A DNA stretch of 64,000 nt from Desulfurococcus mucosus DSM 2162 (GTDB lineage Archaea; Thermoproteota; Thermoprotei_A; Sulfolobales; Desulfurococcaceae), in NCBI RefSeq assembly GCF_000186365.1, contig NC_014961.1, positions 372,001-436,000 of the forward strand, in the 5' to 3' direction. The translations under genes were made by a program, and so were the position numbers. Below are positions 1 through 64,000 of the stretch, piece by piece. How positions within the stretch are numbered: position 1 is the first letter of the stretch; the number at the start of each line of letters is the position of its first letter. The notes beneath the pieces were generated by a model. It was not told the DNA's origin. It ran no database searches and saw only the letters and a program-made list of their open reading frames with translations.

Positions 1-1433
1 ACAGGCTACTCGACCCAGACTCCTTCGTCGAGCTACAGTGGGTGAGGACGCATAGGTCAACCTACTTCGGGCTCGACAAGGTGAAGTACTACGGGGACGG
101 CGTGGTAGCCGGCTACGGTACAATAGATAGACGCCTCGTCTACATTTACGCCCAGGACTTCACGGTTCTCGGCGGGAGCATCGGGGAGGCACACGGGGAG
201 AAGATTGCCAGGCTCATAGAGCTGGCTGTTGAAACCGGTGCACCCGTCATAGGGCTATATGACTCAGGCGGTGCACGCATACAGGAGGGCGTTGCATCCC
301 TCCACGGGTGCGGGAGGATATTCTACTCGAATGTGAAGGCCAGCGGGGTTGTGCCGCAGATAGCCGTGGTAATGGGTCCCTGCGCCGGGGCAGCTGCCTA
401 TAGCCCGGCCCTCATGGACTTCGTCATAATGGTTAAGTCATCCTACATGTTCATAACGGGTCCAGAAGTAGTTAAGGCGGCGCTAGGCGTCGACGTAACC
501 TTCGAGCAGCTCGGCGGGGCCAACATACATGCGTCGACAAGCGGTGTCGCACACTTCATCACTGAGGACGAGGAGTCAGCCCTCTCTCTTGTAAGGAAGC
601 TCCTCTCATACCTGCCAAGCAACAACATGGAGGAGCCTCCACGGGTTCCAAGCGAGGACCCGGTTGACAGGAGGATGGACGAGATATACGAGGTTGTTCC
701 AACGGACCCTGTGAAACCATTCGACGTTAAGAAGGTTATATCGATGATCGTTGATGAAGGAGACTTCCTAGAGGTCCACGAGCACTACGGTAGGTCTGCG
801 GTAGTAGGGTTCGGCAGGATAGGAGGCTACACGGTTGGCATAGTTGCAAACCAGCCGGCTGTAAACGCAGGCGTCATAGATATAGATGCAAGCAACAAGA
901 TAGCCAGGTTCGTCAGGTTCTGCGACTCCTTCAACATACCGATCGTAACCCTCGTGGATACACCGGGCTTCATGCCTGGAGTCGACCAGGAGCACGGCGG
1001 GATAATAAGGCATGGGGCTAAAGTCCTCTACGCATACGCTGAGGCAACAGTCCCAAAGATAACCCTGGTAATGAGGAAGGCCTACGGCGGAGCATACATA
1101 GCGATGGGCAGCCTCTCACTCGGCAGCGACGTGAACCTAGCGTGGCCTACAGCAGAGATAGCTGTAATGGGACCCGAGGGAGCCATAAGGATACTCTACA
1201 GGAAGGAGCTGGCGCAGGCACCCGACCCCGAGGAGCTCGCCAGAAGAAAGCTCGCAGAGTACAGGGAGGTCTTCGCCAACCCCTTCAGGGCAGCCGAACT
1301 AGGCTACATCGACGACGTAATAGACCCGGCGTTAACGAGGCTCAGGATATACCAGGTTCTAGAAGCCTTGAAATCCAAGAGGGAGGAGTTCCTGGGGACA
1401 GTGCCAAAGAAGCACGGTAACACACCGCTTTAG
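1..1433 (+). CDS. acyl-CoA carboxylase/methylmalonyl-CoA decarboxylase carboxyltransferase subunit, 5' partial
   Basis: This is the carboxyltransferase (beta) subunit of a biotin-dependent acyl-CoA carboxylase or of methylmalonyl-CoA decarboxylase, a soluble crotonase-fold enzyme that moves CO2 between biotin and an acyl-CoA. The frame is open to the first base of the window. The codons before the GTG at 42 read RLLDPDSFVELQW, a conserved N-terminal stretch of this family, so the true start lies upstream. Two glycine-rich acyl-CoA and biotin-binding regions are visible, near DSGGARIQEG and near DTPGFMPG followed by KAYGGAYIAMGS. The length fits the usual 510-520 residues minus the missing start. 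The likely partner is the biotin carrier at 5973-6500. No biotin carboxylase is in view, so carboxylase and decarboxylase cannot be told apart here. Confidence 0.93.
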   Translation, partial: RLLDPDSFVELQWVRTHRSTYFGLDKVKYYGDGVVAGYGTIDRRLVYIYAQDFTVLGGSIGEAHGEKIARLIELAVETGAPVIGLYDSGGARIQEGVASLHGCGRIFYSNVKASGVVPQIAVVMGPCAGAAAYSPALMDFVIMVKSSYMFITGPEVVKAALGVDVTFEQLGGANIHASTSGVAHFITEDEESALSLVRKLLSYLPSNNMEEPPRVPSEDPVDRRMDEIYEVVPTDPVKPFDVKKVISMIVDEGDFLEVHEHYGRSAVVGFGRIGGYTVGIVANQPAVNAGVIDIDASNKIARFVRFCDSFNIPIVTLVDTPGFMPGVDQEHGGIIRHGAKVLYAYAEATVPKITLVMRKAYGGAYIAMGSLSLGSDVNLAWPTAEIAVMGPEGAIRILYRKELAQAPDPEELARRKLAEYREVFANPFRAAELGYIDDVIDPALTRLRIYQVLEALKSKREEFLGTVPKKHGNTPL

Positions 1434-1725
1434 CCACGGAGACCCTCAAACAATCCCCACCCTGTTTTGAGCACGAACACAGTACTAGTGCAGGAACCCA
1501 TGTGAAGGCAGCTTAGAGTGTTGAATATTTTCCAGATATTTCCGTGGTGGTTATGTTTGAATGAGCTCTGCGAGCCGAGCAAGAGGGACGCTGAATGAAC
1601 CCTTTTCACCGAGGGGAGTCGCGATGACCCACCATGTAACTGGGAAGGATGCTACTAGGCCTTAAGAGGCAGGAAGCCTAGTTGGAAAACAGTCTAGACA
1701 AGAGCACTCGATGCATGAACAGTGT
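1434..1725. other. intergenic stretch without recognisable gene
   Basis: I found no open frame with coding character here and no tRNA-like fold. The stretch follows the stop of the carboxyltransferase and precedes the 3' end of a small convergent gene. A terminator for the carboxyltransferase is expected here, but I could not pick out a convincing one. Confidence 0.4.
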
Positions 1726-1904
1726 TTACGGTGGTTTTCTTCCTCGGCTCCGTTTCCGTCTTCTGTGTTCTCTCTCAGCCTCCTCCCCGTCCACTGAGTC
1801 TTCAACCTCTTCTCCGCCCGCCTCTTCGGACAGTACGACGTAGAGGGCTTTGACTTCGACGAGCTCCTCCCGCTTAATCCTAGGGGCTTGCCCTTCGTCC
1901 CCAT
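1726..1904 (-). pseudogene. 59-codon basic/acidic small protein gene with one-base deletion
   Basis: A TATA box (TATAAATA on the minus strand, 1930-1937) lies about 28 bases upstream of an ATG at 1904, an ideal leaderless start. The first nine codons read MGTKGKPLG. The frame then loses its coding character, while the next frame continues as IKREELVEVKALYVVLSE, then an acidic stretch, then a basic tail ending RGRKPP and TAA at 1726. The span is 179 bases, one short of 60 codons, so a single base seems missing near 1878-1882 (GG.ATT). I do not recognise the protein. The switch from acidic to lysine/arginine-rich residues suggests a nucleic-acid or ribosome-associated small protein, but that is only inference. 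The lesion may be real or a sequence error. Confidence 0.5.
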
Positions 1905-2133
1905 CAGTTAGCGTTGTTGAAGGGTGAATGTATTTATACCTTCACCGGATCAGCCGCGATGCGTATCGCCCGCAAGCCCGTGGAAAGATAGAAAAAGCTG
2001 AGAGGCGTGGTAAAGGTGCGGGCCCGGAGACGCGGAGGCCCGGTTTTTCCCCGATCCCCCGTGCGACAGAGGATCGAACGCTGCTGGCGCCTATCAAAAA
2101 ATATGTGCACCGCAAAAACGGTTTTCTCGGCTT
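1905..2133. other. intergenic region between divergent/convergent small gene and RM gene
   Basis: It contains the minus-strand TATA box at 1930-1937 and GC-rich sequence with short self-complementary patches (GGGCC...GGCCC near 2021-2043). There is no supported gene. A patch near 2085 resembles a T-loop but cannot be folded into a tRNA. Confidence 0.4.
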
Positions 2134-3114
2134 CTAAAGTTTACTTACAAGCCCTTCTATCTCGTTTTCAAACTTTTTGTAGTCTTCGCCCTTCCCACAT
2201 ATTTCTCTGCCTATTTCGGCAAGCCTCTTATGATCGCTGTTTTTAGGGTCGTACTTTGGTATTCTGAAGAACTTTATGAACCTTGGTTCCACGTGTCCAA
2301 CCCATGGGCTTATCTCATTTATTACAGCATTAATTTGTGGTGCAAGTAATATTGAAGACAGGTAATAAGCTTCTTCTAAGCTGTTTACAACAATGTAATG
2401 TGCGGTATGTTCAGGTACTGCACCATCTGTTACAACTGCTGGTATAAACCTTTTTGCAACATCTCTCCAAACAACTTTGTATCTGCTCATAGCATCTAGA
2501 CTCATTCTCTCGAGCTCCCACAAATCCTTCTTTAGATGCTTAGATGATGCACCAAGCCTCTTAAGAACCCTTTCATTGCTTAGGTAATTCTTCCAAAGCA
2601 AAGTGTTTCCGAGCTGAGACTCTGTAAGAGGTTGACCAGTGGATCTATCATATGCCGCTATGAAGTATCTATAACGCTTAATCCTACCAATATCTATATC
2701 CTCTCCTTTGAACCCCTTAAACACAAACCTCTTTTCAATAATAAATGAGGGTAGACCAAGAGCTCTGCTAAGCTTGGTTTCCACACGGACACACTCTTCA
2801 TTAACCCCCAGAGGAGGTGAAACAGGCTGTGGTTCGCCAATAATAAGCCACGCCCCCTTTGCTACTCCAAAGCCCACACCTTCATGCGCCTCATAGCTAC
2901 ACACACCAAAAACATTCTTAGCCTTCTTATATGTTTCCTCACTTAGCCATAACGTTTCCTCAGGGAAGGAAATACTAATATAATTCTGTGGCTTCACAGA
3001 TAAAGAGCTAGTAGCAGAGTAGTTTACTATATCGGAAAGAGAAGGTTCTCTACCTAGTTTCTCAGGAGATAACTCAATACCTGTAAACCTTATGTATCTA
3101 AATCTGTTCTTCAT
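2134..3114 (-). CDS. specificity/C-terminal half of a split type IIG-like restriction-modification enzyme
   Basis: This 326-residue protein follows the methyltransferase ORF with a single base between the TAG stop and its ATG (TAG-T-ATG). It looks like the target-recognition and C-terminal part of Eco57I/PglX-like adenine methyltransferases, which normally continue directly after the catalytic domain. Supporting stretches are the aromatic-rich segment with LLWKNYL and the C-terminal pattern ending in FFRIPKYDP and a short helix, typical of target-recognition regions. With the upstream protein the total is about 1087 residues, close to a single-chain type IIG enzyme. The arrangement could be a natural two-subunit enzyme or an old frameshift; a TGA just upstream in this frame fits a separate start. 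Codon use is more AT-rich than in its neighbours, suggesting acquired DNA. Confidence 0.7.
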   Translation of the reverse strand: MKNRFRYIRFTGIELSPEKLGREPSLSDIVNYSATSSLSVKPQNYISISFPEETLWLSEETYKKAKNVFGVCSYEAHEGVGFGVAKGAWLIIGEPQPVSPPLGVNEECVRVETKLSRALGLPSFIIEKRFVFKGFKGEDIDIGRIKRYRYFIAAYDRSTGQPLTESQLGNTLLWKNYLSNERVLKRLGASSKHLKKDLWELERMSLDAMSRYKVVWRDVAKRFIPAVVTDGAVPEHTAHYIVVNSLEEAYYLSSILLAPQINAVINEISPWVGHVEPRFIKFFRIPKYDPKNSDHKRLAEIGREICGKGEDYKKFENEIEGLVSKL

Positions 3115-3115
3115 A

Positions 3116-5401
3116 CTACCTCACCTTAGCAGCAAAGACTATCCCAGGCTGGTTATTTGCTCCTTCAAAGGGCTTAACATCTTCAAGGTCAAACACCTCG
3201 AAAAGTTTTAGACCCATAGCCTCGAAGTTTCTCCATCTAGCCCCATGAACACCCCTGAATATGCTTGCTGGAACCATGAGTGATACTACACCCCCCTTCT
3301 CGAGGAGGTACTTTGTCGCGACTGCGAAGAGGACAATAGATATGTCCAGCTTTAGAGCGGCCGCGCGCGGCGGATTGACGCCAAGCCTTTTTGCAACGCT
3401 TCTTACTTTCTCCGCATAGCTCTCTTCATACTTTGACACATTCACCCACGGCAAGTTCCCCAAGACAAGGTGAAACCTCTTCTGAGTGGACAAATATGCG
3501 AGCGCGTAGTTTGTCAGCAGCGACAGCCACACATGATCTCCCCCTAGCTTTTCGAATGCCTTGATCGTCTTCTCGAGCGCTTCAATGTCTTTTGTCTCAT
3601 CGGGCGATAGGGTGACATTCGCTTTCTCAAGCTCGTTGTTAAAGCCCTGCTTGCCGAAGAGGGCAAGCGCGACGAAGGCCCTGTGCAACTGCGTTAGCCC
3701 CGGGAGCCTTGCAACTAGGGACTTCGGTATCTTAAGAGTTGCCATGGGCACATCCTCGCCTTTGTTATCGCGAGGAATTCTGACATCTGCCCCCGCATCC
3801 TCGAGCTCCTCTGCAAGTTCCTCGAGCTTCTCCTTGTCCTGCGTGAACATGTCTAGGGGCACGTTCACATAGATATAGTCTTTATATACGCTCACCTTTA
3901 GAAATGTCATGAGGCTTGGTGCGGCCTTCTTGGCCTGCGCGTGCGCGTCGTGAAGCGCCAGCAAATCTACCCTGTAGATCGGTATCATGGGCTCTGCCAC
4001 TAGGTACTCGCCTCTTACTGTCAAGAGCCCGGATATTTGGAGAAGGTAGTTGACCTTGGCTGTTAAAACAGCCACAGGATTAATGTCTATTCCAACGACG
4101 TTCTCAAGAATCATTTCAACGAATTTATTCGGGTGCACATCGGGCTTCTTGGTGATGTACCACCTCTGTAAGGCGCTTAGGTATTGGACGCCGAAGGTGA
4201 ACGAGCCGCATGTCGGGTCAATGAATCTTGGAATGGACTTGTTCTTTTCCCAGAACATATGTATGAGCTCAACGATTTCGTTATCCACATCCTTCTCGTG
4301 CTTTAGAATATCTTGCGGCAGCGACCCGTTAACGAGTATGTGTAGGGATCTCCACAGGGCAAGCTTTGCTATCCAGTCGGGTGTGTAGAACTCCCCGAGT
4401 TGCCTCCTGATGTCCCTAGAGACGATGTTTTGGTAGACCCTCTTAAGAAGGTCTAGCTCGATGGGCTTCGACCAGTCGATCTCTATAATATGTTTGCCCA
4501 GATCCCTAAAGAAATCATCCAGTTTCTCGGCAACCTCGGGGTCGAAGACCCAGTCGTACTCGTCTCTCTCAAACAAGTAGTATATGTTGTGCTTCGCCAA
4601 GGCCTTCCCCTCCCAGAAGAGCTCGACGGCCGCTTTGTATCCCTCGTTGGCGAGCCTTAGCGGCGTCGTGTATCTGCCGCGTCCGAGAGAGGCTTCGAGA
4701 ATGGTTGCACCTAGAACCTTCAGGAAAGTTGCATAGAGCGTTAGCGTAGCATACAGCTTATCGAGGTCGGCGAAGAATTCCACGACTTCCTTACCGTATA
4801 TCAGCTCCAGGTTTCTCTCCCATATCCTTTTGTATAGAGCAACGCGTTGCGGAGAACCCCCAACGAGCTGCGTTAGCGAGTCCAAGTGATTTGAGTGAAG
4901 ATCGCGCACCCTAGCCAAGACATTATCGGGCGTCGGGTCGTAAGCCGCTATCTTTAATCCCGTTACGACTTTCAACAGGACTTCAAGCTCTTTCCTAGCC
5001 GCATCGAGCTCCCCTCTTTCAAAAATCCTCACATATACTGGCTTATCGTCCATGTAGAGCTCGAAGCCCACCGGGTTTGTAAACGGGCTCGGGTATTCTG
5101 TGTAATACTTCTCGGTGGGGATATCGATTAGTAGCCCGAATCTGTACCCCGTCAGCTTCATGTAGTTTAAAAGCTGGCTTCTGCCGCGATCCCTACCGCC
5201 GGGTGGCTCACACTCTATCATTAGCTTGCCGTACTTGTAGTCGGCTTTGTAAATTTTTCCGTCCCCCTTAATAACAACCTCTTCCATTTTACAACCGGGG
5301 TCGATCGACCCAAGGACGCCCTCAACAAAATCCTTGGTATATTGCTCCGGGGCTTGGTGGCTCAATTCAAACACCCCTCGAGAAATGACCGATGAAAGCA
5401 T
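3116..5401 (-). CDS. N6-adenine DNA methyltransferase, type IIG/Eco57I-like, catalytic part
   Basis: This 761-residue protein modifies adenine in DNA and probably belongs to a restriction-modification or related defence system. Residues 332-349 hold the helix with LGEFYTP that precedes SAM-binding motif I in type IIG enzymes. Motif I is DPTCGSFTFG (about 395-404). The catalytic motif IV is NLPW (649-652), where NPPY or NPPW is usual. The N-terminal 150 residues could be a nuclease-like domain: D54 and E63 are placed like a PD-(D/E)xK site, but the usual ExK is ECE, so nuclease activity is doubtful. The target-recognition part is encoded separately at 2134-3114. No separate restriction enzyme lies beside it. 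It separates the carboxyltransferase from the biotin carrier and was probably inserted there. Confidence 0.85.
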   Translation of the reverse strand: MLSSVISRGVFELSHQAPEQYTKDFVEGVLGSIDPGCKMEEVVIKGDGKIYKADYKYGKLMIECEPPGGRDRGRSQLLNYMKLTGYRFGLLIDIPTEKYYTEYPSPFTNPVGFELYMDDKPVYVRIFERGELDAARKELEVLLKVVTGLKIAAYDPTPDNVLARVRDLHSNHLDSLTQLVGGSPQRVALYKRIWERNLELIYGKEVVEFFADLDKLYATLTLYATFLKVLGATILEASLGRGRYTTPLRLANEGYKAAVELFWEGKALAKHNIYYLFERDEYDWVFDPEVAEKLDDFFRDLGKHIIEIDWSKPIELDLLKRVYQNIVSRDIRRQLGEFYTPDWIAKLALWRSLHILVNGSLPQDILKHEKDVDNEIVELIHMFWEKNKSIPRFIDPTCGSFTFGVQYLSALQRWYITKKPDVHPNKFVEMILENVVGIDINPVAVLTAKVNYLLQISGLLTVRGEYLVAEPMIPIYRVDLLALHDAHAQAKKAAPSLMTFLKVSVYKDYIYVNVPLDMFTQDKEKLEELAEELEDAGADVRIPRDNKGEDVPMATLKIPKSLVARLPGLTQLHRAFVALALFGKQGFNNELEKANVTLSPDETKDIEALEKTIKAFEKLGGDHVWLSLLTNYALAYLSTQKRFHLVLGNLPWVNVSKYEESYAEKVRSVAKRLGVNPPRAAALKLDISIVLFAVATKYLLEKGGVVSLMVPASIFRGVHGARWRNFEAMGLKLFEVFDLEDVKPFEGANNQPGIVFAAKVR

Positions 5402-5776
5402 TCGAAGGCCCGCCCCAGCTCTGGCTCGCTAGAGAACACATCATCATAGACATCGCCGAGACTAGCATACTTCAACGATCCCACCGCCCCAACATAGTTA
5501 ATGCAATAGGCATGGAACTATTTATGCCTTAAGCCACCCCTACCACTACGCCTTCCTGTGCAGTGGGATCCCCACGGGATTCAACCAGTATGCTGCGAAT
5601 ACGATATTATACCGGGGTACATGGAGGAGGTCGAGGAGTTTAAGCAACTACTAATAGAATACCACCATGGATACAACGGCATACTCAGCCACCTCACCAG
5701 AGCCGGGTTCAAATGCGTAGACTACAAGCCACCACAACATAAGGGAGACACCAGCGTCCTAATATGCTCGAAGTGA
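5392..5776 (+). pseudogene. fragments of an FkbM-like methyltransferase
   Basis: Two short frames look like pieces of one decayed gene. From the ATG at 5392 the frame reads MKAFEGPPQLWLAREHIIIDI and stops at 5530. The end of the segment, before the stop at 5776, contains CEYDIIPG, then FKQLLIEYHHGY, then a final AGFKCVDYKPP. The latter matches the C-terminal pattern of FkbM-family methyltransferases (an E/DYH patch followed by a last helix and strand). The middle of the domain, with the SAM-binding motif, is missing. Such enzymes methylate sugars in glycan clusters, so this may be a relic of a former glycan gene. The family match for the C-terminal part is moderate and for the N-terminal part weak. 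Confidence 0.45.
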
Positions 5777-5972
5777 CTTTTCTAGAACCCTGTTTTAGAG
5801 TTGTTTAAAGAGATGTGTTGGCTGCCTGTGTGTTTCACACTCGGATGAGAGTGCCATGTAAAGGCTGCCAGGTTTCCCTCCGTGAAATTGGTGTGCTCGG
5901 GGTGAACCCTGCGGGCTGGGTGAGGCGGGTGCGTGATGGAGTGCTGTGTGACTGGTTTGATCCGGGAGCCAG
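5777..5972. other. intergenic, no gene seen
   Basis: This is GC-mixed sequence between the methyltransferase relic and the 3' end of the biotin carrier gene. I looked for C/D-box and tRNA patterns and found none that hold up. Confidence 0.4.
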
Positions 5973-6500
5973 CTAGCTTCTCGTCTTCACCTTGACTAGT
6001 TTATCGCCCTTGTTCACCGTGCTGCCGGGCTTCACGTAGACGGCTTCAACTACTCCTTTAAACGGGGTCTTCACCTCTATGAGCATCTTCATTGACTCCA
6101 CTACTGCGACTACATCGTTTTCTCCAATGCTCTGGCCTTCTGCGACCTTCACCTCCACGACTCTACCGCTTATCGGGGTTGATACGACTCCTTCCTCCAT
6201 GGCCGCCGGGGTCTGCTTCTCCTCTTTTCTCTCGACGGCCTTTGCAGCAGCCACGGTTTCCTTAACCTTCTTGACGAGCAGGGGTTCAAGGTTCACGTAT
6301 ACCTTGTCACCGATGACTCCGGCTGACACCATCCTGTCGTCAATGTAGAGCACGTATCTCCCGTCCCCTTCCTTCAGTACTCTAACCCTGTAGATTCTTC
6401 CACCAGGGTCCTTGAGGACGACGACATCCCTCTCCCTTGCTAAGACCTCTATCTCCACGGCTTCATCGTTGAAGAAGACGACGCTGTACTTCTTAGGCAT
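5973..6500 (-). CDS. biotin carboxyl carrier protein
   Basis: This 175-residue protein carries biotin between the catalytic subunits of an acyl-CoA carboxylase or methylmalonyl-CoA decarboxylase. The C-terminal 75 residues form a biotinyl/lipoyl domain. The biotin-accepting lysine is K138 in ESMKM, where the usual motif is AMKM or EAMKM. Ahead of it are a charged linker (EERKEEKQ type, about residues 85-100) and an N-terminal beta-rich domain typical of archaeal biotin carriers. GAGGTG lies about 10 bases before the ATG at 6500. Its likely partner is the carboxyltransferase at 1-1433, from which the restriction-modification genes now separate it. Confidence 0.9.
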   Translation of the reverse strand: MPKKYSVVFFNDEAVEIEVLARERDVVVLKDPGGRIYRVRVLKEGDGRYVLYIDDRMVSAGVIGDKVYVNLEPLLVKKVKETVAAAKAVERKEEKQTPAAMEEGVVSTPISGRVVEVKVAEGQSIGENDVVAVVESMKMLIEVKTPFKGVVEAVYVKPGSTVNKGDKLVKVKTRS

Positions 6501-6685
6501 CCCCCGGCACCTCGAGCGTGTTCAGCAACGCCAACCGTCTTCACCGATCCGACACGGGTTCGCTCATCACTGGTTGGGGATCTATCGGCGGCGGGAGTAT
6601 TAAATACTATGCGTCGCGACAGTGCCGGGGTGGCTGCGAAGCGTTATAACCTTGTTAAACAATAAGTGTTAACGGTGGTGTTTTC

Positions 6686-7774
6686 TTGAGCATAGAGTGG
6701 AGTGAGGTCAAGAGGAGGAGGGAGGAGTTCTGGAACAGTAGCCCAGTGTACAGGGCTATATATGATAGGCTGGTTAAACAAGGCTACCACTTGATAGGCA
6801 CCATAGGGGCTGTGAAGAGATGCCACTGGAGTAAGGAGGCGGTTTTAAGGAACAGGTACTGCTACAAGTGCCTCTGGTACGGTATCGAGAGCCATAGGTG
6901 TATACAGATGACGCCTGTGGCCGCATGGTGCTGGAACAGGTGTCTCCACTGCTGGAGACTGCAGCCCGAGGACATAGGCATGCACTGGGATGACACGCGT
7001 CCACCAGTGGTCGACGACCCGGAGGTCCTCGTCGAGGAGAGCATAAGGGTTCACAGGGAGATAATGGCTGGGTTCAAGGGTAACCCGAGGGCTGACCAGA
7101 GGCTCGTGGAGGAGGCCTTGAACCCTAAGCATGCAGCGATAAGCCTGACGGGTGAACCCCTCCTCTACCCGAGGCTAGGGGAGCTGATAGAGGAGTACCA
7201 TAGGAGAGGGATCACCACGTTCCTCGTCACTCACGGGACGAGGCCGGATGTGCTTGGAAGCCTCGAAGTAGAGCCCAGCCAGCTCTACATTAGCATAGAG
7301 GCATGGGACAAGGACAGCTACGAGCACTTCAACCGCCCCCTTGTACCCAGGGCATGGGAGCTCTTCAACGAGACCCTTGGCCTCATCCCCAGCTTCAAGT
7401 CCCCCACGGTCTTCAGGTTCACGATAGTCAAGGGCTTCAACGACCACGACGTGGCTCTCAGGAGCTTCGCAGGGTTCGTTGAGAAGGCTCAGCCATCCTA
7501 CATAGAGGTGAAGGCGTATATGCATATAGGTGGGAGCAGGGGCAGGTTGTTCAAGAACAATATGCCGAGCCACGGGGAGGTGAGGAATGTGGCTGCGAGA
7601 CTAGCCGAGCTCACAGGCTACCAGGTGCTCAGTGAATCCATACCGAGCCGCATAGTGTTGTTGAGCAGGGTTGGTAAACCCTTGAGGCATGGGAAAGGGT
7701 GTCCAGACGGCGTCGAGCACCCGGAGAAGTATGCGCCCCCATTAACCGAGGAGTACGAGGAGCTCCAGGACTAG
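6686..7774 (+). CDS. taw1: tRNA 4-demethylwyosine synthase (TYW1)
   Basis: This radical SAM enzyme condenses N1-methylguanosine-37 of tRNA-Phe with pyruvate to give 4-demethylwyosine. It acts in the cytoplasm. The radical SAM cluster is CWNRCLHC (C82, C86, C89, the CX3CX2C pattern). A second set of cysteines before it (C46, C59, C62, C72) fits the extra Fe-S cluster of TYW1. The 362-residue length is typical of archaeal TYW1. The start is TTG at 6686: GGTGGTG sits just upstream at 6674-6680 and a TATA-like TTATAA lies near 6646. It is a single-gene unit. Confidence 0.95.
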   Translation: MSIEWSEVKRRREEFWNSSPVYRAIYDRLVKQGYHLIGTIGAVKRCHWSKEAVLRNRYCYKCLWYGIESHRCIQMTPVAAWCWNRCLHCWRLQPEDIGMHWDDTRPPVVDDPEVLVEESIRVHREIMAGFKGNPRADQRLVEEALNPKHAAISLTGEPLLYPRLGELIEEYHRRGITTFLVTHGTRPDVLGSLEVEPSQLYISIEAWDKDSYEHFNRPLVPRAWELFNETLGLIPSFKSPTVFRFTIVKGFNDHDVALRSFAGFVEKAQPSYIEVKAYMHIGGSRGRLFKNNMPSHGEVRNVAARLAELTGYQVLSESIPSRIVLLSRVGKPLRHGKGCPDGVEHPEKYAPPLTEEYEELQD

Positions 7775-7840
7775 CCGGTTGCATCAGTGATTTAACCCCT
7801 TTCACTGGATCACCCTATGCAGTGGGATGGTGGCTTACAC

Positions 7841-8719
7841 ATGGCTCCGAGAATCCTTGTCGCCGGCGCTGGATTAATGGGTTCATCCCTTGCTAAATGC
7901 CTCTCGACGCGTGGGGTAGTAGTCTACGTGTACAATAGGACTGTTGAAAAAGCCCGTGCACTATGCTCTGAAGCCGGGTGCAGGGTGCTCGAGAACCTGG
8001 ACTCCATGCCGGGCTTCGACGCCACAGTAGTATTCCTCTTCGACGACCAAGCCGTCTCAGGCTTCATAGAGGCACTGGTGGACAAGGGGCTTACCGCTGA
8101 AGCAGGGGTGTTAATGGTTTCGTCGACGATAAGCCCTGAGACAAGCATCCGGCTCCACGGCCTCGTCACCAGGGCAGGCGGGGTCTACGTGGAGGCACCT
8201 GTCTACGGGAGCACTGGTGAAGCCTCCTCATGCAGCCTGGTCTCAATGCTCGCCGGGGATCAGGTTGCGAGGAGTAGGGCTGAGGAGGCAGCCTCCCTGT
8301 ACTCTAGGAGGATGTACTGGGTTGGCGGGGTCCCCCAGGCGATGGCTTTGAAGCTGGCGTTGAACAACATAGGGTTAGCGTTGCCGGGCCTCCTAGCCGA
8401 GTCCCTGGCCCTCCTCGAAGCATACGGTGTAGGCAGCGACGTGTTCAGGATGGTTGCCGGAGACCTATGGTTCGGCAGCATGGTGGAGAGGTATATGGAG
8501 AGGGCTATGGCTGCAGCTGGGAGACCCCGGTTCACGGTGAGCGGTGCAGCCAAGGACTACAGGGTTATAGCGTGCACGCTGGCGGGGAAAGGGTATCCTC
8601 CCCTGGTTTCACAGGGGCTCGCCGGCTTCTACACGCTTGCAGCCAGCGTTATGCCGGGCGAGGACTACCCTAGGGCTGTCAACGCGTACAGGGTTTTGAA
8701 GAACCCTAGGCCTCACTGA
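7841..8719 (+). CDS. NAD(P)-dependent beta-hydroxyacid dehydrogenase (3-hydroxyisobutyrate dehydrogenase family)
   Basis: This enzyme oxidises a beta-hydroxyacid or reduces the matching semialdehyde with NAD(P). The N-terminal Rossmann fold shows GAGLMG. The substrate-binding segment SSTISPETS and the segment YGSTGEASS correspond to conserved parts of the family, and the catalytic lysine lies in ALKLALNN. The frame is open from an ATG at 7817, but the ATG at 7841 is preferred: it follows GGGATGGTGG at good spacing and starts directly before the first beta strand (292 residues). The actual substrate cannot be told from sequence. Confidence 0.85.
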   Translation: MAPRILVAGAGLMGSSLAKCLSTRGVVVYVYNRTVEKARALCSEAGCRVLENLDSMPGFDATVVFLFDDQAVSGFIEALVDKGLTAEAGVLMVSSTISPETSIRLHGLVTRAGGVYVEAPVYGSTGEASSCSLVSMLAGDQVARSRAEEAASLYSRRMYWVGGVPQAMALKLALNNIGLALPGLLAESLALLEAYGVGSDVFRMVAGDLWFGSMVERYMERAMAAAGRPRFTVSGAAKDYRVIACTLAGKGYPPLVSQGLAGFYTLAASVMPGEDYPRAVNAYRVLKNPRPH

Positions 8720-8732
8720 GCGGTGGGATGCA

Positions 8733-9458
8733 ATGGGGGTGAGGCTCCTCCTCCCGGTGGACGTGGTCATCGATTCAAGGGAGGACAGTAAGCACCCTGA
8801 GTTCAGGGAGGCTTTCACAAGGGAGGGCTTGAAGACAGCTGTAAGGGAGCTGCCGGCCGGCGACTTCCTCCTCATGGCGCCCGAGGGCAGGAGGTCTATA
8901 CTGGTTGAGAGGAAGAGCGTCGACGACCTCGCTAACAGTATAAGGGATAACAGGATATGGGAGCAGAGCAGCATGCTCCTCGAGGAGGCGCGTAGAGACG
9001 GGCACCAGCCCCTTATACTCGTGGAAGGGTGTCTCAGCATCCTTGAGAAGCAGAGGGGCTGGAGGATCCAGAGTGTTCTAAGGGTCTTAGACACGTTGAT
9101 CCTCGACATGGGTATACCAGTCCTCAACACGCCGGGGAAGGATGCGACGATAGCGTGGATTATTGCGAAGGCGAGGAGCCTTGGGAGAACCGAGGAGAAA
9201 CGGGTCTTCAGGATGAGGACTGAGAGGAAGCCCATGGATATAAATGAGAGGATACTCTACGTTGCGGAAGGCGTGATAGGCCCCGTCCTGGCGAGGAAGC
9301 TCCTCGAGAGGTTTAAGACGCTGAGGAACCTGGCTAACGCGTCTAAGCACGACTTATTAAGCGTCGAGGGGATCGGGGAGAAGAGGGCTGAGGAAATATA
9401 CCTTTTATTCAACACGCCTTGGAGGGGCAGCGGGGATGAGTCAGGGAGCGATGGCTGA
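8733..9458 (+). CDS. xpf: XPF/Mus81-family structure-specific endonuclease (short crenarchaeal form)
   Basis: This nuclease cuts 3' flaps and branched DNA in repair and fork restart. The ERCC4 nuclease domain shows D14 in VVIDSRE and the family signature ERKSVDDL (from E59). Tandem helix-hairpin-helix motifs follow (about residues 165-230, VEGIGEKRAEEI). It has no helicase domain, as is normal in Crenarchaeota, where the protein is about 230-250 residues long and works with PCNA. I do not see a clear PCNA-binding box at the C-terminus, which ends with a serine/glycine/aspartate tail. It starts 13 bases after the dehydrogenase stop and overlaps the next gene by 23 bases. Confidence 0.93.
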   Translation: MGVRLLLPVDVVIDSREDSKHPEFREAFTREGLKTAVRELPAGDFLLMAPEGRRSILVERKSVDDLANSIRDNRIWEQSSMLLEEARRDGHQPLILVEGCLSILEKQRGWRIQSVLRVLDTLILDMGIPVLNTPGKDATIAWIIAKARSLGRTEEKRVFRMRTERKPMDINERILYVAEGVIGPVLARKLLERFKTLRNLANASKHDLLSVEGIGEKRAEEIYLLFNTPWRGSGDESGSDG

Positions 9459-10452
9459 TGCACTGGGATACCTGGTCCCTGTAGCAGTATCGGCTGCAAC
9501 AGCCTGGCTCCTCCTGGACTGGTGGGTTGACGCCGGGTGGAGGCTGGGGCTCAAGGGCAGGGATATGAATAAGCCGGGCGAACACTACGCTGTGGAGGCG
9601 GGCGGCGTATGGGTCCTCCTAGGGGCTGCATTCGGCATCCTCTCATACGTCGCGCTCGACACATATCTCTCAAGTGATAAGGGGAGCGTGGAGTACTTCG
9701 CTGTCTCCCAGGTCCTCGTCCTCGCAGGCCTCCTAGGGTTAATGGATGACATACTCGGCTGGAAGAAGGGGTTGAGCCAGGTTAAAAGAGTATTGTTAAC
9801 GCTGCCCATATCCTTCCCGCTCGTAGTGGTGAAAGCCGGCTACACTAGTGTCGAACTCCCCTTGATAGGGGTCCTCGACCTAGGCCCCTTATACCCGCTG
9901 CTGGTTGTCCCAGTCGGCGTGATGGGGGCTAGCAACGCGTTCAACATGATCGCCGGGTACAATGGGCTTGAAGCACTCCAGGCACTGGTTATCACGGGGT
10001 TCACCCTGCTGTTCGCCTTGAAGAAGGGTATAGTGGATGTAATCCCCCTGCTCCTCGTGATGGCTGCTGCAATCCTAGTCTTCCTAAGGTACAACTGGTG
10101 TCCTGCAAGGGTTTTCCCCGGTAACACCTTCACCTACGGGTTCGGCGCCTTCTATGCTTCAATAGTGATATACGGTAACTTCGAGAAGTTCGGGCTAGCC
10201 TTGTTCACACCCTACTTCATTGAGCTAGCGTTATTCATAAGGGGCCTGTTAAACGGCGTGTACAAGGAGAACTTCAGTAAGCCGACCCCCGAGGGGTGTT
10301 TGAAGCCGCCTTACAGTAAGCACTATAGTTTAACCCACCTAGCGATCACCGTGGTTGAGAAGCTGAAGGGATGCGCCGGGGAGAGGAGCGTGGTCGTATT
10401 CATAACGCTGATCGAGGCGGCTGCAGCCACCGTGGCATTAATACTACTGTAG
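9436..10452 (+). CDS. GlcNAc-1-phosphate transferase, MraY/GPT family (dolichyl-P acceptor)
   Basis: This membrane enzyme moves a sugar-1-phosphate, probably GlcNAc-1-P, from UDP to dolichyl phosphate, the first step of lipid-linked oligosaccharide synthesis for N-glycosylation or surface glycans. It has about ten membrane segments. Family motifs are DMNKPG (first cytoplasmic loop), GLMDDILG (the DDxxG motif) and NAFNMIAGYNGLE (the metal and uridine site). The start overlaps the XPF gene by 23 bases; an in-frame ATG at 9451 is an alternative. It is probably cotranscribed with xpf. Confidence 0.92.
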   Translation: MSQGAMADALGYLVPVAVSAATAWLLLDWWVDAGWRLGLKGRDMNKPGEHYAVEAGGVWVLLGAAFGILSYVALDTYLSSDKGSVEYFAVSQVLVLAGLLGLMDDILGWKKGLSQVKRVLLTLPISFPLVVVKAGYTSVELPLIGVLDLGPLYPLLVVPVGVMGASNAFNMIAGYNGLEALQALVITGFTLLFALKKGIVDVIPLLLVMAAAILVFLRYNWCPARVFPGNTFTYGFGAFYASIVIYGNFEKFGLALFTPYFIELALFIRGLLNGVYKENFSKPTPEGCLKPPYSKHYSLTHLAITVVEKLKGCAGERSVVVFITLIEAAAATVALILL

Positions 10453-10455
10453 GTT

Positions 10456-10770
10456 TCACCCTAGTATTCTCTCGCACTCCTCAGAGTCAACCACCATAAC
10501 GCCGCCCTCCGGTCTAAGCATGTATAGTAGTCTAAGCGGTATCCTCTCCCTCTTAAATATTGAGAGCCACGCGGGGAGAGCTGCCTTAGCACTAGAGTAC
10601 TCGGTGCACAGCCTCCTCGCAGCCCCATCAACATACTCGTCGAGTATCCGCCTCAACACCTGGAACAGCTCGCTACTGCTTGAAGCCTGAAACTCCTTCT
10701 TCAATGCTCTAAGCCACTCCGCATCCTCCCTGCTCACCGAGATAGATGTGTCGCTTCTCTGCTTCTCCAA
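10456..10770 (-). CDS. ribbon-helix-helix small DNA-binding protein
   Basis: The N-terminal 45 residues fit a ribbon-helix-helix fold: a strand TSISVS, a first helix EDAEWLRALKKEF, then SSSSELFQVLRRILDEYV. The remaining 55 residues are an unassigned domain. The start is TTG at 10770, following GGTGATC. Such proteins act as dimeric repressors or antitoxins, but no toxin gene is adjacent. Upstream at 10836-10846 is TTTCTAAAATA, close to the operator repeats of the neighbouring zinc-finger gene, which hints that one regulator may control both. That link is inference. Confidence 0.7.
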   Translation of the reverse strand: MEKQRSDTSISVSREDAEWLRALKKEFQASSSSELFQVLRRILDEYVDGAARRLCTEYSSAKAALPAWLSIFKRERIPLRLLYMLRPEGGVMVVDSEECERILG

Positions 10771-10979
10771 GGGTGATCACCATGAGGCAATGGATTCCAT
10801 GGGGTCCCGGGCCCGGGTCGGGGGCTTTCTGCACGTTTCTAAAATAATTGTTTGTATAATGATGTTCAACGACATGGTGAAACACATAGGGGACCCGTAC
10901 CCGGGTGCAGGGAGCCGGCGCCGGGCCGGGATACAGTACACCCCTACCCCCATATATTCCACCCTGGATGGGCTTGGAG
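10771..10979. promoter_or_regulatory. upstream region of the RHH gene
   Basis: It contains an AT-rich patch near 10836-10862 (with TTTCTAAAATA and TATAAT) that could be the minus-strand promoter of the RHH gene. It also holds GC palindromes (CCCGGGCCCGGG near 10807). No gene is supported. Confidence 0.35.
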
Positions 10980-10998
10980 ACCCATGGCCTCCATGGGT
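10980..10998 (-). terminator. hairpin at 3' end of zinc-finger gene
   Basis: A perfect 8-bp inverted repeat, ACCCATGG and CCATGGGT with a CCT loop, lies immediately beyond the stop codon (11000-11002) of the zinc-finger gene. Its position fits a transcription-end or mRNA-stability structure. Archaeal terminators usually rely on T tracts, so the function is uncertain. Confidence 0.4.
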
Positions 10999-10999
10999 T

Positions 11000-11329
11000 T
11001 CATCCCCGGTGCACCGTGGTGTTCACGCTGCTTCTCCCTGAGCCGCAGGCGCTCGCTATTTCTTCGAGTTCCCCTAGGTGCTTTTTGACGAGGTGGAGGT
11101 AGAGGGCGTGCTTCCAGCACCTGGGTCCCGGCGTGTACCCGCAGAAGGGGCACTTCCTCTGCTCGTCTATGAGTCTCGCCAGCTCCTTGATTTCACCCAT
11201 TATGTTGCCGCAGCTCATCTCGGCTAGGTGTATTGAGCCCTGGCTCGGCTTTTTCCCGGTGATCAACCTGGCTATGCTGTAGGCGAGCTTCTCGATCACC
11301 CTGAGGCTGGTGTGGCTTTCCGCCTGCAT
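11000..11329 (-). CDS. small C2H2-type zinc-finger protein
   Basis: This is a 109-residue protein. The first 60 residues look helical; then comes a zinc finger CPFCGYTPGPRCWKHALYLHLVKKH, with a C-x2-C pair and an H-x5-H pair. The frame is open further upstream, but the ATG at 11329 is chosen because GGTGG lies just before it and the TATA box (11362-11367) is 35 bases upstream. The upstream extension would also run through the TATA box and both operator copies. A DNA-binding regulator is likely, and the paired operators suggest autoregulation. The C-terminal serine/threonine tail is probably disordered. Function is otherwise unknown. Confidence 0.7.
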   Translation of the reverse strand: MQAESHTSLRVIEKLAYSIARLITGKKPSQGSIHLAEMSCGNIMGEIKELARLIDEQRKCPFCGYTPGPRCWKHALYLHLVKKHLGELEEIASACGSGRSSVNTTVHRG

Positions 11330-11340
11330 GGTGCCACCGG

Positions 11341-11391
11341 TTTCTATTTTGGAAACGGGTGTTATAAGCTTTTCTATTTTGGAAAAAGCTT
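11341..11391 (-). promoter_or_regulatory. paired 15-bp operators flanking a TATA box
   Basis: Two identical 15-mers, TTTCTATTTTGGAAA on the plus strand, lie at 11341-11355 and 11371-11385, exactly 30 bp apart (about three helical turns). The minus-strand TATA element (CTTATAAC around 11362-11367) sits midway between them. The upstream copy is embedded in a perfect 8-bp inverted repeat, AAGCTTTT (11366-11373) and AAAAGCTT (11384-11391). The downstream copy covers the expected transcription start of the zinc-finger gene. This looks like a repressor pair that blocks TBP/TFB binding. The regulator is not known. Confidence 0.65.
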
Positions 11392-11549
11392 GATGCGATG
11401 CAGGATCAACGGGGCCCCAGGGGTTAGCAGTGTAAACCTTGTTTGCATCACGGCACACTTTCAGTGATCGCCCGTTGAAAACCCGCACTTTCGGCGACCT
11501 CTCTACTTATAAACCCCGCCTCTAAACCCCTGATCGGGAGGATGAACCC

Positions 11550-11714
11550 ATGAACCCGGAGGTAAAGCTCTACATTATAGCGGTCTTGAAGAAGCTGAGG
11601 GAAACCATAGAGGGCTGCAGGAGCATTGAGTGCGCTACATCCGTCATAGACACATATATCGAGGCAATAGATGAAAAGACCACGAGCGAAATACTGAAGA
11701 TGCTTGGGCTCTAG
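11550..11714 (+). CDS. 54-residue conserved-looking small protein
   Basis: A 54-codon frame starts at the ATG at 11550, after GGGAGGATG, and ends with TAG at 11714. A TATA box (TTATAAA near 11507) is about 40 bases upstream. The protein begins MNPEVKLYIIAVLKKLRE and is predicted to be nearly all helix, with two cysteines (GCRSIEC), which would suit a small regulatory or dimerising helical protein. The frame has normal codon use. I do not recognise a family. It lies divergently to the zinc-finger gene. Confidence 0.6.
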   Translation: MNPEVKLYIIAVLKKLRETIEGCRSIECATSVIDTYIEAIDEKTTSEILKMLGL

Positions 11715-11999
11715 GATGCACGCCCAGTATACGGGTGCATACACCAGGCATCCACACGTGGATACATAAGCGTTAAAGCACGGGCCAGCAGGATACAGCA
11801 ATGGTGCACGGGTTGAAGACCCGTAGAAGCACACCCTTCCAGCACCTCAGATACATTGAAGCCAAGGATAAGCGGAGGCATAGATCCCTGAGACACCGGG
11901 TTTTTTAAAGCAGCGCACCCCAGGTAAATAAGCTGCATCCCAACTTATTTTTCACGGGGTGACAGGGTTCCAGCCCCGTTAAGGCTACGGGGAGGATGC
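11715..11999. other. intergenic with one weak small frame
   Basis: A 35-codon frame at 11801-11908 (MVHGLKTRRSTPF...) encodes a very basic peptide, but it has no clear ribosome site, so I do not call it a gene. The end of the region carries a candidate ribosome site, GGGGAGGATG, for the next gene. Confidence 0.35.
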
Positions 12000-13079
12000 A
12001 TGAGTGCCCCCAGCAGGGAGCTGGGTGAATGGTACGTCGACGAGGTTGTAAGTGCTAGGCTATACAGGTTTCTCGCGGCTGCAACAGGCCGGAGGGTGTT
12101 TGAGGAACTAGCCTTGATGGAGGAGAAGCATGCCGGCATCATAGCTGGATTAATGATTGGGAGGGGTTTAAAGCCTCCCAGGAGGCTGCCGTTGAGGGCT
12201 AGGCTGAGGGAGCGGTTGCTGAGGCTTGCATCGAGGCTACTCGGCTACAGGGTCTTAATGCTCGTCATGGAGCACGGTGAGCTGGAGGCGGTGGTGGGCT
12301 ACTGGAGGCTCCTCAACGACCCCTCTATGGTTGATGCCAGGGAGAGGGTTCTGGAGCTCCTGAGGGATGAAGTTGTTCACGAGGCAGGGTTGTACGGGGA
12401 GATCCACGGGTTCAGGGTTGAGGCCGAGGGCTTGAAGGATGCTGTATACGGTATGATAGATGCACTCGTAGAGATAGAGGCCGGGTTGATAGGTGTTGCA
12501 GCGGCCACGCAGCCGATCATCGCTGGTGTAGCCGGCTTGATATCATCGATAGCGGGCTCAATCAGCATGAGTGTGGGAGCGTACTTGTCAACCAAGTCTG
12601 AGAACGAGGCGGCGAGCAGTGAGGAGCTCGCGGACAGCGTGTTGTCAACCGTGGATAAGACGCGGTTCCTGGAGAAAGCATGGAGGAGACTGCGTGAAGC
12701 CGGGTTAACGAGTGAGGAGGCTTCAGCCATAGTTGAGCTTGCCTCAGGGAGCCAGGCTCTCCTGAAACTACTGTCGCTCCACGGTGAGAAAGCCTCTTCC
12801 CCTGTGAAGGCTGCTAGGAACGCCGGCTTATTCTACGTGCTGGGTGCCATAGGCCCTGTTGCACCCTTCCTAGCGAACCTACCGCTCTACCACTCCGTGA
12901 TGCTCTCACTCCTCTTAACGCTCCTCGTCCTCCTCGCCCTATCAGTATTCATCTCCCTGGTGTCTGGTGCAAGGGTCCTCAGGGTTTTCGCCGAGTACGC
13001 TTTGCTAACCCTTGCAGCCACAGCAGCCACTTTCACGGTTGGCCTTGCCGCCAGGAGGCTCCTCGGCCTCGAGGTCTAG
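12000..13079 (+). CDS. ferritin-like/VIT1-CCC1 family membrane protein
   Basis: This 359-residue protein joins a ferritin-like four-helix domain (about residues 1-150) to a CCC1/VIT1-type membrane part (about 155-359, several hydrophobic helices). The ferritin-like part has the spaced acidic and ExxH pattern of a di-iron site: EELALMEEKH, then MEHGELE, then RDEVVHEAG. VIT-family proteins export Fe2+ or Mn2+ from the cytosol, and the ferritin-like domain probably binds or senses the metal. The start ATG at 12000 follows GGGGAGGATG. It is a single-gene unit, convergent with the anion transporter. Metal specificity is inferred from the family. Confidence 0.82.
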   Translation: MSAPSRELGEWYVDEVVSARLYRFLAAATGRRVFEELALMEEKHAGIIAGLMIGRGLKPPRRLPLRARLRERLLRLASRLLGYRVLMLVMEHGELEAVVGYWRLLNDPSMVDARERVLELLRDEVVHEAGLYGEIHGFRVEAEGLKDAVYGMIDALVEIEAGLIGVAAATQPIIAGVAGLISSIAGSISMSVGAYLSTKSENEAASSEELADSVLSTVDKTRFLEKAWRRLREAGLTSEEASAIVELASGSQALLKLLSLHGEKASSPVKAARNAGLFYVLGAIGPVAPFLANLPLYHSVMLSLLLTLLVLLALSVFISLVSGARVLRVFAEYALLTLAATAATFTVGLAARRLLGLEV

Positions 13080-13141
13080 TGAACGGCGACGGCTCCCCGC
13101 CCCAGGGCCGGTGTGCCTCTGGTTGCATGGAGAGTAGGGTT

Positions 13142-13175
13142 CTGACCTCCTCCTCGCCCTTTAGGGCGGGGTCAG
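13142..13175. repeat. solo right end of the TnpB element family / bidirectional hairpin
   Basis: The sequence CTGACCTCCTCCTCGCCC starts like the right end of the two TnpB-related elements in this window (CTGACCTCCTCCCCGCCC at 17419 reversed and at 54701). It then folds back on itself: CTGACC pairs with GGTCAG (13170-13175), and CGCCCT (13155-13160) with AGGGCG (13163-13168). It lies between two convergent genes and supplies the stop region of the anion transporter. It is probably a relic of an element end, now possibly serving as a terminator. Confidence 0.5.
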
Positions 13176-14455
13176 GGAGGCGAGTATGCGAGGAGGTAGA
13201 TGAGCCATCCTGTGAGCACGTTCACCATGTTGAATGCTAGGGCCTTCTTCACGAACCCTGTGAATGAAACCCTGTGTCCAGCCATTTCCAGTATGCCTAC
13301 TGCAACCATGTTGGATGAGGCGCCTATGGGTGTTATGCATCCGCCTAGGGTTGTCCCGAGGAGGAGGGCCCATGCCAGTGCAACGGGGTCTGCTCCAATG
13401 GCTGTAGCCAGCTTGGAGGTCAGGGGGAGGCTTGCAACAATATAGGGCGTGTTATCGATGAACGCTGAGGCAAGCACGCTCACCCCTATCAGTACTGATG
13501 AGACAGCTGTGAAGCCGCCGCCTGTGGCTGAGAGCACGGCTGCAACAAACCTGTCTATCCACCCGTACTTGAGGAGCCCTGCTGAGAGAGCGAAGACCGA
13601 TGCTATGAACACTGGGAGCCTCCATTCAAGACTGCCGCGTGCAACCTCTAGGACACCCTTGTAATCCCTGTGGACGAGTAGCCTGGCAGCCAGGATCAAC
13701 GCTAACCCTGCTGAAACACAGAGCGTGAGCGGTAGCCCGAGGACGTTCCTCACGCTCAGCAAGGCCACTGTCACAGTCAGCGAGGCCGATGCCTCCGCCA
13801 GGTATACTTTATCGAAGCCCTCGCCGCCGGCTGAAGGAGACCCCTGTACCCTGCTCCTCCCTGAATGGAAGAGCGTGTAGACCAGTGTGGAGGCCAGCAT
13901 TGCTGCCACCGTGATGAAGAACATGCTGGGCCTCCCACGGTAGAAGAAGAAGTCTAGGAATGAGAGGTTGAAGTAGCCTGCAACGATCATCGCAGGGGGG
14001 TCCCCAACCATTGTAGCCGACCCCGACATGCCTGCAGCCAGTGCGACACCTATGAAGAGATCCACGGGGTTGAGGCCGGCTTCCTTGGCAACGTAGAAGA
14101 CGACGAGCCCCATTAATGAAACAGTTGACACGTTGTCGAGGAAGAGGCTGATGAAGCCGCTGAGGAGGATCAGGGTGAAGAATAGGAGGCGGGGGCTCCT
14201 CACCCTTGACACAATCCGCTTGCTCACAGCCTCACCGAAACCGGAGTCCCTGAGAAAGCCGGTCAACAGGCTCATCCCGGCGACAACGCCGAGGACATCC
14301 CATTCAACAGCCTCATAGAGCTCGACGGGGCTTAAGGCACCCGTGAAGAGCAGGAGGGCTAGCACAGCAGCCCCTAAGACATGCTTCTCAACGAGATCCA
14401 TGGAGACCAACGCTACTACTGCAGCGAAGACCAGTAGCACGAATACATCCATCAA
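13172..14455 (-). CDS. ArsB/NhaD-type ion transporter (IT superfamily)
   Basis: This 427-residue membrane protein has about eleven predicted segments and belongs to the ArsB/NhaD/citrate transporter superfamily, which exports arsenite or exchanges ions with H+ or Na+. Typical features are the two related halves and the conserved re-entrant stretches near GSATMVGDPPAMI and near GGCITPIGASSNMVAVG. The last codons (SPP, stop) lie in the right-end hairpin of a TnpB-type element, so the native C-terminus may have been changed by a past insertion. No arsenic regulator or ATPase is nearby, so the substrate is open. Confidence 0.85.
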   Translation of the reverse strand: MMDVFVLLVFAAVVALVSMDLVEKHVLGAAVLALLLFTGALSPVELYEAVEWDVLGVVAGMSLLTGFLRDSGFGEAVSKRIVSRVRSPRLLFFTLILLSGFISLFLDNVSTVSLMGLVVFYVAKEAGLNPVDLFIGVALAAGMSGSATMVGDPPAMIVAGYFNLSFLDFFFYRGRPSMFFITVAAMLASTLVYTLFHSGRSRVQGSPSAGGEGFDKVYLAEASASLTVTVALLSVRNVLGLPLTLCVSAGLALILAARLLVHRDYKGVLEVARGSLEWRLPVFIASVFALSAGLLKYGWIDRFVAAVLSATGGGFTAVSSVLIGVSVLASAFIDNTPYIVASLPLTSKLATAIGADPVALAWALLLGTTLGGCITPIGASSNMVAVGILEMAGHRVSFTGFVKKALAFNMVNVLTGWLIYLLAYSPP

Positions 14456-14564
14456 GACACGGCACCGGGCTACAGCCAGGGACCCAGCCTGTTTAAAACA
14501 AGCGTGGAGACTTATAAGTCTTCACGCACCGCAGCCATGGGCGAACGGTTGGCTCTCAAATAGT

Positions 14565-15518
14565 TTAAAGCATTGAAAGCGACACGGCGTAAATCGTTGA
14601 ACCCAGCCTCGGCGAGTACGAGACGGGTTTAAAACCCTCCCCAACCAGCACGGGAGCCAGGTTCGAGAGATGCGTCCATACAACCCTATAACCCTTGAGA
14701 CACAGGTAGGATAGCGCCCTACCCACAGCGATACCCATGTGTTCAAGCCGCCCGGTTGCCTCAGCCAGGACAATGGAGCCCTCCAAGGGGAGCCCGGCTG
14801 AAGCAGTCACACTCCTCCATGGCTCGACACCGGGTTCAAGCAGTGTGAGCCCGGCGGCCACTCCTCCACCACCCAGTAGTTCAAGCATCAGGGAGCCCCG
14901 TGGCCTCCCCGGTGCATCAGCCTCCCTGAGGGAGAAGGATAACGCGTCACCCAGCAAGCCCTCCATCCTCCTAGCTATGTTTCTAACCGATACCTCGGAG
15001 ACGCAGAGGATCGATGAAACAGTCTTCTGCGTGAGCCTCCCGCGTGCAGCCAGGTACAGGGATGCAGCGGCTACAGTGGAGTTACTCAACCCTCCCATAG
15101 CAACCCTAACCCTCCTAGCAGCCCACAGCGCGTCGGCCGCCGTGGAGTCGTCGAGGCCGAGAACCCTGGACGCGTAGGAGACGTAGCCGGCTAGGCTGCA
15201 GGGCTCCACGCCCATGCTCCTTAAAACCTCCGTGAAACGCGTCCTCGACACACCCGCATACTCCTCAACACACCTAGGGCTCACGCAGACACCCATACTC
15301 CTCAACGCAGCGTAGACGGCGGCAGCGGCCTTGAAACGCTTATCGAAATACTTGGTTAACTCTGTGAAAACAGGGTCGCTGAGAAGCCGTGAGGCAGTGG
15401 AAGCAAGCCTCTCTACGGGGACACCGGTCTTCACGGATACAGCTGTGGCGAGCTCCAAGAGGACCTCGTTGAACCCCTCCACCAAGCTCCCTCCACATGT
15501 ATAATGTATCATGGACAC
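14565..15518 (-). CDS. TFB-like cyclin-box protein with GNAT-like C-terminal region
   Basis: Residues 14-103 and 107-188 look like the two cyclin repeats of transcription factor B. The second has the typical pattern AAASLYLAARGRLTQKTVSSILCVSEVSVRN, seen here in parts (ASLYLAARG, then VSEVSVRN). There is no N-terminal zinc ribbon or B-finger, so it cannot replace TFB at the promoter in the usual way. Residues 190-317 form a separate domain whose pattern (GIAVGRALSYLCLKGYRVV, then LAPVLVGEGFKPV) resembles an acetyltransferase fold of the GNAT type, though the acetyl-CoA loop is weak. It could be a regulator that competes with TFB or binds RNA polymerase. TFB homology is fairly sure; the C-terminal assignment is tentative. 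Confidence 0.6.
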   Translation of the reverse strand: MSMIHYTCGGSLVEGFNEVLLELATAVSVKTGVPVERLASTASRLLSDPVFTELTKYFDKRFKAAAAVYAALRSMGVCVSPRCVEEYAGVSRTRFTEVLRSMGVEPCSLAGYVSYASRVLGLDDSTAADALWAARRVRVAMGGLSNSTVAAASLYLAARGRLTQKTVSSILCVSEVSVRNIARRMEGLLGDALSFSLREADAPGRPRGSLMLELLGGGGVAAGLTLLEPGVEPWRSVTASAGLPLEGSIVLAEATGRLEHMGIAVGRALSYLCLKGYRVVWTHLSNLAPVLVGEGFKPVSYSPRLGSTIYAVSLSML

Positions 15519-15620
15519 CGGCTTATATCCATGAACATGAATAAAGTGGTAGAGAAAGCGGGGGAATTATTTAAGCAGGATGCCGGGTACAGGGTTTAAA
15601 AAACAAGGGTTGAATTAAGC

Positions 15621-16055
15621 CTAAGGCAGGGTAACCTGCTTCGGGTACTCCTTACCGCTCGCGGTGTGGAGCTTTACCTCCACCATCTGCCCAGATGAGA
15701 AGCCGCTCGATATGGTTATGGTGAGACCCTTGGTTTCACCCGTTTTTATCGAGTATGGTAGCGTAATATTGAGGGTTACACCTACACTACCGTACGGCTT
15801 ACCGTTTATGAATATGTTGTCTATTGTGACATCCGTGGTTCCAACGTTCTTAACCTGGAGCGTTATTGTCCAGTATGTGGTGTTCGTAGTAGTATTGGTA
15901 AATTGCTCCGCGTAGGCGGTGATTATCTGGAGGTTCTCGGTTGCTGTGAAGGAGCCGACGAGCCCTGTCATCCATAGTGCTACTGCTATTGCTATGGCTA
16001 TTGTTACTGCGACGATTATTACTGTGGCTATTACTGGTGAAATAGCCTTCTTCAC
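15621..16055 (-). CDS. type IV pilin-like secreted protein
   Basis: This 144-residue protein has the archaeal class III leader: a short basic start MKKA, then ISPVIATVIIVAVTIAIA and a hydrophobic helix to about residue 34. Archaeal prepilin peptidase would cut before the helix. The mature part is beta-rich and threonine/asparagine-rich, as in extracellular pilins. The start is GTG at 16055, with GAGGTG ahead of it and a strong TATA box (16093-16100). It is therefore a surface filament or adhesin subunit. No assembly ATPase or membrane subunit is nearby, so it relies on genes elsewhere. Confidence 0.85.
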   Translation of the reverse strand: MKKAISPVIATVIIVAVTIAIAIAVALWMTGLVGSFTATENLQIITAYAEQFTNTTTNTTYWTITLQVKNVGTTDVTIDNIFINGKPYGSVGVTLNITLPYSIKTGETKGLTITISSGFSSGQMVEVKLHTASGKEYPKQVTLP

Positions 16056-16092
16056 TCTTGCACACCTCGGTTATTACTTATTAAGCTTTAAC

Positions 16093-16100
16093 TTTATAAA
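16093..16100 (-). promoter_or_regulatory. TATA box of the pilin gene
   Basis: TTTATAAA lies 38-45 bases upstream of the pilin GTG start, leaving a short leader with GAGGTG. The TnpB element begins only about 8 bases further upstream (after TTAC at 16104-16107), so any upstream activator site has been displaced while the core promoter remains. Confidence 0.65.
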
Positions 16101-16107
16101 TGCTTAC

Positions 16108-17419
16108 CACGAAAGAAAGCCTCGCCTTTCAAGGCGAGGATATTAAGTTTAAAATGTTGTAGTATAATAGAGGTGGGGTTTCCTCTATGGGCGGTGAGGG
16201 TTTCCTAACCCTGCACACAGTCTTCAGGGTTAGCCCTGAGCCCGTGGGGGAGCCCCTTCTCTTAAGCCTGCTTAGGAGGTACCGTGATGCGCTGAACTAC
16301 TCGATCAAGAGGATTCACGGGTATATGGAGGAGAACGGTTTGAAGAAAGTGCCCGGCGACGGCGCGGTGCACAAGTTGCTCTATGGCGAATTGAAGACCG
16401 TATTCAGCCTCCCATCGAGGATTGCCATAGACTGTTACAGGGAGGCGAAGGCCATTCTTAAGAGCTGGCTGGGCAACGGTGGAAATGGCAGGTTGCCGAG
16501 GGCTAGGAGGCCGAGGATGTGGCTGACGGAGAAATATGGGTATAGGGTTAGAGACGGCTATGTCGAGATCATAGGAGGCTTAAAGCTTAGAGTAATCGGC
16601 TGGGACAGGCGCTACGACCAGTACCCGAGCCGCCAGGCCGTCTTGACGTATAGGAACGGAAAGTTCCTGCTTAGGGTTGCGAAGAGGGTTCCAAAGCCTC
16701 AGCCCATCAGCCCCGTCGATGTCTTGGCGGTGGATGTAAACGAGGGGTTCATCGTGGCCGGCAACCACCGGGTCGAATACAGGTTTGGGACCGCAGTCGA
16801 GAAGGCGGTGAGGTACAGGGAGCTCGCTGAAAGGTTGCAGAGGAAGTACTCTAATGGGAGCTATCGAGCGTGGCTTAGGCGGAGGGGCATACGGGACAGG
16901 GTGAGGCGTTTCCACGAGAAGGCTAGGAGCATTATCGAGGACTGGGCTAGGAAGACTTCGCACGAGATAGTGGTGGTAGCTAGGCAAAACAACTACGCCA
17001 TTGCAAGAGAGGACTTGACGTACTTGGTAGAGTCTTTAAGAAAGCTACCGAGACAGCATAGAACGAGGCTGATTCTGCTAGGCTACAGGAGGTTTGAGTA
17101 CTGGCTTGACTGGCAGTGTGAGAAACACGGGGTGCCGTGCATAGCCGTCAACCCCAAGGATACCTCTTCCACCTGCCCGAGATGCGGTTCAAGGCTCATT
17201 GAAAACGGGTACAGGAGGTTGAAGTGCCCTAGTTGCGGTTTTGAAGCCGATAGGGACACTGTGGCCGTATTAAATATACGTAGAAAAGCCCTAGCCCGGA
17301 TGGGGGGATCTCTGACCACCCCGACTGCCCCGCAGATGACAGATGTAGCCCCGAACAAATGCGGGGAACCCGTGAACCGCCCTAAAGGAAACCCCCTTTT
17401 AGGGCGGGGAGGAGGTCAG
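16108..17419 (+). mobile_element. IS200/IS605-family TnpB-only element (IS1341 type), copy 1
   Basis: The element is about 1312 bp. The left end has a perfect 9-bp hairpin (CCTCGCCTT at 16120-16128, AAGGCGAGG at 16131-16139) and is preceded by TTAC, the kind of target motif used by IS608-like elements. The right end holds a folded region (17348-17366 and 17378-17407) and ends GGAGGAGGTCAG at 17419. The same ends appear in inverse orientation at 54701-54970. No tnpA transposase is present, so mobility would need one supplied from elsewhere. Boundaries are inferred by comparing the two copies; the outer 6-9 bases of the left end differ. Confidence 0.8.
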
Positions 17420-17464
17420 GGTCTTGTTAAGCCAGTTGAAGCCTGCGTGGTATGCTGTGATTGA
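16187..17464 (+). CDS. tnpB: TnpB, RNA-guided nuclease of IS605-type element
   Basis: This 425-residue protein belongs to the TnpB family of RuvC-type, RNA-guided DNA nucleases. The RuvC acidic residues appear intact: D in DVLAVDVNEG, E in IAREDL and D in FEADRDTVAVLNI. The zinc ribbon is CPRCGSRL then CPSCGFEAD. The N-terminal half is the usual helical and beta recognition part. GAGGTGGGG precedes the ATG. The frame has no stop inside the element: it runs through the right end as GRGGGQ and adds 15 residues encoded antisense to iorB before TGA. The extra tail is therefore host sequence. Confidence 0.93.
   Translation: MGGEGFLTLHTVFRVSPEPVGEPLLLSLLRRYRDALNYSIKRIHGYMEENGLKKVPGDGAVHKLLYGELKTVFSLPSRIAIDCYREAKAILKSWLGNGGNGRLPRARRPRMWLTEKYGYRVRDGYVEIIGGLKLRVIGWDRRYDQYPSRQAVLTYRNGKFLLRVAKRVPKPQPISPVDVLAVDVNEGFIVAGNHRVEYRFGTAVEKAVRYRELAERLQRKYSNGSYRAWLRRRGIRDRVRRFHEKARSIIEDWARKTSHEIVVVARQNNYAIAREDLTYLVESLRKLPRQHRTRLILLGYRRFEYWLDWQCEKHGVPCIAVNPKDTSSTCPRCGSRLIENGYRRLKCPSCGFEADRDTVAVLNIRRKALARMGGSLTTPTAPQMTDVAPNKCGEPVNRPKGNPLLGRGGGQGLVKPVEACVVCCD
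17300..17436 (+). ncRNA. predicted omegaRNA (guide RNA) of the TnpB element
   Basis: TnpB elements make a guide RNA from the 3' part of tnpB and the right end, with the guide taken from the first 16 or so bases outside the element. Here the right end has strong hairpins (CCCCG...CGGGG at 17348-17366, and CCGCCCTAAA paired with TTTAGGGCGG at 17378-17407). The guide would start at 17420 (GGTCTTGTTAAGCCAG). Exact ends are not visible in sequence; the call rests on family knowledge. Confidence 0.4.
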
Positions 17465-18001
17465 TGTTGACCCGGCTTCGCCGGGTATTGCTTCCAGTAT
17501 TGCTTCCTCCACGGTGCTGTGGGGGAGTAGTTTCAGCGAGGCGTTTAAGGCGCCGAGCATCACTATGTTGGCTGCCCTCGGGTTCCCTGCCTCGCTGGCT
17601 ATCCTCCTGGCTGGCACGATTACCCCGCCTGCTTTAACCACTTGCTCCATGTATATGCTTCTATCCTGGGTTCTACGGGTTATTGAGGCGAGGCTGGGTG
17701 GCTTGTACTCGTCTGCCACTAATAGTACTCCACGGGGCTTCAAGTACGCTGTGTTCCTCACGGCCTCCACGAGTTCAAGCCCTACTAGTGCATCAGCCTC
17801 GCCGCGGCTGAAGACCGGTGAGTGCACTGAGACCCCTATCCTCACGTAGCTTACGACGCTCCCGTATCTCTGAGCCATTCCAAGGGTTTCACCGGTTCTC
17901 ACCGAGAGCCCTGTCTTCACGGCTGCCCCGGCGAGTATTCTTGAAAGCGTTAGCCCGCCCTGCCCTCCCACGCTCGCGATAAGTATGTTCACGGTTTTCA
18001 A
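17399..18001 (-). CDS. iorB: indolepyruvate:ferredoxin oxidoreductase, beta subunit
   Basis: This is the small (gamma/beta-type) subunit of the enzyme that oxidatively decarboxylates aryl pyruvates from aromatic amino acids to aryl-acetyl-CoA, with ferredoxin as acceptor. The pattern SVGGQGGLTLSRILAGAA near the N-terminus and GSVVSYVRIG are typical of this subunit. Its ATG overlaps the iorA stop by 4 bases, so the two are translated together. The final codons LTSSPP and the stop are encoded by the right end of the TnpB element (17399-17419). Joining the two sides of the element would give a different end, VSIYKVKA and a stop, suggesting that this was the original C-terminus. Confidence 0.93.
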   Translation of the reverse strand: MKTVNILIASVGGQGGLTLSRILAGAAVKTGLSVRTGETLGMAQRYGSVVSYVRIGVSVHSPVFSRGEADALVGLELVEAVRNTAYLKPRGVLLVADEYKPPSLASITRRTQDRSIYMEQVVKAGGVIVPARRIASEAGNPRAANIVMLGALNASLKLLPHSTVEEAILEAIPGEAGSTSITAYHAGFNWLNKTLTSSPP

Positions 18002-19875
18002 GCAGCGTCACCACCGGGTTTTATCGCGTTGAAGCCGCAGTACCTTGCGCAGAGCCCGCACCCTGTGCAGTCCTCCACGGCTATCACGGCCTTCCCCTCG
18101 GAGAGGAATATTGCTGGGCAGCCTGTTGCAGCTATGCATGCCCCGCACCCTGTGCACTTACCGGGGTCAACGGTGTAGGGTGCTGTCCTCCTCGCCCGCC
18201 TCCTCTCCTGGAGGGCGCAGGGGTGTTTCGCCACGAGTACTCTCACCCCTTCGCCCTCCAGGAGCCCTGCTATGGCTTCCACTGCTTCGTCGAGCCTGTA
18301 GGGGTCTACCACGGCCACCTTGTCCACGCCTATTGCTTTAACCACGTCGACTATGCTGATGCTTCTCGCAGCCCTACCGGTTTCAGTCCTGCTCCACGCC
18401 GGCGTCGACTGGTGCCCCGTCATGGCTACCACGTCGTTGTCCAGTATGAGGACCAGTAGGCTCACCTTTTTATGGACGGCCTCTATGAGCGAGGGTATCC
18501 CGGCGTGGAAGAACGTGGAGTCCCCTATCACGGCGACGATCGGCCCCTTGAACCCTGAGAGCCTCAGCCCCATTGCCATGGAGATGCTTGCACCCATACT
18601 GTGCTCCGTCCATATGGAGCCGAGCGGCGGGTTCACTGAGAGAGCGTAGCAGCCTATGTCGCCGAACACCGGTACGTCGCTTGGCTTGTATCCAAGCCTC
18701 ATGAGTGCTGAGCGGAGGGCTATGAACGTGAACCTATGGGGGCATCCAGGGCAGAGGGGCGGCGGCCTCTCAGGTGCCTCCACGCCTCCAGCGGGCTGCT
18801 GGATGGGTGCTGGGGTGGGGAGCCCTAGTGCCCTGGCTATGAAGTTCTCCACGAGCAACGGGTTTAACTCTCCTTCAAGCGGGAGGCCGCCTGTCTTCTT
18901 CCCGTAGACCACTGTCCCTGAGCCAGCCTGGTGGAGGAGCACGGTGAGCTCCTCCTCGATGAAGGGGTCGAGTTCCTCGACGACGAGTATCCTCCTGCAT
19001 CCCTCTATGCTTCCAGCTATGAAGCCTGAGGGGAGGGGGTGTATGAGCCCTAGTTTCACTATTCTCACATCCCCTGTTAAGCCGAGTGATTCAACGGCTT
19101 CAACCACGTAGTTGTATGCAGCCCCCTCCGTCACCACGCATGTGTCGCCTCCCCCCTCCACCCTGTTCAACCCGTGTCTCCCAGCGGCCTCCTCGGCTCT
19201 TGAAAGCTGCTGGTTGACCCATCTATGCCTCTCGAGATTCCACCTCATGCCAGCCCTCACATACCTGGCTGGATCCCTCTTGAACTCCTTGAACCCCTTT
19301 GGCTCCCTGACCCCGCCTAAGACGACTTCTCCAACAGCATGGTTCACCCTTGTAGTAGTCCTCAGGATCACGGGGAGCTTGAGCTCCTCGCTGATGTCGA
19401 AGGCTGCTACAGTGTAGTCCTTGGCCTCCTGCGGGCTGGACGGCGAGATAGCTGGGAGCTTGGCGAGCTTCGCCAGCCACCTGCTGTCCTGCTCCGTCTG
19501 CGTTGTATGGGGCCCCGGGTCGTCTGCAACCAGCACTACTAGCCCGCCTTCAACACCGCTGTAGGCGGCTGAGACAACGGGGTCTAAGGCCACGTTGAGC
19601 CCCGGCGCCTTCATTGTTGCAAGCGCTCTGGCACCAGCGATCGCCGCGCCCAGCGCTATTTCAAACGCAACCCTCTCGTTGACAGCCCACTCAGCGTAGA
19701 AGCCGAGGCCTCCCCCATACCTCTGCAGGGTTTCAACGACCTCACTGCTCGGTGTGCCAGGGTAGCCGGTTGCAACGTAGACGCCTGCCTCCACGGCCCC
19801 CCTTGCAATCGCCTCGTTCCCCATGAGGGCCAGCCTAGAGCCCGGGGGAGCCTTCAACGGGTTGAAGCCTGCCAT
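17998..19875 (-). CDS. iorA: indolepyruvate:ferredoxin oxidoreductase, alpha subunit
   Basis: This is the large subunit (625 residues) of the indolepyruvate:ferredoxin oxidoreductase, which with IorB degrades aromatic amino acids in peptide-fermenting archaea. The N-terminal half is the pyrimidine domain (ATGYPGTPSSEVVE). The C-terminal half is the thiamine-diphosphate domain with GDIGCY and GDSTFFHAG then LDNDVVAMTG. Two ferredoxin-type clusters follow at the C-terminus (CTGCGACIAATGCP and CTGCGLCARYC). TATA (TTTATAT, 19915-19921) lies about 40 bases before the ATG. The acyl-CoA product is the substrate of the acyl-CoA synthetase whose beta subunit is encoded divergently at 19994. Confidence 0.95.
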   Translation of the reverse strand: MAGFNPLKAPPGSRLALMGNEAIARGAVEAGVYVATGYPGTPSSEVVETLQRYGGGLGFYAEWAVNERVAFEIALGAAIAGARALATMKAPGLNVALDPVVSAAYSGVEGGLVVLVADDPGPHTTQTEQDSRWLAKLAKLPAISPSSPQEAKDYTVAAFDISEELKLPVILRTTTRVNHAVGEVVLGGVREPKGFKEFKRDPARYVRAGMRWNLERHRWVNQQLSRAEEAAGRHGLNRVEGGGDTCVVTEGAAYNYVVEAVESLGLTGDVRIVKLGLIHPLPSGFIAGSIEGCRRILVVEELDPFIEEELTVLLHQAGSGTVVYGKKTGGLPLEGELNPLLVENFIARALGLPTPAPIQQPAGGVEAPERPPPLCPGCPHRFTFIALRSALMRLGYKPSDVPVFGDIGCYALSVNPPLGSIWTEHSMGASISMAMGLRLSGFKGPIVAVIGDSTFFHAGIPSLIEAVHKKVSLLVLILDNDVVAMTGHQSTPAWSRTETGRAARSISIVDVVKAIGVDKVAVVDPYRLDEAVEAIAGLLEGEGVRVLVAKHPCALQERRRARRTAPYTVDPGKCTGCGACIAATGCPAIFLSEGKAVIAVEDCTGCGLCARYCGFNAIKPGGDAA

Positions 19876-19914
19876 GACCGTGACTCCCCGGGTTGGGATA
19901 ACGCGTGGGCCGGG

Positions 19915-19963
19915 ATATAAAGGAGTAGGAGGCGGGCTCAGGAGGTTATTGAAGGTTTATAAG
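19915..19963. promoter_or_regulatory. divergent promoters of iorAB and the acyl-CoA synthetase gene
   Basis: Two TATA boxes face apart: TTTATAT on the minus strand (19915-19921) for iorA, and TTTATAAG on the plus strand (19956-19963), about 35 bases before the ATG at 19994. The close pair allows joint regulation of enzymes in the same pathway. Confidence 0.6.
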
Positions 19964-19993
19964 CCCCGGCGAGTATAAGGCAGTCAGGGCTAT

Positions 19994-20698
19994 ATGCGTA
20001 GCGCTGTGCTCTCATATGTCTCAGGCATGGAGCCCGGGGGCCGTGGGAAGCTCCCGGACCACCTTGTTTTCCAGCTCCTTGAATCCTACGGTATCCCTCT
20101 CGCACCCTACGGTTTCGCCTCGACGCCGATGGAGGCCGCTGCCGTCGCGGAGAAACTAGGGTTCCCCGTCGTGGTCAAGATTGTTTCACCCGACATAGTG
20201 CATAAGAGCGATGTAGGCGGCGTCGCCCTCGGGTTATCCAGTGGGAGGGAGGTGGCTGAGGCGGCTTCAAGGATGCTTGAAGCAGTCTCGGAGAAGGCTA
20301 GGGGTGCAAGGATCCAGGGTTTCCTAGTGCAGAAGATGATGCCGAAGGGGGTTGAAGTCATTGTTGGAGGCTTAAACGACAGGGTGTTCGGCGGCGTCGT
20401 AATGCTGGGGCTCGGCGGCGTGTTCACCGAGGTGTTCAGGGATGTCTCATTCAGGGTTGCACCGGTGAGCCTTGAGGACGCATTGGAGATGATGGGGGAG
20501 CTCAAGGCATCCAGGGTTTTCGAAGGCTACAGGGGGATGCCGCCGGTTGACAAGGCGGCGCTAGCGGACATAGTGGTGAAGGCGTCGAGGCTCATAGCTG
20601 AGAACCCATGGGTTGACTCAATGGATTTAAACCCTGTGATAGCGTACACTGATAAAGCAGTGGTAGTCGACGCCAGGATTATCGCTGTGAAACGGTGA
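19994..20698 (+). CDS. ADP-forming acetyl/acyl-CoA synthetase, beta subunit
   Basis: This ATP-grasp protein (234 residues) is the small subunit of the NDP-forming acyl-CoA synthetase, which turns acyl-CoA plus ADP and phosphate into acid, CoA and ATP, a main energy-conserving step in archaeal peptide and sugar fermentation. ATP-grasp features include FPVVVKIVSPDIVHKSDVGGV, seen in parts (VVVKIVSPDI, HKSDVGGV), and GLGGVFTEV. The length is right for a separate beta subunit; the alpha subunit must be encoded elsewhere. It lies next to iorAB, whose aryl-acetyl-CoA products are likely substrates. Its stop overlaps the GTG start of the next gene. Confidence 0.92.
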   Translation: MRSAVLSYVSGMEPGGRGKLPDHLVFQLLESYGIPLAPYGFASTPMEAAAVAEKLGFPVVVKIVSPDIVHKSDVGGVALGLSSGREVAEAASRMLEAVSEKARGARIQGFLVQKMMPKGVEVIVGGLNDRVFGGVVMLGLGGVFTEVFRDVSFRVAPVSLEDALEMMGELKASRVFEGYRGMPPVDKAALADIVVKASRLIAENPWVDSMDLNPVIAYTDKAVVVDARIIAVKR

Positions 20699-21669
20699 CG
20701 GGCCCGTTGGCTAAGTGCAGGAGGTGTGGGAGGGAGGCGGGCTACAGGGTTTCATACGCTAAGCTATGGCTCTGCGGAGAGCACTTCAAGGAGTATGTTG
20801 AGGAAAGAGTTGTGGAGACGGTTGTAAGGCACGGGATGACCGGGGGAGGAGGCAGGGTCGTTGTCGCCGTCTCAGGCGGCGTCGACAGCATGAGCCTCCT
20901 GGCGATCACTGCTAAGCGTAGAGTGGAGATGGGTGTTGAAAAAATCGTAGGGGTCCACGTGAACCTGGGGATAGAGGGGTACAGCGACCTAGCTGAGGCA
21001 GCTGTGAGAGAGTACTGTGGGAGCCTCGGCGTGGAGTGCACTGTCCTAAGGCTCAGGGACATCCTGGGCGTAGGCCTCCCGGAGCTGGCTTCGAGGGCTG
21101 GGAGACCCCCGTGCAGTGTCTGCGGCCTGGTTAAACGCTACCTTATCACAGCCTACGCCGTGGCCACAGGGGCTTCAGCAGTGTTCACCGGGCACCACCT
21201 GGATGACGCCGCCAGGTACATGTTGAAGGATCTCTACGTAGGGGACTTCAAGTCTCTCGCAGGCTTGAAGCCGGCTGTAAGGGAGCCCGGGCTACCTGTG
21301 AAGGCGAAGCCCTTGATAACCCTTGGGAAGAAGGATATAGAGGCCTACGCTGAACTAGCCGGGGTCCCACACCTGGAGGCCCCGTGCCCCTTCAAGCATT
21401 CAACAGGGGTGGAGGAGGCTGCTGAAGGCTTCCTCAAGGCGTTGGAGCGCGAGCACCCTGGTGCGAGACTAATACTTCTAAGCAGCATGCTGAAGCTCAT
21501 AGAGGGCTACATTGAACCCGTGGAGAAGGAGACGTATAGGAGGTGCAGTGTCTGCGGGATGCCTTCAAGAAGCAGTGTCTGCAGCTTCTGCAGGCTCACC
21601 GAGAGGACGCTGGGGGAGCCGATGGGCGGCAGAGTCCTCCGCTCGCTGAGCCAACCCGTGTTCTCGTAG
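20695..21669 (+). CDS. ttuA: tRNA 2-thiouridine synthase, TtuA/Ctu1 family
   Basis: This enzyme thiolates a uridine in tRNA (position 54 or 34), a modification important for heat stability. It activates the uridine with ATP and takes sulfur from a small sulfur carrier. Visible features are the N-terminal zinc finger CRRCG then CGEHF, the PP-loop SGGVDS, Fe-S cysteines in PPCSVCGLVKRY and in APCPF, and a C-terminal zinc finger CSVCGMP then CSFC. The length of 324 residues is standard. The GTG start overlaps the stop of the preceding gene (GTGA), so the two are coupled. Confidence 0.93.
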   Translation: MTGPLAKCRRCGREAGYRVSYAKLWLCGEHFKEYVEERVVETVVRHGMTGGGGRVVVAVSGGVDSMSLLAITAKRRVEMGVEKIVGVHVNLGIEGYSDLAEAAVREYCGSLGVECTVLRLRDILGVGLPELASRAGRPPCSVCGLVKRYLITAYAVATGASAVFTGHHLDDAARYMLKDLYVGDFKSLAGLKPAVREPGLPVKAKPLITLGKKDIEAYAELAGVPHLEAPCPFKHSTGVEEAAEGFLKALEREHPGARLILLSSMLKLIEGYIEPVEKETYRRCSVCGMPSRSSVCSFCRLTERTLGEPMGGRVLRSLSQPVFS

Positions 21670-21682
21670 AGTGCTTTCCAAC

Positions 21683-22219
21683 CTACCTCCTGGACTCCTG
21701 GAGCACCCTGTGCTTCCTGTAGAGGGCTATGGTTGCGGTTGCCACTGTGAAAACCGTGATGGAGGCTAACACGGGCTCCAGCCTTATCCCCCAGGGCGTG
21801 TAGTTTAAGAAGAGGCCTATGAGGGGTATGACTGCTAGTGAGAGCCCTATGGAGAGGGCGAGTCTTTCAAGAGGGGCTAGGTCTCTTTCACCCGGGTACA
21901 GGGCTTCCACCAGTGTGTAGCCGGGTATGAACAGCGTGTAGAGTGCTCCTAGAATGTATCTCAACGGCATCAGCCATGCAGCATTAATCCAGCTCGTTAA
22001 CACCACTGTGATGATTGTTAACGCGGCAGCAGTGCACGTGGCCCAGTACCAGAGCGAGTACTCTGGTCTCAAAGCGTATTCAACAGGGGTGGCGGGTGGG
22101 TCGGGGTCTTCGAGCCTTATGACGCCTCTTGAAGCCTCCTCGAAGGCTTTTTTAACCGCCCTCCAACCCCCTCCCTGTCTTGCAACATACTCCTCCAGCG
22201 TCAACTGCTTCTCCACCAT
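21683..22219 (-). CDS. DUF1616 membrane protein, N-terminal part family
   Basis: This 178-residue protein has four predicted membrane helices (about 58-165) after a 55-residue soluble start. It matches the membrane part of DUF1616, with the pattern LRYILGALYTLFIPGYTLVEALYP and then ERLALSIGLSLAVIPL. In many archaea DUF1616 is one chain with an extracellular domain; here that domain seems to be the preceding gene. It is the last gene of the nine-gene MoxR operon and starts 5 bases after its neighbour. Function is unknown; a role at the cell surface is inferred. Confidence 0.75.
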   Translation of the reverse strand: MVEKQLTLEEYVARQGGGWRAVKKAFEEASRGVIRLEDPDPPATPVEYALRPEYSLWYWATCTAAALTIITVVLTSWINAAWLMPLRYILGALYTLFIPGYTLVEALYPGERDLAPLERLALSIGLSLAVIPLIGLFLNYTPWGIRLEPVLASITVFTVATATIALYRKHRVLQESRR

Positions 22220-22223
22220 GGTT

Positions 22224-22712
22224 TCACCACGAGGTCACGTTCACGTAGAGGTGGACCCATCTACCAGTGTACACCCATCCCTCCCCCTGCCTGTACACCC
22301 ATAGCTCGAAGACCAGTGCCACCCTGCTTGAGCCGCTGGGTGCGGCGACGGGTACTTCGACCCGTGTCGTCTCATTCCACCCGTCTCCTAGGACACCCTT
22401 CCACTCAGCGATCACCGGGCGCGGTGATGGAGTGGTGTTCGTCGGCATGTCGCCTTGTGAAGCAGCTATCTTGTATGCTACACGGTAGTATATGGCTTCA
22501 CCCATATGGTTGTAGATGAAGAGGCATAGGTGCAGCGTGGAGCCATTGTATGCTTTCACAGGGTACTCCCCTATCCTGCACTCACTGTTCAACAAGCCTA
22601 TTGCTGTAAACGCCTCGGAGCCCCCGGGCCCGAGGACTAGTGCTATGCCTACGGCTGAAGCCACGACTGAGACCGCGAGCACTACTGCGAAGACCTCTTC
22701 GTCGAGCAGCAT
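22224..22712 (-). CDS. membrane-anchored protein resembling the outer domain of DUF1616
   Basis: The 162-residue form starts at the ATG at 22712, just after the stop of the upstream gene; a longer frame to 22862 would overlap that gene and is rejected. One membrane helix (residues 5-27) is followed by an extracellular beta-sandwich-like domain. The segment ECRIGEYPVKAYNGSTLHLCLFIYN and then YYRVAYKI fits the extracytoplasmic part of DUF1616 proteins. It probably works with the DUF1616 membrane part encoded immediately downstream. N-glycosylation sites (N-x-S/T) support an outside location. Confidence 0.65.
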   Translation of the reverse strand: MLLDEEVFAVVLAVSVVASAVGIALVLGPGGSEAFTAIGLLNSECRIGEYPVKAYNGSTLHLCLFIYNHMGEAIYYRVAYKIAASQGDMPTNTTPSPRPVIAEWKGVLGDGWNETTRVEVPVAAPSGSSRVALVFELWVYRQGEGWVYTGRWVHLYVNVTSW

Positions 22713-22714
22713 TC

Positions 22715-23137
22715 TCACCGCCTCACAACCCACTTCCTCCTCAACCTGTACCATGCGTAGACGTATAAACGGGGGAGAAGCGTGTAGACGGCCACCGGGA
22801 TCACTGCTAGCACCGCGACCGTGAGGTATTTCACCGTGGAGCCCCAGATATAGGTGCTCCACGCCCCGGCTTCAAGCAGCCTCACCTCCTCCTCAACCCT
22901 TGAGAGATACCCGTTGGCTCCAGCAGTGTCGCCTGCCTGGGCTGCTTTAACCGCTTTATCCAGGAGGACTAGTGCGTCATCCACGTTGACGCCCTTCCCC
23001 CTCAGGGTGTTCAAGGCGGCTAGGGTTGATGCAACTCTTTCATCGAAACCCGCGTCCCCTGCGTGCGCGATGCATGATGCGGCAGCGATGATCAAGGCGG
23101 CTGCGGCGATGTGGATCCACTTAGGCAACCGTGACAC
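22715..23137 (-). CDS. secreted/membrane-anchored helical protein of the MoxR operon
   Basis: This 140-residue protein has an N-terminal signal-like helix (residues 8-27), a helical stretch (30-90) and a membrane helix (98-120) with a basic tail ending WYRLRRKW. The helical part should face outside. Similar small helical proteins accompany DUF58 genes in archaea. I recognise no family. It starts 5 bases after the DUF58 gene and is clearly part of the operon. Confidence 0.6.
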   Translation of the reverse strand: MSRLPKWIHIAAAALIIAAASCIAHAGDAGFDERVASTLAALNTLRGKGVNVDDALVLLDKAVKAAQAGDTAGANGYLSRVEEEVRLLEAGAWSTYIWGSTVKYLTVAVLAVIPVAVYTLLPRLYVYAWYRLRRKWVVRR

Positions 23138-23141
23138 CCTC

Positions 23142-24749
23142 CTAGAGTCTTAGCCCTCCCCCAGCTATTATTTCTTCCCTCCCAGCCACCCTGAAGCCTC
23201 TCTCAGCCAGGATGCCTGCCACCACCGAGTACTTTAAGCCAAGGGCCTTCGAGTACACGAGGCGGACGCTGCACCCCTCGCCGGCTCCAAGCTCCCTGAT
23301 CACCGAGGCCAGGGCCCCGCCGTATGCAGCATAGTAGTCTTCGAGGAGCCTTGGGAAACCAGTCGACTCCCCCAGCCTCAGCCTCCTCGTCCTCCCCCAT
23401 GCCTCATACCTGTAGAGGGCTTCAACACCCTCCCTGAGTATAAGCGTGTTGAGGCCGAGCACCACGTCGAGCACCCTGCCCTTGAAGACGTAGGCCCCTT
23501 TCCCCGGGGTTTTAACATAGAGGAAAACCCTGCCTCCCACCCCTGTATTGGAGAGCAGGATGCTGTAGACAGCGTGGAGGAGTAGGTCTAGTTCAACCGG
23601 GTTCACGGAGGTGAGGTCGGCTACGACGACCAGGTCTCCCCCGCCCCCCATCCCCGCTCCCTCTCCCTCCACAGCATACTGCTTCACGTAGATACCCTCT
23701 CCTCCTTCACGGCTCAAGGTTTTCTTCCAGTGGATGAGCCGCAGGGGGTCCCCGGGCTGGTATTCTCTTACACCAGTGTACTCGCCCCTGTATGCTTTCA
23801 CAGCCTCCCCGATGCTCTCCACGAGCTCCAATGGCGTTGCAAGCCTCGCCCTGAGGGCTACTGTAGCACCGTACCCGGGGACCCCTGCACCCGGGGCAGC
23901 AGGGTTGGAGCCGCCTCCAGGGGACCCGGCTGCACCCCCTGTGCCGGCGGGCTCCACGAGTACCCTTAGCACTAATGGTGCCTCAAGGTATTCAGCGTAC
24001 CTTGCGAGGACTGCCCGGGCCTTCTCCATGGCTTCCGCCAGCCTCGGCGTCACAGTGTACTCGAGCACGTAGGGTCCATGCGTGATCGACGCGAGCCCCC
24101 TGGGGTCCCTGAGCTCGACGACGAGCCTCAGCCTGCTGCGGCCGAGCCCGCTTGCAACCCGCCTGTACACTGCTTCACCAGCCCCGTTCACCACGCCTGA
24201 AGCCTCCTCCACGCCGTCGACTATCAGCCTGTATACTGCTTCACCCTTAACCATTAGTCTCGCCTTCACCACCACCTCGTCCCCTGGGTGGAGGCCTCCA
24301 CGCGTTGCCGAGACCTCTACACGGGACCCGCTGAGCCTCAACTGCTCCCTCAGGGAGGATGCTGCGAGCACGCCTAGCGCTGTGAGGGCTGTTGAAAACG
24401 CGGCTGGGTACGCTATGTAGAGCGGTGTGAAGGCTGCCACTGAGGCCGTGACCCTGCCGGCGAAACCCGTCCCCCTGTATCTCTCATAGTAGTAGGCGTA
24501 GCCTAGGAGGAGGGCTAGGGTTGAAAGCGCCAGGGGGGCTGGGTGGAGTGTCGCGGAGGAGACCGCTATGCTCGACGCGTATGCTGAGAGGAACACGGTG
24601 TAGCCTCCTCTAGCGGCGAGGGGGAGTAGTGCTATGGCTGCAGCGGCTGCAACCCCGTAGTCTCCTCTGATGTGTGATGCAAGTATTACTGAGGATGCCT
24701 CGAGGAGGAGTATCAGCGGCTTATATGGTTTAATGCCTCCCGTATACAT
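23142..24749 (-). CDS. DUF58 domain membrane protein
   Basis: This 535-residue protein has about four N-terminal membrane helices (residues 8-130) and a long soluble part. The DUF58 signature is YQPGDPLRLIHWKKTLS near residues 345-365. The following part resembles a von Willebrand A-type fold (DLVVVADLTSVN). Proteins of this type are always found next to MoxR ATPases and are thought to be their chaperone clients. It overlaps the preceding gene by about 20 bases. A glycine-rich insertion is present around residues 270-295. Confidence 0.85.
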   Translation of the reverse strand: MYTGGIKPYKPLILLLEASSVILASHIRGDYGVAAAAAIALLPLAARGGYTVFLSAYASSIAVSSATLHPAPLALSTLALLLGYAYYYERYRGTGFAGRVTASVAAFTPLYIAYPAAFSTALTALGVLAASSLREQLRLSGSRVEVSATRGGLHPGDEVVVKARLMVKGEAVYRLIVDGVEEASGVVNGAGEAVYRRVASGLGRSRLRLVVELRDPRGLASITHGPYVLEYTVTPRLAEAMEKARAVLARYAEYLEAPLVLRVLVEPAGTGGAAGSPGGGSNPAAPGAGVPGYGATVALRARLATPLELVESIGEAVKAYRGEYTGVREYQPGDPLRLIHWKKTLSREGGEGIYVKQYAVEGEGAGMGGGGDLVVVADLTSVNPVELDLLLHAVYSILLSNTGVGGRVFLYVKTPGKGAYVFKGRVLDVVLGLNTLILREGVEALYRYEAWGRTRRLRLGESTGFPRLLEDYYAAYGGALASVIRELGAGEGCSVRLVYSKALGLKYSVVAGILAERGFRVAGREEIIAGGGLRL

Positions 24750-25572
24750 AGTAGAGCACCAGTGTCACCAGCCCTATGAGCAAGGCTACGTGGAGCGGGG
24801 AGTAAACCTGACCCCGTATAAGGTGCCTTAGGAGCTCAGCGGGGTCCCTGAAAACCTCTGATTGATCCACGAGCACTCTTCTCCCGGCTGCAATGCAGTC
24901 GAGGAGCCCCTTATTATAGTGGAGCACGCTGTTCGCGAAGACGCCTCTAGCGGGGAAGACTATGATGACGCCGCCGCCCGCATCCACCCTTACCGCGACC
25001 ACGCTGGAGCCTATTGGCTCCCCTGGACTATAGGATCCATCCCCGTCTACATCGATGTATGAGAAGGGGCTGCTCCACGCTGCTGCAGCAGCCGCGCCGA
25101 TGGGGCTCACACTATAGGGTTCCTCGAGGACCACACGGGTCCCGCAGAACACTGTGGACGCGTTGACCAACCCCTGGTCCCCGGCGTTGTAGACTGGGTC
25201 GTAGACGGCTCCCTTAACCCCTGCGCCAACCCCTAGTGCTTCAAGCAGGCTCTCCGTGAAGCCCCTGGAGCCGTATGCGATGACGACGCCTCCCTTCTCT
25301 GCAAACCCCTTCAAGTAGCCTGCTTCAGCAGGGGTTAGAGGGTTCTCCCTACCGGTGATCAACACGTGTGAAGCCGGGTTAAACCCTTGGAGCCCGGATA
25401 GGTCTGCAACCACCATGACCCCTGGCAGCCCGGCTAGGTTGGAGGCCCCGTCTCCACCAGTATTGTAGACGCTGTAAGGCCTCGTGGAGGATGTGAGGGA
25501 GGCGGCCACGAGGCCGGCTGCAGCGGCGAGCAGTATGAAGAACACTGCTACAACCCTAGTCTTCAACGGCAT
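24730..25572 (-). CDS. DUF4350-like membrane-anchored protein
   Basis: This 280-residue protein has a signal-anchor at the start (residues 5-25) and a C-terminal membrane helix (about 260-278). Between them is a domain of the DUF4350/GATase-like fold with LITGRENPLTPAEAGYLKGF and GGVVIAYGSRGF, which in this family would lie outside the membrane. It is a regular member of MoxR/DUF58 operons and overlaps both neighbours by 15-20 bases. Its function is unknown; it lacks obvious catalytic residues. Confidence 0.72.
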   Translation of the reverse strand: MPLKTRVVAVFFILLAAAAGLVAASLTSSTRPYSVYNTGGDGASNLAGLPGVMVVADLSGLQGFNPASHVLITGRENPLTPAEAGYLKGFAEKGGVVIAYGSRGFTESLLEALGVGAGVKGAVYDPVYNAGDQGLVNASTVFCGTRVVLEEPYSVSPIGAAAAAAWSSPFSYIDVDGDGSYSPGEPIGSSVVAVRVDAGGGVIIVFPARGVFANSVLHYNKGLLDCIAAGRRVLVDQSEVFRDPAELLRHLIRGQVYSPLHVALLIGLVTLVLYYVYGRH

Positions 25573-27289
25573 CTAGGACACCCCTGTAGACCTCTCCTGC
25601 CTCACCGGGCTCCACCTTCCTCGCCGAGTAAAGGTCGCGTTCAGCGAGATGCATGAGCCTCCTCAACAGCTCCTTAACCCTCTCCCTGAAGCCGGCTGGC
25701 TCAACGCTCGCCGAGTAATGCTCCCTCAGTGTTTCATGGGGCCTGGGCTCCCTGACCCCCAGCCTGCTGAGCGCGTCGTAGTAGAGGAGGGCTATCCTCG
25801 AGGCGAACCCGGGTCCCCTGGGCCTCCCCCTGGCCCCGGGCCTCCGGATCCTGAATTGCGGCTGGAGGACTGTTGCCAGGCTTCTCCGTGCCACGGCGAC
25901 GGCTGCGGTGAGCGCGGCGGCGACGGCTGTGAGGGATGCAGTGTTCACCACTAGCAGGCTCCCCTTGTACACTGTGACGGCTCCGCTGCCTCCTTGCACG
26001 GCGACTTCGATGCTGAGCCATGTGGCGGGGAGGGGGCCTGCCCACGCCTCGATAACCATGGAGGCTTCAAGGGGGCCTGAGTAAACCATGGATCCACCGG
26101 CGTAAACCGTTATGTTGACGGGCCTCCCCTCATGGTTAACCACGTGGATCCCCAGTGTCCCCGTCCACGTGAACACGGGGGACGGGGCTTCCACGCTGAC
26201 CCCTATGCCTGAGGGTGCTCCCTGGGTTGAAGCATATACTGCTCTACACGCTGGCAGCGTGTCCACCCCGGGCTCCACGCATACCTCGACCCTCACCGCC
26301 TGCCCCACGGCCTGCTTGCTGGAGGCGTTGACGAGCAGTATGTTCACGCCTGGCTTCAGGCTCAGGTTTAACGCGTGCTCCCCGTTCACGGAGAGGGATG
26401 CATTGTAGGCGGCGTCGGAGTATATGGAGACGTTGAGGAGCCCTGCGCCGAGTAGCGATGCCTCCACGGTGATGGCTGGATGCCTGTAGACTGCTTTAAA
26501 CAGTTTAACTGCTTTAACCCTGGAGCCGTTTACCTCGGCGTCCACTGTGAAGGCGAACTCTAGGATTCCGCCGGCTCCAACGAGCCCGGCCACCCCTTTA
26601 CTCGCCAGCCTCCCTGCATCAGGGATCTCGATCACGCTGTAACAGTAGCTCCCCCTACACGTGTACCCTGGTGCATCCATGAGCACTAGTGAGGGCCACG
26701 TGTACAGCTTGATGGATGAGACCGAGACTCCTTCACCAAGGGTTTTCACCCATGCATGCACCTCCATCCCCGGGGTGTACGCGTCGAGGGCTGGCTGTAG
26801 GCCTGCCTCAAGGATCCCGCTCCACGCGGTCAGGTTCTCGGCGAGGTCCTCGAGGATGCTCCTCATCGATGAAACCCCTGCTTCAACCCGCTTCAGGGTT
26901 AACCCTGCTGCACCGGGGTCCCTTGAGCATTTTGAAAGCCTCTCAGCGTACTCTAACACGCTTCCCAGGGCGTCGGCTGCCTCAGCGATCCTGTACTGGG
27001 CGGCCGGGTCGCCTGGAGCCGTCTCCGAGGCCTCCTCAACAACCCTGTAGTACCCTAGGATGGCGAGCCATGCATCCCTGTGGAGCCCTGTGAGACCCGT
27101 GGGGGCGGGTGCGCCTGCAACGGCCTCGGCCAGTGTCCTCCCAGCTGGATCCAGTGTTGCAGCGGATGAAACGGCTTTATCCAGGAGTACCAGGTAGTAT
27201 AGGCAGCCTGCTCCCTCCCCCCTCGTGTAGACGGGTGTAGCAGTGATCACCGGGATCCCTATGAGGAGTAGGAGGAGCCATGTCTTCAC
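25556..27289 (-). CDS. large surface protein with C-terminal DUF4129-like region
   Basis: This 577-residue protein has a signal peptide (residues 1-18), a helical domain (about 20-165), beta-sandwich repeats (170-440), one membrane helix (about 450-470) and a cytoplasmic tail. The tail has a basic patch RRPGARGRPRGPG and then IALLYYDALSRLGVREPRPHETLREH, the pattern of DUF4129, which often sits in transglutaminase-like and MoxR operons. Cysteine pairs (AGCLYYL, SKCSRD, YTCRGSYC) may form disulfides outside. It is probably the main extracellular component of this operon. Family assignment of the tail is moderate. Confidence 0.65.
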   Translation of the reverse strand: MKTWLLLLLIGIPVITATPVYTRGEGAGCLYYLVLLDKAVSSAATLDPAGRTLAEAVAGAPAPTGLTGLHRDAWLAILGYYRVVEEASETAPGDPAAQYRIAEAADALGSVLEYAERLSKCSRDPGAAGLTLKRVEAGVSSMRSILEDLAENLTAWSGILEAGLQPALDAYTPGMEVHAWVKTLGEGVSVSSIKLYTWPSLVLMDAPGYTCRGSYCYSVIEIPDAGRLASKGVAGLVGAGGILEFAFTVDAEVNGSRVKAVKLFKAVYRHPAITVEASLLGAGLLNVSIYSDAAYNASLSVNGEHALNLSLKPGVNILLVNASSKQAVGQAVRVEVCVEPGVDTLPACRAVYASTQGAPSGIGVSVEAPSPVFTWTGTLGIHVVNHEGRPVNITVYAGGSMVYSGPLEASMVIEAWAGPLPATWLSIEVAVQGGSGAVTVYKGSLLVVNTASLTAVAAALTAAVAVARRSLATVLQPQFRIRRPGARGRPRGPGFASRIALLYYDALSRLGVREPRPHETLREHYSASVEPAGFRERVKELLRRLMHLAERDLYSARKVEPGEAGEVYRGVLDAVED

Positions 27290-27549
27290 GGGTTCAGCAC
27301 CCTGTACACCCTGTAGGCCACTATAGTGGTGAAGACTGCGAGGAGGAGTAGTGTCAGAGCCCTAGCCCTCCTGGAGCCCGGCGGCATCGGCCTCATAGTG
27401 GAGTACAGTGTGAAGTAGATGAGCGTGTTGACGGCTAGGTATGCGTCAGCCCTCTTCTCACCCAGCAGCAGGAGCCACGTGTTGGATGCGGCGACAAGCC
27501 CCGTGTAGAGCACTATGAAGGAGTATAGGCGTCCAGGCACGTGTCTCAC
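27286..27549 (-). CDS. small membrane protein of MoxR operon
   Basis: This 87-residue protein has three predicted membrane helices and a basic loop (RRAR). It overlaps both neighbours by 4 bases, showing tight translational coupling. I recognise no family. Its conserved-looking position in the operon suggests it is a subunit of the same complex. Confidence 0.6.
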   Translation of the reverse strand: MRHVPGRLYSFIVLYTGLVAASNTWLLLLGEKRADAYLAVNTLIYFTLYSTMRPMPPGSRRARALTLLLLAVFTTIVAYRVYRVLNP

Positions 27550-28244
27550 CCGGCTTCCACGGGTTTCTCAACCCTCAGGGAGACCTCGACTCCCCCGGGC
27601 ACCTCCTTCCCGTCCACGAGGACCACTGCACCGGTCCCCGTGACGCCTGCCACGGCTGCGAGGAGTATGAGTACAGCAGGGTTCACAGGGTACCCGGCGT
27701 ACTCTCTGAGCCCTCCTGCAACCCCCTGCATCCTCACCTTGACTACTCCCCCAGCCTCCTCAACCCTCACGCTCCTGCAGACCCCTAGCTCCTCGACGAG
27801 GATTACGCGGAGCGCGTCGGCGAGGCCTCCAGGGGATCCTGCAGGCACTGCTTCCCCAAGCGGTTCAACCGGTATCGCGTAGTAGGGGGATCCACCGTGG
27901 AAGCCGACGCCTGGGTCAACGCCCTGGGTGCATGCAGCCTTGGTGAAAGCGATGAGGATGCGGCCCCCCTTGTTGACCGCGCAGGGCTTTGCGTCGAGGA
28001 GGTCTAGGTCCTCGAGGACGGCTGTGGAGCCGGCTGCAAGCATCCCCGTGTAGTAGTGGAGGGCCTGCTGGGATGGCTCAGCCGGCGCGGTGGAGGCGAC
28101 TGCTACGACGCCGCCGGCCATCACTGCTGACGCCGCGGCTCCAAGGAGCCCTGTGTCCCCTGTGAGCAATGCGTAGGCTGCGAGGAGGGATGCTGCTGCA
28201 GCCACCCCTAGGCCGAGGAGTGTGAGGTTGTTCAAAGCCTTCAT
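27546..28244 (-). CDS. membrane protein of MoxR operon, unknown family
   Basis: This 232-residue protein has two N-terminal membrane helices (residues 5-50), a soluble domain (55-180) with three cysteines (AKPCAVN, AACTQG, GVCRS), and a membrane segment (about 188-208) followed by a short strand-rich tail. The soluble part contains VRILVEEL-like alternation but no known motif. It starts 6 bases after the MoxR gene. It is part of the nine-gene unit; no function can be assigned. Confidence 0.6.
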   Translation of the reverse strand: MKALNNLTLLGLGVAAAASLLAAYALLTGDTGLLGAAASAVMAGGVVAVASTAPAEPSQQALHYYTGMLAAGSTAVLEDLDLLDAKPCAVNKGGRILIAFTKAACTQGVDPGVGFHGGSPYYAIPVEPLGEAVPAGSPGGLADALRVILVEELGVCRSVRVEEAGGVVKVRMQGVAGGLREYAGYPVNPAVLILLAAVAGVTGTGAVVLVDGKEVPGGVEVSLRVEKPVEAG

Positions 28245-28250
28245 CCCCGG

Positions 28251-29198
28251 CTACTTTGGCACGGGCACGTTGCTTAAGGCCTCCTTGACTATTGACTCGG
28301 CTGTAACGCCTTCAGCCTCGTACTCCTCCCTCAGCTTCACCCTGTGGGCTACCACGTGGGGGAATAATTGTTTAACGTCGTCCGGGATAACGTAGTCCCT
28401 TCCATCCATGACTGCGAGCGCCCTGCTAACCCTCATCAAGTGTATGGTTGCACGGTGGGAGGGCCCGTATGCGACGGCCGGGTGGCTTCTCACATAGTTC
28501 ACTAGTTTAACAATGTAGTCTGCCACATGGTTCTCCACGTGCACCAGTCCCTGAAGCATACCTGAGACCTCTTCAACCTCCCGGGGTGTTGCAACCTGCT
28601 CCACTGGAAGCGTTAGCACGGTGTCCGATTTCAACACTATTTCAAGCTCCTCCTCGGGTGGATTATAGTGGCTTGGAATGCTTACAGCGAACCTGTCGGC
28701 AAGGGTCTCCATCACCTGGTAGGCGCCTACCGCATGCCTGTAGGGGACCTGGGTCGCGATCACTATGAGGGGGCGGGGCAACTGGTATGTCACACCATCT
28801 ATCGTCACCTGCAACTCCTGCATCGCCTCCAGGAGGGCTGCCTGCGACCTTGTAGGCGCCCTGTTAACCTCGTCGAACAAGAGGACATTGGTGAAGACGG
28901 GTCCCTGCACGAGTATCCTTTCCCCTCCAAGCCTGTACATGTGGAAGCCCAGTATATCGCTCGGCAGTATATCCGGGTGGCCCTGCACCCTTTTATATGC
29001 TCCCCCAATAGCCTTCGCAAGGGCTTTCGCAAGAAGGGTTTTACCCGTACCCGGATACCCTTCGATGAGCACGTGGCCCCCTGTGAAGAGGGCTGCCACC
29101 GCGAGCTTAACCACATCCCTCTTACCAACGTAGACCCTTGAAACAGCCTCGAGGACCCCCTTGATCCTCCCTGCAGCGTAGTCTAACCCTGCCTCCAA
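28251..29198 (-). CDS. MoxR-type AAA+ ATPase
   Basis: This 315-residue AAA+ ATPase acts as a chaperone for membrane-linked complexes. Walker A is GYPGTGKT (about residues 39-46), Walker B is LLFDEVNR, and sensor and lid parts follow (ATQVPYRHAVGAYQV, then DRF). It is the first gene of the operon running from 29198 to 21683. A TATA-like TTTAATAC lies on the minus strand near 29263-29270. MoxR proteins typically remodel DUF58/vWA partners, here the product of 23142-24749. Confidence 0.92.
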   Translation of the reverse strand: MEAGLDYAAGRIKGVLEAVSRVYVGKRDVVKLAVAALFTGGHVLIEGYPGTGKTLLAKALAKAIGGAYKRVQGHPDILPSDILGFHMYRLGGERILVQGPVFTNVLLFDEVNRAPTRSQAALLEAMQELQVTIDGVTYQLPRPLIVIATQVPYRHAVGAYQVMETLADRFAVSIPSHYNPPEEELEIVLKSDTVLTLPVEQVATPREVEEVSGMLQGLVHVENHVADYIVKLVNYVRSHPAVAYGPSHRATIHLMRVSRALAVMDGRDYVIPDDVKQLFPHVVAHRVKLREEYEAEGVTAESIVKEALSNVPVPK

Positions 29199-29384
29199 TG
29201 GAAACCACCCTTCCTCAACCCGCCTCCGGGGCGGGCCCGGTGTAGGGTATGCGTCCCCCGGGTATTAAAGGCCTTGCATGGCGGCTCGTGGAAGCCAGCG
29301 GTCTCCAGAATCCACTGCAGTAATGCTTTTAAACCGGGGCCGGCATACAGGGGTGTGGAGAACCCTTACTGGTGCATCACATCC

Positions 29385-29831
29385 ATGTCCACGCCGATGA
29401 CTCAGCAGCCTAGGAGCCTCCCCGAGGCGGTTGCGGAGGCCCTTGCAGCGGGCCCCGTTGACAGTGTCGTGGAGTACGCTAGGAGGGTTGTCGCCGAGAA
29501 GCTGGTTGGCGAGGTCTCCCCGGGGAAGGTCTCCAGGTATATTAGGAAGGCGCTGAGGCTCGGCGTGTGGGGTAGGCTGAGGAGGGTGAGCAGGGCCCTC
29601 CTCTACGCGGTCACCAGGCTTAAAGCCATAAGGTCCCCGGTTCTCGCGGGGATCGTCTCCGAGATACTTGTGGAGATAGAGTTGGCGTCGACGCGTGGCC
29701 TCGCGGTCTTCTACGGTGTCATCGTCTCTTTGAAGCGTGGCTTCACGTGTTTCCTAGGGGATTTAAGGAGGCTTGTGACGATCGGCGTAGCCTACATATC
29801 GCTTCCCCCGGCGTTCAGGTATTATGGGTAG
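29385..29831 (+). CDS. uncharacterised helical protein upstream of GT2
   Basis: This 148-residue protein (from the ATG at 29385) is rich in arginine and alanine. It has a soluble helical start and two hydrophobic stretches near the end (LAVFYGVIVSL and VTIGVAYISLPPAF), so it may touch the membrane. A TATA-like CTTTTAAAC at 29328-29336 makes a leaderless GTG start at 29354 another option. Its stop overlaps the start of the next gene by 8 bases, so it is cotranscribed with the GT2 gene. I do not recognise a family. Confidence 0.5.
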   Translation: MSTPMTQQPRSLPEAVAEALAAGPVDSVVEYARRVVAEKLVGEVSPGKVSRYIRKALRLGVWGRLRRVSRALLYAVTRLKAIRSPVLAGIVSEILVEIELASTRGLAVFYGVIVSLKRGFTCFLGDLRRLVTIGVAYISLPPAFRYYG

Positions 29832-30735
29832 CGTTGACTACAGTGATCTAACAGTGGTTATACCGGTGTTCAACGAGGCTGAGGCAATAGGCCTAGTGTT
29901 AGACGAGGTTCTCGCAGCCGGGGTCCCACGGGAGAGAATACTCGTAGTCGACGGGGGGAGCACCGATGGCACTGTTGAAGCAGCCTCATCCAGGGGCGTC
30001 AGGGTCGTCCAGCAGGAGGGGAGGGGGAAGGCGGATGCTGTTAAAACAGCTGCACGCCTCGTTGAAACCGGGTTCACGCTTATAATGGATGGCGACTACA
30101 CGTATCCAGCAGGCTTCATCCAAGCCCTCTACGTGAAGGCGAGGGAGGGCTACGACCTCGTGGTCGGGTGGAGGAGGTGGGGGGAGGGCTCGCAGCCCCT
30201 TGTATACAGGCTGGGCAACAAGCTGCTTACATTCGTCTTCAACACGTTGTTCGCCACGAGGCTCCACGACGTGTTAAGCGGGATGTACATTGTGAAAACC
30301 AGTGTGCTCAGGGAGGTGCCCTTCGAGATGAAGGGGTTCAGCGTTGAATCCGAGATAGCCGCCTACGCTGCTGGGACAGGGGCGAGGGTTGCAGAGGTCC
30401 CCGTGGAGTACCGTAGGAGGCTTGGCAGGAAGAAGCTCGGCGTACGCCACGGTTTAAGAATACTCTTAGACGTAGTCAGGCTCACATGGAGGTATAGTCC
30501 AGCATTCTTCATATTCACACTCGGCTCACTACTACTCATACCCGGCCTAGCCCTAGGCTCATGGGTAGCATACCACTACTTCTTCACGGGCACAGTATAC
30601 CATGTGAAAGGCCTCACAGCAGTAATCCTCACGGCGGCAGGCCTCCAATCACTCCTCCTAGCCGTGATAGCACTATACATGAAGAGAATGGAGCTGAGGA
30701 TACTGAGCACGCTTAAACACATCGACCAGCATTAG
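29824..30735 (+). CDS. GT2 glycosyltransferase, dolichyl-phosphate sugar synthase-like
   Basis: This enzyme moves a sugar from an NDP-sugar to dolichyl phosphate or a growing glycan on the cytoplasmic face. The GT-A domain has VVIPVFNEAEAIG at the start, the metal-binding DGDYTYP (D-x-D) and VLSGMYIVKTSV. Two C-terminal membrane helices (about 222-245 and 262-285) are typical of dolichyl-phosphate mannose or glucose synthases. It opens the large glycan gene region. Confidence 0.88.
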   Translation: MGSVDYSDLTVVIPVFNEAEAIGLVLDEVLAAGVPRERILVVDGGSTDGTVEAASSRGVRVVQQEGRGKADAVKTAARLVETGFTLIMDGDYTYPAGFIQALYVKAREGYDLVVGWRRWGEGSQPLVYRLGNKLLTFVFNTLFATRLHDVLSGMYIVKTSVLREVPFEMKGFSVESEIAAYAAGTGARVAEVPVEYRRRLGRKKLGVRHGLRILLDVVRLTWRYSPAFFIFTLGSLLLIPGLALGSWVAYHYFFTGTVYHVKGLTAVILTAAGLQSLLLAVIALYMKRMELRILSTLKHIDQH

Positions 30736-30774
30736 GGTCATGGTTAAACACGCTGGGCTTCAAGGGGCATTGTA

Positions 30775-31884
30775 ATGCTTGAGGAGGCTGCATTAACCCT
30801 TGCACTACTCCACTTCGGCTTCCCCCTCTACTATTATTCATGGGCTAAGGGGATGCTTGGGAAGAGTGTTAGGGCTGGAAGGGACCCGGGCTTCACGCCG
30901 CGTGTCGCAGTAGTTATCCCTACGTATAATGAGGCGGGGAACATTGAGAGGAAGCTTGAAGACATATACTCCCAGGACTACCCTAGGGATAGGATCACCG
31001 TGTACATTGTGGACTCGGCTTCGAGTGATGGAACCGTTGGGAAAGCCCTTGACTGGGCTTCAAGGCACAAGGATATTGAGGTAAGGATTGTTGAAGAGGG
31101 TGAGAGGAGGGGGAAGGGTAGGGCTTTGAACACTGCTTTAAACACTATTGACGGAGGCTTCGACTTCATCGTGGTCACGGATGCAGACGCCTTCTGGGCG
31201 AATAGAGACGCGTTGAGGAATGCTTTAAGCTACTTCAGCGATGAATCAGTAGGCGCCGTCTCATGCGTTAAGACTCCTGGCGGCGGAGGCTTCACGGGTG
31301 TTGAATCAGGGTACAGGGATTTCTACAATGTGGTCAGGCTCGGAGAGAGCTCCGCCTACTCGACCCCGGTCTTCCACGGGGAGCTCTCAGCATACAGGAG
31401 GAGGCTCCTCGAGGATTTAGGCGGGTTCCCGACGGACATAGGCTCAGACGATAGCCACACAGCCACGCTTATAGCTGTGAAAGGCTACAGGGCTATCGTG
31501 GCCCCAGACGTCTACTGCTATGAGCCTGTTCCAAGGAGGAAGTACTTCCATTGGAGGGTGAGGAGAGCACAACACCTCATCCAGCACTTCGCCAAGTCCA
31601 TAAGGCTCCTCCCCAGGTCGCCCAAAGCATTCAGGAAAATCCTTGCAGCAGAGATATTCCTCCACTTAGCAAATCCCATTCTCCTATTAATATCCATAGC
31701 ACTACTAGCATACTCAGCCTACAAGGGCTCCCCGCTATCCCTAAGCCTCCTAGCACTAGGCACAGCACTCCTAGCATACAAACCCTACAGGACATGGATA
31801 GTGATGCAACTCATACTACTAGTAGCAATGGTGAAGAACGCTTTCAGAAAAGAACTCGTATGGAGCAAGGAGGAGAAAGAGTAA
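30775..31884 (+). CDS. GT2 glycosyltransferase with membrane segments
   Basis: This is a processive-type or membrane-linked GT2 enzyme of 369 residues. It has an N-terminal hydrophobic segment (residues 5-20), then VVIPTYNEAGNI, the metal site VTDADAFW, and an acceptor-side motif GSDDSHTATL with RRKYFHWRVRRAQH (the R-x-R/W region). Two or three membrane helices end the protein. It probably extends or transfers sugars in the surface polysaccharide made by this locus. Its 3' third is more AT-rich than its 5' part. Confidence 0.87.
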   Translation: MLEEAALTLALLHFGFPLYYYSWAKGMLGKSVRAGRDPGFTPRVAVVIPTYNEAGNIERKLEDIYSQDYPRDRITVYIVDSASSDGTVGKALDWASRHKDIEVRIVEEGERRGKGRALNTALNTIDGGFDFIVVTDADAFWANRDALRNALSYFSDESVGAVSCVKTPGGGGFTGVESGYRDFYNVVRLGESSAYSTPVFHGELSAYRRRLLEDLGGFPTDIGSDDSHTATLIAVKGYRAIVAPDVYCYEPVPRRKYFHWRVRRAQHLIQHFAKSIRLLPRSPKAFRKILAAEIFLHLANPILLLISIALLAYSAYKGSPLSLSLLALGTALLAYKPYRTWIVMQLILLVAMVKNAFRKELVWSKEEKE

Positions 31885-31924
31885 TATTGTCGAGGAGCCT
31901 AGACTACGTGTTGTTTGATCTAAA

Positions 31925-32120
31925 ATGAAGGGCGTCGGATCCAACATGCTCAAAGGCTCCATTGAGACCATAAGGCTCGGTAAACTCCATGTATTCCTTG
32001 ACTTGAAATCCATAACAAGGATGAGGCTAGAGCCCTCGCAATGCTGAGAACCTAGGATACAAAATCACAGTGCACCAAGGCTACATGGCGATCGCTCGAC
32101 TAGAGAGGGCTGGAATTTGA
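31925..32120 (+). pseudogene. decayed gene fragment, family unknown
   Basis: Three short frames join into one protein-like sequence: IRLGKLHVFLDLKS, then DEARALAMLRT in the next frame, then GYKITVHQGYMAIARLERAGI in the third, ending at TGA 32118-32120. At least two one-base shifts are needed. I do not recognise the family. It lies between two glycosyltransferase genes, so it is probably a remnant of a lost glycan gene. Confidence 0.45.
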
Positions 32121-32167
32121 AAAATACCATGTGAGATGATAGTTGAAGCTAAGGTGGCTTTACATTC

Positions 32168-33070
32168 ATGCATGGTGTAGCTGTACTGATACCTAGCTTT
32201 GACAGGGCGCGGATGCTGAAGATTATCCTTCCTAGGTGGCTTGCTTCTGCACATGTATGTTCAGTGATTGTTCTCGCTGAGGCTTCATCTGCGGAGGTTC
32301 TTGACGAATATAGGAGGGTTTTACAAGGCCTTGATGCATCTGGCAAACTCATCTACAGAATCATGCCAGGTAGGATGGGCTCTGTAGAGGCTAGAAACAT
32401 GCTTTTAGAGATGGCACTTAAACATACTACCTGCGAGTATTTTCTTTTGACTGATGACGATTACCTGCCCATCGATGAAGATACACTAGGAGTCATGCTG
32501 AAACATATGAGGGATGATAAAGTAGGGGCTGTTGGAGGCCGCGTGGTTGTTTTGAGAAAACGTAGAGTAGATCCAGACTTCTTCCTCAACACCCCTTTCC
32601 TCATCGCAGACGCCTTGACAAGGCTGATAGGTTACGTGTTTCTCGACGTTGAACATGGGCCTAGATACGCTGAGTTCCTGCCATCATTTTTCATGGTTAG
32701 GAGAGAGGTAATTGAAAATGGAGTTAGATACAGCAAAGCCTTCAGCACACCCACAGGATTCAGAGAGGAAAGCGATCTCCAGCAACAGATAAAGAATTTG
32801 GGATATAGGCTTGTCCTCGAGCCTAGGGCCAGGGTAGTAAATCTAGTCCCGGAAGAAGGAGGTAATAGACCTAGGATGAGTATGAGAAAGAGAATTTATT
32901 GGAAAGCAAGAAACCACATAATATTCGTGTTCAAGTGGAACACATCGAGAGCGAGGAGACTCTGGTACACTATGTTATCAGCCATGCTATTACTGAGCTA
33001 CAGGCCATGGCACCTCCCCAGCGTTATGAAGGGCCTGCAGGACGGTATCAGGGAGGCCTCTTGCGCATAG
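32168..33070 (+). CDS. GT2 glycosyltransferase
   Basis: This 300-residue enzyme has a GT-A fold beginning MHGVAVLIPSFDRARML, the metal-binding FLLTDDDYLPI (D-x-D), and a conserved GFREESDLQQQI (the ED motif). It lacks membrane helices. It overlaps the next gene by 10 bases. The base composition is AT-richer than in the neighbouring housekeeping genes, as in much of this locus. Donor and acceptor are unknown. Confidence 0.85.
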   Translation: MHGVAVLIPSFDRARMLKIILPRWLASAHVCSVIVLAEASSAEVLDEYRRVLQGLDASGKLIYRIMPGRMGSVEARNMLLEMALKHTTCEYFLLTDDDYLPIDEDTLGVMLKHMRDDKVGAVGGRVVVLRKRRVDPDFFLNTPFLIADALTRLIGYVFLDVEHGPRYAEFLPSFFMVRREVIENGVRYSKAFSTPTGFREESDLQQQIKNLGYRLVLEPRARVVNLVPEEGGNRPRMSMRKRIYWKARNHIIFVFKWNTSRARRLWYTMLSAMLLLSYRPWHLPSVMKGLQDGIREASCA

Positions 33071-34212
33071 TTCACATCTTCCACAACTATTGTCCAGTAG
33101 TCGGAGGCCTTGAAAAAGCTGTTCAAAAAGTAGCTGAAGAACAGACTAAGATGGGTCACGAGGTTCACGTGATTACAAGCAACTATGGAGCCAACGGTAG
33201 ACCTAAGGAAGAGGTCTTAAATGGTGTCTACGTCCACAGGGTTAGGTCCTGGAGGCTTGGCTTTGCTGACTTGACAATCCCATTGGAGTACCCGGTTGAC
33301 TTATTTGAAAAGGTGGATGTGGTTCACAGTTGGAGCCAAAACAGCCTATTCACATATTTGATGTCTAAAAAGGCTAAGAGGCTGAGGAAGCCTGTTGTCG
33401 TTTACTTTCTCGGTGTCAGCTATCTCAGGCATCATTACAACTTGCTAATAAGGATATTCGGCTACTTCTATCAGAGGATGGTTGAAAGAGGAGTTGTAGA
33501 GCTGGCAGACATGGCTCTTGCGACAAATGAATATGAGGCGGAGCTCCTCAGAGAAAAGTATGGTGTGAAGGCTACTGTGGTACCTCACGGTATTGATGAG
33601 ATTTATTTGAATACTTTAGACATGTCGGCAAGGTTCCGTGAGAAATACAGAATTAACAACAGGATTATCGCATATGTCGGGAGGATACACTATACTAAGG
33701 GCCTCGATCTCCTGCTCAAAGCCTTTGCGCAGATTGCTAAGCAAGTTGATGACACAGTGCTTGTAATAGCAGGTAAGGGGGACAAAAAGTATTTTGATAA
33801 GTGTATGCACTTAGCAGAGAAGCTAGGTGTGAGCAGTAGGGTTATATACGTGGGTTTCCTTACAGAAGAGGACAAAATTGGTCTCATAGATGCTTCTGAT
33901 GTCGTTGTACTGCCTTCTAGACATGCTGGTGAGAGCTTCCCACTACTGGTATATGAAGTTATAAGTAGGTTGAGGCCTATTGTAGTTACGAACGCTGGGA
34001 TGCTGGGATACCATGTGAGAAACGGTGAGGATGGATTCGTTGTCGCTGTAGATGATTTGCAAGGATTATCTAATGCTATATTAGCTATCCTGAAGGACAG
34101 AGACCTCAGAGAATATATAAAGCTCAATCTTATTGAGCGACGTAGAGTTCTTTGGCTTTGGCGTGATGTAGCTAGCAAATTTATCGATCTCTACAAGCCA
34201 CTGGTGAACTAG
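33061..34212 (+). CDS. GT4 glycosyltransferase
   Basis: This 383-residue GT-B enzyme starts LRIVHIFHNYCPVVGGLEKAV, a classic retaining GT4 opening. The C-terminal domain shows VGRIHYTKGLDLLLKAF and the nucleotide-sugar motif with HAGESFPLLVYE (E-x7-E). The start is taken as TTG at 33061 because GGGAGGC lies just upstream. The frame is open further upstream but there overlaps the preceding GT2 gene and has no coding character. Confidence 0.87.
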   Translation: MRIVHIFHNYCPVVGGLEKAVQKVAEEQTKMGHEVHVITSNYGANGRPKEEVLNGVYVHRVRSWRLGFADLTIPLEYPVDLFEKVDVVHSWSQNSLFTYLMSKKAKRLRKPVVVYFLGVSYLRHHYNLLIRIFGYFYQRMVERGVVELADMALATNEYEAELLREKYGVKATVVPHGIDEIYLNTLDMSARFREKYRINNRIIAYVGRIHYTKGLDLLLKAFAQIAKQVDDTVLVIAGKGDKKYFDKCMHLAEKLGVSSRVIYVGFLTEEDKIGLIDASDVVVLPSRHAGESFPLLVYEVISRLRPIVVTNAGMLGYHVRNGEDGFVVAVDDLQGLSNAILAILKDRDLREYIKLNLIERRRVLWLWRDVASKFIDLYKPLVN

Positions 34213-34215
34213 CTC

Positions 34216-36057
34216 GTGTTAAGCTTCTCTAGTGCTCTAATCTTTTTTACCGTAGTGCTGGTGCCGCTTTACACAATCTTCTTATGGCTCTCTAACAATG
34301 AGAAAAATAAGGATATTTCTCCTAATAACGTTCATATTCATGCTTCGAATAAGCTCTTAGACATGACCACGTATCTTTCCTTCGCTCTCTCAGCTACAGG
34401 GCTCTTGCTTACATTATCAACACACTTTAGAGAGACCCTTCCTTATTTCCTTATAACAGTTTTAATACCTTTTCTAAATGTTGTAACAGCATTCTATAAG
34501 CCCAGAGGCATGATCATAGCTTCATACGTGCTTTGGCACTTAATGCTTCTGCTAGGCAATGTTCCAGCAACTGGTATTGCTATCGGTGAGGGCACGGGAA
34601 TGCTGAGAGAGATGGCTCTAAATGACCATTGGAGGTTTGAGTGGGCGCACAATCCCAGCTACAACCCCCTCCCTACGATGGCTTTTATCCAAGCTACACT
34701 ATCAAGGGTCGCCGGTACTGACTGGTACAGCTGGGCTCTGGGAACCACAGTCTTCCTTGGCTGGGCCGTAGCCTATGACATCTCAGTGTACCTGCTGACG
34801 CTTTACGTAACTGGCGAGACTAGGGCTGCACTCCTCTCAATACCGCTGATTGCTGTAACACCTGAGACAGCAATACACCAGCACCCTTATCAATGGAGTG
34901 GCAATATGCTTGTGCTACTAGCATCAATGGTTCTAGTCAAAGCAGTTCAGGGCATGGAAAAACCTACCAGATATATACTCCTGATGACGCTACTCTTTAC
35001 GGGAGCCATCCTAGCTCACGCAACGGCACTAGCATACATATTCGTTTTACTCGGCCTCCTAGCGACAAGATACATGTACCCTCTGCTAGGGAAGCTCCAT
35101 TTAAGAATGGAAAAGACTCCTATAGAGAGAATTGTTCTGCCGGCTACCTTAGTTCTTGTCGTGATATTTTTCATTAGAAGCTTATATGTCTCCGGCTTTG
35201 CACAGTATGTAATGCCCTCGTTCCTTAGTGTGTATAACGGCCTAGTAGGCATTATAAAAAGTTTTCTCATACCTACAGAAGAGCATGAAATAGGTGCAGC
35301 AATACACATACCTCTCTACGAGAGAGCAGAAGTTTCACCTATACAGGCATATGTATGGAGCTATACGGCCTCATTGGCTACAGCATACTTCATATATGCG
35401 CTATTCTTGAAGAGGCGCGTCAGTAGTTTGCAGTTTTCCCTATACGTGACTTCCGTACTAATCCTCTCAGTATCATTTATGGGCTACAGTATATTGAAAG
35501 AAAAAAATTTCTATTTATTAAATAGGACAACATATGTTTTTATACCATTTATAGCCCCTATGGCATCTCTAACGCTCTCAAGGATTTTTGGTCTTTTGAG
35601 AAGGAGGAAAATTTCCTTGAGAGCATTAGGACTAGCTTCAATGCTGATGTTTATAGCTACAGCCCCCATAGCTGCTCAAGACCCGAACATATCGCCAATA
35701 CAATATGCAAGAATAAGAAACTCAGAGAGCGTTCCGTTGTCTATGGGCGACATCCTCATCGCTAAGAGTTTCCTAGGACAACTAGATGTTTCATCCGTAT
35801 CTCAGCTATATTTAACCTCCTCTCGACTCTATATGACTGGGATGTATAGGTTGACACCTCAGGGTAGTGCGGTAGGGATATGGTTGCCCACTTACACATC
35901 TAGATTCAAAGAAGCGCTAGGCCTAACCTCGTTTATTGACAAATTACAGCTACCAGCAATACATTTGAGTACAGATAGCAGTAGTTATACAGGAATGTAC
36001 TGTAAGCTTATCTATAGCATCGGTATAGACTCAACATCCATCTATATTTGTAATTAG
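34216..36057 (+). CDS. multi-spanning membrane protein, GT-C-like (possible glycosyltransferase or polymerase)
   Basis: This 613-residue protein has about 11-12 membrane helices and a C-terminal hydrophilic end. It begins with GTG at 34216, 3 bases after the GT4 stop. The segment EWAHNPSYNPLPTMAFI after the first helices resembles the outer loop of GT-C enzymes that use lipid-linked sugars, where acidic residues and a proline-rich turn bind substrate. It could also be a polysaccharide polymerase (Wzy-like). It is AT-richer than the neighbours. Assignment is by topology and context only. Confidence 0.65.
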   Translation: MLSFSSALIFFTVVLVPLYTIFLWLSNNEKNKDISPNNVHIHASNKLLDMTTYLSFALSATGLLLTLSTHFRETLPYFLITVLIPFLNVVTAFYKPRGMIIASYVLWHLMLLLGNVPATGIAIGEGTGMLREMALNDHWRFEWAHNPSYNPLPTMAFIQATLSRVAGTDWYSWALGTTVFLGWAVAYDISVYLLTLYVTGETRAALLSIPLIAVTPETAIHQHPYQWSGNMLVLLASMVLVKAVQGMEKPTRYILLMTLLFTGAILAHATALAYIFVLLGLLATRYMYPLLGKLHLRMEKTPIERIVLPATLVLVVIFFIRSLYVSGFAQYVMPSFLSVYNGLVGIIKSFLIPTEEHEIGAAIHIPLYERAEVSPIQAYVWSYTASLATAYFIYALFLKRRVSSLQFSLYVTSVLILSVSFMGYSILKEKNFYLLNRTTYVFIPFIAPMASLTLSRIFGLLRRRKISLRALGLASMLMFIATAPIAAQDPNISPIQYARIRNSESVPLSMGDILIAKSFLGQLDVSSVSQLYLTSSRLYMTGMYRLTPQGSAVGIWLPTYTSRFKEALGLTSFIDKLQLPAIHLSTDSSSYTGMYCKLIYSIGIDSTSIYICN

Positions 36058-36066
36058 GCTTAATAG

Positions 36067-37230
36067 ATGAAAGTGCTTCTCTTAGCATACGACTTAGGGC
36101 TTCAGGGAGGAATCGGCACGTTCAATTATGAGCTAGCTCTTGAACTCAGCAAACATATTGACGTTACCGTCATTATAAGAGGTCGCTTGTCTGGTTGTAG
36201 AGATCGTGACAAACTCAGGCTATGCACTTTTTGGTCTCCCCAAACTCCCCCCAAGGACGTGTGGTTCTATACCCTCAATGCTCAGAGGATACTAAGCCTA
36301 GCGAATAGAGAAGGTAGTGATTTGATCCACGACTCTTCGTCGGCACTGGGGCTCTTGCCTTATCTAGATAGGCTGGCTCCTGTAGTGGCCACCGTACATG
36401 GGTCTCCTATGCTGGGCTATCTCAGGTCTCTCTATAGTTCTCTCAGGGACAGAGCCAGATTCAGGCTCTTCGAATTCTCTCACAAGGTACCTAGTGCTGT
36501 TCTTTCGTTTTTTCACAAGCCCAGGGTAGGCAGGCTTGTCTTCGTATCTAGAAGTTGCATAGCCGATGCCCTGGTTCACACACCGCCTCGTGAGAGGGAA
36601 GAGCTTAGGAGGAGGTCTGTGGTCATCTATAACGGCCTTTCTATAGAAAGGGTAAGGAGGTCCGTGGACAGAGTAGACAGTAACTCGGCTAGTGTCGTCT
36701 TCGTGAGTAGGCTCATGGAATACAAGGGTGGTTTCAGGCTTGTGAAGGCATTTGTACACGTGGTCGAGGAGGTCAAGGACACTGTGTTGCATGTTATTGG
36801 TGAGGGGCCTGAGGGGCCTCTGCTGAGAGAGCTTGTCAGGAAACTCGGGCTTGAGAAGCATGTGATATTTCACGGGTGGCTGGGTAGAAGAGAGACCCTA
36901 AGGGTCATAGCCTCTTCGAGGATTCTGACACACCCTAGTCTCTACGAGTCCTTTGGTTATGTTATTGCAGAAGCCTATGCACTGGGCAAACCAGTGGTAG
37001 CGCACAGGGCATCATACTCGTTAGAGCTTGTGGAGAATTTCGGCGCAGGTCTTGTAGTGAACACTTTCGACGAGAAGAGATATGCTGAGGCATTGATGAC
37101 CTTGCTGACGGATGATAACCTTTACAGGAGGCTTAGCCAAAGGGCCCTAGCTACGGCAGAGGAATACTTCGACATAAGGAGGACTGCTGAGGAATATCTC
37201 AGAGTATATAGAGAGGTGGTAGGCGAGTGA
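36067..37230 (+). CDS. GT4 glycosyltransferase
   Basis: This 387-residue GT-B glycosyltransferase begins VLLLAYDLGLQGGIGTFNYELA. The GT4 motif YESFGYVIAEAYALGKPVV (E-x7-E) is complete. The middle part has VVFVSRLMEYKGGFRLVKAF and VIGEGPEGPLLRELVR. It overlaps the deacetylase gene by 4 bases. The sugar is unknown; retaining transfer is known for the family. Confidence 0.9.
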   Translation: MKVLLLAYDLGLQGGIGTFNYELALELSKHIDVTVIIRGRLSGCRDRDKLRLCTFWSPQTPPKDVWFYTLNAQRILSLANREGSDLIHDSSSALGLLPYLDRLAPVVATVHGSPMLGYLRSLYSSLRDRARFRLFEFSHKVPSAVLSFFHKPRVGRLVFVSRSCIADALVHTPPREREELRRRSVVIYNGLSIERVRRSVDRVDSNSASVVFVSRLMEYKGGFRLVKAFVHVVEEVKDTVLHVIGEGPEGPLLRELVRKLGLEKHVIFHGWLGRRETLRVIASSRILTHPSLYESFGYVIAEAYALGKPVVAHRASYSLELVENFGAGLVVNTFDEKRYAEALMTLLTDDNLYRRLSQRALATAEEYFDIRRTAEEYLRVYREVVGE

Positions 37231-37841
37231 GGTGTGCTGTGCTGACTTTTGACGACGGATATCTAAGCCACTACGAGATAGCCAAGATGCTCTACCGAAT
37301 GGACGTCCCCGCGACCTTCTTCATAATAACGGGGCTCATGGAGTACAATGGCAGGAGGCTCTTGGCCACGAGGCCCGAGCTGATCAGAGAGATGAGGGAC
37401 ATGGGGCACGAGATAGCCTCACATACAGTGAGCCACAGAGATTTGACGAGAATACCTGTATGGGAGGTAGAGCGCGAGGCCGCTGAATCCAAGAAAATGC
37501 TCGAGGAAACAGTGAGAGATGAGGTCAAGGGCCTCGCCTACCCATACGGCTCGTTCAACGATAGGGTAGTCGAGGTCGTTAGGAGATATTACTCCTATGG
37601 CAGGACAATGGGTACAGTTAATAGATGGAACGAAAAGGCCGACTCTTATGTGATTGGAAGCATAGGTATTAGACACCTACCGGAGGTGCCCATGAGACTG
37701 CTCGTGAACAGGACCGGTCTTGTGGTGCTGACTATGCACGACGAGAGGCAGCTGATCGTAAGGGCTGTCGTGGAGCTCCTCAGGGCCCTGGGGTTCAGGC
37801 TGACTACGCTTAGCGAGGCACTGAGGGGGCACAATGTATAA
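37227..37841 (+). CDS. polysaccharide deacetylase (NodB family)
   Basis: This 204-residue protein is a NodB-fold deacetylase that removes N- or O-acetyl groups from sugars. Motif 1 is LTFDDGYLS (both aspartates present), motif 2 is SHTVSH (the metal histidines), and the third region LAYPYGSF takes the place of RxPY. A later MHDE fits the last motif. It lacks a signal peptide, so it may act on lipid-linked precursors inside the cell. It overlaps the next gene by 8 bases and belongs to one operon with the flanking glycosyltransferases. Confidence 0.88.
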   Translation: MRCAVLTFDDGYLSHYEIAKMLYRMDVPATFFIITGLMEYNGRRLLATRPELIREMRDMGHEIASHTVSHRDLTRIPVWEVEREAAESKKMLEETVRDEVKGLAYPYGSFNDRVVEVVRRYYSYGRTMGTVNRWNEKADSYVIGSIGIRHLPEVPMRLLVNRTGLVVLTMHDERQLIVRAVVELLRALGFRLTTLSEALRGHNV

Positions 37842-39051
37842 AGTAATCAGTATCCTGCACCACTCACTACCCATGATCGATGGTAAGTTGGCAGAGGAGG
37901 ATGGCCAGGGCTGGCACTTCAGGTCAGCCTTAGCTCTGAGGAGGCTCGGCGGCTTTGCCGTAGAGGCTGTGAGGCCTAGTGGAGAAAGCCAAGGGCTTGT
38001 CAAGGTCGTAGATGAGATCCCCCTCGTGCTCACACCCACATTGAGACTGTCGCCGAGCCATATGTTATGGAAATGGGACGAGGTCTCGCCAGAGCTGGCG
38101 AGATATGTGGAGCACAGAGTATCGAGAGACGGCTATATACCCTATATACACGAGTACAGAGCCCTTAACTCAGAGCTTGTTGTAAGAAGGCTCACAGACC
38201 ACCCAGTGATTCTACAACACCACGGGTCCAGCCCCCCAAGCCTCTCTAGGCTCATGAATCCTAGTCCTTTCTCAGTAGCTAAGGAACTTTCTAAGATAAA
38301 GAGAGAGGGGCTCTTGAGAAAGATCCACGGTGTGTTCTTCGTGGTGAATATTAGGGAGAAGAAATACCTGGAGGAAGTGTTGGGTGTAGAAGCTCGTGTG
38401 CTGTTTAGAACTATGGCCGTGGACTTCGAGAAACTGAGGCCCCCTGCTTGGGAAGAGGTTCAGAGGTTCAGAGAAGCCCTCGGTATACCTCTAGATGCTG
38501 TGGTATTGGTCAGCTATGTAGGGATATTTAGAGAAGAGGCTAGTTTCCTCAAGGGCCTCCACTATATACCCGTGATATGGAAGATGCTCAGGAAAGAGTA
38601 TGGGGGCAGGATAGTGATCGTCCTTACGGGTGTCAGTGGAAGGTGGAGAGATATGCTTAGGGAGATGGGTATCAGGGTTTACGGGTTTCTCCCTCACCAG
38701 GAGTTCCTGAGGTTCTTGAGTACCTCCGACATATACTTCTTTCCGGCCACCGGAGGCTACTATGGCGGTCCTGGCGTGGCTGTAATGGAGGCCATGGCCC
38801 TGGGCAAGCCTGTGGTGAGCCCCACATTCCTTGAGATGCCTAGAGAAGCTATACCGAGGACAGGCGCTGTAGTAACACCCTTTGTAGGCAATGCCAAAGA
38901 CCTCAATGTCTTTATAAAGAGGCTCAAGTATGTGGTAGACAATGTAGAGGTCTTCAGGGCGAGGACAAGCATGATAAGAGAGGAGGCTCATAGGGTCTTC
39001 TCGTGGGAATCTTTTGTGAGAGACTTCACTGATGCTGCGAGGGGGCTGTAG
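37834..39051 (+). CDS. GT4-like glycosyltransferase
   Basis: This 405-residue GT-B protein has C-terminal patterns VVLVSYVGIFREEASF and GGPGVAVMEAMALGKPVVSP, the GT4 donor-binding segment. The N-terminal half is less typical, starting YKVISILHHSLPMIDGKLAEEDG. It is translationally linked to the deacetylase (overlap) and the following oxidoreductase (3-base gap). Confidence 0.82.
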   Translation: MYKVISILHHSLPMIDGKLAEEDGQGWHFRSALALRRLGGFAVEAVRPSGESQGLVKVVDEIPLVLTPTLRLSPSHMLWKWDEVSPELARYVEHRVSRDGYIPYIHEYRALNSELVVRRLTDHPVILQHHGSSPPSLSRLMNPSPFSVAKELSKIKREGLLRKIHGVFFVVNIREKKYLEEVLGVEARVLFRTMAVDFEKLRPPAWEEVQRFREALGIPLDAVVLVSYVGIFREEASFLKGLHYIPVIWKMLRKEYGGRIVIVLTGVSGRWRDMLREMGIRVYGFLPHQEFLRFLSTSDIYFFPATGGYYGGPGVAVMEAMALGKPVVSPTFLEMPREAIPRTGAVVTPFVGNAKDLNVFIKRLKYVVDNVEVFRARTSMIREEAHRVFSWESFVRDFTDAARGL

Positions 39052-39054
39052 GCC

Positions 39055-40050
39055 ATGGTCAGGCTCAGAGTAGGTATTGTGGGTGGAGGTTTTGCGGCTG
39101 GGCATCATGTGAAGGGCTGGAGGGCGAATAAGGCTAAAGTTGTGGCTGTCTCAGATATTGCTGTCGAGAGAGCCAGGGTCTTTGCAGAGAGCCACGGGAT
39201 CCCCCGCTACTTCAGTTCTCTAGAGGAGATGTTGAAAGATGTAGAGCTGGATGTGGTCTCTATATGTACTCCCCCACAGACCCATAGAGAAGTTGCTGTA
39301 AAAGTGGCTCAAGCCAACGCGAACATGTTTGTTGAGAAGCCTCTCGCGACCAGCTACTCCGATGCAGCAGAGATCCTTAATGTTGCGAGATCCAAGGGCG
39401 TGAAAGTAGGTGTTGTCTCAAACTACCTCTATACGCCAGTCTCTATTAAAGCGAGGAGACTTGTCAGAGAAGGTGTCATAGGGCCTGTATGCCGTGTCGA
39501 TATAGCCGTCTACGCGCCTAGGGAGGTGGTCCTAGCCAGGAGCGGTGGCTGGCTCGAGAGCCTGCCAGGACACGTGTTTGGCGAGGTCCTGCCACATGCG
39601 ATATACATCCTGCAAGATATTATCGGAAAGCTTGATGTCGTATCTGTAGACTTCTCGAGGCTCTCTGAGGGAGGCTGGACGCTCTATGATGAGCTCTATG
39701 CTGTCCTCAGGGGAGAGAGGGGTGTTGGTAGGCTGACTATATCGTATAATGCTAGGAGGTTCGATATCTATGTGTATGTGGAGGGGGAGAAGGGCTCACT
39801 GATCTATAACCCTGTCGGCAAGATTATTTCCAGGCTATCTACCAGCTGGAGGTGGGCCTCTAATCTACTGTCTCTCAAGCCCTATCTAGAGCTCGGGTTC
39901 GACCATATATTTAACAGGGCCCCGAGAGATCCCTTTGCAGAGAATATAGGAGATTTTATAAGGCTCCTGGAGAGAAGAGACGACGACCACCTAGACATGT
40001 TGCTCAACCAGGTCAGGGTATACGAGGAGATCCTGAGGGAGTACCGCTGA
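39055..40050 (+). CDS. Gfo/Idh/MocA-family sugar oxidoreductase
   Basis: This NAD(P)-dependent dehydrogenase of 331 residues probably acts on a nucleotide sugar of the locus. The N-terminal Rossmann fold has VGIVGGGFAAGHHVKGW, and the catalytic stretch is VEKPLA, as in the family. The C-terminal part is the beta-sheet domain. Its stop overlaps the proposed CTG start of the next glycosyltransferase gene (CTGA at 40047-40050). Confidence 0.87.
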   Translation: MVRLRVGIVGGGFAAGHHVKGWRANKAKVVAVSDIAVERARVFAESHGIPRYFSSLEEMLKDVELDVVSICTPPQTHREVAVKVAQANANMFVEKPLATSYSDAAEILNVARSKGVKVGVVSNYLYTPVSIKARRLVREGVIGPVCRVDIAVYAPREVVLARSGGWLESLPGHVFGEVLPHAIYILQDIIGKLDVVSVDFSRLSEGGWTLYDELYAVLRGERGVGRLTISYNARRFDIYVYVEGEKGSLIYNPVGKIISRLSTSWRWASNLLSLKPYLELGFDHIFNRAPRDPFAENIGDFIRLLERRDDDHLDMLLNQVRVYEEILREYR

Positions 40051-41009
40051 CACAGAGACACTGTGTAAGTGTCATAGTGCTGACAACAGGAACCCATGAG
40101 AGACTGGGCTACCTGAGGCTCCTCCTGAGGTCTCTCTCTAGACAGACCATGAGGCCCTCAGAGATAATAGTCGCCTCTGAGGTCTCTGACAGAGAGCTCC
40201 TAGAGACTGTTAAGAGAGAATGCGGAGACACATGTATGGTCCTCGCCACAGGGCTCTGGAACAAGTGTAGGACTGCCAATAGGGCCATACTGGAGTCGAG
40301 GGGAGACATAGTGTTTCTCCTCGAGGACGACCTAGTGCTCAGGGAGGACTTTATTGAGGAAGTCGTCAAGACCTTCGATAGAGACGGCTCCATAGGTTGC
40401 GTCTACTCGAGGTGCGTTTGGGTCTTCAGGGAGGGTGCGAGGAGCAGGGGAGGCCCTCTGGGGCTCGCGACGAGGCTCCTGAGCAAGCTGTCCGTTCACG
40501 AGTCCCTCCTGCCCAGGCAGGTCAGGACCATAGATAGGCACCTAGCCGAGATCCCCGTCTTCACCATGAGCGTCGCGTGCAGGAGGGAGGCCCTGCTGAG
40601 GGCCGGGCTCTACGACGAGTCCGTGGAGGAGCCCATACAGGGCGAGGACTTCGACCTGGCCATGAGGGTGAGGGCGGCCGGCTACAGGATAGTCGCCAAC
40701 GGCAAGGCTGTCTCCTACCACTTCACGAGGCAGGTGTCGAAGAGGGTGGAGAGGCTGAGGAGGGACCCGAGGCACATAGAGGGGGTGTACCGCAGCGAGG
40801 TGTACTTCCTGGCGAAGAACAGGGGGCTCGTGGGCCTCTACGTGGTGCCTCATGCCATCTACAGGGCGATCGAGGCCGTCGCATGGGCCGCCAGGAGCGG
40901 GAGGCCCTCCACGGCCCTGTACGGCGTCAGGGGCATCATGGTGGGGCTTGTCAAGGGCTGCGTCAGCCGGGGGGCGGGACCCTGGAGGAGCCGCTCGTAT
41001 ACGTCATAG
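40047..41009 (+). CDS. GT2 glycosyltransferase with apparent CTG start
   Basis: The first beta strand of the GT-A fold, CVSVIVLTTGTHERLGYL, begins before the first GTG (40077), and no ATG, GTG or TTG lies in frame between the TAA at 39912 and that GTG. The frame holds CTG at 40047-40049, overlapping the upstream TGA (CTGA), with GAGGGAG five bases earlier. That is the normal layout for a coupled start. The protein then has the metal site FLLEDDLVL and GEDFDLAMRVRAAGYRI. Its first 110 codons are of medium GC and the rest very GC-rich, a sign of recombination. The 3' end overlaps the next gene by 28 bases. Confidence 0.78.
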   Translation: MTQRHCVSVIVLTTGTHERLGYLRLLLRSLSRQTMRPSEIIVASEVSDRELLETVKRECGDTCMVLATGLWNKCRTANRAILESRGDIVFLLEDDLVLREDFIEEVVKTFDRDGSIGCVYSRCVWVFREGARSRGGPLGLATRLLSKLSVHESLLPRQVRTIDRHLAEIPVFTMSVACRREALLRAGLYDESVEEPIQGEDFDLAMRVRAAGYRIVANGKAVSYHFTRQVSKRVERLRRDPRHIEGVYRSEVYFLAKNRGLVGLYVVPHAIYRAIEAVAWAARSGRPSTALYGVRGIMVGLVKGCVSRGAGPWRSRSYTS

Positions 41010-41895
41010 TCCTGAACTACAACGGCAGGGAGCTCCTGAGGAGGGCCCTCGCGAGCCTAAGGAAGACGAGGTACGGCAACATGAAGATCCTCGTCGTGGA
41101 CAACGGCTCGAGCGACGGATCCGTTGAGATAGTGAGGAGAGAGTTCCCGGAGGCGGAGATCCTGGCGCTCCCGAGGAACCTCGGCTATGCCAGGGCAAAC
41201 AACCTGGGCATAGCAGTGGCCCTGAGGAGAGGAGCCAGGTACGTGGTACTGATGAACAATGATGTAGAGGTAGTAGACCCCTGGTGGCTAAGGTTAGCGG
41301 TGAAAGTGATGGAAAGCCATAAAGACATAGGGATAATGGGCCTTAGGTTTTATTGCCAGGTGCGAGATGCCAACATTGTTGTGGCCCAAGAATCATAGAG
41401 GTCAATGAAGTGTGGTTCGCAAGTGTCGTGATAAGAGCTGAGGTATTTAGTACTATCGGTTATTTAGATCCTTGCTATATTTTAGGAGGATTCGAGGACG
41501 TAGACTTTTGCTATAGAACACGAAGAGCAGGTTTTAAGGTAATATGCAATCCTCATATAAAAATAATTCATATGCATCAGGCAACTTTTAAAAGAATGCC
41601 GTCGACGATTCGTTTATGGACCGGCTCGGCTAATGATGTTAGGTTTTGTATACTTAACCGGTCCTTAAGAGAACTGCTAGGCATTATTTTATGGTCTTTG
41701 CTAAGGAGTCGTACGGAATTCTCTTGGTTAACGCGAGGATTCGTAACTTTAGTTAAATGGTACGGTATTTTAGGAGTTGTATGCTTAATCGTCAAGGGCA
41801 TTAAGAGAAGACTTTTTAACGATGTATATATAAGCTTTAATTTGTCTAGTTTACACGTAGAGCAACTAAAGATGTTGTGTAAAGGTAAATTATGA
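40982..41895 (+). pseudogene. GT2 glycosyltransferase with one-base deletion and composition switch
   Basis: The protein reads LEEPLVYVIVLNYNGRELL from a CTG at 40982 through VLMNNDVEVVD to GLRFY. The frame then stops (TAG 41396-41398), while the next frame carries on from near 41350 with RIIEVNEVWFA, GGFEDVDFCYR and a C-terminal part to 41895. The total of 914 bases is one short of 305 codons, so a single base (a T in TTTTATTG) seems lost. No ATG, GTG or TTG is suitably placed upstream; GGGGGGCGG lies just before the CTG. Up to about 41240 the DNA is very GC-rich, and after about 41370 it is AT-rich, so the gene looks like a hybrid. Confidence 0.75.
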
Positions 41896-42878
41896 AGAGC
41901 ATTCTCGTTTCTATTGTGATCCCCGTGAAGAACGAGCGCGGGAACGTAGAGCAGTTGATAATGAGCATCTACGGGCAGACCTACAGGCCGATCGAGGTGG
42001 TCGTGGTGGACGGGGGCTCGACGGACGGGACGCTCGAGGCACTTCAGGAGCTGAAGGCGAAGCTCAAGGGTGCGGGCTTCGCGATAAAGGTCCTGAAGGA
42101 GGAGGACTTCGGGAGCCTGAGATCGCCGGCGAACGCGAGGAACATAGGCGTACTGAATAGCTCCGGCGAAGTGATCGTCTTCTTCGACGCCGACTTCGAT
42201 CTAAGCGGCGACCCCGAGGCTATAGAGAAGATCGTCGCTGGGCTGGGCGAGGGAGAGCACGTCGCCATAACCTACGCCCCCAACGGCCACACCTGGGTCG
42301 AGAGGCACTTGGCCCTCGACGACATTGTCTACTACTTCCGCGGCGGCAGGCCTCTTCACGTCGTCTGCTGCTTTAGGAGGTCCGTGTTCTCCAGGGCCCT
42401 CTTCGACGCCAGCCTGGGCTTTGGGGAGGACCTCGAGTTCCTGGCGCGCGCCAAGACTATGTGGAGGGTCGTCGGGACCGGGGTCAGGAGGTGCTACCCC
42501 CACACCCTGGGCCAGCTGATGAAGCAGCAGCTGTGGTACGGCAGGACGGCGCTGAGGTACTTCAGGAAGGTGGGGGCGATGCGCTGGCCGATAGACGTCG
42601 CCAGATCCAACGCCGTGCTGGGTATCGTAGCCCTCGATGTCATAGTCTCGGCGGCCTCAATGAACGTGCTACTAACGCTGGCCGTGACGGCGCTACTGCT
42701 AGCCTTCGTGGCGCACAGGTGGCTGCGCAGAGACGTAGTGGTGCTGGGCGGGAAGCCAAGGCTGATCTTGGAGAGGCTGGCGTGGACTCTGTTGAGGGAG
42801 ACCTACGGCAGGCTCTGGTTCGACATAGGGTTGCTGCTGGGGCTGGCGAGGTCCTCACACCGAGACCTAGGCAGGTGA
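41892..42878 (+). CDS. GT2 glycosyltransferase with C-terminal membrane helices
   Basis: This 328-residue enzyme starts ILVSIVIPVKNERGNVEQL and has the metal site VFFDADFDLS and the acceptor segment GEDLEFLARAKTMWRVV. Two or three membrane helices follow (residues 235-275). Composition returns to high GC after the AT-rich end of the preceding gene, which it overlaps by 4 bases. It resembles membrane-linked GT2 enzymes of polysaccharide clusters. Confidence 0.85.
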   Translation: MKSILVSIVIPVKNERGNVEQLIMSIYGQTYRPIEVVVVDGGSTDGTLEALQELKAKLKGAGFAIKVLKEEDFGSLRSPANARNIGVLNSSGEVIVFFDADFDLSGDPEAIEKIVAGLGEGEHVAITYAPNGHTWVERHLALDDIVYYFRGGRPLHVVCCFRRSVFSRALFDASLGFGEDLEFLARAKTMWRVVGTGVRRCYPHTLGQLMKQQLWYGRTALRYFRKVGAMRWPIDVARSNAVLGIVALDVIVSAASMNVLLTLAVTALLLAFVAHRWLRRDVVVLGGKPRLILERLAWTLLRETYGRLWFDIGLLLGLARSSHRDLGR

Positions 42879-42889
42879 CCTGATACGCG

Positions 42890-43300
42890 TGCAAGAGAGG
42901 GTATCGTCATAGTAGTCCCAATGCACTTACTCATACTGAGGGGGACCGAGAGGTGGGCTCTCGAGGTCTCAAAGCACCTCTCAAGGATGTTAAAGTCGAG
43001 CATATCCATAGTGTCGTTCTGTACCGGCCTGGAGGACTACGGAGCGAGCCGCGTGAAGGTGCCTAGCCTGGTCAGATACCTGGCTGAGGCTAAGAGCGTA
43101 GAGGCACTCTTCGTACCGAGCATTTATTATAAGCATGTGAGCAAGAAGCTGGCGCTATTGAGCGGTTCACGAGCCCTTAGTCAAGCTGGAAGACGTTACA
43201 AATGTTCTTGAGCAAAACGGCTATGTCACAGACGGCGTGTTCCAACCTAGGAGAGACGGCTAAGAAGCTAGTCTATACGAAACACCACCGCTGACGACTA
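42890..43300 (+). pseudogene. decayed GT4 glycosyltransferase N-terminal remnant
   Basis: The frame reads IVIVVPMHLLILRGTERWALEVSKHLSRML, very like the opening of GT4 enzymes (G-x-E-R-W-A-L-E), but it lacks a start codon and runs into unrelated sequence by about 43160. A second patch in a different frame (VKLEDVTNVLEQNGYVTDGVFQP, 43171-43240) looks like the middle of the same kind of protein. The remaining catalytic domain is absent. It is a clear relic between two GT2 genes. Confidence 0.55.
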
Positions 43301-43301
43301 T

Positions 43302-44426
43302 ATGCAGCAGGCCGGGAGCCACGATGCGGGAAGACCAGTGACTCCATCTAAGGTTGCGATCGTTATTCTCGGCTACAACGCTAGGAAGAGCTTGGGCCCG
43401 CTCCTAGATAGAGCCATAGACTCCGCCCTCGGCCAGTCCTACGGGAACGTGAAGGTCATCTTCGCGGATAACGGCTCCGCGGACGACAGCGCGGAGTACG
43501 TCTCAAGCAAGTACGGCGACAAGGTTAGGGTCGTTAGGCTGGGCAGGAACTACGGCTTCTGCCTCGGGAACAACCTGGCCGTGAGGCACCTATCGCCCGA
43601 CATCAAGTACATACTCTTCATGAACCCGGACGCGGTCCTCGAGGAGAGGTACGTCGAGAAGCTGGTCGGCATTATGGAGCGGGACGAGAGCGTAGGGATC
43701 GCGCAGGGCCTGCAGAGGTCTCTCGGCGGCTCCTTCTCGAGCCTCGGCGGCTACGTCGACTCGTACGGCAGGGCCGTGGAGGTGGACGTGAGCGGCCTCG
43801 AGGGGAGGCTCTCGGGCCTCGACGCGGTCTTCGAGGTGGCCTGGGCCTCCGGCTCCGCCATGATGGTCAGGAGGGAGCTCTTCGAGAGGCTGGGCGGCTT
43901 CTCCCCGGAGCTCTTCATGTACCACGACGAGATAGACCTCTGCGCCAGGGCCCTCTCCCTGGGGTACAGGACCGTGGTCTACCCCAGGGCTGTGTACTAC
44001 CACAGGAGGGGCACCGAGGGGGCACCGAAGAGAATAAACTGGCTCTCCTGGTACCTTGCCAACCGCAACAAGTGGCTCACCACGGTGAGGTACTTCCCGC
44101 TCAAGCACGTGCTAAGGGCTCTGCTCCTGTACCTCCCGGTGGAGGTGCTCATCAACGTGCTGAAGTCCGTCAGGAAGGGGGAGAGGGCCAGGGCGAGGCT
44201 GCAGCTGAGGATCGTCTGGCATGTGGCGAGGAACCTGAGGAGGGAGGCCTCATTCAGGAGGAGGTGGAGACCAGGGCTTCGCGGCCTGGAGGGCTTCATA
44301 ATGGACGTCCCCAGCCCCCTTATAGGGGTGGACCCGAGGAGGGCTCTGAGAAAACTTCTCTCTCACGCGCATGGGGCTCCGCGGCCGAAGAGCGGCCGGG
44401 CTAAGGCTTCTCCGGGTCGTGCCTAG
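43302..44426 (+). CDS. GT2 glycosyltransferase (rhamnosyltransferase-like)
   Basis: This 374-residue GT2 enzyme has VAIVILGYNARKSLGP, VIFADNGSADDS, the metal site LFMNPDAVLE, and WASGSAMMVRRELFERLGGF then MYHDEIDLCARA, the typical order of WbbL-like rhamnosyltransferases. The C-terminal part is basic and helical and ends with a proline/arginine-rich tail. The DNA is strongly GC-rich. Confidence 0.87.
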   Translation: MQQAGSHDAGRPVTPSKVAIVILGYNARKSLGPLLDRAIDSALGQSYGNVKVIFADNGSADDSAEYVSSKYGDKVRVVRLGRNYGFCLGNNLAVRHLSPDIKYILFMNPDAVLEERYVEKLVGIMERDESVGIAQGLQRSLGGSFSSLGGYVDSYGRAVEVDVSGLEGRLSGLDAVFEVAWASGSAMMVRRELFERLGGFSPELFMYHDEIDLCARALSLGYRTVVYPRAVYYHRRGTEGAPKRINWLSWYLANRNKWLTTVRYFPLKHVLRALLLYLPVEVLINVLKSVRKGERARARLQLRIVWHVARNLRREASFRRRWRPGLRGLEGFIMDVPSPLIGVDPRRALRKLLSHAHGAPRPKSGRAKASPGRA

Positions 44427-44453
44427 CACAAGAGCGCGCAACTATAGTCCGCG

Positions 44454-46052
44454 GTGAGACCCTCGATGAGCAGGAGAAGCCTCGTAGACCTGGCCGCCGA
44501 GGCCTCCAGGGGCGGAGCCTACCTTTTCGCCGGCAACGCCCTCTCCCTGGCGCTGTCCGCTCTGGCCTCCATTCTCATCGCCAGGCTGCTGGGGCCTGAG
44601 GGCTATGGGATATACTCTCTCGTCCTTACCGTGCCGGCTATAGTGGGTCCTCTCATAGGCCTCGGCATAGGTCAAGCTGTGACCCGTTATGTGGCTATGC
44701 TGGGGTCTGAGGGCAAGGGTTGTGATGCCTCTATGTATATAAGGGTCGCATTGATCTTTGAGGCTTCCCTGGGGCTTGTGGCCATGGTCCTTGTATTTCT
44801 CTGCTCAGATCTCGTAGCTATGTACATGCTCGGTAGACCTGGTATAGGCTCTCTTGTTGGATTGGTCTCTCCGCTTGTCTTAACAGGATCCATCATTGGT
44901 ATCTGTGACGGGGTCTTTTTGGCATTCCTGAAGACAAAGTACAGTGCTCTCGTCAAAAGTCTTCAGGCTCTCGTGAAATTAGCTCTATCGCCTCTTCTAG
45001 CACTAAGCCTAGGCGTGATGGGAGCCCTAGGGGGCAATGTGGCTAGCTATATAGTTGCTACCATTGCCTCTCTGGCTCTACTGGCATCAGCTTGCAGGAC
45101 TCTAGGGAGTAATAATAAGGCTACTAGTGTGGGCTATGTTGAGGCTCTAAGATCCATGATCTCCTATGCCTATCCTCTCTACCTCCCCACTCTCCTGGGC
45201 TTCCTAATTGGTAGAGTAATCTTTGTCCTCACAGCGCACTTCGTCAGCGATTATGAGCTTGGCAACTATTCCGTTGCCCAGAACCTCTACTCGCCAATTT
45301 CTATGGCGACATCTGCAATAGGATCCTCTCTATTCGCAGTTTTCTCAGGGCTGGATCCTGGAAGAGAGAGCCGAGAAGTGGCAGAGGTATTTAGGGCCTC
45401 TGTCAAGTACAGTACTGTGCTCATGGTCCCGGCGATAGCAATGGCAATTCTATTCTCTAGGGACCTAGTGGTCCTCGTCTATGGCCTTGACTACGAAGCA
45501 GCTCCCCTTTACTTGGCCCTCACAGCCACAGGAGCTCTGGGAGTCGGTCTGGGGGCATATGTGCTCGGGGGCCTCTTCGCTGGCATTGGGAAGACGCAAG
45601 AGGTATTCAGGTCATGGATCGTCAATACCCTGGTCTCCCTGCCGCTCACACTAATACTGCTGCCGAGGCTAGGGATGGTGGGAGCTATAGTGGCAGGTCT
45701 CATAGGAGGGTATGCGTCGACCGTATACCTCTTAATGAGAGCTAAGATAGAGGCAGGTGTCTCGATAGGCGCGAAAGAAATAGCGAGAGTGTACGTCTCC
45801 GCGGCAATCTCGGCACTAGCTACATTACCGGTGCTTTATGTAGAGATTCATGAGGTTCTCAGAGTGATATTGGCCTCGATCATCTATGTGGCATCCTACG
45901 CGATCATATTGCCACTGCTGGGAGCTCTAAAAGAGGACGAAGTCAGCATCTTAGTAAATGTAGCAAGAAGATCAGGCCCAGTGCTGTTACCCCTTACTCT
46001 ACTGCTAAGAATTGAGGAGAGGATTATCAGAAAGCTTAAACAGATCCTATAG
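44454..46052 (+). CDS. polysaccharide flippase (Wzx/MATE-like)
   Basis: This 532-residue protein with 12-14 predicted membrane helices belongs to the polysaccharide exporter (RfbX/Wzx, MOP) superfamily. It moves lipid-linked glycan units across the membrane. It begins GGAYLFAGNALSLALSALASILIARLLGPEGYGIYSL, seen in parts (LIARLLGPEGYG), which is the family signature. It is the only flippase in the window and defines this locus as a surface glycan export cluster. The first 120 bases are GC-rich and the rest more moderate. Confidence 0.9.
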   Translation: MRPSMSRRSLVDLAAEASRGGAYLFAGNALSLALSALASILIARLLGPEGYGIYSLVLTVPAIVGPLIGLGIGQAVTRYVAMLGSEGKGCDASMYIRVALIFEASLGLVAMVLVFLCSDLVAMYMLGRPGIGSLVGLVSPLVLTGSIIGICDGVFLAFLKTKYSALVKSLQALVKLALSPLLALSLGVMGALGGNVASYIVATIASLALLASACRTLGSNNKATSVGYVEALRSMISYAYPLYLPTLLGFLIGRVIFVLTAHFVSDYELGNYSVAQNLYSPISMATSAIGSSLFAVFSGLDPGRESREVAEVFRASVKYSTVLMVPAIAMAILFSRDLVVLVYGLDYEAAPLYLALTATGALGVGLGAYVLGGLFAGIGKTQEVFRSWIVNTLVSLPLTLILLPRLGMVGAIVAGLIGGYASTVYLLMRAKIEAGVSIGAKEIARVYVSAAISALATLPVLYVEIHEVLRVILASIIYVASYAIILPLLGALKEDEVSILVNVARRSGPVLLPLTLLLRIEERIIRKLKQIL

Positions 46053-46167
46053 TATGTGTTCTCGACCTGAGATTAACTATCATGCATCAGACCTTGCTTT
46101 CTGACCACAAGTGCCACCATGTTAAATGTGAAGGATTTGTTCATGTTTGTAGAGGAGTAAACAGCTC

Positions 46168-47364
46168 ATGACTACAGGAAGGATCCTTGTCTTCTCTAAG
46201 CTCTGGTGGCCTGAGGGCGGTGGTGGTGAGCTGGCCACGCATTTGATAACCAAGCATATCTTGTCGAGGCACTTCGAAGTGATTGTTGTCTCTGGCACCC
46301 GCCACCCCACCGGAGAGGTAATGGGGTATTGTAGGTACCTGTACTGGCCTGTTCTCAGAGAGCCTTACAAGCCTCTCGAATGGCTCAAGCTATTCTCTAA
46401 TACAGAGACCCTGAGGAAGCTCGTGGAAAAGGCTGACACTATCTACATACCCTCCCATACACTACTGCCCCTGGCCATCGCGGCCAAGAATATCAATCCC
46501 CGTGCAAGGGTCATTGTTCACCTCCACAACTATCAGCCACTAACATATACTTCTGTAATATTGCATGATGTGAACACGCGGTCTCTCGGTGATGTTATCG
46601 TGGAGCTTTACGAGCACGGAGACGTGGCCAGGGCTATTGCCACAGGCCTCCTTGACACACTAGGTGTGAATAGAGTCAGTGCTCTCGCTCTTGGCTATGC
46701 TGACAGGGTCGTGTGTGTTTCTAGGAGGCAATGCGGGATCATAGCATCAGGGCTTCCGGGTGTCTCTAGAAAGCTTGTACACGTCTACAACCTCCTGCCC
46801 GAGGTCCCTCCTGTAGAGAAAAGGCTAGGGAGGCCCCTACTCCTCTTCACAGGGGGCGACAGCTACCTGAAGGGCTTTCACCTAGTCCTCGGAGCGGCCC
46901 TAGAGCTGACGAGGCGTGGGCTCGACGCAGAAGTGCTGGTCACGCGTAGACTAGGGGAAATAGGCCTCAGCGCTGCCAGGAGACTGGGCAGAGTGCTGAA
47001 ACCAATAGGCCACGTAGACTATGAGAGACTGCTAGAGCTCTACTCTACAAGCTACGCACTTCTACACCCCTCTATATGGGAGGAGCCTTTGCCCTATGCT
47101 GTCATAGAGTCCATGCTCTCTGGCACAATACCCATAGCCTCTAGGGTCGGAGGTGTGCCGGAGATTGTTGATGGGACGCCAGCAGAGCGATTCATGTTTA
47201 TTCCAGGCGACCCGCTAATACTAGCTGAGAAAATTGAAGAAGTGATAGCCATGGGTCGCGAAGAGCTTTTAAGTATAGGAGGTCAATTGAGGGAAGCAAC
47301 GCTGAGAAAGTTTGAAGCTACTAAGATAGAGGGAAAGTTACTCAAAGCCTTCGGGGTCGAGTAG
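46168..47364 (+). CDS. GT4 glycosyltransferase
   Basis: This 398-residue GT-B enzyme opens RILVFSKLWWPEGGGGELATHL and ends with the donor site EEPLPYAVIESMLSGTIPIASRVGG, seen in parts (LPYAVIESMLSG). It begins after an intergenic stretch of about 115 bases. No membrane helix is seen. It is one of several GT4 enzymes that build the glycan. Confidence 0.88.
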   Translation: MTTGRILVFSKLWWPEGGGGELATHLITKHILSRHFEVIVVSGTRHPTGEVMGYCRYLYWPVLREPYKPLEWLKLFSNTETLRKLVEKADTIYIPSHTLLPLAIAAKNINPRARVIVHLHNYQPLTYTSVILHDVNTRSLGDVIVELYEHGDVARAIATGLLDTLGVNRVSALALGYADRVVCVSRRQCGIIASGLPGVSRKLVHVYNLLPEVPPVEKRLGRPLLLFTGGDSYLKGFHLVLGAALELTRRGLDAEVLVTRRLGEIGLSAARRLGRVLKPIGHVDYERLLELYSTSYALLHPSIWEEPLPYAVIESMLSGTIPIASRVGGVPEIVDGTPAERFMFIPGDPLILAEKIEEVIAMGREELLSIGGQLREATLRKFEATKIEGKLLKAFGVE

Positions 47365-47505
47365 TATGAGAGTGATAAGGTTCGGGGTTTCCTGGGTTCT
47401 AGACTGGAGGAATGATGTAATCGCTCTTCTAGGCGGGCTAAGCATATGAGGCTTACACAGACGGGTTAAAAGGCTTGGATTCGCTCTTAAAAACAAGTTT
47501 CAGCG
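47365..47505. other. short gene remnant and promoter
   Basis: A frame from 47365 begins MRVIRFGVSWVLDWRNDVIALLGG and stops within 30 codons; it looks like the start of a lost protein. A TATA-like TCTTAAAAAC lies near 47484-47493, upstream of the next gene. Confidence 0.3.
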
Positions 47506-48180
47506 GTGTTAGGCTTGGGTAGAGTTATAGTGTTCGCTGGTTTAGAGGGCGCCGGTAAGACGACGCATATCCGTTTGTTGGCTATAAGGCTTAAGAAAAG
47601 AGGGCTGAGGGTAAGAACCACTTATTTGAAAACAGTGTTTATCTTCGCCCGCCTTCTCCCCAGGTTGTTCTCAAGACTCGGACTCGGGAAGAGAGAAATA
47701 TACGCTGCTCACAGGTGTGGAGTACTTTTAGACCTTGCCTTAAACTCCGTGCTTTTACCACTTTTAAAGCTCCTGAGAATAAGTGCTATTACTAGGCGAA
47801 ACGACTTCATCCTAGTCGAAGAGCACTTGCCAGGCTCTCTAGTAGACTACTACCACGCAGCCCTAGTACTCGGGCTAGACTTAAAGCTGGTGAAGAAACT
47901 CGTAAGAATCCTCTCAAGGCTCATGTGGGGCAGGAGTCCTGAAGTCCTAGTACTATGGGCGCCTCCGTCCTCACTGCCAGAAAGATGGAGGAAAAGGGGC
48001 ACACCACCAGAGCTTAAGACGTACGTATTTACTCAAATTCTAGTCCTAAAAACATGGGTCAAGAGAGAGGGCTGTCTCATAAACACGGAAGGGAGAAAAA
48101 TAATCAATACATCTAAAGAACTTGAGTGCTTGCTTGGTATAACAAGAAGTAATTGTGACTTCAGCGAACATCGTTCTTGA
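47506..48180 (+). CDS. thymidylate-kinase-like P-loop protein
   Basis: This 224-residue P-loop kinase has VIVFAGLEGAGKTTHIRLL (Walker A GLEGAGKTT), like thymidylate kinase. The usual DRY/DRF of that family is replaced by EEHLPGSLVDYYH, and the lid region KRGTPPE is atypical, so it may phosphorylate something other than dTMP. It could start with TTG at 47515 instead of GTG at 47506; GGTG lies upstream of the former. Thymidylate-kinase-like proteins occur in other archaeal glycan loci with unknown roles. See also the protein at 51907. Confidence 0.75.
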   Translation: MLGLGRVIVFAGLEGAGKTTHIRLLAIRLKKRGLRVRTTYLKTVFIFARLLPRLFSRLGLGKREIYAAHRCGVLLDLALNSVLLPLLKLLRISAITRRNDFILVEEHLPGSLVDYYHAALVLGLDLKLVKKLVRILSRLMWGRSPEVLVLWAPPSSLPERWRKRGTPPELKTYVFTQILVLKTWVKREGCLINTEGRKIINTSKELECLLGITRSNCDFSEHRS

Positions 48181-48400
48181 ATAGAGTAGAGTTATAGAAC
48201 TAGAATCCCTTAAGAGCTGCATTTATTTCTACATGAATGTGAAAAGACCTCGGTTTGGTAACTTGTAAGCTGAGGCTTATCTACAGTTAATGAAGCAAAA
48301 GAGGCTATAGTAGAGAACAGGATGATGTGCGGAATAAAGTTCTCAAGACGGATGGCAAGAGTCTCTAGTTATACTTAGAGTAGATAAGTGGTAGAGTACA
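48181..48400. other. AT-rich intergenic region
   Basis: It is AT-rich with no open frame of note and no repeat or RNA fold that I could see. It marks the entry into the AT-rich part of the glycan locus. Confidence 0.35.
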
Positions 48401-49546
48401 TTGGTTTTGAGAACGCATAGAAACAGTGGGAAGCTGAGGATAATTATCGTTGGTCCTTCTGCTAAGGACATGTCAGGTTCCTTGCTTAGACCTATGAATT
48501 TCTACTATTCTTTAAAAGACCTGAAAACGTTATCAGTTCGTTATTTGCCTATTTCGCGTCTAGCCCAACTATTTATGCCAAAAACATTATCAAGCCTTCT
48601 TAAATCTGACATTGTTATCGTAAGCGGCACGAATCCGTGGATCTCTGCTTTCATGGTATTGGCTAGAAAGATTTTTAGAAGAACTACGGTAGTAGATGTA
48701 CATGGGGTTGCATGGCTCGAGTCGATAAGCACTGGTCAACCAGGGATTATTGGGAGATTTATACTTTTTTTGAGCGAGTATTTAACGTATAAACATGCCC
48801 ACTACATCATAGCAGCTTCAACCTATACTTCGGAAGCCATATACAGGTACTTTACTCCAAGAAAAGCTCGTGTTATTGAGAATGCGTTAACCCCTATTTT
48901 CGAAGACATTGTAGCGAAGCTAAAAGAGAAGACGGTCTTAGGCCTGCGCGAAAAGATCTCTATCCTCCTAGGGTTGCAGAACCATCTAGATAAGACCATA
49001 GTAGTTGCCCCGCTACCCGGAGTATTTTCATCAAATATTTTAGCGTATAGCGAATTGATGAATATTGCATGGCTCCTGCCTTCCAATGTGCTGATCATAG
49101 TGACTGGTCATAGGATAAAACGACCCAGTTTAAGGGCTAAAAATGAGGAGAACAGCCGATACAAGGTAATACAAGTAGGCTTTCTAACATACCCAGCATA
49201 TGCGGCTCTCCTTCTCTCCTCTGAAGCTATCATACTCCCATATCCAAAGAATGCAATATGTGGAGGAGCCAGAAACAAGGTTTTAGAAGCAGGTTACATT
49301 GGAAAACCCATAGTTTCAACACCTGCTGGTATGCTGTTTATACCTGCTATTCCCAGAAAGCATTATATTCCCTTAGAAGAATTCTTACATATCTCAAAGA
49401 ACTCATCGGCTTTTAGAGAATGGAACTCCATAGGTTTAGAGTTCCAAAAACTGATATTGTCGAGGTACACTTTCAAGGTTTTCAAGCGGTCATTGCTAAA
49501 GGAGTTAAGAGGAATCCTTACATCCGCATCTGAGTATTTCTGGTGA
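48401..49546 (+). CDS. GT4-like glycosyltransferase
   Basis: This 381-residue GT-B-type protein starts with TTG at 48401. It has LRIIIVGPSAKDMSGSLLRPMNF, TVVDVHGVAW and YIIAASTYTSEAIYRYF in the N-terminal domain, and NAICGGARNKVLEAGYIGKPIVSTPAG in the donor site. The E-x7-E motif is only partly kept. The DNA is AT-rich, unlike most of the window. Confidence 0.78.
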   Translation: MVLRTHRNSGKLRIIIVGPSAKDMSGSLLRPMNFYYSLKDLKTLSVRYLPISRLAQLFMPKTLSSLLKSDIVIVSGTNPWISAFMVLARKIFRRTTVVDVHGVAWLESISTGQPGIIGRFILFLSEYLTYKHAHYIIAASTYTSEAIYRYFTPRKARVIENALTPIFEDIVAKLKEKTVLGLREKISILLGLQNHLDKTIVVAPLPGVFSSNILAYSELMNIAWLLPSNVLIIVTGHRIKRPSLRAKNEENSRYKVIQVGFLTYPAYAALLLSSEAIILPYPKNAICGGARNKVLEAGYIGKPIVSTPAGMLFIPAIPRKHYIPLEEFLHISKNSSAFREWNSIGLEFQKLILSRYTFKVFKRSLLKELRGILTSASEYFW

Positions 49547-49638
49547 AAAATTGATGATAATCTTCTCCAGAGGAAGCTGTAATCTCATGCAAAGCTGTTG
49601 TAAACACTGCTCGAGTTTACTCTTGTTGTCTACATCTC

Positions 49639-50666
49639 TTGGGTAACTTGAAAATGAGGCAAAAAGTAGGCATAGTTGTCTTGACATATAACTCTCTCTC
49701 AAAAATCGGCGAAGACACATTCCGAAAAATTTTGTCGAGAATACTTGGCATAGACTATGAGAACTGTAAAATAATATTCGTTGATAATAACTCGAAAGAC
49801 TCCACACCGGAATTCATATCACGGTTTATAAGTTCTATGAGATCGCAGGAGCATCTAAAATGCGATGCGGAGGTCTTGAAACTAGATAGAAACTATGGGT
49901 GGTCGGGCGGTAACAATAGAGCAGCAGTGCTTTTGAAAGATACCAAGTACCTGTTGTTTTTGAATGATGATGTCATCGTTGAGCCAGATATTGTGTCAAA
50001 ACTAGTAGATATAATGGAGAAAAACCCGATATTGGTGCTGCTCAGCCAGTCATTATAAACCTCGATGGTTCATACAACTTGGGTTTCACTCTAAGCCTGG
50101 GATTGCTTCCATCCCCCATCACAGTAGAAACAATGCCAGCTCACAGGATCCAGGACAACTTATTGGAGGTCTCATATGCGATGGGTGCAGCACTACTCAC
50201 GAGAACAAACCTGTTTTTCAGATTAGGTATGTTCGACGAAGAATACTTCTTCTGGTTTGATGATGTAGACTATGGTTTAAGGGTATGGTCAGCAGGATAT
50301 AGGAATGTATGTGTGCTTGAGTGCTCAGTTTACCATATCGGTAGCGCTACATTTGGCAGGGCTAATCCTAAGCTACGCTACTATTTCTCGAGGAACCTTT
50401 TGCTCTTGCTGGTAAAACTACCGCTCTTATCCATACTAGCGATATTACCGGTAACAATTCTTGAGGTCATTTTCACACAAATATTGCATAGTTTAAAAAG
50501 CTCAGACACATTGGGGCTACTTTTTACACTGATAGGTCTAAAACACTTCACGAAGAGGCTCATAGGCCGGAAGCTTTATACACGTAAAATTATGCTCTCA
50601 ATAAACATGCTGCATCATACTATTACACATCCGTATGTAACAGCACGAAATCTTCGCTTTTTATGA
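49639..50666 (+). pseudogene. GT2 glycosyltransferase with one-base deletion
   Basis: The first frame, from 49639, reads VGIVVLTYNSLSKIGED and the metal site LFLNDDVIVEPD, then goes off after EKNP and stops at 50056-50058. The next frame carries on from near 50028 with DIGAAQPVIINLDGSYNLGF, MFDEEYFFWFDDVDYGLRVWSAGY and a C-terminal membrane helix to 50666. The span is 1028 bases, one short of 343 codons. A lost C in AACCC(C)GAT would fit. The intact protein would be a typical rhamnosyltransferase-like GT2 of about 342 residues. Confidence 0.78.
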
Positions 50667-50687
50667 TAGCAGAAGATAATACTTAAT

Positions 50688-51803
50688 TTGGTGAGGTTTA
50701 TCAAGGTAGCATTTGTAAATTGGAGGCCATCAGATGAATACTTTTCAGAGTTGAGTAAAGAGCTTTCAGAAAAAGGGATAAAAACAGACGCTATACCATT
50801 GATATCAGAGTTCCACCTTAGCAATCTAGATCCTCGGGCTCTCATAGAGTATGATGTAGTTTACTTTGTTAACTTATTCTATCCTAACGACGAGCTTTAC
50901 TACCTCTTAAGACTTTCTCGTACCTTAGAGACTAAGCCCATTGTCTATGGTGTACATGCACCGGTGGTCATGCCTAGGTTTAGGGGATATAGGCCGCGTA
51001 ATTACTTGTACAGTATGCTTTCCCTTCTTCGGCTAATCGTCGAAAGGACATTTATAAATAATCAAATCTGTTCTATTCATGTTCTGAATAGCTTTGATCT
51101 ACAGGTGTTTAGAGCCTTAAGGTTTCGCCGGGTGGCATACATCCCGTGGGGTATTCCTAATACAATTCTAGAGAATTGTCAGCCGTCTCCTGATGAAAAG
51201 CAAAGTGACAGGTTTACCATTGTATTTGTCGGTGCTCGGTATGGTAAAGGTGCAGATATCGCGTATTCTGTTATAAGCTCTCTTCTTCCGCGTTTCCCAG
51301 ATATACATGCTAAGATATTTCTTGGCCACGGCACACTCCCGGCCCTTGTGCAACATCTCCAAAATCTTGCTGACAAGTTCCCAAACAGAGTCGATATATT
51401 TCATTTGCTATCTAGGAGAGATTTTCTTAAAGAACTACTTCAAGCGCATCTCTTACTCTTTCCGAGCAAATATGAAACCTTCGGCTTGGTAGTACTCGAA
51501 GCTCTAGCCTGCGGTACACCTGTAGTCGCATTTGATATTCCCGGAGCTCCTAGAGATCTTCTGAAACCGGCTGTATCCAGAGGTGAGCTCTGCGGTCATA
51601 TAGCTAAAAACTTTGATCTTAAAAGTCTAACTAGAGGTGTGTTGAAGTATTATTTGCTCTGGAAAAAAGACAGTTCTTACGTGGTTCCAAGCATCAGTTC
51701 TAGAAGACTCGCTGAGCGCTATCCTTTGACTAATATGGCAATGGATCTTGCTAAATTGTTTAATGAAGCGGCACTAAGTTGCAGGTCTGGGTGTTCTTGT
51801 TAA
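50688..51803 (+). CDS. GT4 glycosyltransferase
   Basis: This 371-residue GT-B enzyme contains VYGVHAPVVMPRFRGY, VFVGARYGKGADIAYSV and the donor site YETFGLVVLEALACGTPVVAF (complete E-x7-E). It starts at TTG 50688 or GTG 50691. AT-rich, like its upstream neighbour. The C-terminus ends with a cysteine cluster, SCRSGCSC. Confidence 0.88.
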   Translation: MVRFIKVAFVNWRPSDEYFSELSKELSEKGIKTDAIPLISEFHLSNLDPRALIEYDVVYFVNLFYPNDELYYLLRLSRTLETKPIVYGVHAPVVMPRFRGYRPRNYLYSMLSLLRLIVERTFINNQICSIHVLNSFDLQVFRALRFRRVAYIPWGIPNTILENCQPSPDEKQSDRFTIVFVGARYGKGADIAYSVISSLLPRFPDIHAKIFLGHGTLPALVQHLQNLADKFPNRVDIFHLLSRRDFLKELLQAHLLLFPSKYETFGLVVLEALACGTPVVAFDIPGAPRDLLKPAVSRGELCGHIAKNFDLKSLTRGVLKYYLLWKKDSSYVVPSISSRRLAERYPLTNMAMDLAKLFNEAALSCRSGCSC

Positions 51804-51906
51804 AACATGTAAAATGCTTTGGGATCCAGCACGTGGGGTTTAGCTTTATACCATTATATTGAATATCTTGACTCGAGATTTTCAATGCTAAACTGAAGTG
51901 ATTCAT

Positions 51907-52545
51907 ATGAGGTGTGTTGTTGTCTGCTTCTTTGGGTGTGATGGTTCTGGGAAGTCTACGCTTGCGGGGTTGCTTTCCAGGTATTTGTCTGATTGCACTG
52001 GTAAGCAAAGCGTGGTTGTCTGGGTTCGGGGGACACATACTTTTTCCTCATTTTTAGCTAGGTTTATGGAGGGGTTTCAGCTGTTTAAAGGCAACTGTAA
52101 TCCCTACTATAACATATGCGTTCCCGAGAAGATGAGCTATTTATGGGTATGGCTTGAATTCTTCTCGGCTCTCCCAGTGTTCTTTGCTCGCTTTGTTTTG
52201 CCAAGGATTACGGGGAGGGTTGTTGTGGCTGAGCGGTGTCCTGTTGACTTCCTTGTGTGGCTTGCTGTTACGTTGAGGAGGAATGTTTTCAAGAGCTTTA
52301 TTGGGAGGGCCACGCTCTCGATCGCTTTTAGCCTCTGCGAGTGCATGGTCTATGTTAGGGCTGATGAAGGAGTCCTCTTATCTAGGAGGAGTGCCCTGTG
52401 GGATAGAAGGGTTATACCTGTTGAGCTAAGGATCTATGATTCCCTTGCAAGGTTCCTGGGTGTTAGAGTAGTTGACACCTCGGGTAAGAGTGTTGAAGAG
52501 AGCTTGAGGGAGGTGGTGGAGATTGCGGGGAATGAATGCGTATAG
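51907..52545 (+). CDS. thymidylate-kinase-like P-loop protein, second copy
   Basis: This 212-residue P-loop protein has VVCFFGCDGSGKSTLAGLL (Walker A) and VVAERCPVDFLVWLAV, which stands where the DRY motif of thymidylate kinase lies. The ATG at 51907 is preferred to the one at 51898. It overlaps the nucleotidyltransferase-like gene, so the two are cotranslated, which suggests one modification step (phosphoryl plus nucleotidyl chemistry) on a glycan or lipid carrier. That role is inference. Confidence 0.75.
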   Translation: MRCVVVCFFGCDGSGKSTLAGLLSRYLSDCTGKQSVVVWVRGTHTFSSFLARFMEGFQLFKGNCNPYYNICVPEKMSYLWVWLEFFSALPVFFARFVLPRITGRVVVAERCPVDFLVWLAVTLRRNVFKSFIGRATLSIAFSLCECMVYVRADEGVLLSRRSALWDRRVIPVELRIYDSLARFLGVRVVDTSGKSVEESLREVVEIAGNECV

Positions 52546-53407
52546 GGAGTGCTTCAAGCTAATCTACAATAGCATTGGAGGCGGCAAAGGGATCCATGTA
52601 AACAGGGATCTCTACGGCTACTGCCTCGAGCTCGCCTCCTTGAACAAGGTGAAGCTGCAGTTCCTCCGCTCCATTGATTCACGGGATGAGGAGAGGAGGC
52701 GTGAGGAAGCGAGGTACGCTGTATTCCTCAGGGAGCTTGAATCGGTTTCAAGGGCTTTAAAAGGGGTTGAGCACGCCTTCATAAAGCTGAGGAAGCCCGT
52801 AGCCTACGTGCCATCGGACATAGACCTATTGCTGAGCCCATCATCTCTTAGGAGCGCTGTCTCCAGGCTCAGAGATCTGGGCTACAGTATTATTGTCAAA
52901 GAACCCTACTGTGTCACGCTCGTGAGGAAAACCTCAATAGTAGACCTCTACGTTCACCCCACGATTGCAGGAGTAATCTACGCAGAGGGATCGAGGCTCC
53001 TAAGCTACACTGAGACAGCTGGCTTCAACGGGGTCGAGGTAAAAGTCCTGGAGAGGGATGCAGAAGCCGTACTAGCAGTTGCCCACGCGCTCTACAAGGA
53101 GCGAGTGTACACGTTGAACGACTACTTCACAGTAGAGAAATGGCTCTCCAATAGGAGCTTGAAGATTGCGAAGGAGTTGAAGGCCCTTGAAGCAGTCTCA
53201 CTAGCAGCGACCTTAAACCAGCAGGTGAGAGAAGGCTCCATAGTGCTACCATACAGGCTACCCATGCCTCGGTGGATTACACTGCTCGCCAGGAAAACAT
53301 GGAGAGACCCACTCTTCACCTCAACAATAACTAAAGCAGCAGGATACATCCCGAGCAAGAGGTTCGGAAGGCAAGTAGTATCAAAGCTCACCAGGCTAGG
53401 CTACTAG
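52532..53407 (+). CDS. nucleotidyltransferase-like protein (NTP_transf_5 type)
   Basis: This 291-residue protein resembles the uncharacterised nucleotidyltransferase family PF14907, often found in capsule loci. The likely active site is HAFIKLRKP followed by YVPSDIDLLL (D-x-D). It overlaps the P-loop gene at its start. The start is taken at the ATG at 52532; TTG at 52523 is possible. The substrate is unknown. Confidence 0.7.
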   Translation: MNAYRECFKLIYNSIGGGKGIHVNRDLYGYCLELASLNKVKLQFLRSIDSRDEERRREEARYAVFLRELESVSRALKGVEHAFIKLRKPVAYVPSDIDLLLSPSSLRSAVSRLRDLGYSIIVKEPYCVTLVRKTSIVDLYVHPTIAGVIYAEGSRLLSYTETAGFNGVEVKVLERDAEAVLAVAHALYKERVYTLNDYFTVEKWLSNRSLKIAKELKALEAVSLAATLNQQVREGSIVLPYRLPMPRWITLLARKTWRDPLFTSTITKAAGYIPSKRFGRQVVSKLTRLGY

Positions 53408-53500
53408 GCGTCCTGGACAATACTACTGTTTAAAGAGGCATCTGCAAGGATTACCCTTCACAGATGAAGGCAATAAATATCTCACCCTATTAATGAAGGC

Positions 53501-54281
53501 TTGGTTGATGCCATAATGCTCGGGAAGGCCATGAGAATTTATCGTGAGCGAGGGCTGAAGGCCCTTGTGAAGAGTGCTGCAAGCCTTGCACGTCGAAAGC
53601 TGGGAGGTACTGGGCTCGATAGCCTTATTCTAACTCCATATGCCTGCCTAGAATTCAAATCCACATCCTCTTGGCGCGACGCTCTCGATTACGTCCTCTC
53701 GGAAAAAACAGTGGCAAAAATGATTAGGCCTATGCAGGTCAGGGAGGAAATCACCGCATTGCTGAGCCTACTTGAATCAGTGAAGCCAAGGACAATATTA
53801 GAAATTGGAACGGCTCGGGGAGGCACGCTATTCCTCTTTTCCAGGATTGCCTCTGATGACGCATTAATAATCAGCGTAGATTTGCCCGGCGGCCTCTTCG
53901 GCGGCGGATACCCCTACTTAAAGACCTTCCTGTACAGGTGCTTTGCAAGGACAAAACAAAAGATAGTGCTACTTCGCGAAGACTCCCATAGCGAGGAGAC
54001 TTTAAGCAAAGTGAGAAAACACCTCAATGGTAGAGGCGTGGATTCCCTCTTCATCGATGGAGACCACAGCTATGAAGGAGTCAAGAGGGATTTCGAGATG
54101 TACTCGCCTCTCGTTAAGAAAGGAGGTATTATAGCATTTCACGACATAGTTCCGGGGCCTCCAGAGAATGTGGGGGGGTGTTCCTCAATTTTGGCGGGAA
54201 GTAAAGCGGAAATACAAGCATGTTGAGATAGTTAAAGACTGGGGTCAAGGAGGCTACGGAATAGGCGTTATCTATGTTTAA
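53501..54281 (+). pseudogene. SAM-dependent methyltransferase (CmcI-like) with frameshift in a G7 tract
   Basis: This is a class I methyltransferase with motif I LEIGTARGGT and the motif FIDGDHSYEGVKRDF, as in CmcI/Methyltransf_24 enzymes. The frame breaks at a run of seven G (54172-54178) and stops at 54226. If one G is removed, the frame continues GGVPQFWREVKRKY to VEIVKDWGQGGYGIGVIYV and stops at TAA 54279-54281, the ending expected for the family (259 residues). The gene could be switched on and off by slippage in the G tract, or the extra G could be a sequencing error. It likely methylates a sugar or the glycan end. Confidence 0.72.
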
Positions 54282-54301
54282 GCTGGAGTAAGGGGCTTCA
54301 T

Positions 54302-55459
54302 ATGGGGATCCTGGTTACTGGTGGCGCCGGGTTTATTGGTAGTCACCTTGTAGCCGAGTTGTTGAGGCTTGGGTACGAGGTTGTTGTCCTCGACGACTTG
54401 TCCACGGGGTCCCTTGGCAATTTGAGGGGGTTGCTGGGTAGTGTGGAGTTCGTGAAGGGGGATGTAAGGGATTACGGTGTTGTCGAGGGGGTTGCTGAGA
54501 AGGCTGAGGCCGTGGTTCACTTAGCTGCCTTGATTGATGTGGCTGAGTCCGTGGAGAAGCCGGATCTCTACTTCGATGTCAACGTGCTTGGAACATATAA
54601 TGTCGCTAAGGCTTCGAGGAATACATCCGTCCTCGTCTACGCTTCCAGCTCAGCCGTGTACGGGGAGCCTGTTGAAACACCTATCCGTGAAGACCACCCT
54701 CTGACCTCCTCCCCGCCCTAAAAGGGGGTTTCCTTTAGGGCGGTTCACGGGTTCCCCGCATTTGTTCGGGGGTACATCTGTCATCTGCGGGGCAGTCGGG
54801 GTGGTCAGAGATCCCCCCATCTGGTTATCTCTGCTCGGGAACAACCCCTCGTTCACGAAGGGTTGCAGCCCCCTCATCGCTAAATACCTTTCCTCATCAC
54901 CATTACCCATACATAAAAAAAACAAGCCTATAAACCTTCATCCCCGCCTTGAAAGACGAGGCTTCCGGTTGTAAACGCCTTCTCCCACCTCCACGGGTAC
55001 AGGGGCGTTGTACTCAGGTTCTTCAACGTCTACGGGCCGAAGCAGTCTAAGGCGTATGCTGGAGTAGTAGTGGAGTTCTTGAAGAGGGCTCTCCATGGAC
55101 TACCCCCGGTGATATATGGGGATGGAGAGCAGACAAGGGACTTCATCCATGTAAGGGATGCTGTCTCAGCAATAGTGAAAGCTGTGGAGAGCGAGGGGGC
55201 GAGGGGAGTATACAATATTGGCTCAGGGGAAGCCATCTCAATAAACAGGCTTGCGGAAACCGTTTTAAAAGTCCTCAGCATCAACAGCCTCAAACCCATA
55301 CACCAGCAGCCGAGGAAAGGAGACATAAAACACTCCCACGCAGACATAGCGAGGGCATCAAGAGACCTAGGCTTCAAGCCAACAGTTAAACTCGAGGAGG
55401 GGATAAGGGAACTAGCAGCAGTACTCAGGCAGGAAGCTAGGCGTCAGCCAAATACCTAG
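54302..55459 (+). pseudogene. NDP-sugar epimerase/dehydratase interrupted by a TnpB-derived element
   Basis: The 5' part (54302-54700) is an extended short-chain dehydrogenase: VTGGAGFIGSHLVAEL, VVVLDDLSTGS and SSSAVYGEPVETPIREDHP. The 3' part (54971-55459) continues VNAFSHLHGYRGVVLRFFNVYGPKQ, YGDGEQTRDFIHVRDAV and a normal end. A 270-bp element lies between. Joined directly, the two parts are in frame (295 codons), but about 17 residues expected between them, including the catalytic Y-x3-K of the family, are missing. The host gene is therefore inactive even without the insertion. It would have made a UDP- or dTDP-sugar for the locus. Confidence 0.85.
54701..54970 (-). mobile_element. 270-bp miniature derivative of the TnpB element, copy 2
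   Basis: In minus orientation it carries the same left-end hairpin (CCTCGTCTTTCAAGGCGGGG, 54947-54960 region) and the same right end (CTGACCTCCTCCCCGCCC from 54701) as copy 1 at 16108-17419. It also has the last part of the tnpB reading frame (MGGSLTTPTAPQMTDV, then GEPVNRPKGNP), but the body of tnpB is deleted. The left end is flanked by GTTTAC on the minus strand, comparable to GCTTAC in copy 1. Like copy 1 it gives its host gene an LTSSPP tail and stop. Confidence 0.8.
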
Positions 55460-55463
55460 ATAG

Positions 55464-56735
55464 GTGGAGGAAGCCCCCGTGAACATCACACCATACATTT
55501 TTAACCAATTGCTTGAAGGGGAGAAGCCTCCAATAAGGGTGCTTCAAGCACTCTTCTGGATTGGGGTTGGCATGGTGATCCACGGTGCCATGCATCCACC
55601 GCTGCTCGCTGAGCTCTCGGCAGCCATCGTCCTCCTGGCCCTAGCGGTGCTCCTAGCGGCCAGGCTGGAGGCCCTCCTCAACTCCGAGGTTCTCCCAGAG
55701 CTCGCATTAGAGCTCACAGGGGAGGGGCGCGGGGAGAGCGCCGGGATCGCATCGGCAGTGGAATTCACGCGCTCAGTCCTATCAGGCAGGAAAAGCCTCT
55801 ACAGTGATCTAGCGGTAAGCCGGCTAAGGGTTGCCCTGCTCGCACTCCTACCGTTCTCAACATCAATGTTCATCAGCCTCACAACAGCAATGCTAATAGA
55901 CATGTCCCCGATCCCCCGGCCTAGCCTCACTGACGGTTTAGCCCTGGTTTTCACTTCATGCACGCTCATCTTGCTTTTCGGGGAGGGGCCGGCGGTAAGG
56001 GAGCCCGCTCATGGAGAGGCGGGCTATGAAGGATCATTCACCGCTATGGTTGAGAAATACGTCTACGGGGGTTTGCCAACACTTCCCCCGGTTCTCCGGT
56101 ATGCGATCCCACGCCTAGCAGCACTCTTCCTCTCTCCAAAGTTAAAGGTGAAGCCACCTAGGCTACTCCTAAACATCTACCTATGCAGCCCAGCAATGGT
56201 AGAGCTCGTTGAAAAATGGAAGAAAGAATACGGGGCTACTGTTGCTGGAGATATAGATAACCTTTTTAAGTGCAAAAACACGGGAGGCCTCAGCAAGTGG
56301 GTCGAGCTCCACAGCGACAATAGCCTTAAGGAAATACTGGACAAGCTCCTTGGGAAGAATGAAGACGCATTGAAGAAGGGCAGAGCACTAGTAGTGAAAA
56401 TCCCTGTCAGGGAGAAGGGTAGCAACGGAGAGTCGGCAAAAGAGAGGGAGAAAAAGGGTAGTGGAGAGAGGCTGGCGGCGTACATCGCTATGACTGCTTG
56501 GGAAGGATGCATCGTGTATAAGAGGATCAGACAGGGCAAGCGAGGTCGGAACAGATCCCTGCAATGGAGCAATCTCGAAGAAATGGCCGAGCCTTGGAGA
56601 ATGATCTCGGTGTTCATGGTAGGCCTCCAAGAGTATGTTGACGCATTGAGCCTAGAGATCGAGCTCGCTTCACGCAGGGCGGGACTAGAGAATATCATCT
56701 GCTACTCCGAGGACAACAAAGGCTCAGATGGTTGA
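55464..56735 (+). CDS. membrane protein of unknown function
   Basis: This 423-residue protein has membrane helices at about 27-47, 50-66, 125-147 and 158-175, then a long soluble part rich in lysine and glutamate (residues 290-335, EKGSNGESAKEREKK). Residues 205-290 form a mixed region with KYVYGGLPTLPPVLRYA. I know of no family. It is followed by the metallo-beta-lactamase-fold gene with only a short promoter region between, so the two may work together. Confidence 0.55.
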   Translation: MEEAPVNITPYIFNQLLEGEKPPIRVLQALFWIGVGMVIHGAMHPPLLAELSAAIVLLALAVLLAARLEALLNSEVLPELALELTGEGRGESAGIASAVEFTRSVLSGRKSLYSDLAVSRLRVALLALLPFSTSMFISLTTAMLIDMSPIPRPSLTDGLALVFTSCTLILLFGEGPAVREPAHGEAGYEGSFTAMVEKYVYGGLPTLPPVLRYAIPRLAALFLSPKLKVKPPRLLLNIYLCSPAMVELVEKWKKEYGATVAGDIDNLFKCKNTGGLSKWVELHSDNSLKEILDKLLGKNEDALKKGRALVVKIPVREKGSNGESAKEREKKGSGERLAAYIAMTAWEGCIVYKRIRQGKRGRNRSLQWSNLEEMAEPWRMISVFMVGLQEYVDALSLEIELASRRAGLENIICYSEDNKGSDG

Positions 56736-56844
56736 AGGAAGAGCCCCTAGACCCCGATGGTCACCGCCAGAAGGATGTTTCCCTCCACACGAAAAACGAT
56801 TTTTTAAACAATCTCCAAGATAATTCCTTCAGTCTTCAACATGG

Positions 56845-58068
56845 GTGACCCATGTGGAAAGCAACATAGCGTTACTCCCCGTAGGCTGGGGCTTTGCAGG
56901 CCTCCATACATGGGGCAAGTATGCTATTGTAACCGATGGCGGGTCTCAGGGAAATTGCTTCAGAAAGCTCCCATAGCAGATGGAGGAGATCAGGGAAAGG
57001 GTAAATGGACGTAAATGGGCATGGATAATAAGCCATTTAGACTACGACCATTTCTCAATAATCGAGGCCTTGTGGAGAGATGGCAGGATAAATCCTCCAG
57101 ACGTGGTGATTCTCCCAGCATCCTACAATGTGAAACTATGTAGAGACGCTGTTTCTTATCTTTATGCGTATATGATGCTGCTTTCTCACATTGAAAAAAT
57201 ACAGCCGCCTGGATGGATTGAGATCTTTGATCGCCTATCGAACACGCGCAAGCTTTTCGTGGAGAAGGGCCATAGGATCAAGGCTGGCCCCCTAGAGTAT
57301 CTAGTTCTCTGGCCCAGCAGAGACTATGCAGAACAAAATTGTGAGAAGGTGCTAAAAGAGCCAGTGCTAAAAGAGCTAAAGGATAAGATTGAGAGCTTCT
57401 GCGGGGCACATGAGAACAAGGAGTACAAAAACATAGCGGATAAAGCACGTGAAGAAGCATGTAAAGAAGCTGAAAAAGCACGTGAAAAAATCCTTGAGGG
57501 GCTCAGCAAGAACACTGTGCAGGTATATGGGAACATCATCGATCTAGAGGAGCTTCTCACAGAGGATCGCAACAGGGATAGCTATCCACAGAGGGAGGGC
57601 TCTCGAAAGCCGGAAAACGATGTGGCAAGTAAGGATAAAGCCTCGATCATACTATATAGCAAGGTGCGTAATTTGAATTCAATAGCCTACGTACTGAAAG
57701 CCGGTTTTCCTTGCGAACTCAGGGTGTTCGAACGTGTTAAGCGTCGCAAATATTCAGTCTTTTTCGATTATTACTACGGTTATGATGTATTACTATATCT
57801 TGGCGACCTCAGCGATGAAGAACTTGATAAAGCCCTGGAAAATTATTTCGGGTTGACGGAGAACAAACGGCTCCTTGTTGAGGTGGCACCACACCACGGG
57901 AACAGCTATTCTCGGTACCTCAAACAGCTTAACCCAGCTCCAGTCTATTTATCGAGGTGTAACAAGCACTATAGATACCCTAATAGGTATGAAAAGTATT
58001 ACCATGGAAGTGTCGTGATCGTATCTGGTCACACACGCGGTGTAGACATTTCGTATTATAAAGTATAA
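56845..58068 (+). pseudogene. metallo-beta-lactamase-fold protein with in-frame TAG codon
   Basis: The frame starts at GTG 56845 (or 56854) and reads VESNIALLPVGWGFAGLHTWGKYAIVTDGG, the beta-strand opening of the fold, and then CFRKLP. A TAG at 56974-56976 follows. The same frame goes on MEEIRERVNGRKWAWIISHLDYDHF, with the H-x-D-x-D-H metal motif, to VEVAPHHGNSYSRYL and an end at 58068. Without the TAG the protein would be 406 residues long and similar to ComEC-like or RNase-type hydrolases. The TAG could be a true null mutation, a readthrough site or an error. The ATG at 56980 gives a shorter protein that lacks the first strands. Confidence 0.7.
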
Positions 58069-58726
58069 AGGGGCTTCCAGGCCAAGCGGCTTCGGGCAGG
58101 GTTGCACCCTATATCGCGTGGAGCATGGCTCGATCATAATTTAAGGAGCCGTTGCAAAACATCTTAGGCGACTCCCGCGGGAAAGGACACCAAAAGCCAC
58201 CGTGTTCAGCGATGTAGCGAAGAGATCCGGGGTGAGGAAAGAGCTGCTTATAGTGAACTGAGGGCTGTGAGGGGGCTCCAGTAGTCGGGGGCTACGGTGT
58301 TCTTCCCGCCTTTCAGAGGTCCACGATTGAGTATCTCCCATATACGATTAGCGCTGAGTGAACAACTTAATGGCAGCCCTCTCAAGGGATCTCACTTGCA
58401 AGAGTGTTCGGCAGATGAGGAGACAGGGCTATTGCTCGCTGCTAGACAACAAGTTTGACTGGGAAAACCTTACTCGGCCAGAATCTCGCAGGACTCTCGG
58501 AAACCGCTAAAAGGATGCATACTAGTCATTTCCGCGATGTCTGGCACAGTGCCCTCGCTGGAATACGGAATGATGGCGAATCTTTTGTTCACGATGCCAG
58601 AGTCCACGGGGCCTCCCGCCCACAGCACGAGGACGTTGCTGGCTTCAACCCCCCGTGTTCGCCACTATTTTAACCTTTAAATTTCACCATATTTTAATAT
58701 TTTAATCATGTAAGTGGGGTGAACTG
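58069..58726. other. 658-bp region without a whole gene, upstream of parA
   Basis: On the plus strand 58151-58261 gives a short frame, AVAKHLRRLPRERTPKATVFSDVAKRSGV, like a winged-helix remnant. On the minus strand 58674-58473 gives NVLVLWAGGPVDSGIVNKRFAIIP and onward, without a start codon. Both look like broken genes. Near 58670-58715 lies AT-rich sequence with repeated ATTTTAAT patches (TATTTTAATATTTTAAT), which should contain the parA promoter and could hold binding sites for its partner. Confidence 0.4.
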
Positions 58727-59584
58727 TTGCCTAATGTAATAACAGTGACGAACCAAAAGGGTGGAACCGGTAAGACCACGCTTTCCGCTTTGCTTGGGAT
58801 CGGTTTAGCCAGCAAAGGATACAATGTGCTGTTAATAGACTTGGATCCGCAGGCTCATCTCTCCTCGCTTTTCGTAAAAATAACTAACCTCGAGAACGTC
58901 TCGGACGGCGCTATAGAGATGGCCCAAGACCTGCGTTTCAACATAAGGCCTATAAATATTGGAACGAGGGGAAGGTTGGGCCTGATAGCCTCGGGCCTCA
59001 ATTACATTATTAAGGTCTACCGGGGAATGATCCCCTCCACCGACCCTTATGCCATTTACAAGCGGATAGAGAGGGAACCCGCGATAACCCGAAACTACGA
59101 CTATGTGATCTGTGACACGCCACCCGAACTGTTTCCCCCGACAATATGGGGGCTTTTCGCAGCCGACTACATCATAATACCGTCTAACCTGGAGGAGTTG
59201 TCAATCCTAGGGACAAAGCTACTGATCAAGGAGGTACTTCCAGAGGTCATAATGTACAGTAAAAAGAATGTAAGGGTTCTGGGGATGGCTTTGATCAACA
59301 TTAGCAAGAAATACGGTCAAGACACTTTCAATAAGCTGAACGACGCGCTGACCAGGTTTATACGAAACCTCCCTGTTCCAGTGCGTGAGCGCTTTTACGC
59401 CAGGCCGCTGTTCCAGGCCCGTATCCACAGGCATGAGGAGCTTAAAGACCTACCCTACAGGCCAAGAAGATGGGAGTTACCCTTGAAACGAGTTGTAGAT
59501 AGAAGTGCTGAGCTAAGGATCGAGGTTCAAAGCTTTGTTGACGAACTAATCTCGAGGATGAGCAACTTTGCCGGCCTACAGTAG
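58727..59584 (+). CDS. ParA-family partition ATPase
   Basis: This 285-residue ATPase of the ParA/SegA type uses ATP to move or position DNA. The deviant Walker A motif is KGGTGKTTL with the signature lysine. Switch I is LLIDLDPQAHLS, and the Walker B-like stretch is VICDTPPEL. The start is TTG at 58727, with GGGGTGA just before it. It overlaps the next gene by 17 bases. It could belong to an integrated plasmid-like element or to the chromosome segregation machinery; the flanking decayed genes favour an integrated element. Confidence 0.92.
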   Translation: MPNVITVTNQKGGTGKTTLSALLGIGLASKGYNVLLIDLDPQAHLSSLFVKITNLENVSDGAIEMAQDLRFNIRPINIGTRGRLGLIASGLNYIIKVYRGMIPSTDPYAIYKRIEREPAITRNYDYVICDTPPELFPPTIWGLFAADYIIIPSNLEELSILGTKLLIKEVLPEVIMYSKKNVRVLGMALINISKKYGQDTFNKLNDALTRFIRNLPVPVRERFYARPLFQARIHRHEELKDLPYRPRRWELPLKRVVDRSAELRIEVQSFVDELISRMSNFAGLQ

Positions 59585-60044
59585 AGCGAATGATGAGACC
59601 GAAAAATTCAGGATCATACAATTGGAGTTGCCGAAGCACTTGGCAGACTGGCTAGAGAGCTTCAGCAGAGAGATAGCGATGAGGCCGAGCCAGTTCATCG
59701 CAACCATCTTGACATACTTTTACGAAGCATGGAAGGTGGGAAGAGAGTCAGCCTTTGCGGCAACCCGGGAGCCTTATAAAAAGAAGGAGCAGTCGCTGGA
59801 CGAGATCGTTGAGAGATTCAGTCGAGAAGTAAAGCTTGGCCGCAACATTTTCATTCTCCGAAAGTTCGTTTCATGGATTCAGCAGAGGGGCCTCGGGGTG
59901 GGTAGCATAGATGAAGAAGCTGTTAACGCTTTTCTCAACGCATACCTAGAGGGACGTGCAGTAAAGAAGAATACAGTTGATCGATATAGGGGGATCCTGA
60001 GGCGCTTCGTGGAATACTTGGCCACGAAAAGAGATACAGACTAA
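59568..60044 (+). CDS. ribbon-helix-helix plus core-binding-domain protein, putative ParA partner
   Basis: This 158-residue protein starts with TTG at 59568, overlapping parA. Residues 14-56 fit a ribbon-helix-helix domain: strand RIIQLELP, helix HLADWLESFSREIAM, then RPSQFIATILTYFYEAW. Residues 76-155 match the N-terminal core-binding (SAM-like) domain of tyrosine recombinases: SLDEIVERFSREV, FVSWIQQRG, TVDRYRGILRRFVEYL. The catalytic recombinase domain is missing and none follows. By position it is the DNA-binding partner of ParA (like SegB or ParB), but with an unusual two-domain make-up. An alternative is a recombinase that has lost its catalytic part. Confidence 0.72.
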   Translation: MPAYSRANDETEKFRIIQLELPKHLADWLESFSREIAMRPSQFIATILTYFYEAWKVGRESAFAATREPYKKKEQSLDEIVERFSREVKLGRNIFILRKFVSWIQQRGLGVGSIDEEAVNAFLNAYLEGRAVKKNTVDRYRGILRRFVEYLATKRDTD

Positions 60045-60324
60045 AGCTTCGATGACCGCTAACCGTGCTGAGCTTCCTTCGGTGCTGGTATCCTGTGAGC
60101 CCGCACGGGTGGGAAGCGCCCACCTGTCCCATACCTTGCACAGCCCTGCACGCCTCCAGGTCTGTGGACTGGTCGCACTCCCTGTAGAAGAACCCCGGCT
60201 CAACAGACGGTAATTCACAACTACCGCGGCCGTGAAAGCCTCCAAGAGAAGCCTTGAGGAGGCGTGCCCTCGCGTAGAGGTATTGTCTACCAGCTCACCG
60301 CGATCTATGGTTCTCGTCGATTAC
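60045..60324. other. 280-bp region, possible mobile-element remnant
   Basis: On the minus strand frames read RGSSTGSATSPQTWRRAGL and ALPTRAGSQDTSTEGSSARLA, low-complexity sequence that recalls the C-terminal tails of some archaeal transposon proteins. I cannot confirm this. No whole gene is present. It lies where a toxin gene would be expected downstream of the antitoxin-like gene. Confidence 0.3.
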
Positions 60325-60522
60325 CTAGGCCCACTCGCAGGGGTCTATTTTGCCCTCCAGCATGCCGGCGACGTCGTCGAGGATCCTCCTCAGCTCCTCC
60401 TCGCTGAGTCTCTCCGCTTCCTCGATCAGCAGCCTCCTAACGAGCTCTGAAACCCTCACACCATGCCTTTCGAGAACCTCCTTAACCCACCTAGGGACCC
60501 TCACGCAAACGACAATGCTCAA
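60325..60522 (-). CDS. orphan VapB-like ribbon-helix-helix antitoxin
   Basis: This 65-residue protein has the strand CVRVPRW, a helix VLERHGV, the second helix VSELVRRLLIEEAERL, and a C-terminal tail LRRILDDVAGMLEGKIDPCEWA, typical of crenarchaeal VapB/CopG-like antitoxins. GGTGG precedes the TTG start. A VapC toxin would normally follow, but no such frame is present downstream, so the gene is an orphan or its toxin has been lost. Confidence 0.7.
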   Translation of the reverse strand: MSIVVCVRVPRWVKEVLERHGVRVSELVRRLLIEEAERLSEEELRRILDDVAGMLEGKIDPCEWA

Positions 60523-60871
60523 GTGCTGCCACCCGTAAACGTAGTATACACTTAATAGAAGTTACTAAGGGTTGATAGAAATCATTAGAGATTAACTGGA
60601 AATAATTAAAACACCCTCCCACCGGTGTGCTCCACCCTGCTACGGGGATATGGCTTTCACTCGTAGAAAGGTTCACCTAGGCTGGTCTCGGGGACACGGT
60701 GACCCGGTGGCATGGGGTTTCCCGGGTGATTGTTGGCTCGGTTGCCATGTTCCCTGTCTTCATGGGCGGTGTCTTCTACCTGTGTGTGCCTGTGTTAGAC
60801 TGGTGGTGTGGTTGCATGGCTGACTTTTTAGAGCAGGGATTGGATTGCCCTGTACTGGGTTCGGGTTGGAT
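60523..60871. other. intergenic with no supported gene
   Basis: The first 80 bases are AT-rich and should contain the promoter of the antitoxin-like gene. The rest carries a plus-strand frame (60699-60905) with two hydrophobic patches that overlaps the next gene's 3' end; I do not accept it. No RNA or repeat seen. Confidence 0.35.
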
Positions 60872-62563
60872 CTATGTTTCCTTCTTCATCCTTGTGAACA
60901 CGTAGAGCATTAGCAGGCTGGTTGAATAGCCGGCTAGTCTGGAGGGCAGTAGGAGGTATTCTATTATGCTGGGTTGTTCCTCGGCCACGGGTTTCTCCAA
61001 GCCTCCGGTTGTATTTACCTTGAAGAGTAGGGTGTAGGACAGCGCCTTGCTCACAGGGTCTTTCACCAGGAAGCCTTCTGCTTCAAGTAGTTTTATACTG
61101 TTTGGATCCCTGGTTTCATACCATTCTTTGTCTACTGCAATGTAGTCTACGTTGAGCTCAACGATCATTTCCCTTATGGCACTCGTGTGGAGTGTATCCT
61201 TCACGAGGTAGTCTAGTTCAAGGGGCTCGGGCTTCACGCAGCCCTCCATGAAGCCTGAGAGCACTTGCCACAGCCCCGGCTCGAAGACGTTGATCCACTG
61301 GTTTCCATGTAGGAGTGGGCCGTACATCGCGTATACTCTATGCCCGCTGGGCACTTTACCGGCGAGGTATTCTGCGATAAGGTATTCATCGCTCTCCACG
61401 TAGGTGTGGTCAAGGCTCAGGTTCGACCAGTAAACGGGTATGTAGTGGGAGAAGTAGATTAAGGAGGCGGCCACCACGGCTGTAAGTGCCAGGCTACTTG
61501 AGAGCTCTCTAAGCCTCCCATTATAGGTGGATGCGAGTGAAGCCACCATGAAGAGGCCTAGTGTTGGGATAAGCCTGGAGCCCTGGCCGTAGAGCAATAC
61601 CAGTAGGGCTGTGGAGGACACGTAGAGTAAGGGCAGTCTCTCCCGTCCTTTAAACACCTGCAGGGCTATGCCGGTGAACCCTAGGAGCAGCAGAGGTGCC
61701 TGTATCCCGGGCTCGTAGAGGGGAGGAAAGAGGCTCACGCTATTCGTGAATACCCCGGCCACCAGCCCCGGCTGCGGCTGGACACGCATGTAGTGTGAGA
61801 TGCCGAAGGGTATGAGAGCCGGGATAAGCCACCAGCCACTTATAGCTAGGGCGAGGGCTACCGCTACTGCCAGGAGGCGGGCGATGTATGTTAAAGCACT
61901 TACTCCAGCCCCCTTCTTCATGTGCCGCATCACCCAGTATGCGGCTGTGACAGCGGATAGTGTTGCCAGGAGGAGGCTTGCAATGAGGTGGGTGAGAACC
62001 GTGAGGCCTGTGAAAACACCGAAGAGAAGCGCGCTCTTTTTCTCCCCGTGCCTCATGAACTCGTTGAGTTCTGAGAGAGCGAGCATTGCCAACCCCTCCC
62101 CGAGGATCCTCGTGTACTCCCAGTAAACACTTATCGTTGACACATACCCTGTTATCGAGAGGGCTGTGAGGGCTGTTGCCAACCCGGCCAGCCGGGATCC
62201 TGTGAGCGAGCGGCCGAGAGCCCATGCACCCAGGGCGAAAACATAGATTGCGAGGAAGAATGATGTCTGGGCAGCGTAAGGGAAGTCGCCTGCAGCCCTC
62301 CCTATTAAATATATCAGGGTGAGCCCGAGCGGAGGGTAGAAGCGGAGGAGGTCGAAGCCACCGCACCACGCCGGGGTATACGGGCCATAGGCGTCAAGTT
62401 CGCGGGCCCACTCAATGTAGTATGCGATTGTTGCATCCCGGAATCGCCCAGCCGAGTAGCTGGGTAAACCAGTGGTTGAGAGGAGGGGGTGGGCCACTAG
62501 CACCGTCATTAACGCTACGAGGAGCTGGGAGAGGAGCTCGTAGATTACTTCACGAGTATTCAT
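60872..62563 (-). CDS. PTPS-related/GT-C-like membrane protein
   Basis: This 563-residue protein has about 11-12 membrane helices, then an outer C-terminal domain (about 400-530) and a last helix (about 535-553). The first loop AYGPYTPAWCGGFDLLRFYPPLGL and the general shape fit the 6-pyruvoyl-tetrahydropterin-synthase-related membrane family (PF10131), thought to be GT-C-type glycosyltransferases. It overlaps the archaeosortase gene by 14 bases, so it is coupled to it. It could attach a sugar or lipid to the surface protein processed by the sortase. Confidence 0.75.
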   Translation of the reverse strand: MNTREVIYELLSQLLVALMTVLVAHPLLSTTGLPSYSAGRFRDATIAYYIEWARELDAYGPYTPAWCGGFDLLRFYPPLGLTLIYLIGRAAGDFPYAAQTSFFLAIYVFALGAWALGRSLTGSRLAGLATALTALSITGYVSTISVYWEYTRILGEGLAMLALSELNEFMRHGEKKSALLFGVFTGLTVLTHLIASLLLATLSAVTAAYWVMRHMKKGAGVSALTYIARLLAVAVALALAISGWWLIPALIPFGISHYMRVQPQPGLVAGVFTNSVSLFPPLYEPGIQAPLLLLGFTGIALQVFKGRERLPLLYVSSTALLVLLYGQGSRLIPTLGLFMVASLASTYNGRLRELSSSLALTAVVAASLIYFSHYIPVYWSNLSLDHTYVESDEYLIAEYLAGKVPSGHRVYAMYGPLLHGNQWINVFEPGLWQVLSGFMEGCVKPEPLELDYLVKDTLHTSAIREMIVELNVDYIAVDKEWYETRDPNSIKLLEAEGFLVKDPVSKALSYTLLFKVNTTGGLEKPVAEEQPSIIEYLLLPSRLAGYSTSLLMLYVFTRMKKET

Positions 62564-63125
62564 TGATAATCCACCCTGGGCCAGTCCTCCTTAACCAGGG
62601 TATTATTTCCCTGTACAACCAGTCAAGCCATAGTACGAGGGCTAAGGCCAGCATGATGGCTCCACCTATGGTGTCGTGGATTATTCTGAAGGCGATGGGG
62701 CCGAAGAAAACCCCGGCCACCGCTGAAGCCTCTATCCTAACCATGTTCACCACCAGCATTACGAGGAGATGCACGGGGAGAACCCTGGCCTTCACCCTTA
62801 GCCGTACACCGGGTGTGGACAGCACGAGGAGCCCGAGAACCACTGGGGCGAAGACACCTGTGCAGTCAGGCGTCATTATCACTGTTACAGCGTGGCTCAT
62901 GCGGTGTAGGATTAAAGTATCGGGGGAAACCCTCACTGTGTGTATACCTATGTAGCCCGCTATGAACTCTAGGATGCTTAGTTCTCCGCCTATGAGGAGC
63001 AGTGAGATAGGGTCAAGTGTGAGGATGTAGGCTAGAACAGTGGCTACTACTACGCCGGTTAGGAAGGTGTAGAAGACCCTGCCTCCTGCTGTCTCCTCAG
63101 TACCTGTATAGGTCACGGTACTCAC
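62550..63125 (-). CDS. archaeosortase/exosortase-family membrane transpeptidase
   Basis: This 191-residue protein with about six membrane helices carries the family's catalytic pattern: C88 in PDCTGVF, R130 in VNMVRIEA (with N127), and H150 in RIIHDTIGG. Archaeosortases cut surface proteins near a C-terminal signal and attach them to a membrane lipid. The GTG start at 63125 overlaps the 3' end of the GT2 gene. No protein with an obvious C-terminal sorting signal is in the window, so its substrate must lie elsewhere. The trio with GT2 and PTPS-related genes suggests linked glycan and anchor synthesis. Confidence 0.85.
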   Translation of the reverse strand: MSTVTYTGTEETAGGRVFYTFLTGVVVATVLAYILTLDPISLLLIGGELSILEFIAGYIGIHTVRVSPDTLILHRMSHAVTVIMTPDCTGVFAPVVLGLLVLSTPGVRLRVKARVLPVHLLVMLVVNMVRIEASAVAGVFFGPIAFRIIHDTIGGAIMLALALVLWLDWLYREIIPWLRRTGPGWIINEYS

Positions 63126-64000
63126 CTCTCTTACTTGTAACCACCCATTTAACCCCGCCTGGTAGAATACCCTTGACTGTGCCAGCCACGTGCATTAGGG
63201 CGAGGTAGTAGATCATTGGGATAGCGTAGAGGGCTGTGATCACGGTATCCTTGTACCTGTAGCCTTCAAGCATTGCGCCAGCTATGAGCAAGGTCTCTAT
63301 TCCCAGGAGCCATAGGTAGACCCCTATAGGCCACGGCATCCTGAGATGGGAGCCTGTCACGAGATAGTGGGCTAAGGGAGCCAAGGTGTTCACATAGACC
63401 CAGACACCGTTAGTGAAGTATAAGCCTTGTAAAACATATCCAAGCTTAGCCGTTCTTGAAAGCCCCTTGCACGCTAGGATCTCTAGGAAGGTGCTGGCGA
63501 ACTCTGACAGCGTGCCAGCAGCCCATCGAACCTGCTGCCTCCACAGGGCTCTATGCGTCTTCGGTACAGCACCGCTTGCAGCGGCTTCATGGGTGGCCAG
63601 GATCTTAAAGCCCGGTATCTCCATACTGGAATCTATCGTCAGCCTCCAGTCTTCGGCGAGGCTTCCGGGGCGGAACCTCACTCTCTCGAAGACCCTTCTA
63701 CTGATGAGGCCGCAGGAGCCGGTGAAGATAGGGTATAGTCCATCACGGTAGCGGCCCACGAGGTTAACTATGGAGCCAGCTGTCGAAGCCCTGTAGAGTG
63801 TGCCTATAACAGTATCAGAGCCTTTCCGGTGTCTCTGATACCCTTGCACCACGTGTGCATCGTGGTCGAAGGCGAGGGAGACAAGCTTCCACACCATGCC
63901 TGGCTCTATCTCGAAATCCGCGTCCAGGATCAACACGTAGTCAACGTGTTCAACACTCAGCAAGTACTCGATGGCATCGTTGAGGGCCCCGGCTTTAAGG
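63097..64000 (-). CDS. cellulose-synthase-like processive GT2 glycosyltransferase, 5' partial
   Basis: The gene is cut by the window end; the frame runs to the last base with LKAGALNDAIEYL. It has the processive GT2 motifs: DADFEIEP (D-x-D), GSCGLISRRVF, AEDWRLTID (the acceptor acidic site) and QQVRWAAG (Q-x-x-R-W). Three to four membrane helices follow. It is a BcsA-like enzyme that would add sugars one after another to a surface polymer or lipid. It overlaps the archaeosortase gene by 29 bases, indicating one operon. Confidence 0.87.
   Translation of the reverse strand, partial: LKAGALNDAIEYLLSVEHVDYVLILDADFEIEPGMVWKLVSLAFDHDAHVVQGYQRHRKGSDTVIGTLYRASTAGSIVNLVGRYRDGLYPIFTGSCGLISRRVFERVRFRPGSLAEDWRLTIDSSMEIPGFKILATHEAAASGAVPKTHRALWRQQVRWAAGTLSEFASTFLEILACKGLSRTAKLGYVLQGLYFTNGVWVYVNTLAPLAHYLVTGSHLRMPWPIGVYLWLLGIETLLIAGAMLEGYRYKDTVITALYAIPMIYYLALMHVAGTVKGILPGGVKWVVTSKRGEYRDLYRY

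What the first reader, a model, noticed from the sequence alone, without database searches (positions are those of the whole stretch)
16108..17464. TnpB element supplies a new C-terminus and stop to iorB; scarless joining restores a plausible original end
The last seven codons of iorB (LTSSPP and stop) are exactly 17419-17399 of the element's right end. Joining the host DNA at TTAC (16104-16107) to 17420 gives an iorB frame that continues VSIYKVKA and stops. This fits the known scarless insertion of IS605-type elements after a short target (TTAC as in IS608). Copy 2 also has GTTTAC at its left end, pointing to (C/T)TTAC as the target and TnpB recognition motif.
Basis: partly seen in the sequence, partly recalled or inferred. 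Interest (0 to 1): 0.62.

Follow-up and report, generated by a model that had tools for sequence, protein, structure and literature searches.

The report
TnpB transposon capping the iorB gene
A small TnpB jumping element in the archaeon Desulfurococcus mucosus landed after a TTAC at the very end of the iorB gene and gave it seven new final codons including the stop; this is ordinary for such elements, but the element's guide-RNA end turns out to match an archaeal RNA family (HgcC) whose function has been listed as unresolved.

Summary
Window 16108-17419 is a TnpB-only IS200/IS605-type element behind a retained TTAC (16104-16107). Its last 21 bases, read on the minus strand, are the final codons LTSSPP and stop of iorB. 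The genome is the 1,314,639-bp Desulfurococcus mucosus O7/1. It holds four intact tnpB copies, at least 42 right ends and no Y1 transposase gene. TTAC precedes 17 of 23 left ends; the base before it is unconstrained, so TTAC is supported and (C/T)TTAC is not. Scarless insertion is shown at another copy, where joining the flanks restores a short-chain dehydrogenase without a gap. It is not a safe general rule: joining the flanks of the window's own copy 2 leaves an epimerase 17 codons short, active-site motif included, and two more copies have lost flanking gene sequence. For iorB the join VSIYKVKA* is plausible, because relatives' tails after the conserved core are short and unconserved, but no empty-site strain is held. 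D. mobilis DSM 2161 (ANI 99.88%) is the strain to check. By-product: the right end aligns end to end with Rfam HgcC, and the best HgcC matches in 12 of 26 genomes sit at the 3' end of a tnpB gene. HgcC is therefore very probably an archaeal TnpB guide (omega) RNA.

The parts
16104..16107 (+). TTAC, retained host target at the left end (inferred TAM)
   Evidence: 17 of 23 left ends in the genome are preceded by TTAC, the other six differ at one base
16108..17419 (+). TnpB-only IS200/IS605-type element, 1312 bp
   Evidence: full-length copies elsewhere in the genome align from TTAC to this last base at 88-92%
16120..16139 (+). left-end subterminal hairpin CCTCGCCTTTCAAGGCGAGG
   Evidence: DNA fold, z-score -3.2
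16187..17464 (+). tnpB; the frame stays open through the right end and stops 45 nt inside host DNA
   Evidence: Pfam Cas12f1-like_TNB 71 bits, PDB TnpB matches; read-through in all four copies
17302..17419 (+). right-end (omega/re) RNA region, aligns end to end with Rfam HgcC
   Evidence: 26.1 bits in this copy, up to 48.0 bits in a 61%-identical Ignisphaera element
17420..17437 (+). predicted guide sequence (host flank, iorB antisense)
   Evidence: position by homology; only its own locus matches within two mismatches, one 3-mismatch site elsewhere
17399..17419 (-). element-supplied last codons of iorB: LTSSPP and stop
   Evidence: translation
17399..18001 (-). iorB, indolepyruvate ferredoxin oxidoreductase beta subunit
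   Evidence: Pfam POR PF01558 118.8 bits; overlaps iorA 17998-19875
15621..16055 (-). archaeal pilin-like gene on the left flank
   Evidence: homologs with ISPVIATVIIVAVTIA N-terminus in relatives
16093..16100 (-). TTTATAAA, likely pilin TATA box, left intact by the insertion
   Evidence: same motif about 36 bp before the start codon in the same-genus relative
54701..54970 (-). copy 2: short non-autonomous copy, target TTAC at 54974-54971
   Evidence: 124-nt right end 98% identical
54302..55459 (+). NDP-sugar epimerase split by copy 2; the joined frame lacks 17 codons with the YxxxK motif
   Evidence: alignment to eight relatives and PDB matches
13142..13171 (-). 30-nt right-end stub just after the stop codon of a transporter gene
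   Evidence: sequence CCCCGCCCTAAAGGGCGAGGAGGAGGTCAG

Best explanation
An IS200/IS605-type element with tnpB but no transposase gene of its own was inserted, as single-stranded DNA by a Y1 TnpA acting in trans, directly after a TTAC on the plus strand. That site lay between the 3' end of iorB and the promoter of a pilin gene. The insertion made no target duplication. Because the element points against iorB, its right end, read backwards, gives the codons LTSSPP and stop, so IorB kept its conserved core and exchanged a dispensable tail. In turn tnpB takes its stop codon from the host flank. The right end also encodes the TnpB guide RNA scaffold, and the guide is the iorB antisense sequence from 17420. 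TnpB would be expected to cut TTAC plus that sequence, that is, the empty site. Shown here: the element ends, the TTAC, the tail, the read-through, and scarless insertion at another copy. Inferred: TnpA in trans, the guide and cut, and that VSIYKVKA* was the original iorB end.
For: Ends are shared by 42 right ends and 23 left ends in the genome. TTAC precedes 17 of 23 left ends, chance about 1e-37. Joining TTAC to the right flank at genome 24491-25808 restores a 262-aa dehydrogenase, GLRVL|VTASTRGLG, aligned without a gap to 2z1n. A relative, G029, carries the same left end TTAC|AACTGAAAGCT directly before a Y1 tnpA and a further frame at the tnpB position. Four tnpB copies are intact and 87-93% identical. 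IorB relatives end 2 to about 12 residues after the last conserved AYxxGxxW/Y, with unrelated tails. The left end retains TTAC as in IS608, which inserts after TTAC without target duplication (PMC8612924).
Against: No Y1 transposase is found in this genome or in the two other genomes of the genus, so the mobilising enzyme is not identified. Three other coding sites show lost host DNA beside precise element ends, so a deletion at the iorB site cannot be excluded. No empty-site strain is held.
Confidence: 0.85

Rival explanations
1. Insertion with a left-side adjacent deletion: the element entered at a TTAC near iorB's end and host DNA between two TTACs was later lost, so the present join is not the original iorB end.
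For: This is what copy 2 in the same window shows: the join is in frame but exactly 17 codons short, as expected from a deletion between two GTAA repeats. The radical SAM gene at genome 442874 lost about 140-150 N-terminal residues found nowhere else in the genome, and the nitroreductase-like frame at 523750 is cut.
Against: The conserved part of iorB is complete and the pilin promoter, from its TATA box to the start codon, is complete, so any loss would be confined to unconserved sequence. At genome 24491 no loss occurred.
Confidence: 0.25
2. The LTSSPP tail is an adaptive, selected replacement of the IorB C-terminus.
For: The operon with iorA is intact and iorB stayed open.
Against: The same LTSSPP tail appears wherever a right end lies in this phase, including dead gene fragments such as the copy-2 epimerase and the nitroreductase fragment. 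Tails of IorB relatives are not conserved.
Confidence: 0.03
3. An IS607-type (serine recombinase) element rather than an IS605-type one.
For: TnpB-only elements can derive from either, and no Y1 TnpA is present in the genome.
Against: Subterminal left hairpin, TTAC target, and a same-end relative that carries a Y1 TnpA.
Confidence: 0.04

Closest known systems
IS608 (Helicobacter pylori), IS200/IS605 family
   Same: TTAC target kept on the left, no target duplication, subterminal hairpins, tnpB
   Different: no tnpA in this element or genome; the right end finishes GGTCAG; many short copies with no tnpB
ISDra2 TnpB-reRNA (Deinococcus radiodurans)
   Same: TnpB with C-terminal zinc/RuvC part and a right-end RNA overlapping the 3' end of tnpB, guide taken from the right flank
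   Different: TTGAT target there, TTAC here; activity shown there, not here
Sulfolobus islandicus TnpB7 (IS605-type)
   Same: thermophilic archaeal TnpB; the -5 base of its TAM does not matter
   Different: TAM TTTAA; its right end finishes TTCAC, which is not cleaved (PMC11043419)
Rfam RF00062 HgcC and RF02656 sot0042
   Same: the right-end RNA aligns end to end with HgcC, and several of the same loci also match sot0042, already regarded as an omega RNA (PMC12558985)
   Different: the window copy scores 26 bits, below the HgcC gathering score of 50

Membership tests
IS200/IS605 family (TnpB-only group) | TnpB with C-terminal TNB/zinc domain | tested here: met
   PF07282 71.2 bits; TnpB chains in PDB
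IS200/IS605 family (TnpB-only group) | insertion 3' to a short fixed target, kept at the left end | tested here: met
   TTAC before 17 of 23 left ends, six others one base off
IS200/IS605 family (TnpB-only group) | no target duplication, scarless join | tested here: met
   shown at genome 24491-25808; host loss at three other sites
IS200/IS605 family (TnpB-only group) | subterminal hairpins at both ends | tested here: met
   left hairpin z -3.2; right hairpin present but z only -1.5
IS200/IS605 family (TnpB-only group) | mobilised by a Y1 TnpA | tested here: inconclusive
   no PF01797 in this genome; Y1 TnpA directly after the same left end in G029
TnpB RNA-guided nuclease system | right-end RNA with guide from the flank, cleavage beside the target motif | not testable with these tools
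   conserved right-end RNA region seen, no activity data
Rfam HgcC RF00062 | score at or above 50 bits | tested here: not met
   window copy 26.1 bits; relatives 48.0 and 53.5 bits
Rfam HgcC RF00062 | HgcC matches lie at the 3' end of tnpB and end in a variable guide | tested here: met
   12 of 26 loci have a TnpB/OrfB frame 5' in the same sense, 11 over the Pfam cut-off; the model runs past the right end by 8-14 nt, 13 in most

The most novel reading that the evidence does not exclude
The archaeal non-coding RNA family HgcC (RF00062), known since 2002 and described in 2017 as of unresolved function, is the guide (omega/re) RNA of archaeal TnpB elements, with the last roughly 13 positions of its model falling on the guide. 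The many HgcC loci without a gene beside them would be short transposon copies that may still supply guides to TnpB in trans.
Probability: 0.85. Interest if true: 0.55.

Novelty: new member of a known kind. Interest (0 to 1): 0.4.

Why it matters
The iorB tail itself is a neat but ordinary case of a transposon end lending a stop codon. More useful are two points. First, precise element ends do not prove that joining the flanks restores the ancestral gene: of four other coding sites that could be judged, one is clean and three carry host loss. Second, HgcC can be tested directly as a TnpB guide RNA. That would explain a two-decade-old orphan RNA and would say which of the dozens of solitary copies in hyperthermophiles are guide donors.

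Tried and rejected
The TTAC-plus-pyrimidine motif was rejected on 17 exact left ends. A flank swap between element copies, to explain the cut radical SAM gene, was rejected because its missing N-terminus is nowhere in the genome. A second empty or target site for the predicted guide was not found: only its own locus, plus one 3-mismatch site. An empty-site relative could not be found: the same-genus genome has iorB at 886 kb and the pilin at 601 kb, with other neighbours. A simple regular expression for tnpB found only 2 of 30 HgcC loci and was replaced by Pfam scans. RNAalifold gave little covariation, since the right end is too conserved.

Full report
What is there. The window is bases 372001-436000 of a complete 1,314,639-bp genome, the size published for Desulfurococcus mucosus O7/1 (PMC3111991). 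The element is 16108-17419, behind TTAC at 16104-16107. Its gene tnpB (16187-17464) has the Cas12f1-like TNB domain and matches solved TnpB proteins. The last 21 bases of the element, read on the minus strand, are CTG ACC TCC TCC CCG CCC TAA, the codons LTSSPP and stop that end iorB.

The ends are real. A search of the genome found four near full-length copies and dozens of short ones; 42 right ends match, nearly all with a last base equivalent to 17419 and the sequence GAGGAGGTCAG. Left ends were located with a motif that leaves out the four bases before it. Of 23, 17 are preceded by TTAC, and the rest by CTAC (3), TCAC (2) or TTGC (1). The chance of 17 is about 1e-37.

Is the join scarless? 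Four coding sites other than iorB can be judged. At 24491-25808 (genome coordinates) the join restores a dehydrogenase, MGLVEGLRVL|VTASTRGLGRG, which aligns with no gap to 2z1n. At copy 2 in the window, the join keeps frame but yields REDHP|VNAF where relatives have 17 more residues including YxxxK. The spacing fits a loss between two GTAA repeats, one expected in the ancestral PVRPLSPYG stretch as in G007 and one in the present GTAAAC; this last step is inference. At 442874 the element abuts the C-terminal 182 residues of a radical SAM protein whose N-terminal part, about 140-150 residues in relatives, is absent from the genome. At 523750 a nitroreductase-like frame is cut after 74 codons and the other flank is unrelated. 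So clean joins exist, but host loss is common.

iorB itself. Relatives of iorB (62% to 49% identity) end 2 to about 12 residues after the last conserved motif AYxxGxxW/Y, with unrelated tails: KNHR, RESVGEGCRGG, EENKVVQG, QQAL, DKR. A tail of KTVSIYKVKA is within that range, and so is KTLTSSPP. The pilin on the other flank keeps TTTATAAA about 37 bp before its start codon; the same-genus relative has the motif at about 36 bp. In that relative iorB and the pilin lie 285 kb apart, so the site has no held counterpart. D. mobilis, with ANI 99.88%, would be decisive (PMC4711178).

The exchange is mutual. In all four full-length copies the tnpB frame stays open through the right end and stops 12, 45, 63 or 104 nt into host DNA. 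The Ignisphaera relative stops earlier, at ...APNR*, so the stop was probably lost in the D. mucosus lineage.

Mobilisation. No Y1 transposase gene exists in this genome or in most relatives. In G029, however, the same left end, TTAC|AACTGAAAGCT, stands directly before a Y1 tnpA, with a further frame at the tnpB position. The simplest reading is a TnpB-only IS200/IS605 derivative moved in trans by a TnpA that is no longer present. That is inference.

The right-end RNA. The right end and the first 13 flanking bases align from first to last position with Rfam HgcC: 26.1 bits here, 48.0 bits in the Ignisphaera element, 38-46 bits in others. Across 300 genomes of the phylum, 57 have HgcC matches. 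In six D. mucosus copies the HgcC match ends 13 or 14 nt past the right end. In 26 loci (the best match of each genome, with a readable right end) the overhang is 8-14 nt, 13 in most. In 12 of them a TnpB/OrfB frame lies 5' in the same sense, 11 above the Pfam cut-off. Several of the same loci also match sot0042, which the authors of PMC12558985 treat as an omega RNA. HgcC was called functionally unresolved in PMC5732400. PMC4247193 reported three T. kodakarensis HgcC transcripts from within transposase genes without linking them to TnpB. No paper in the library holds both hgcC and TnpB, and the Rfam 15 paper lists HgcC without a function. Subscription papers are not searched, so priority cannot be claimed.

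TnpB motif. For ISDra2 the motif equals the insertion target (PMC8612924). In S. islandicus TnpB7 the -5 base is irrelevant and the right-end motif TTCAC is not cut (PMC11043419). By analogy TTAC plus the flank from 17420 would be cut and the occupied locus, GTCAG plus the flank, would not. This was not tested.

Noticed in passing
17302-17432; L126, L128-L133, L140-L169: The right-end RNA of the TnpB elements aligns end to end with Rfam HgcC (RF00062), an archaeal RNA family of unresolved function; the best HgcC matches in 12 of 26 genomes lie at the 3' end of a tnpB gene.
   Followed up: yes
54302-55459: Copy 2 splits an NDP-sugar epimerase; the joined frame is in phase but lacks 17 codons with the YxxxK motif, fitting a deletion between two GTAA sites.
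   Followed up: yes
16187-17464 and copies in L009, L010, L011: All four tnpB frames have no stop inside the element and take their stop codon from host DNA 12-104 nt beyond the right end.
   Followed up: yes
right ends in L036 (local 2558), L018 (local 2525), and others: The right end finishes AGGAGGTCAG, a near-perfect Shine-Dalgarno sequence, and some genes start directly after it (RE|ATG with a 344-codon frame in L036; a start codon 12 nt after it in L018), so right ends may supply ribosome-binding sites.
   Followed up: partly
L010 (genome 442874): A full-length element copy abuts a radical SAM gene that has lost about 140-150 N-terminal residues, absent from the rest of the genome.
   Followed up: yes
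L017 (genome 763324-763365) and L012 (genome 700117-700154): Minimal 38-42 bp elements made of a left end fused directly to a right end, one of them nested in another copy.
   Followed up: no
13142-13171: A 30-nt right-end stub directly after the stop codon of a 427-codon membrane transporter gene.
   Followed up: no
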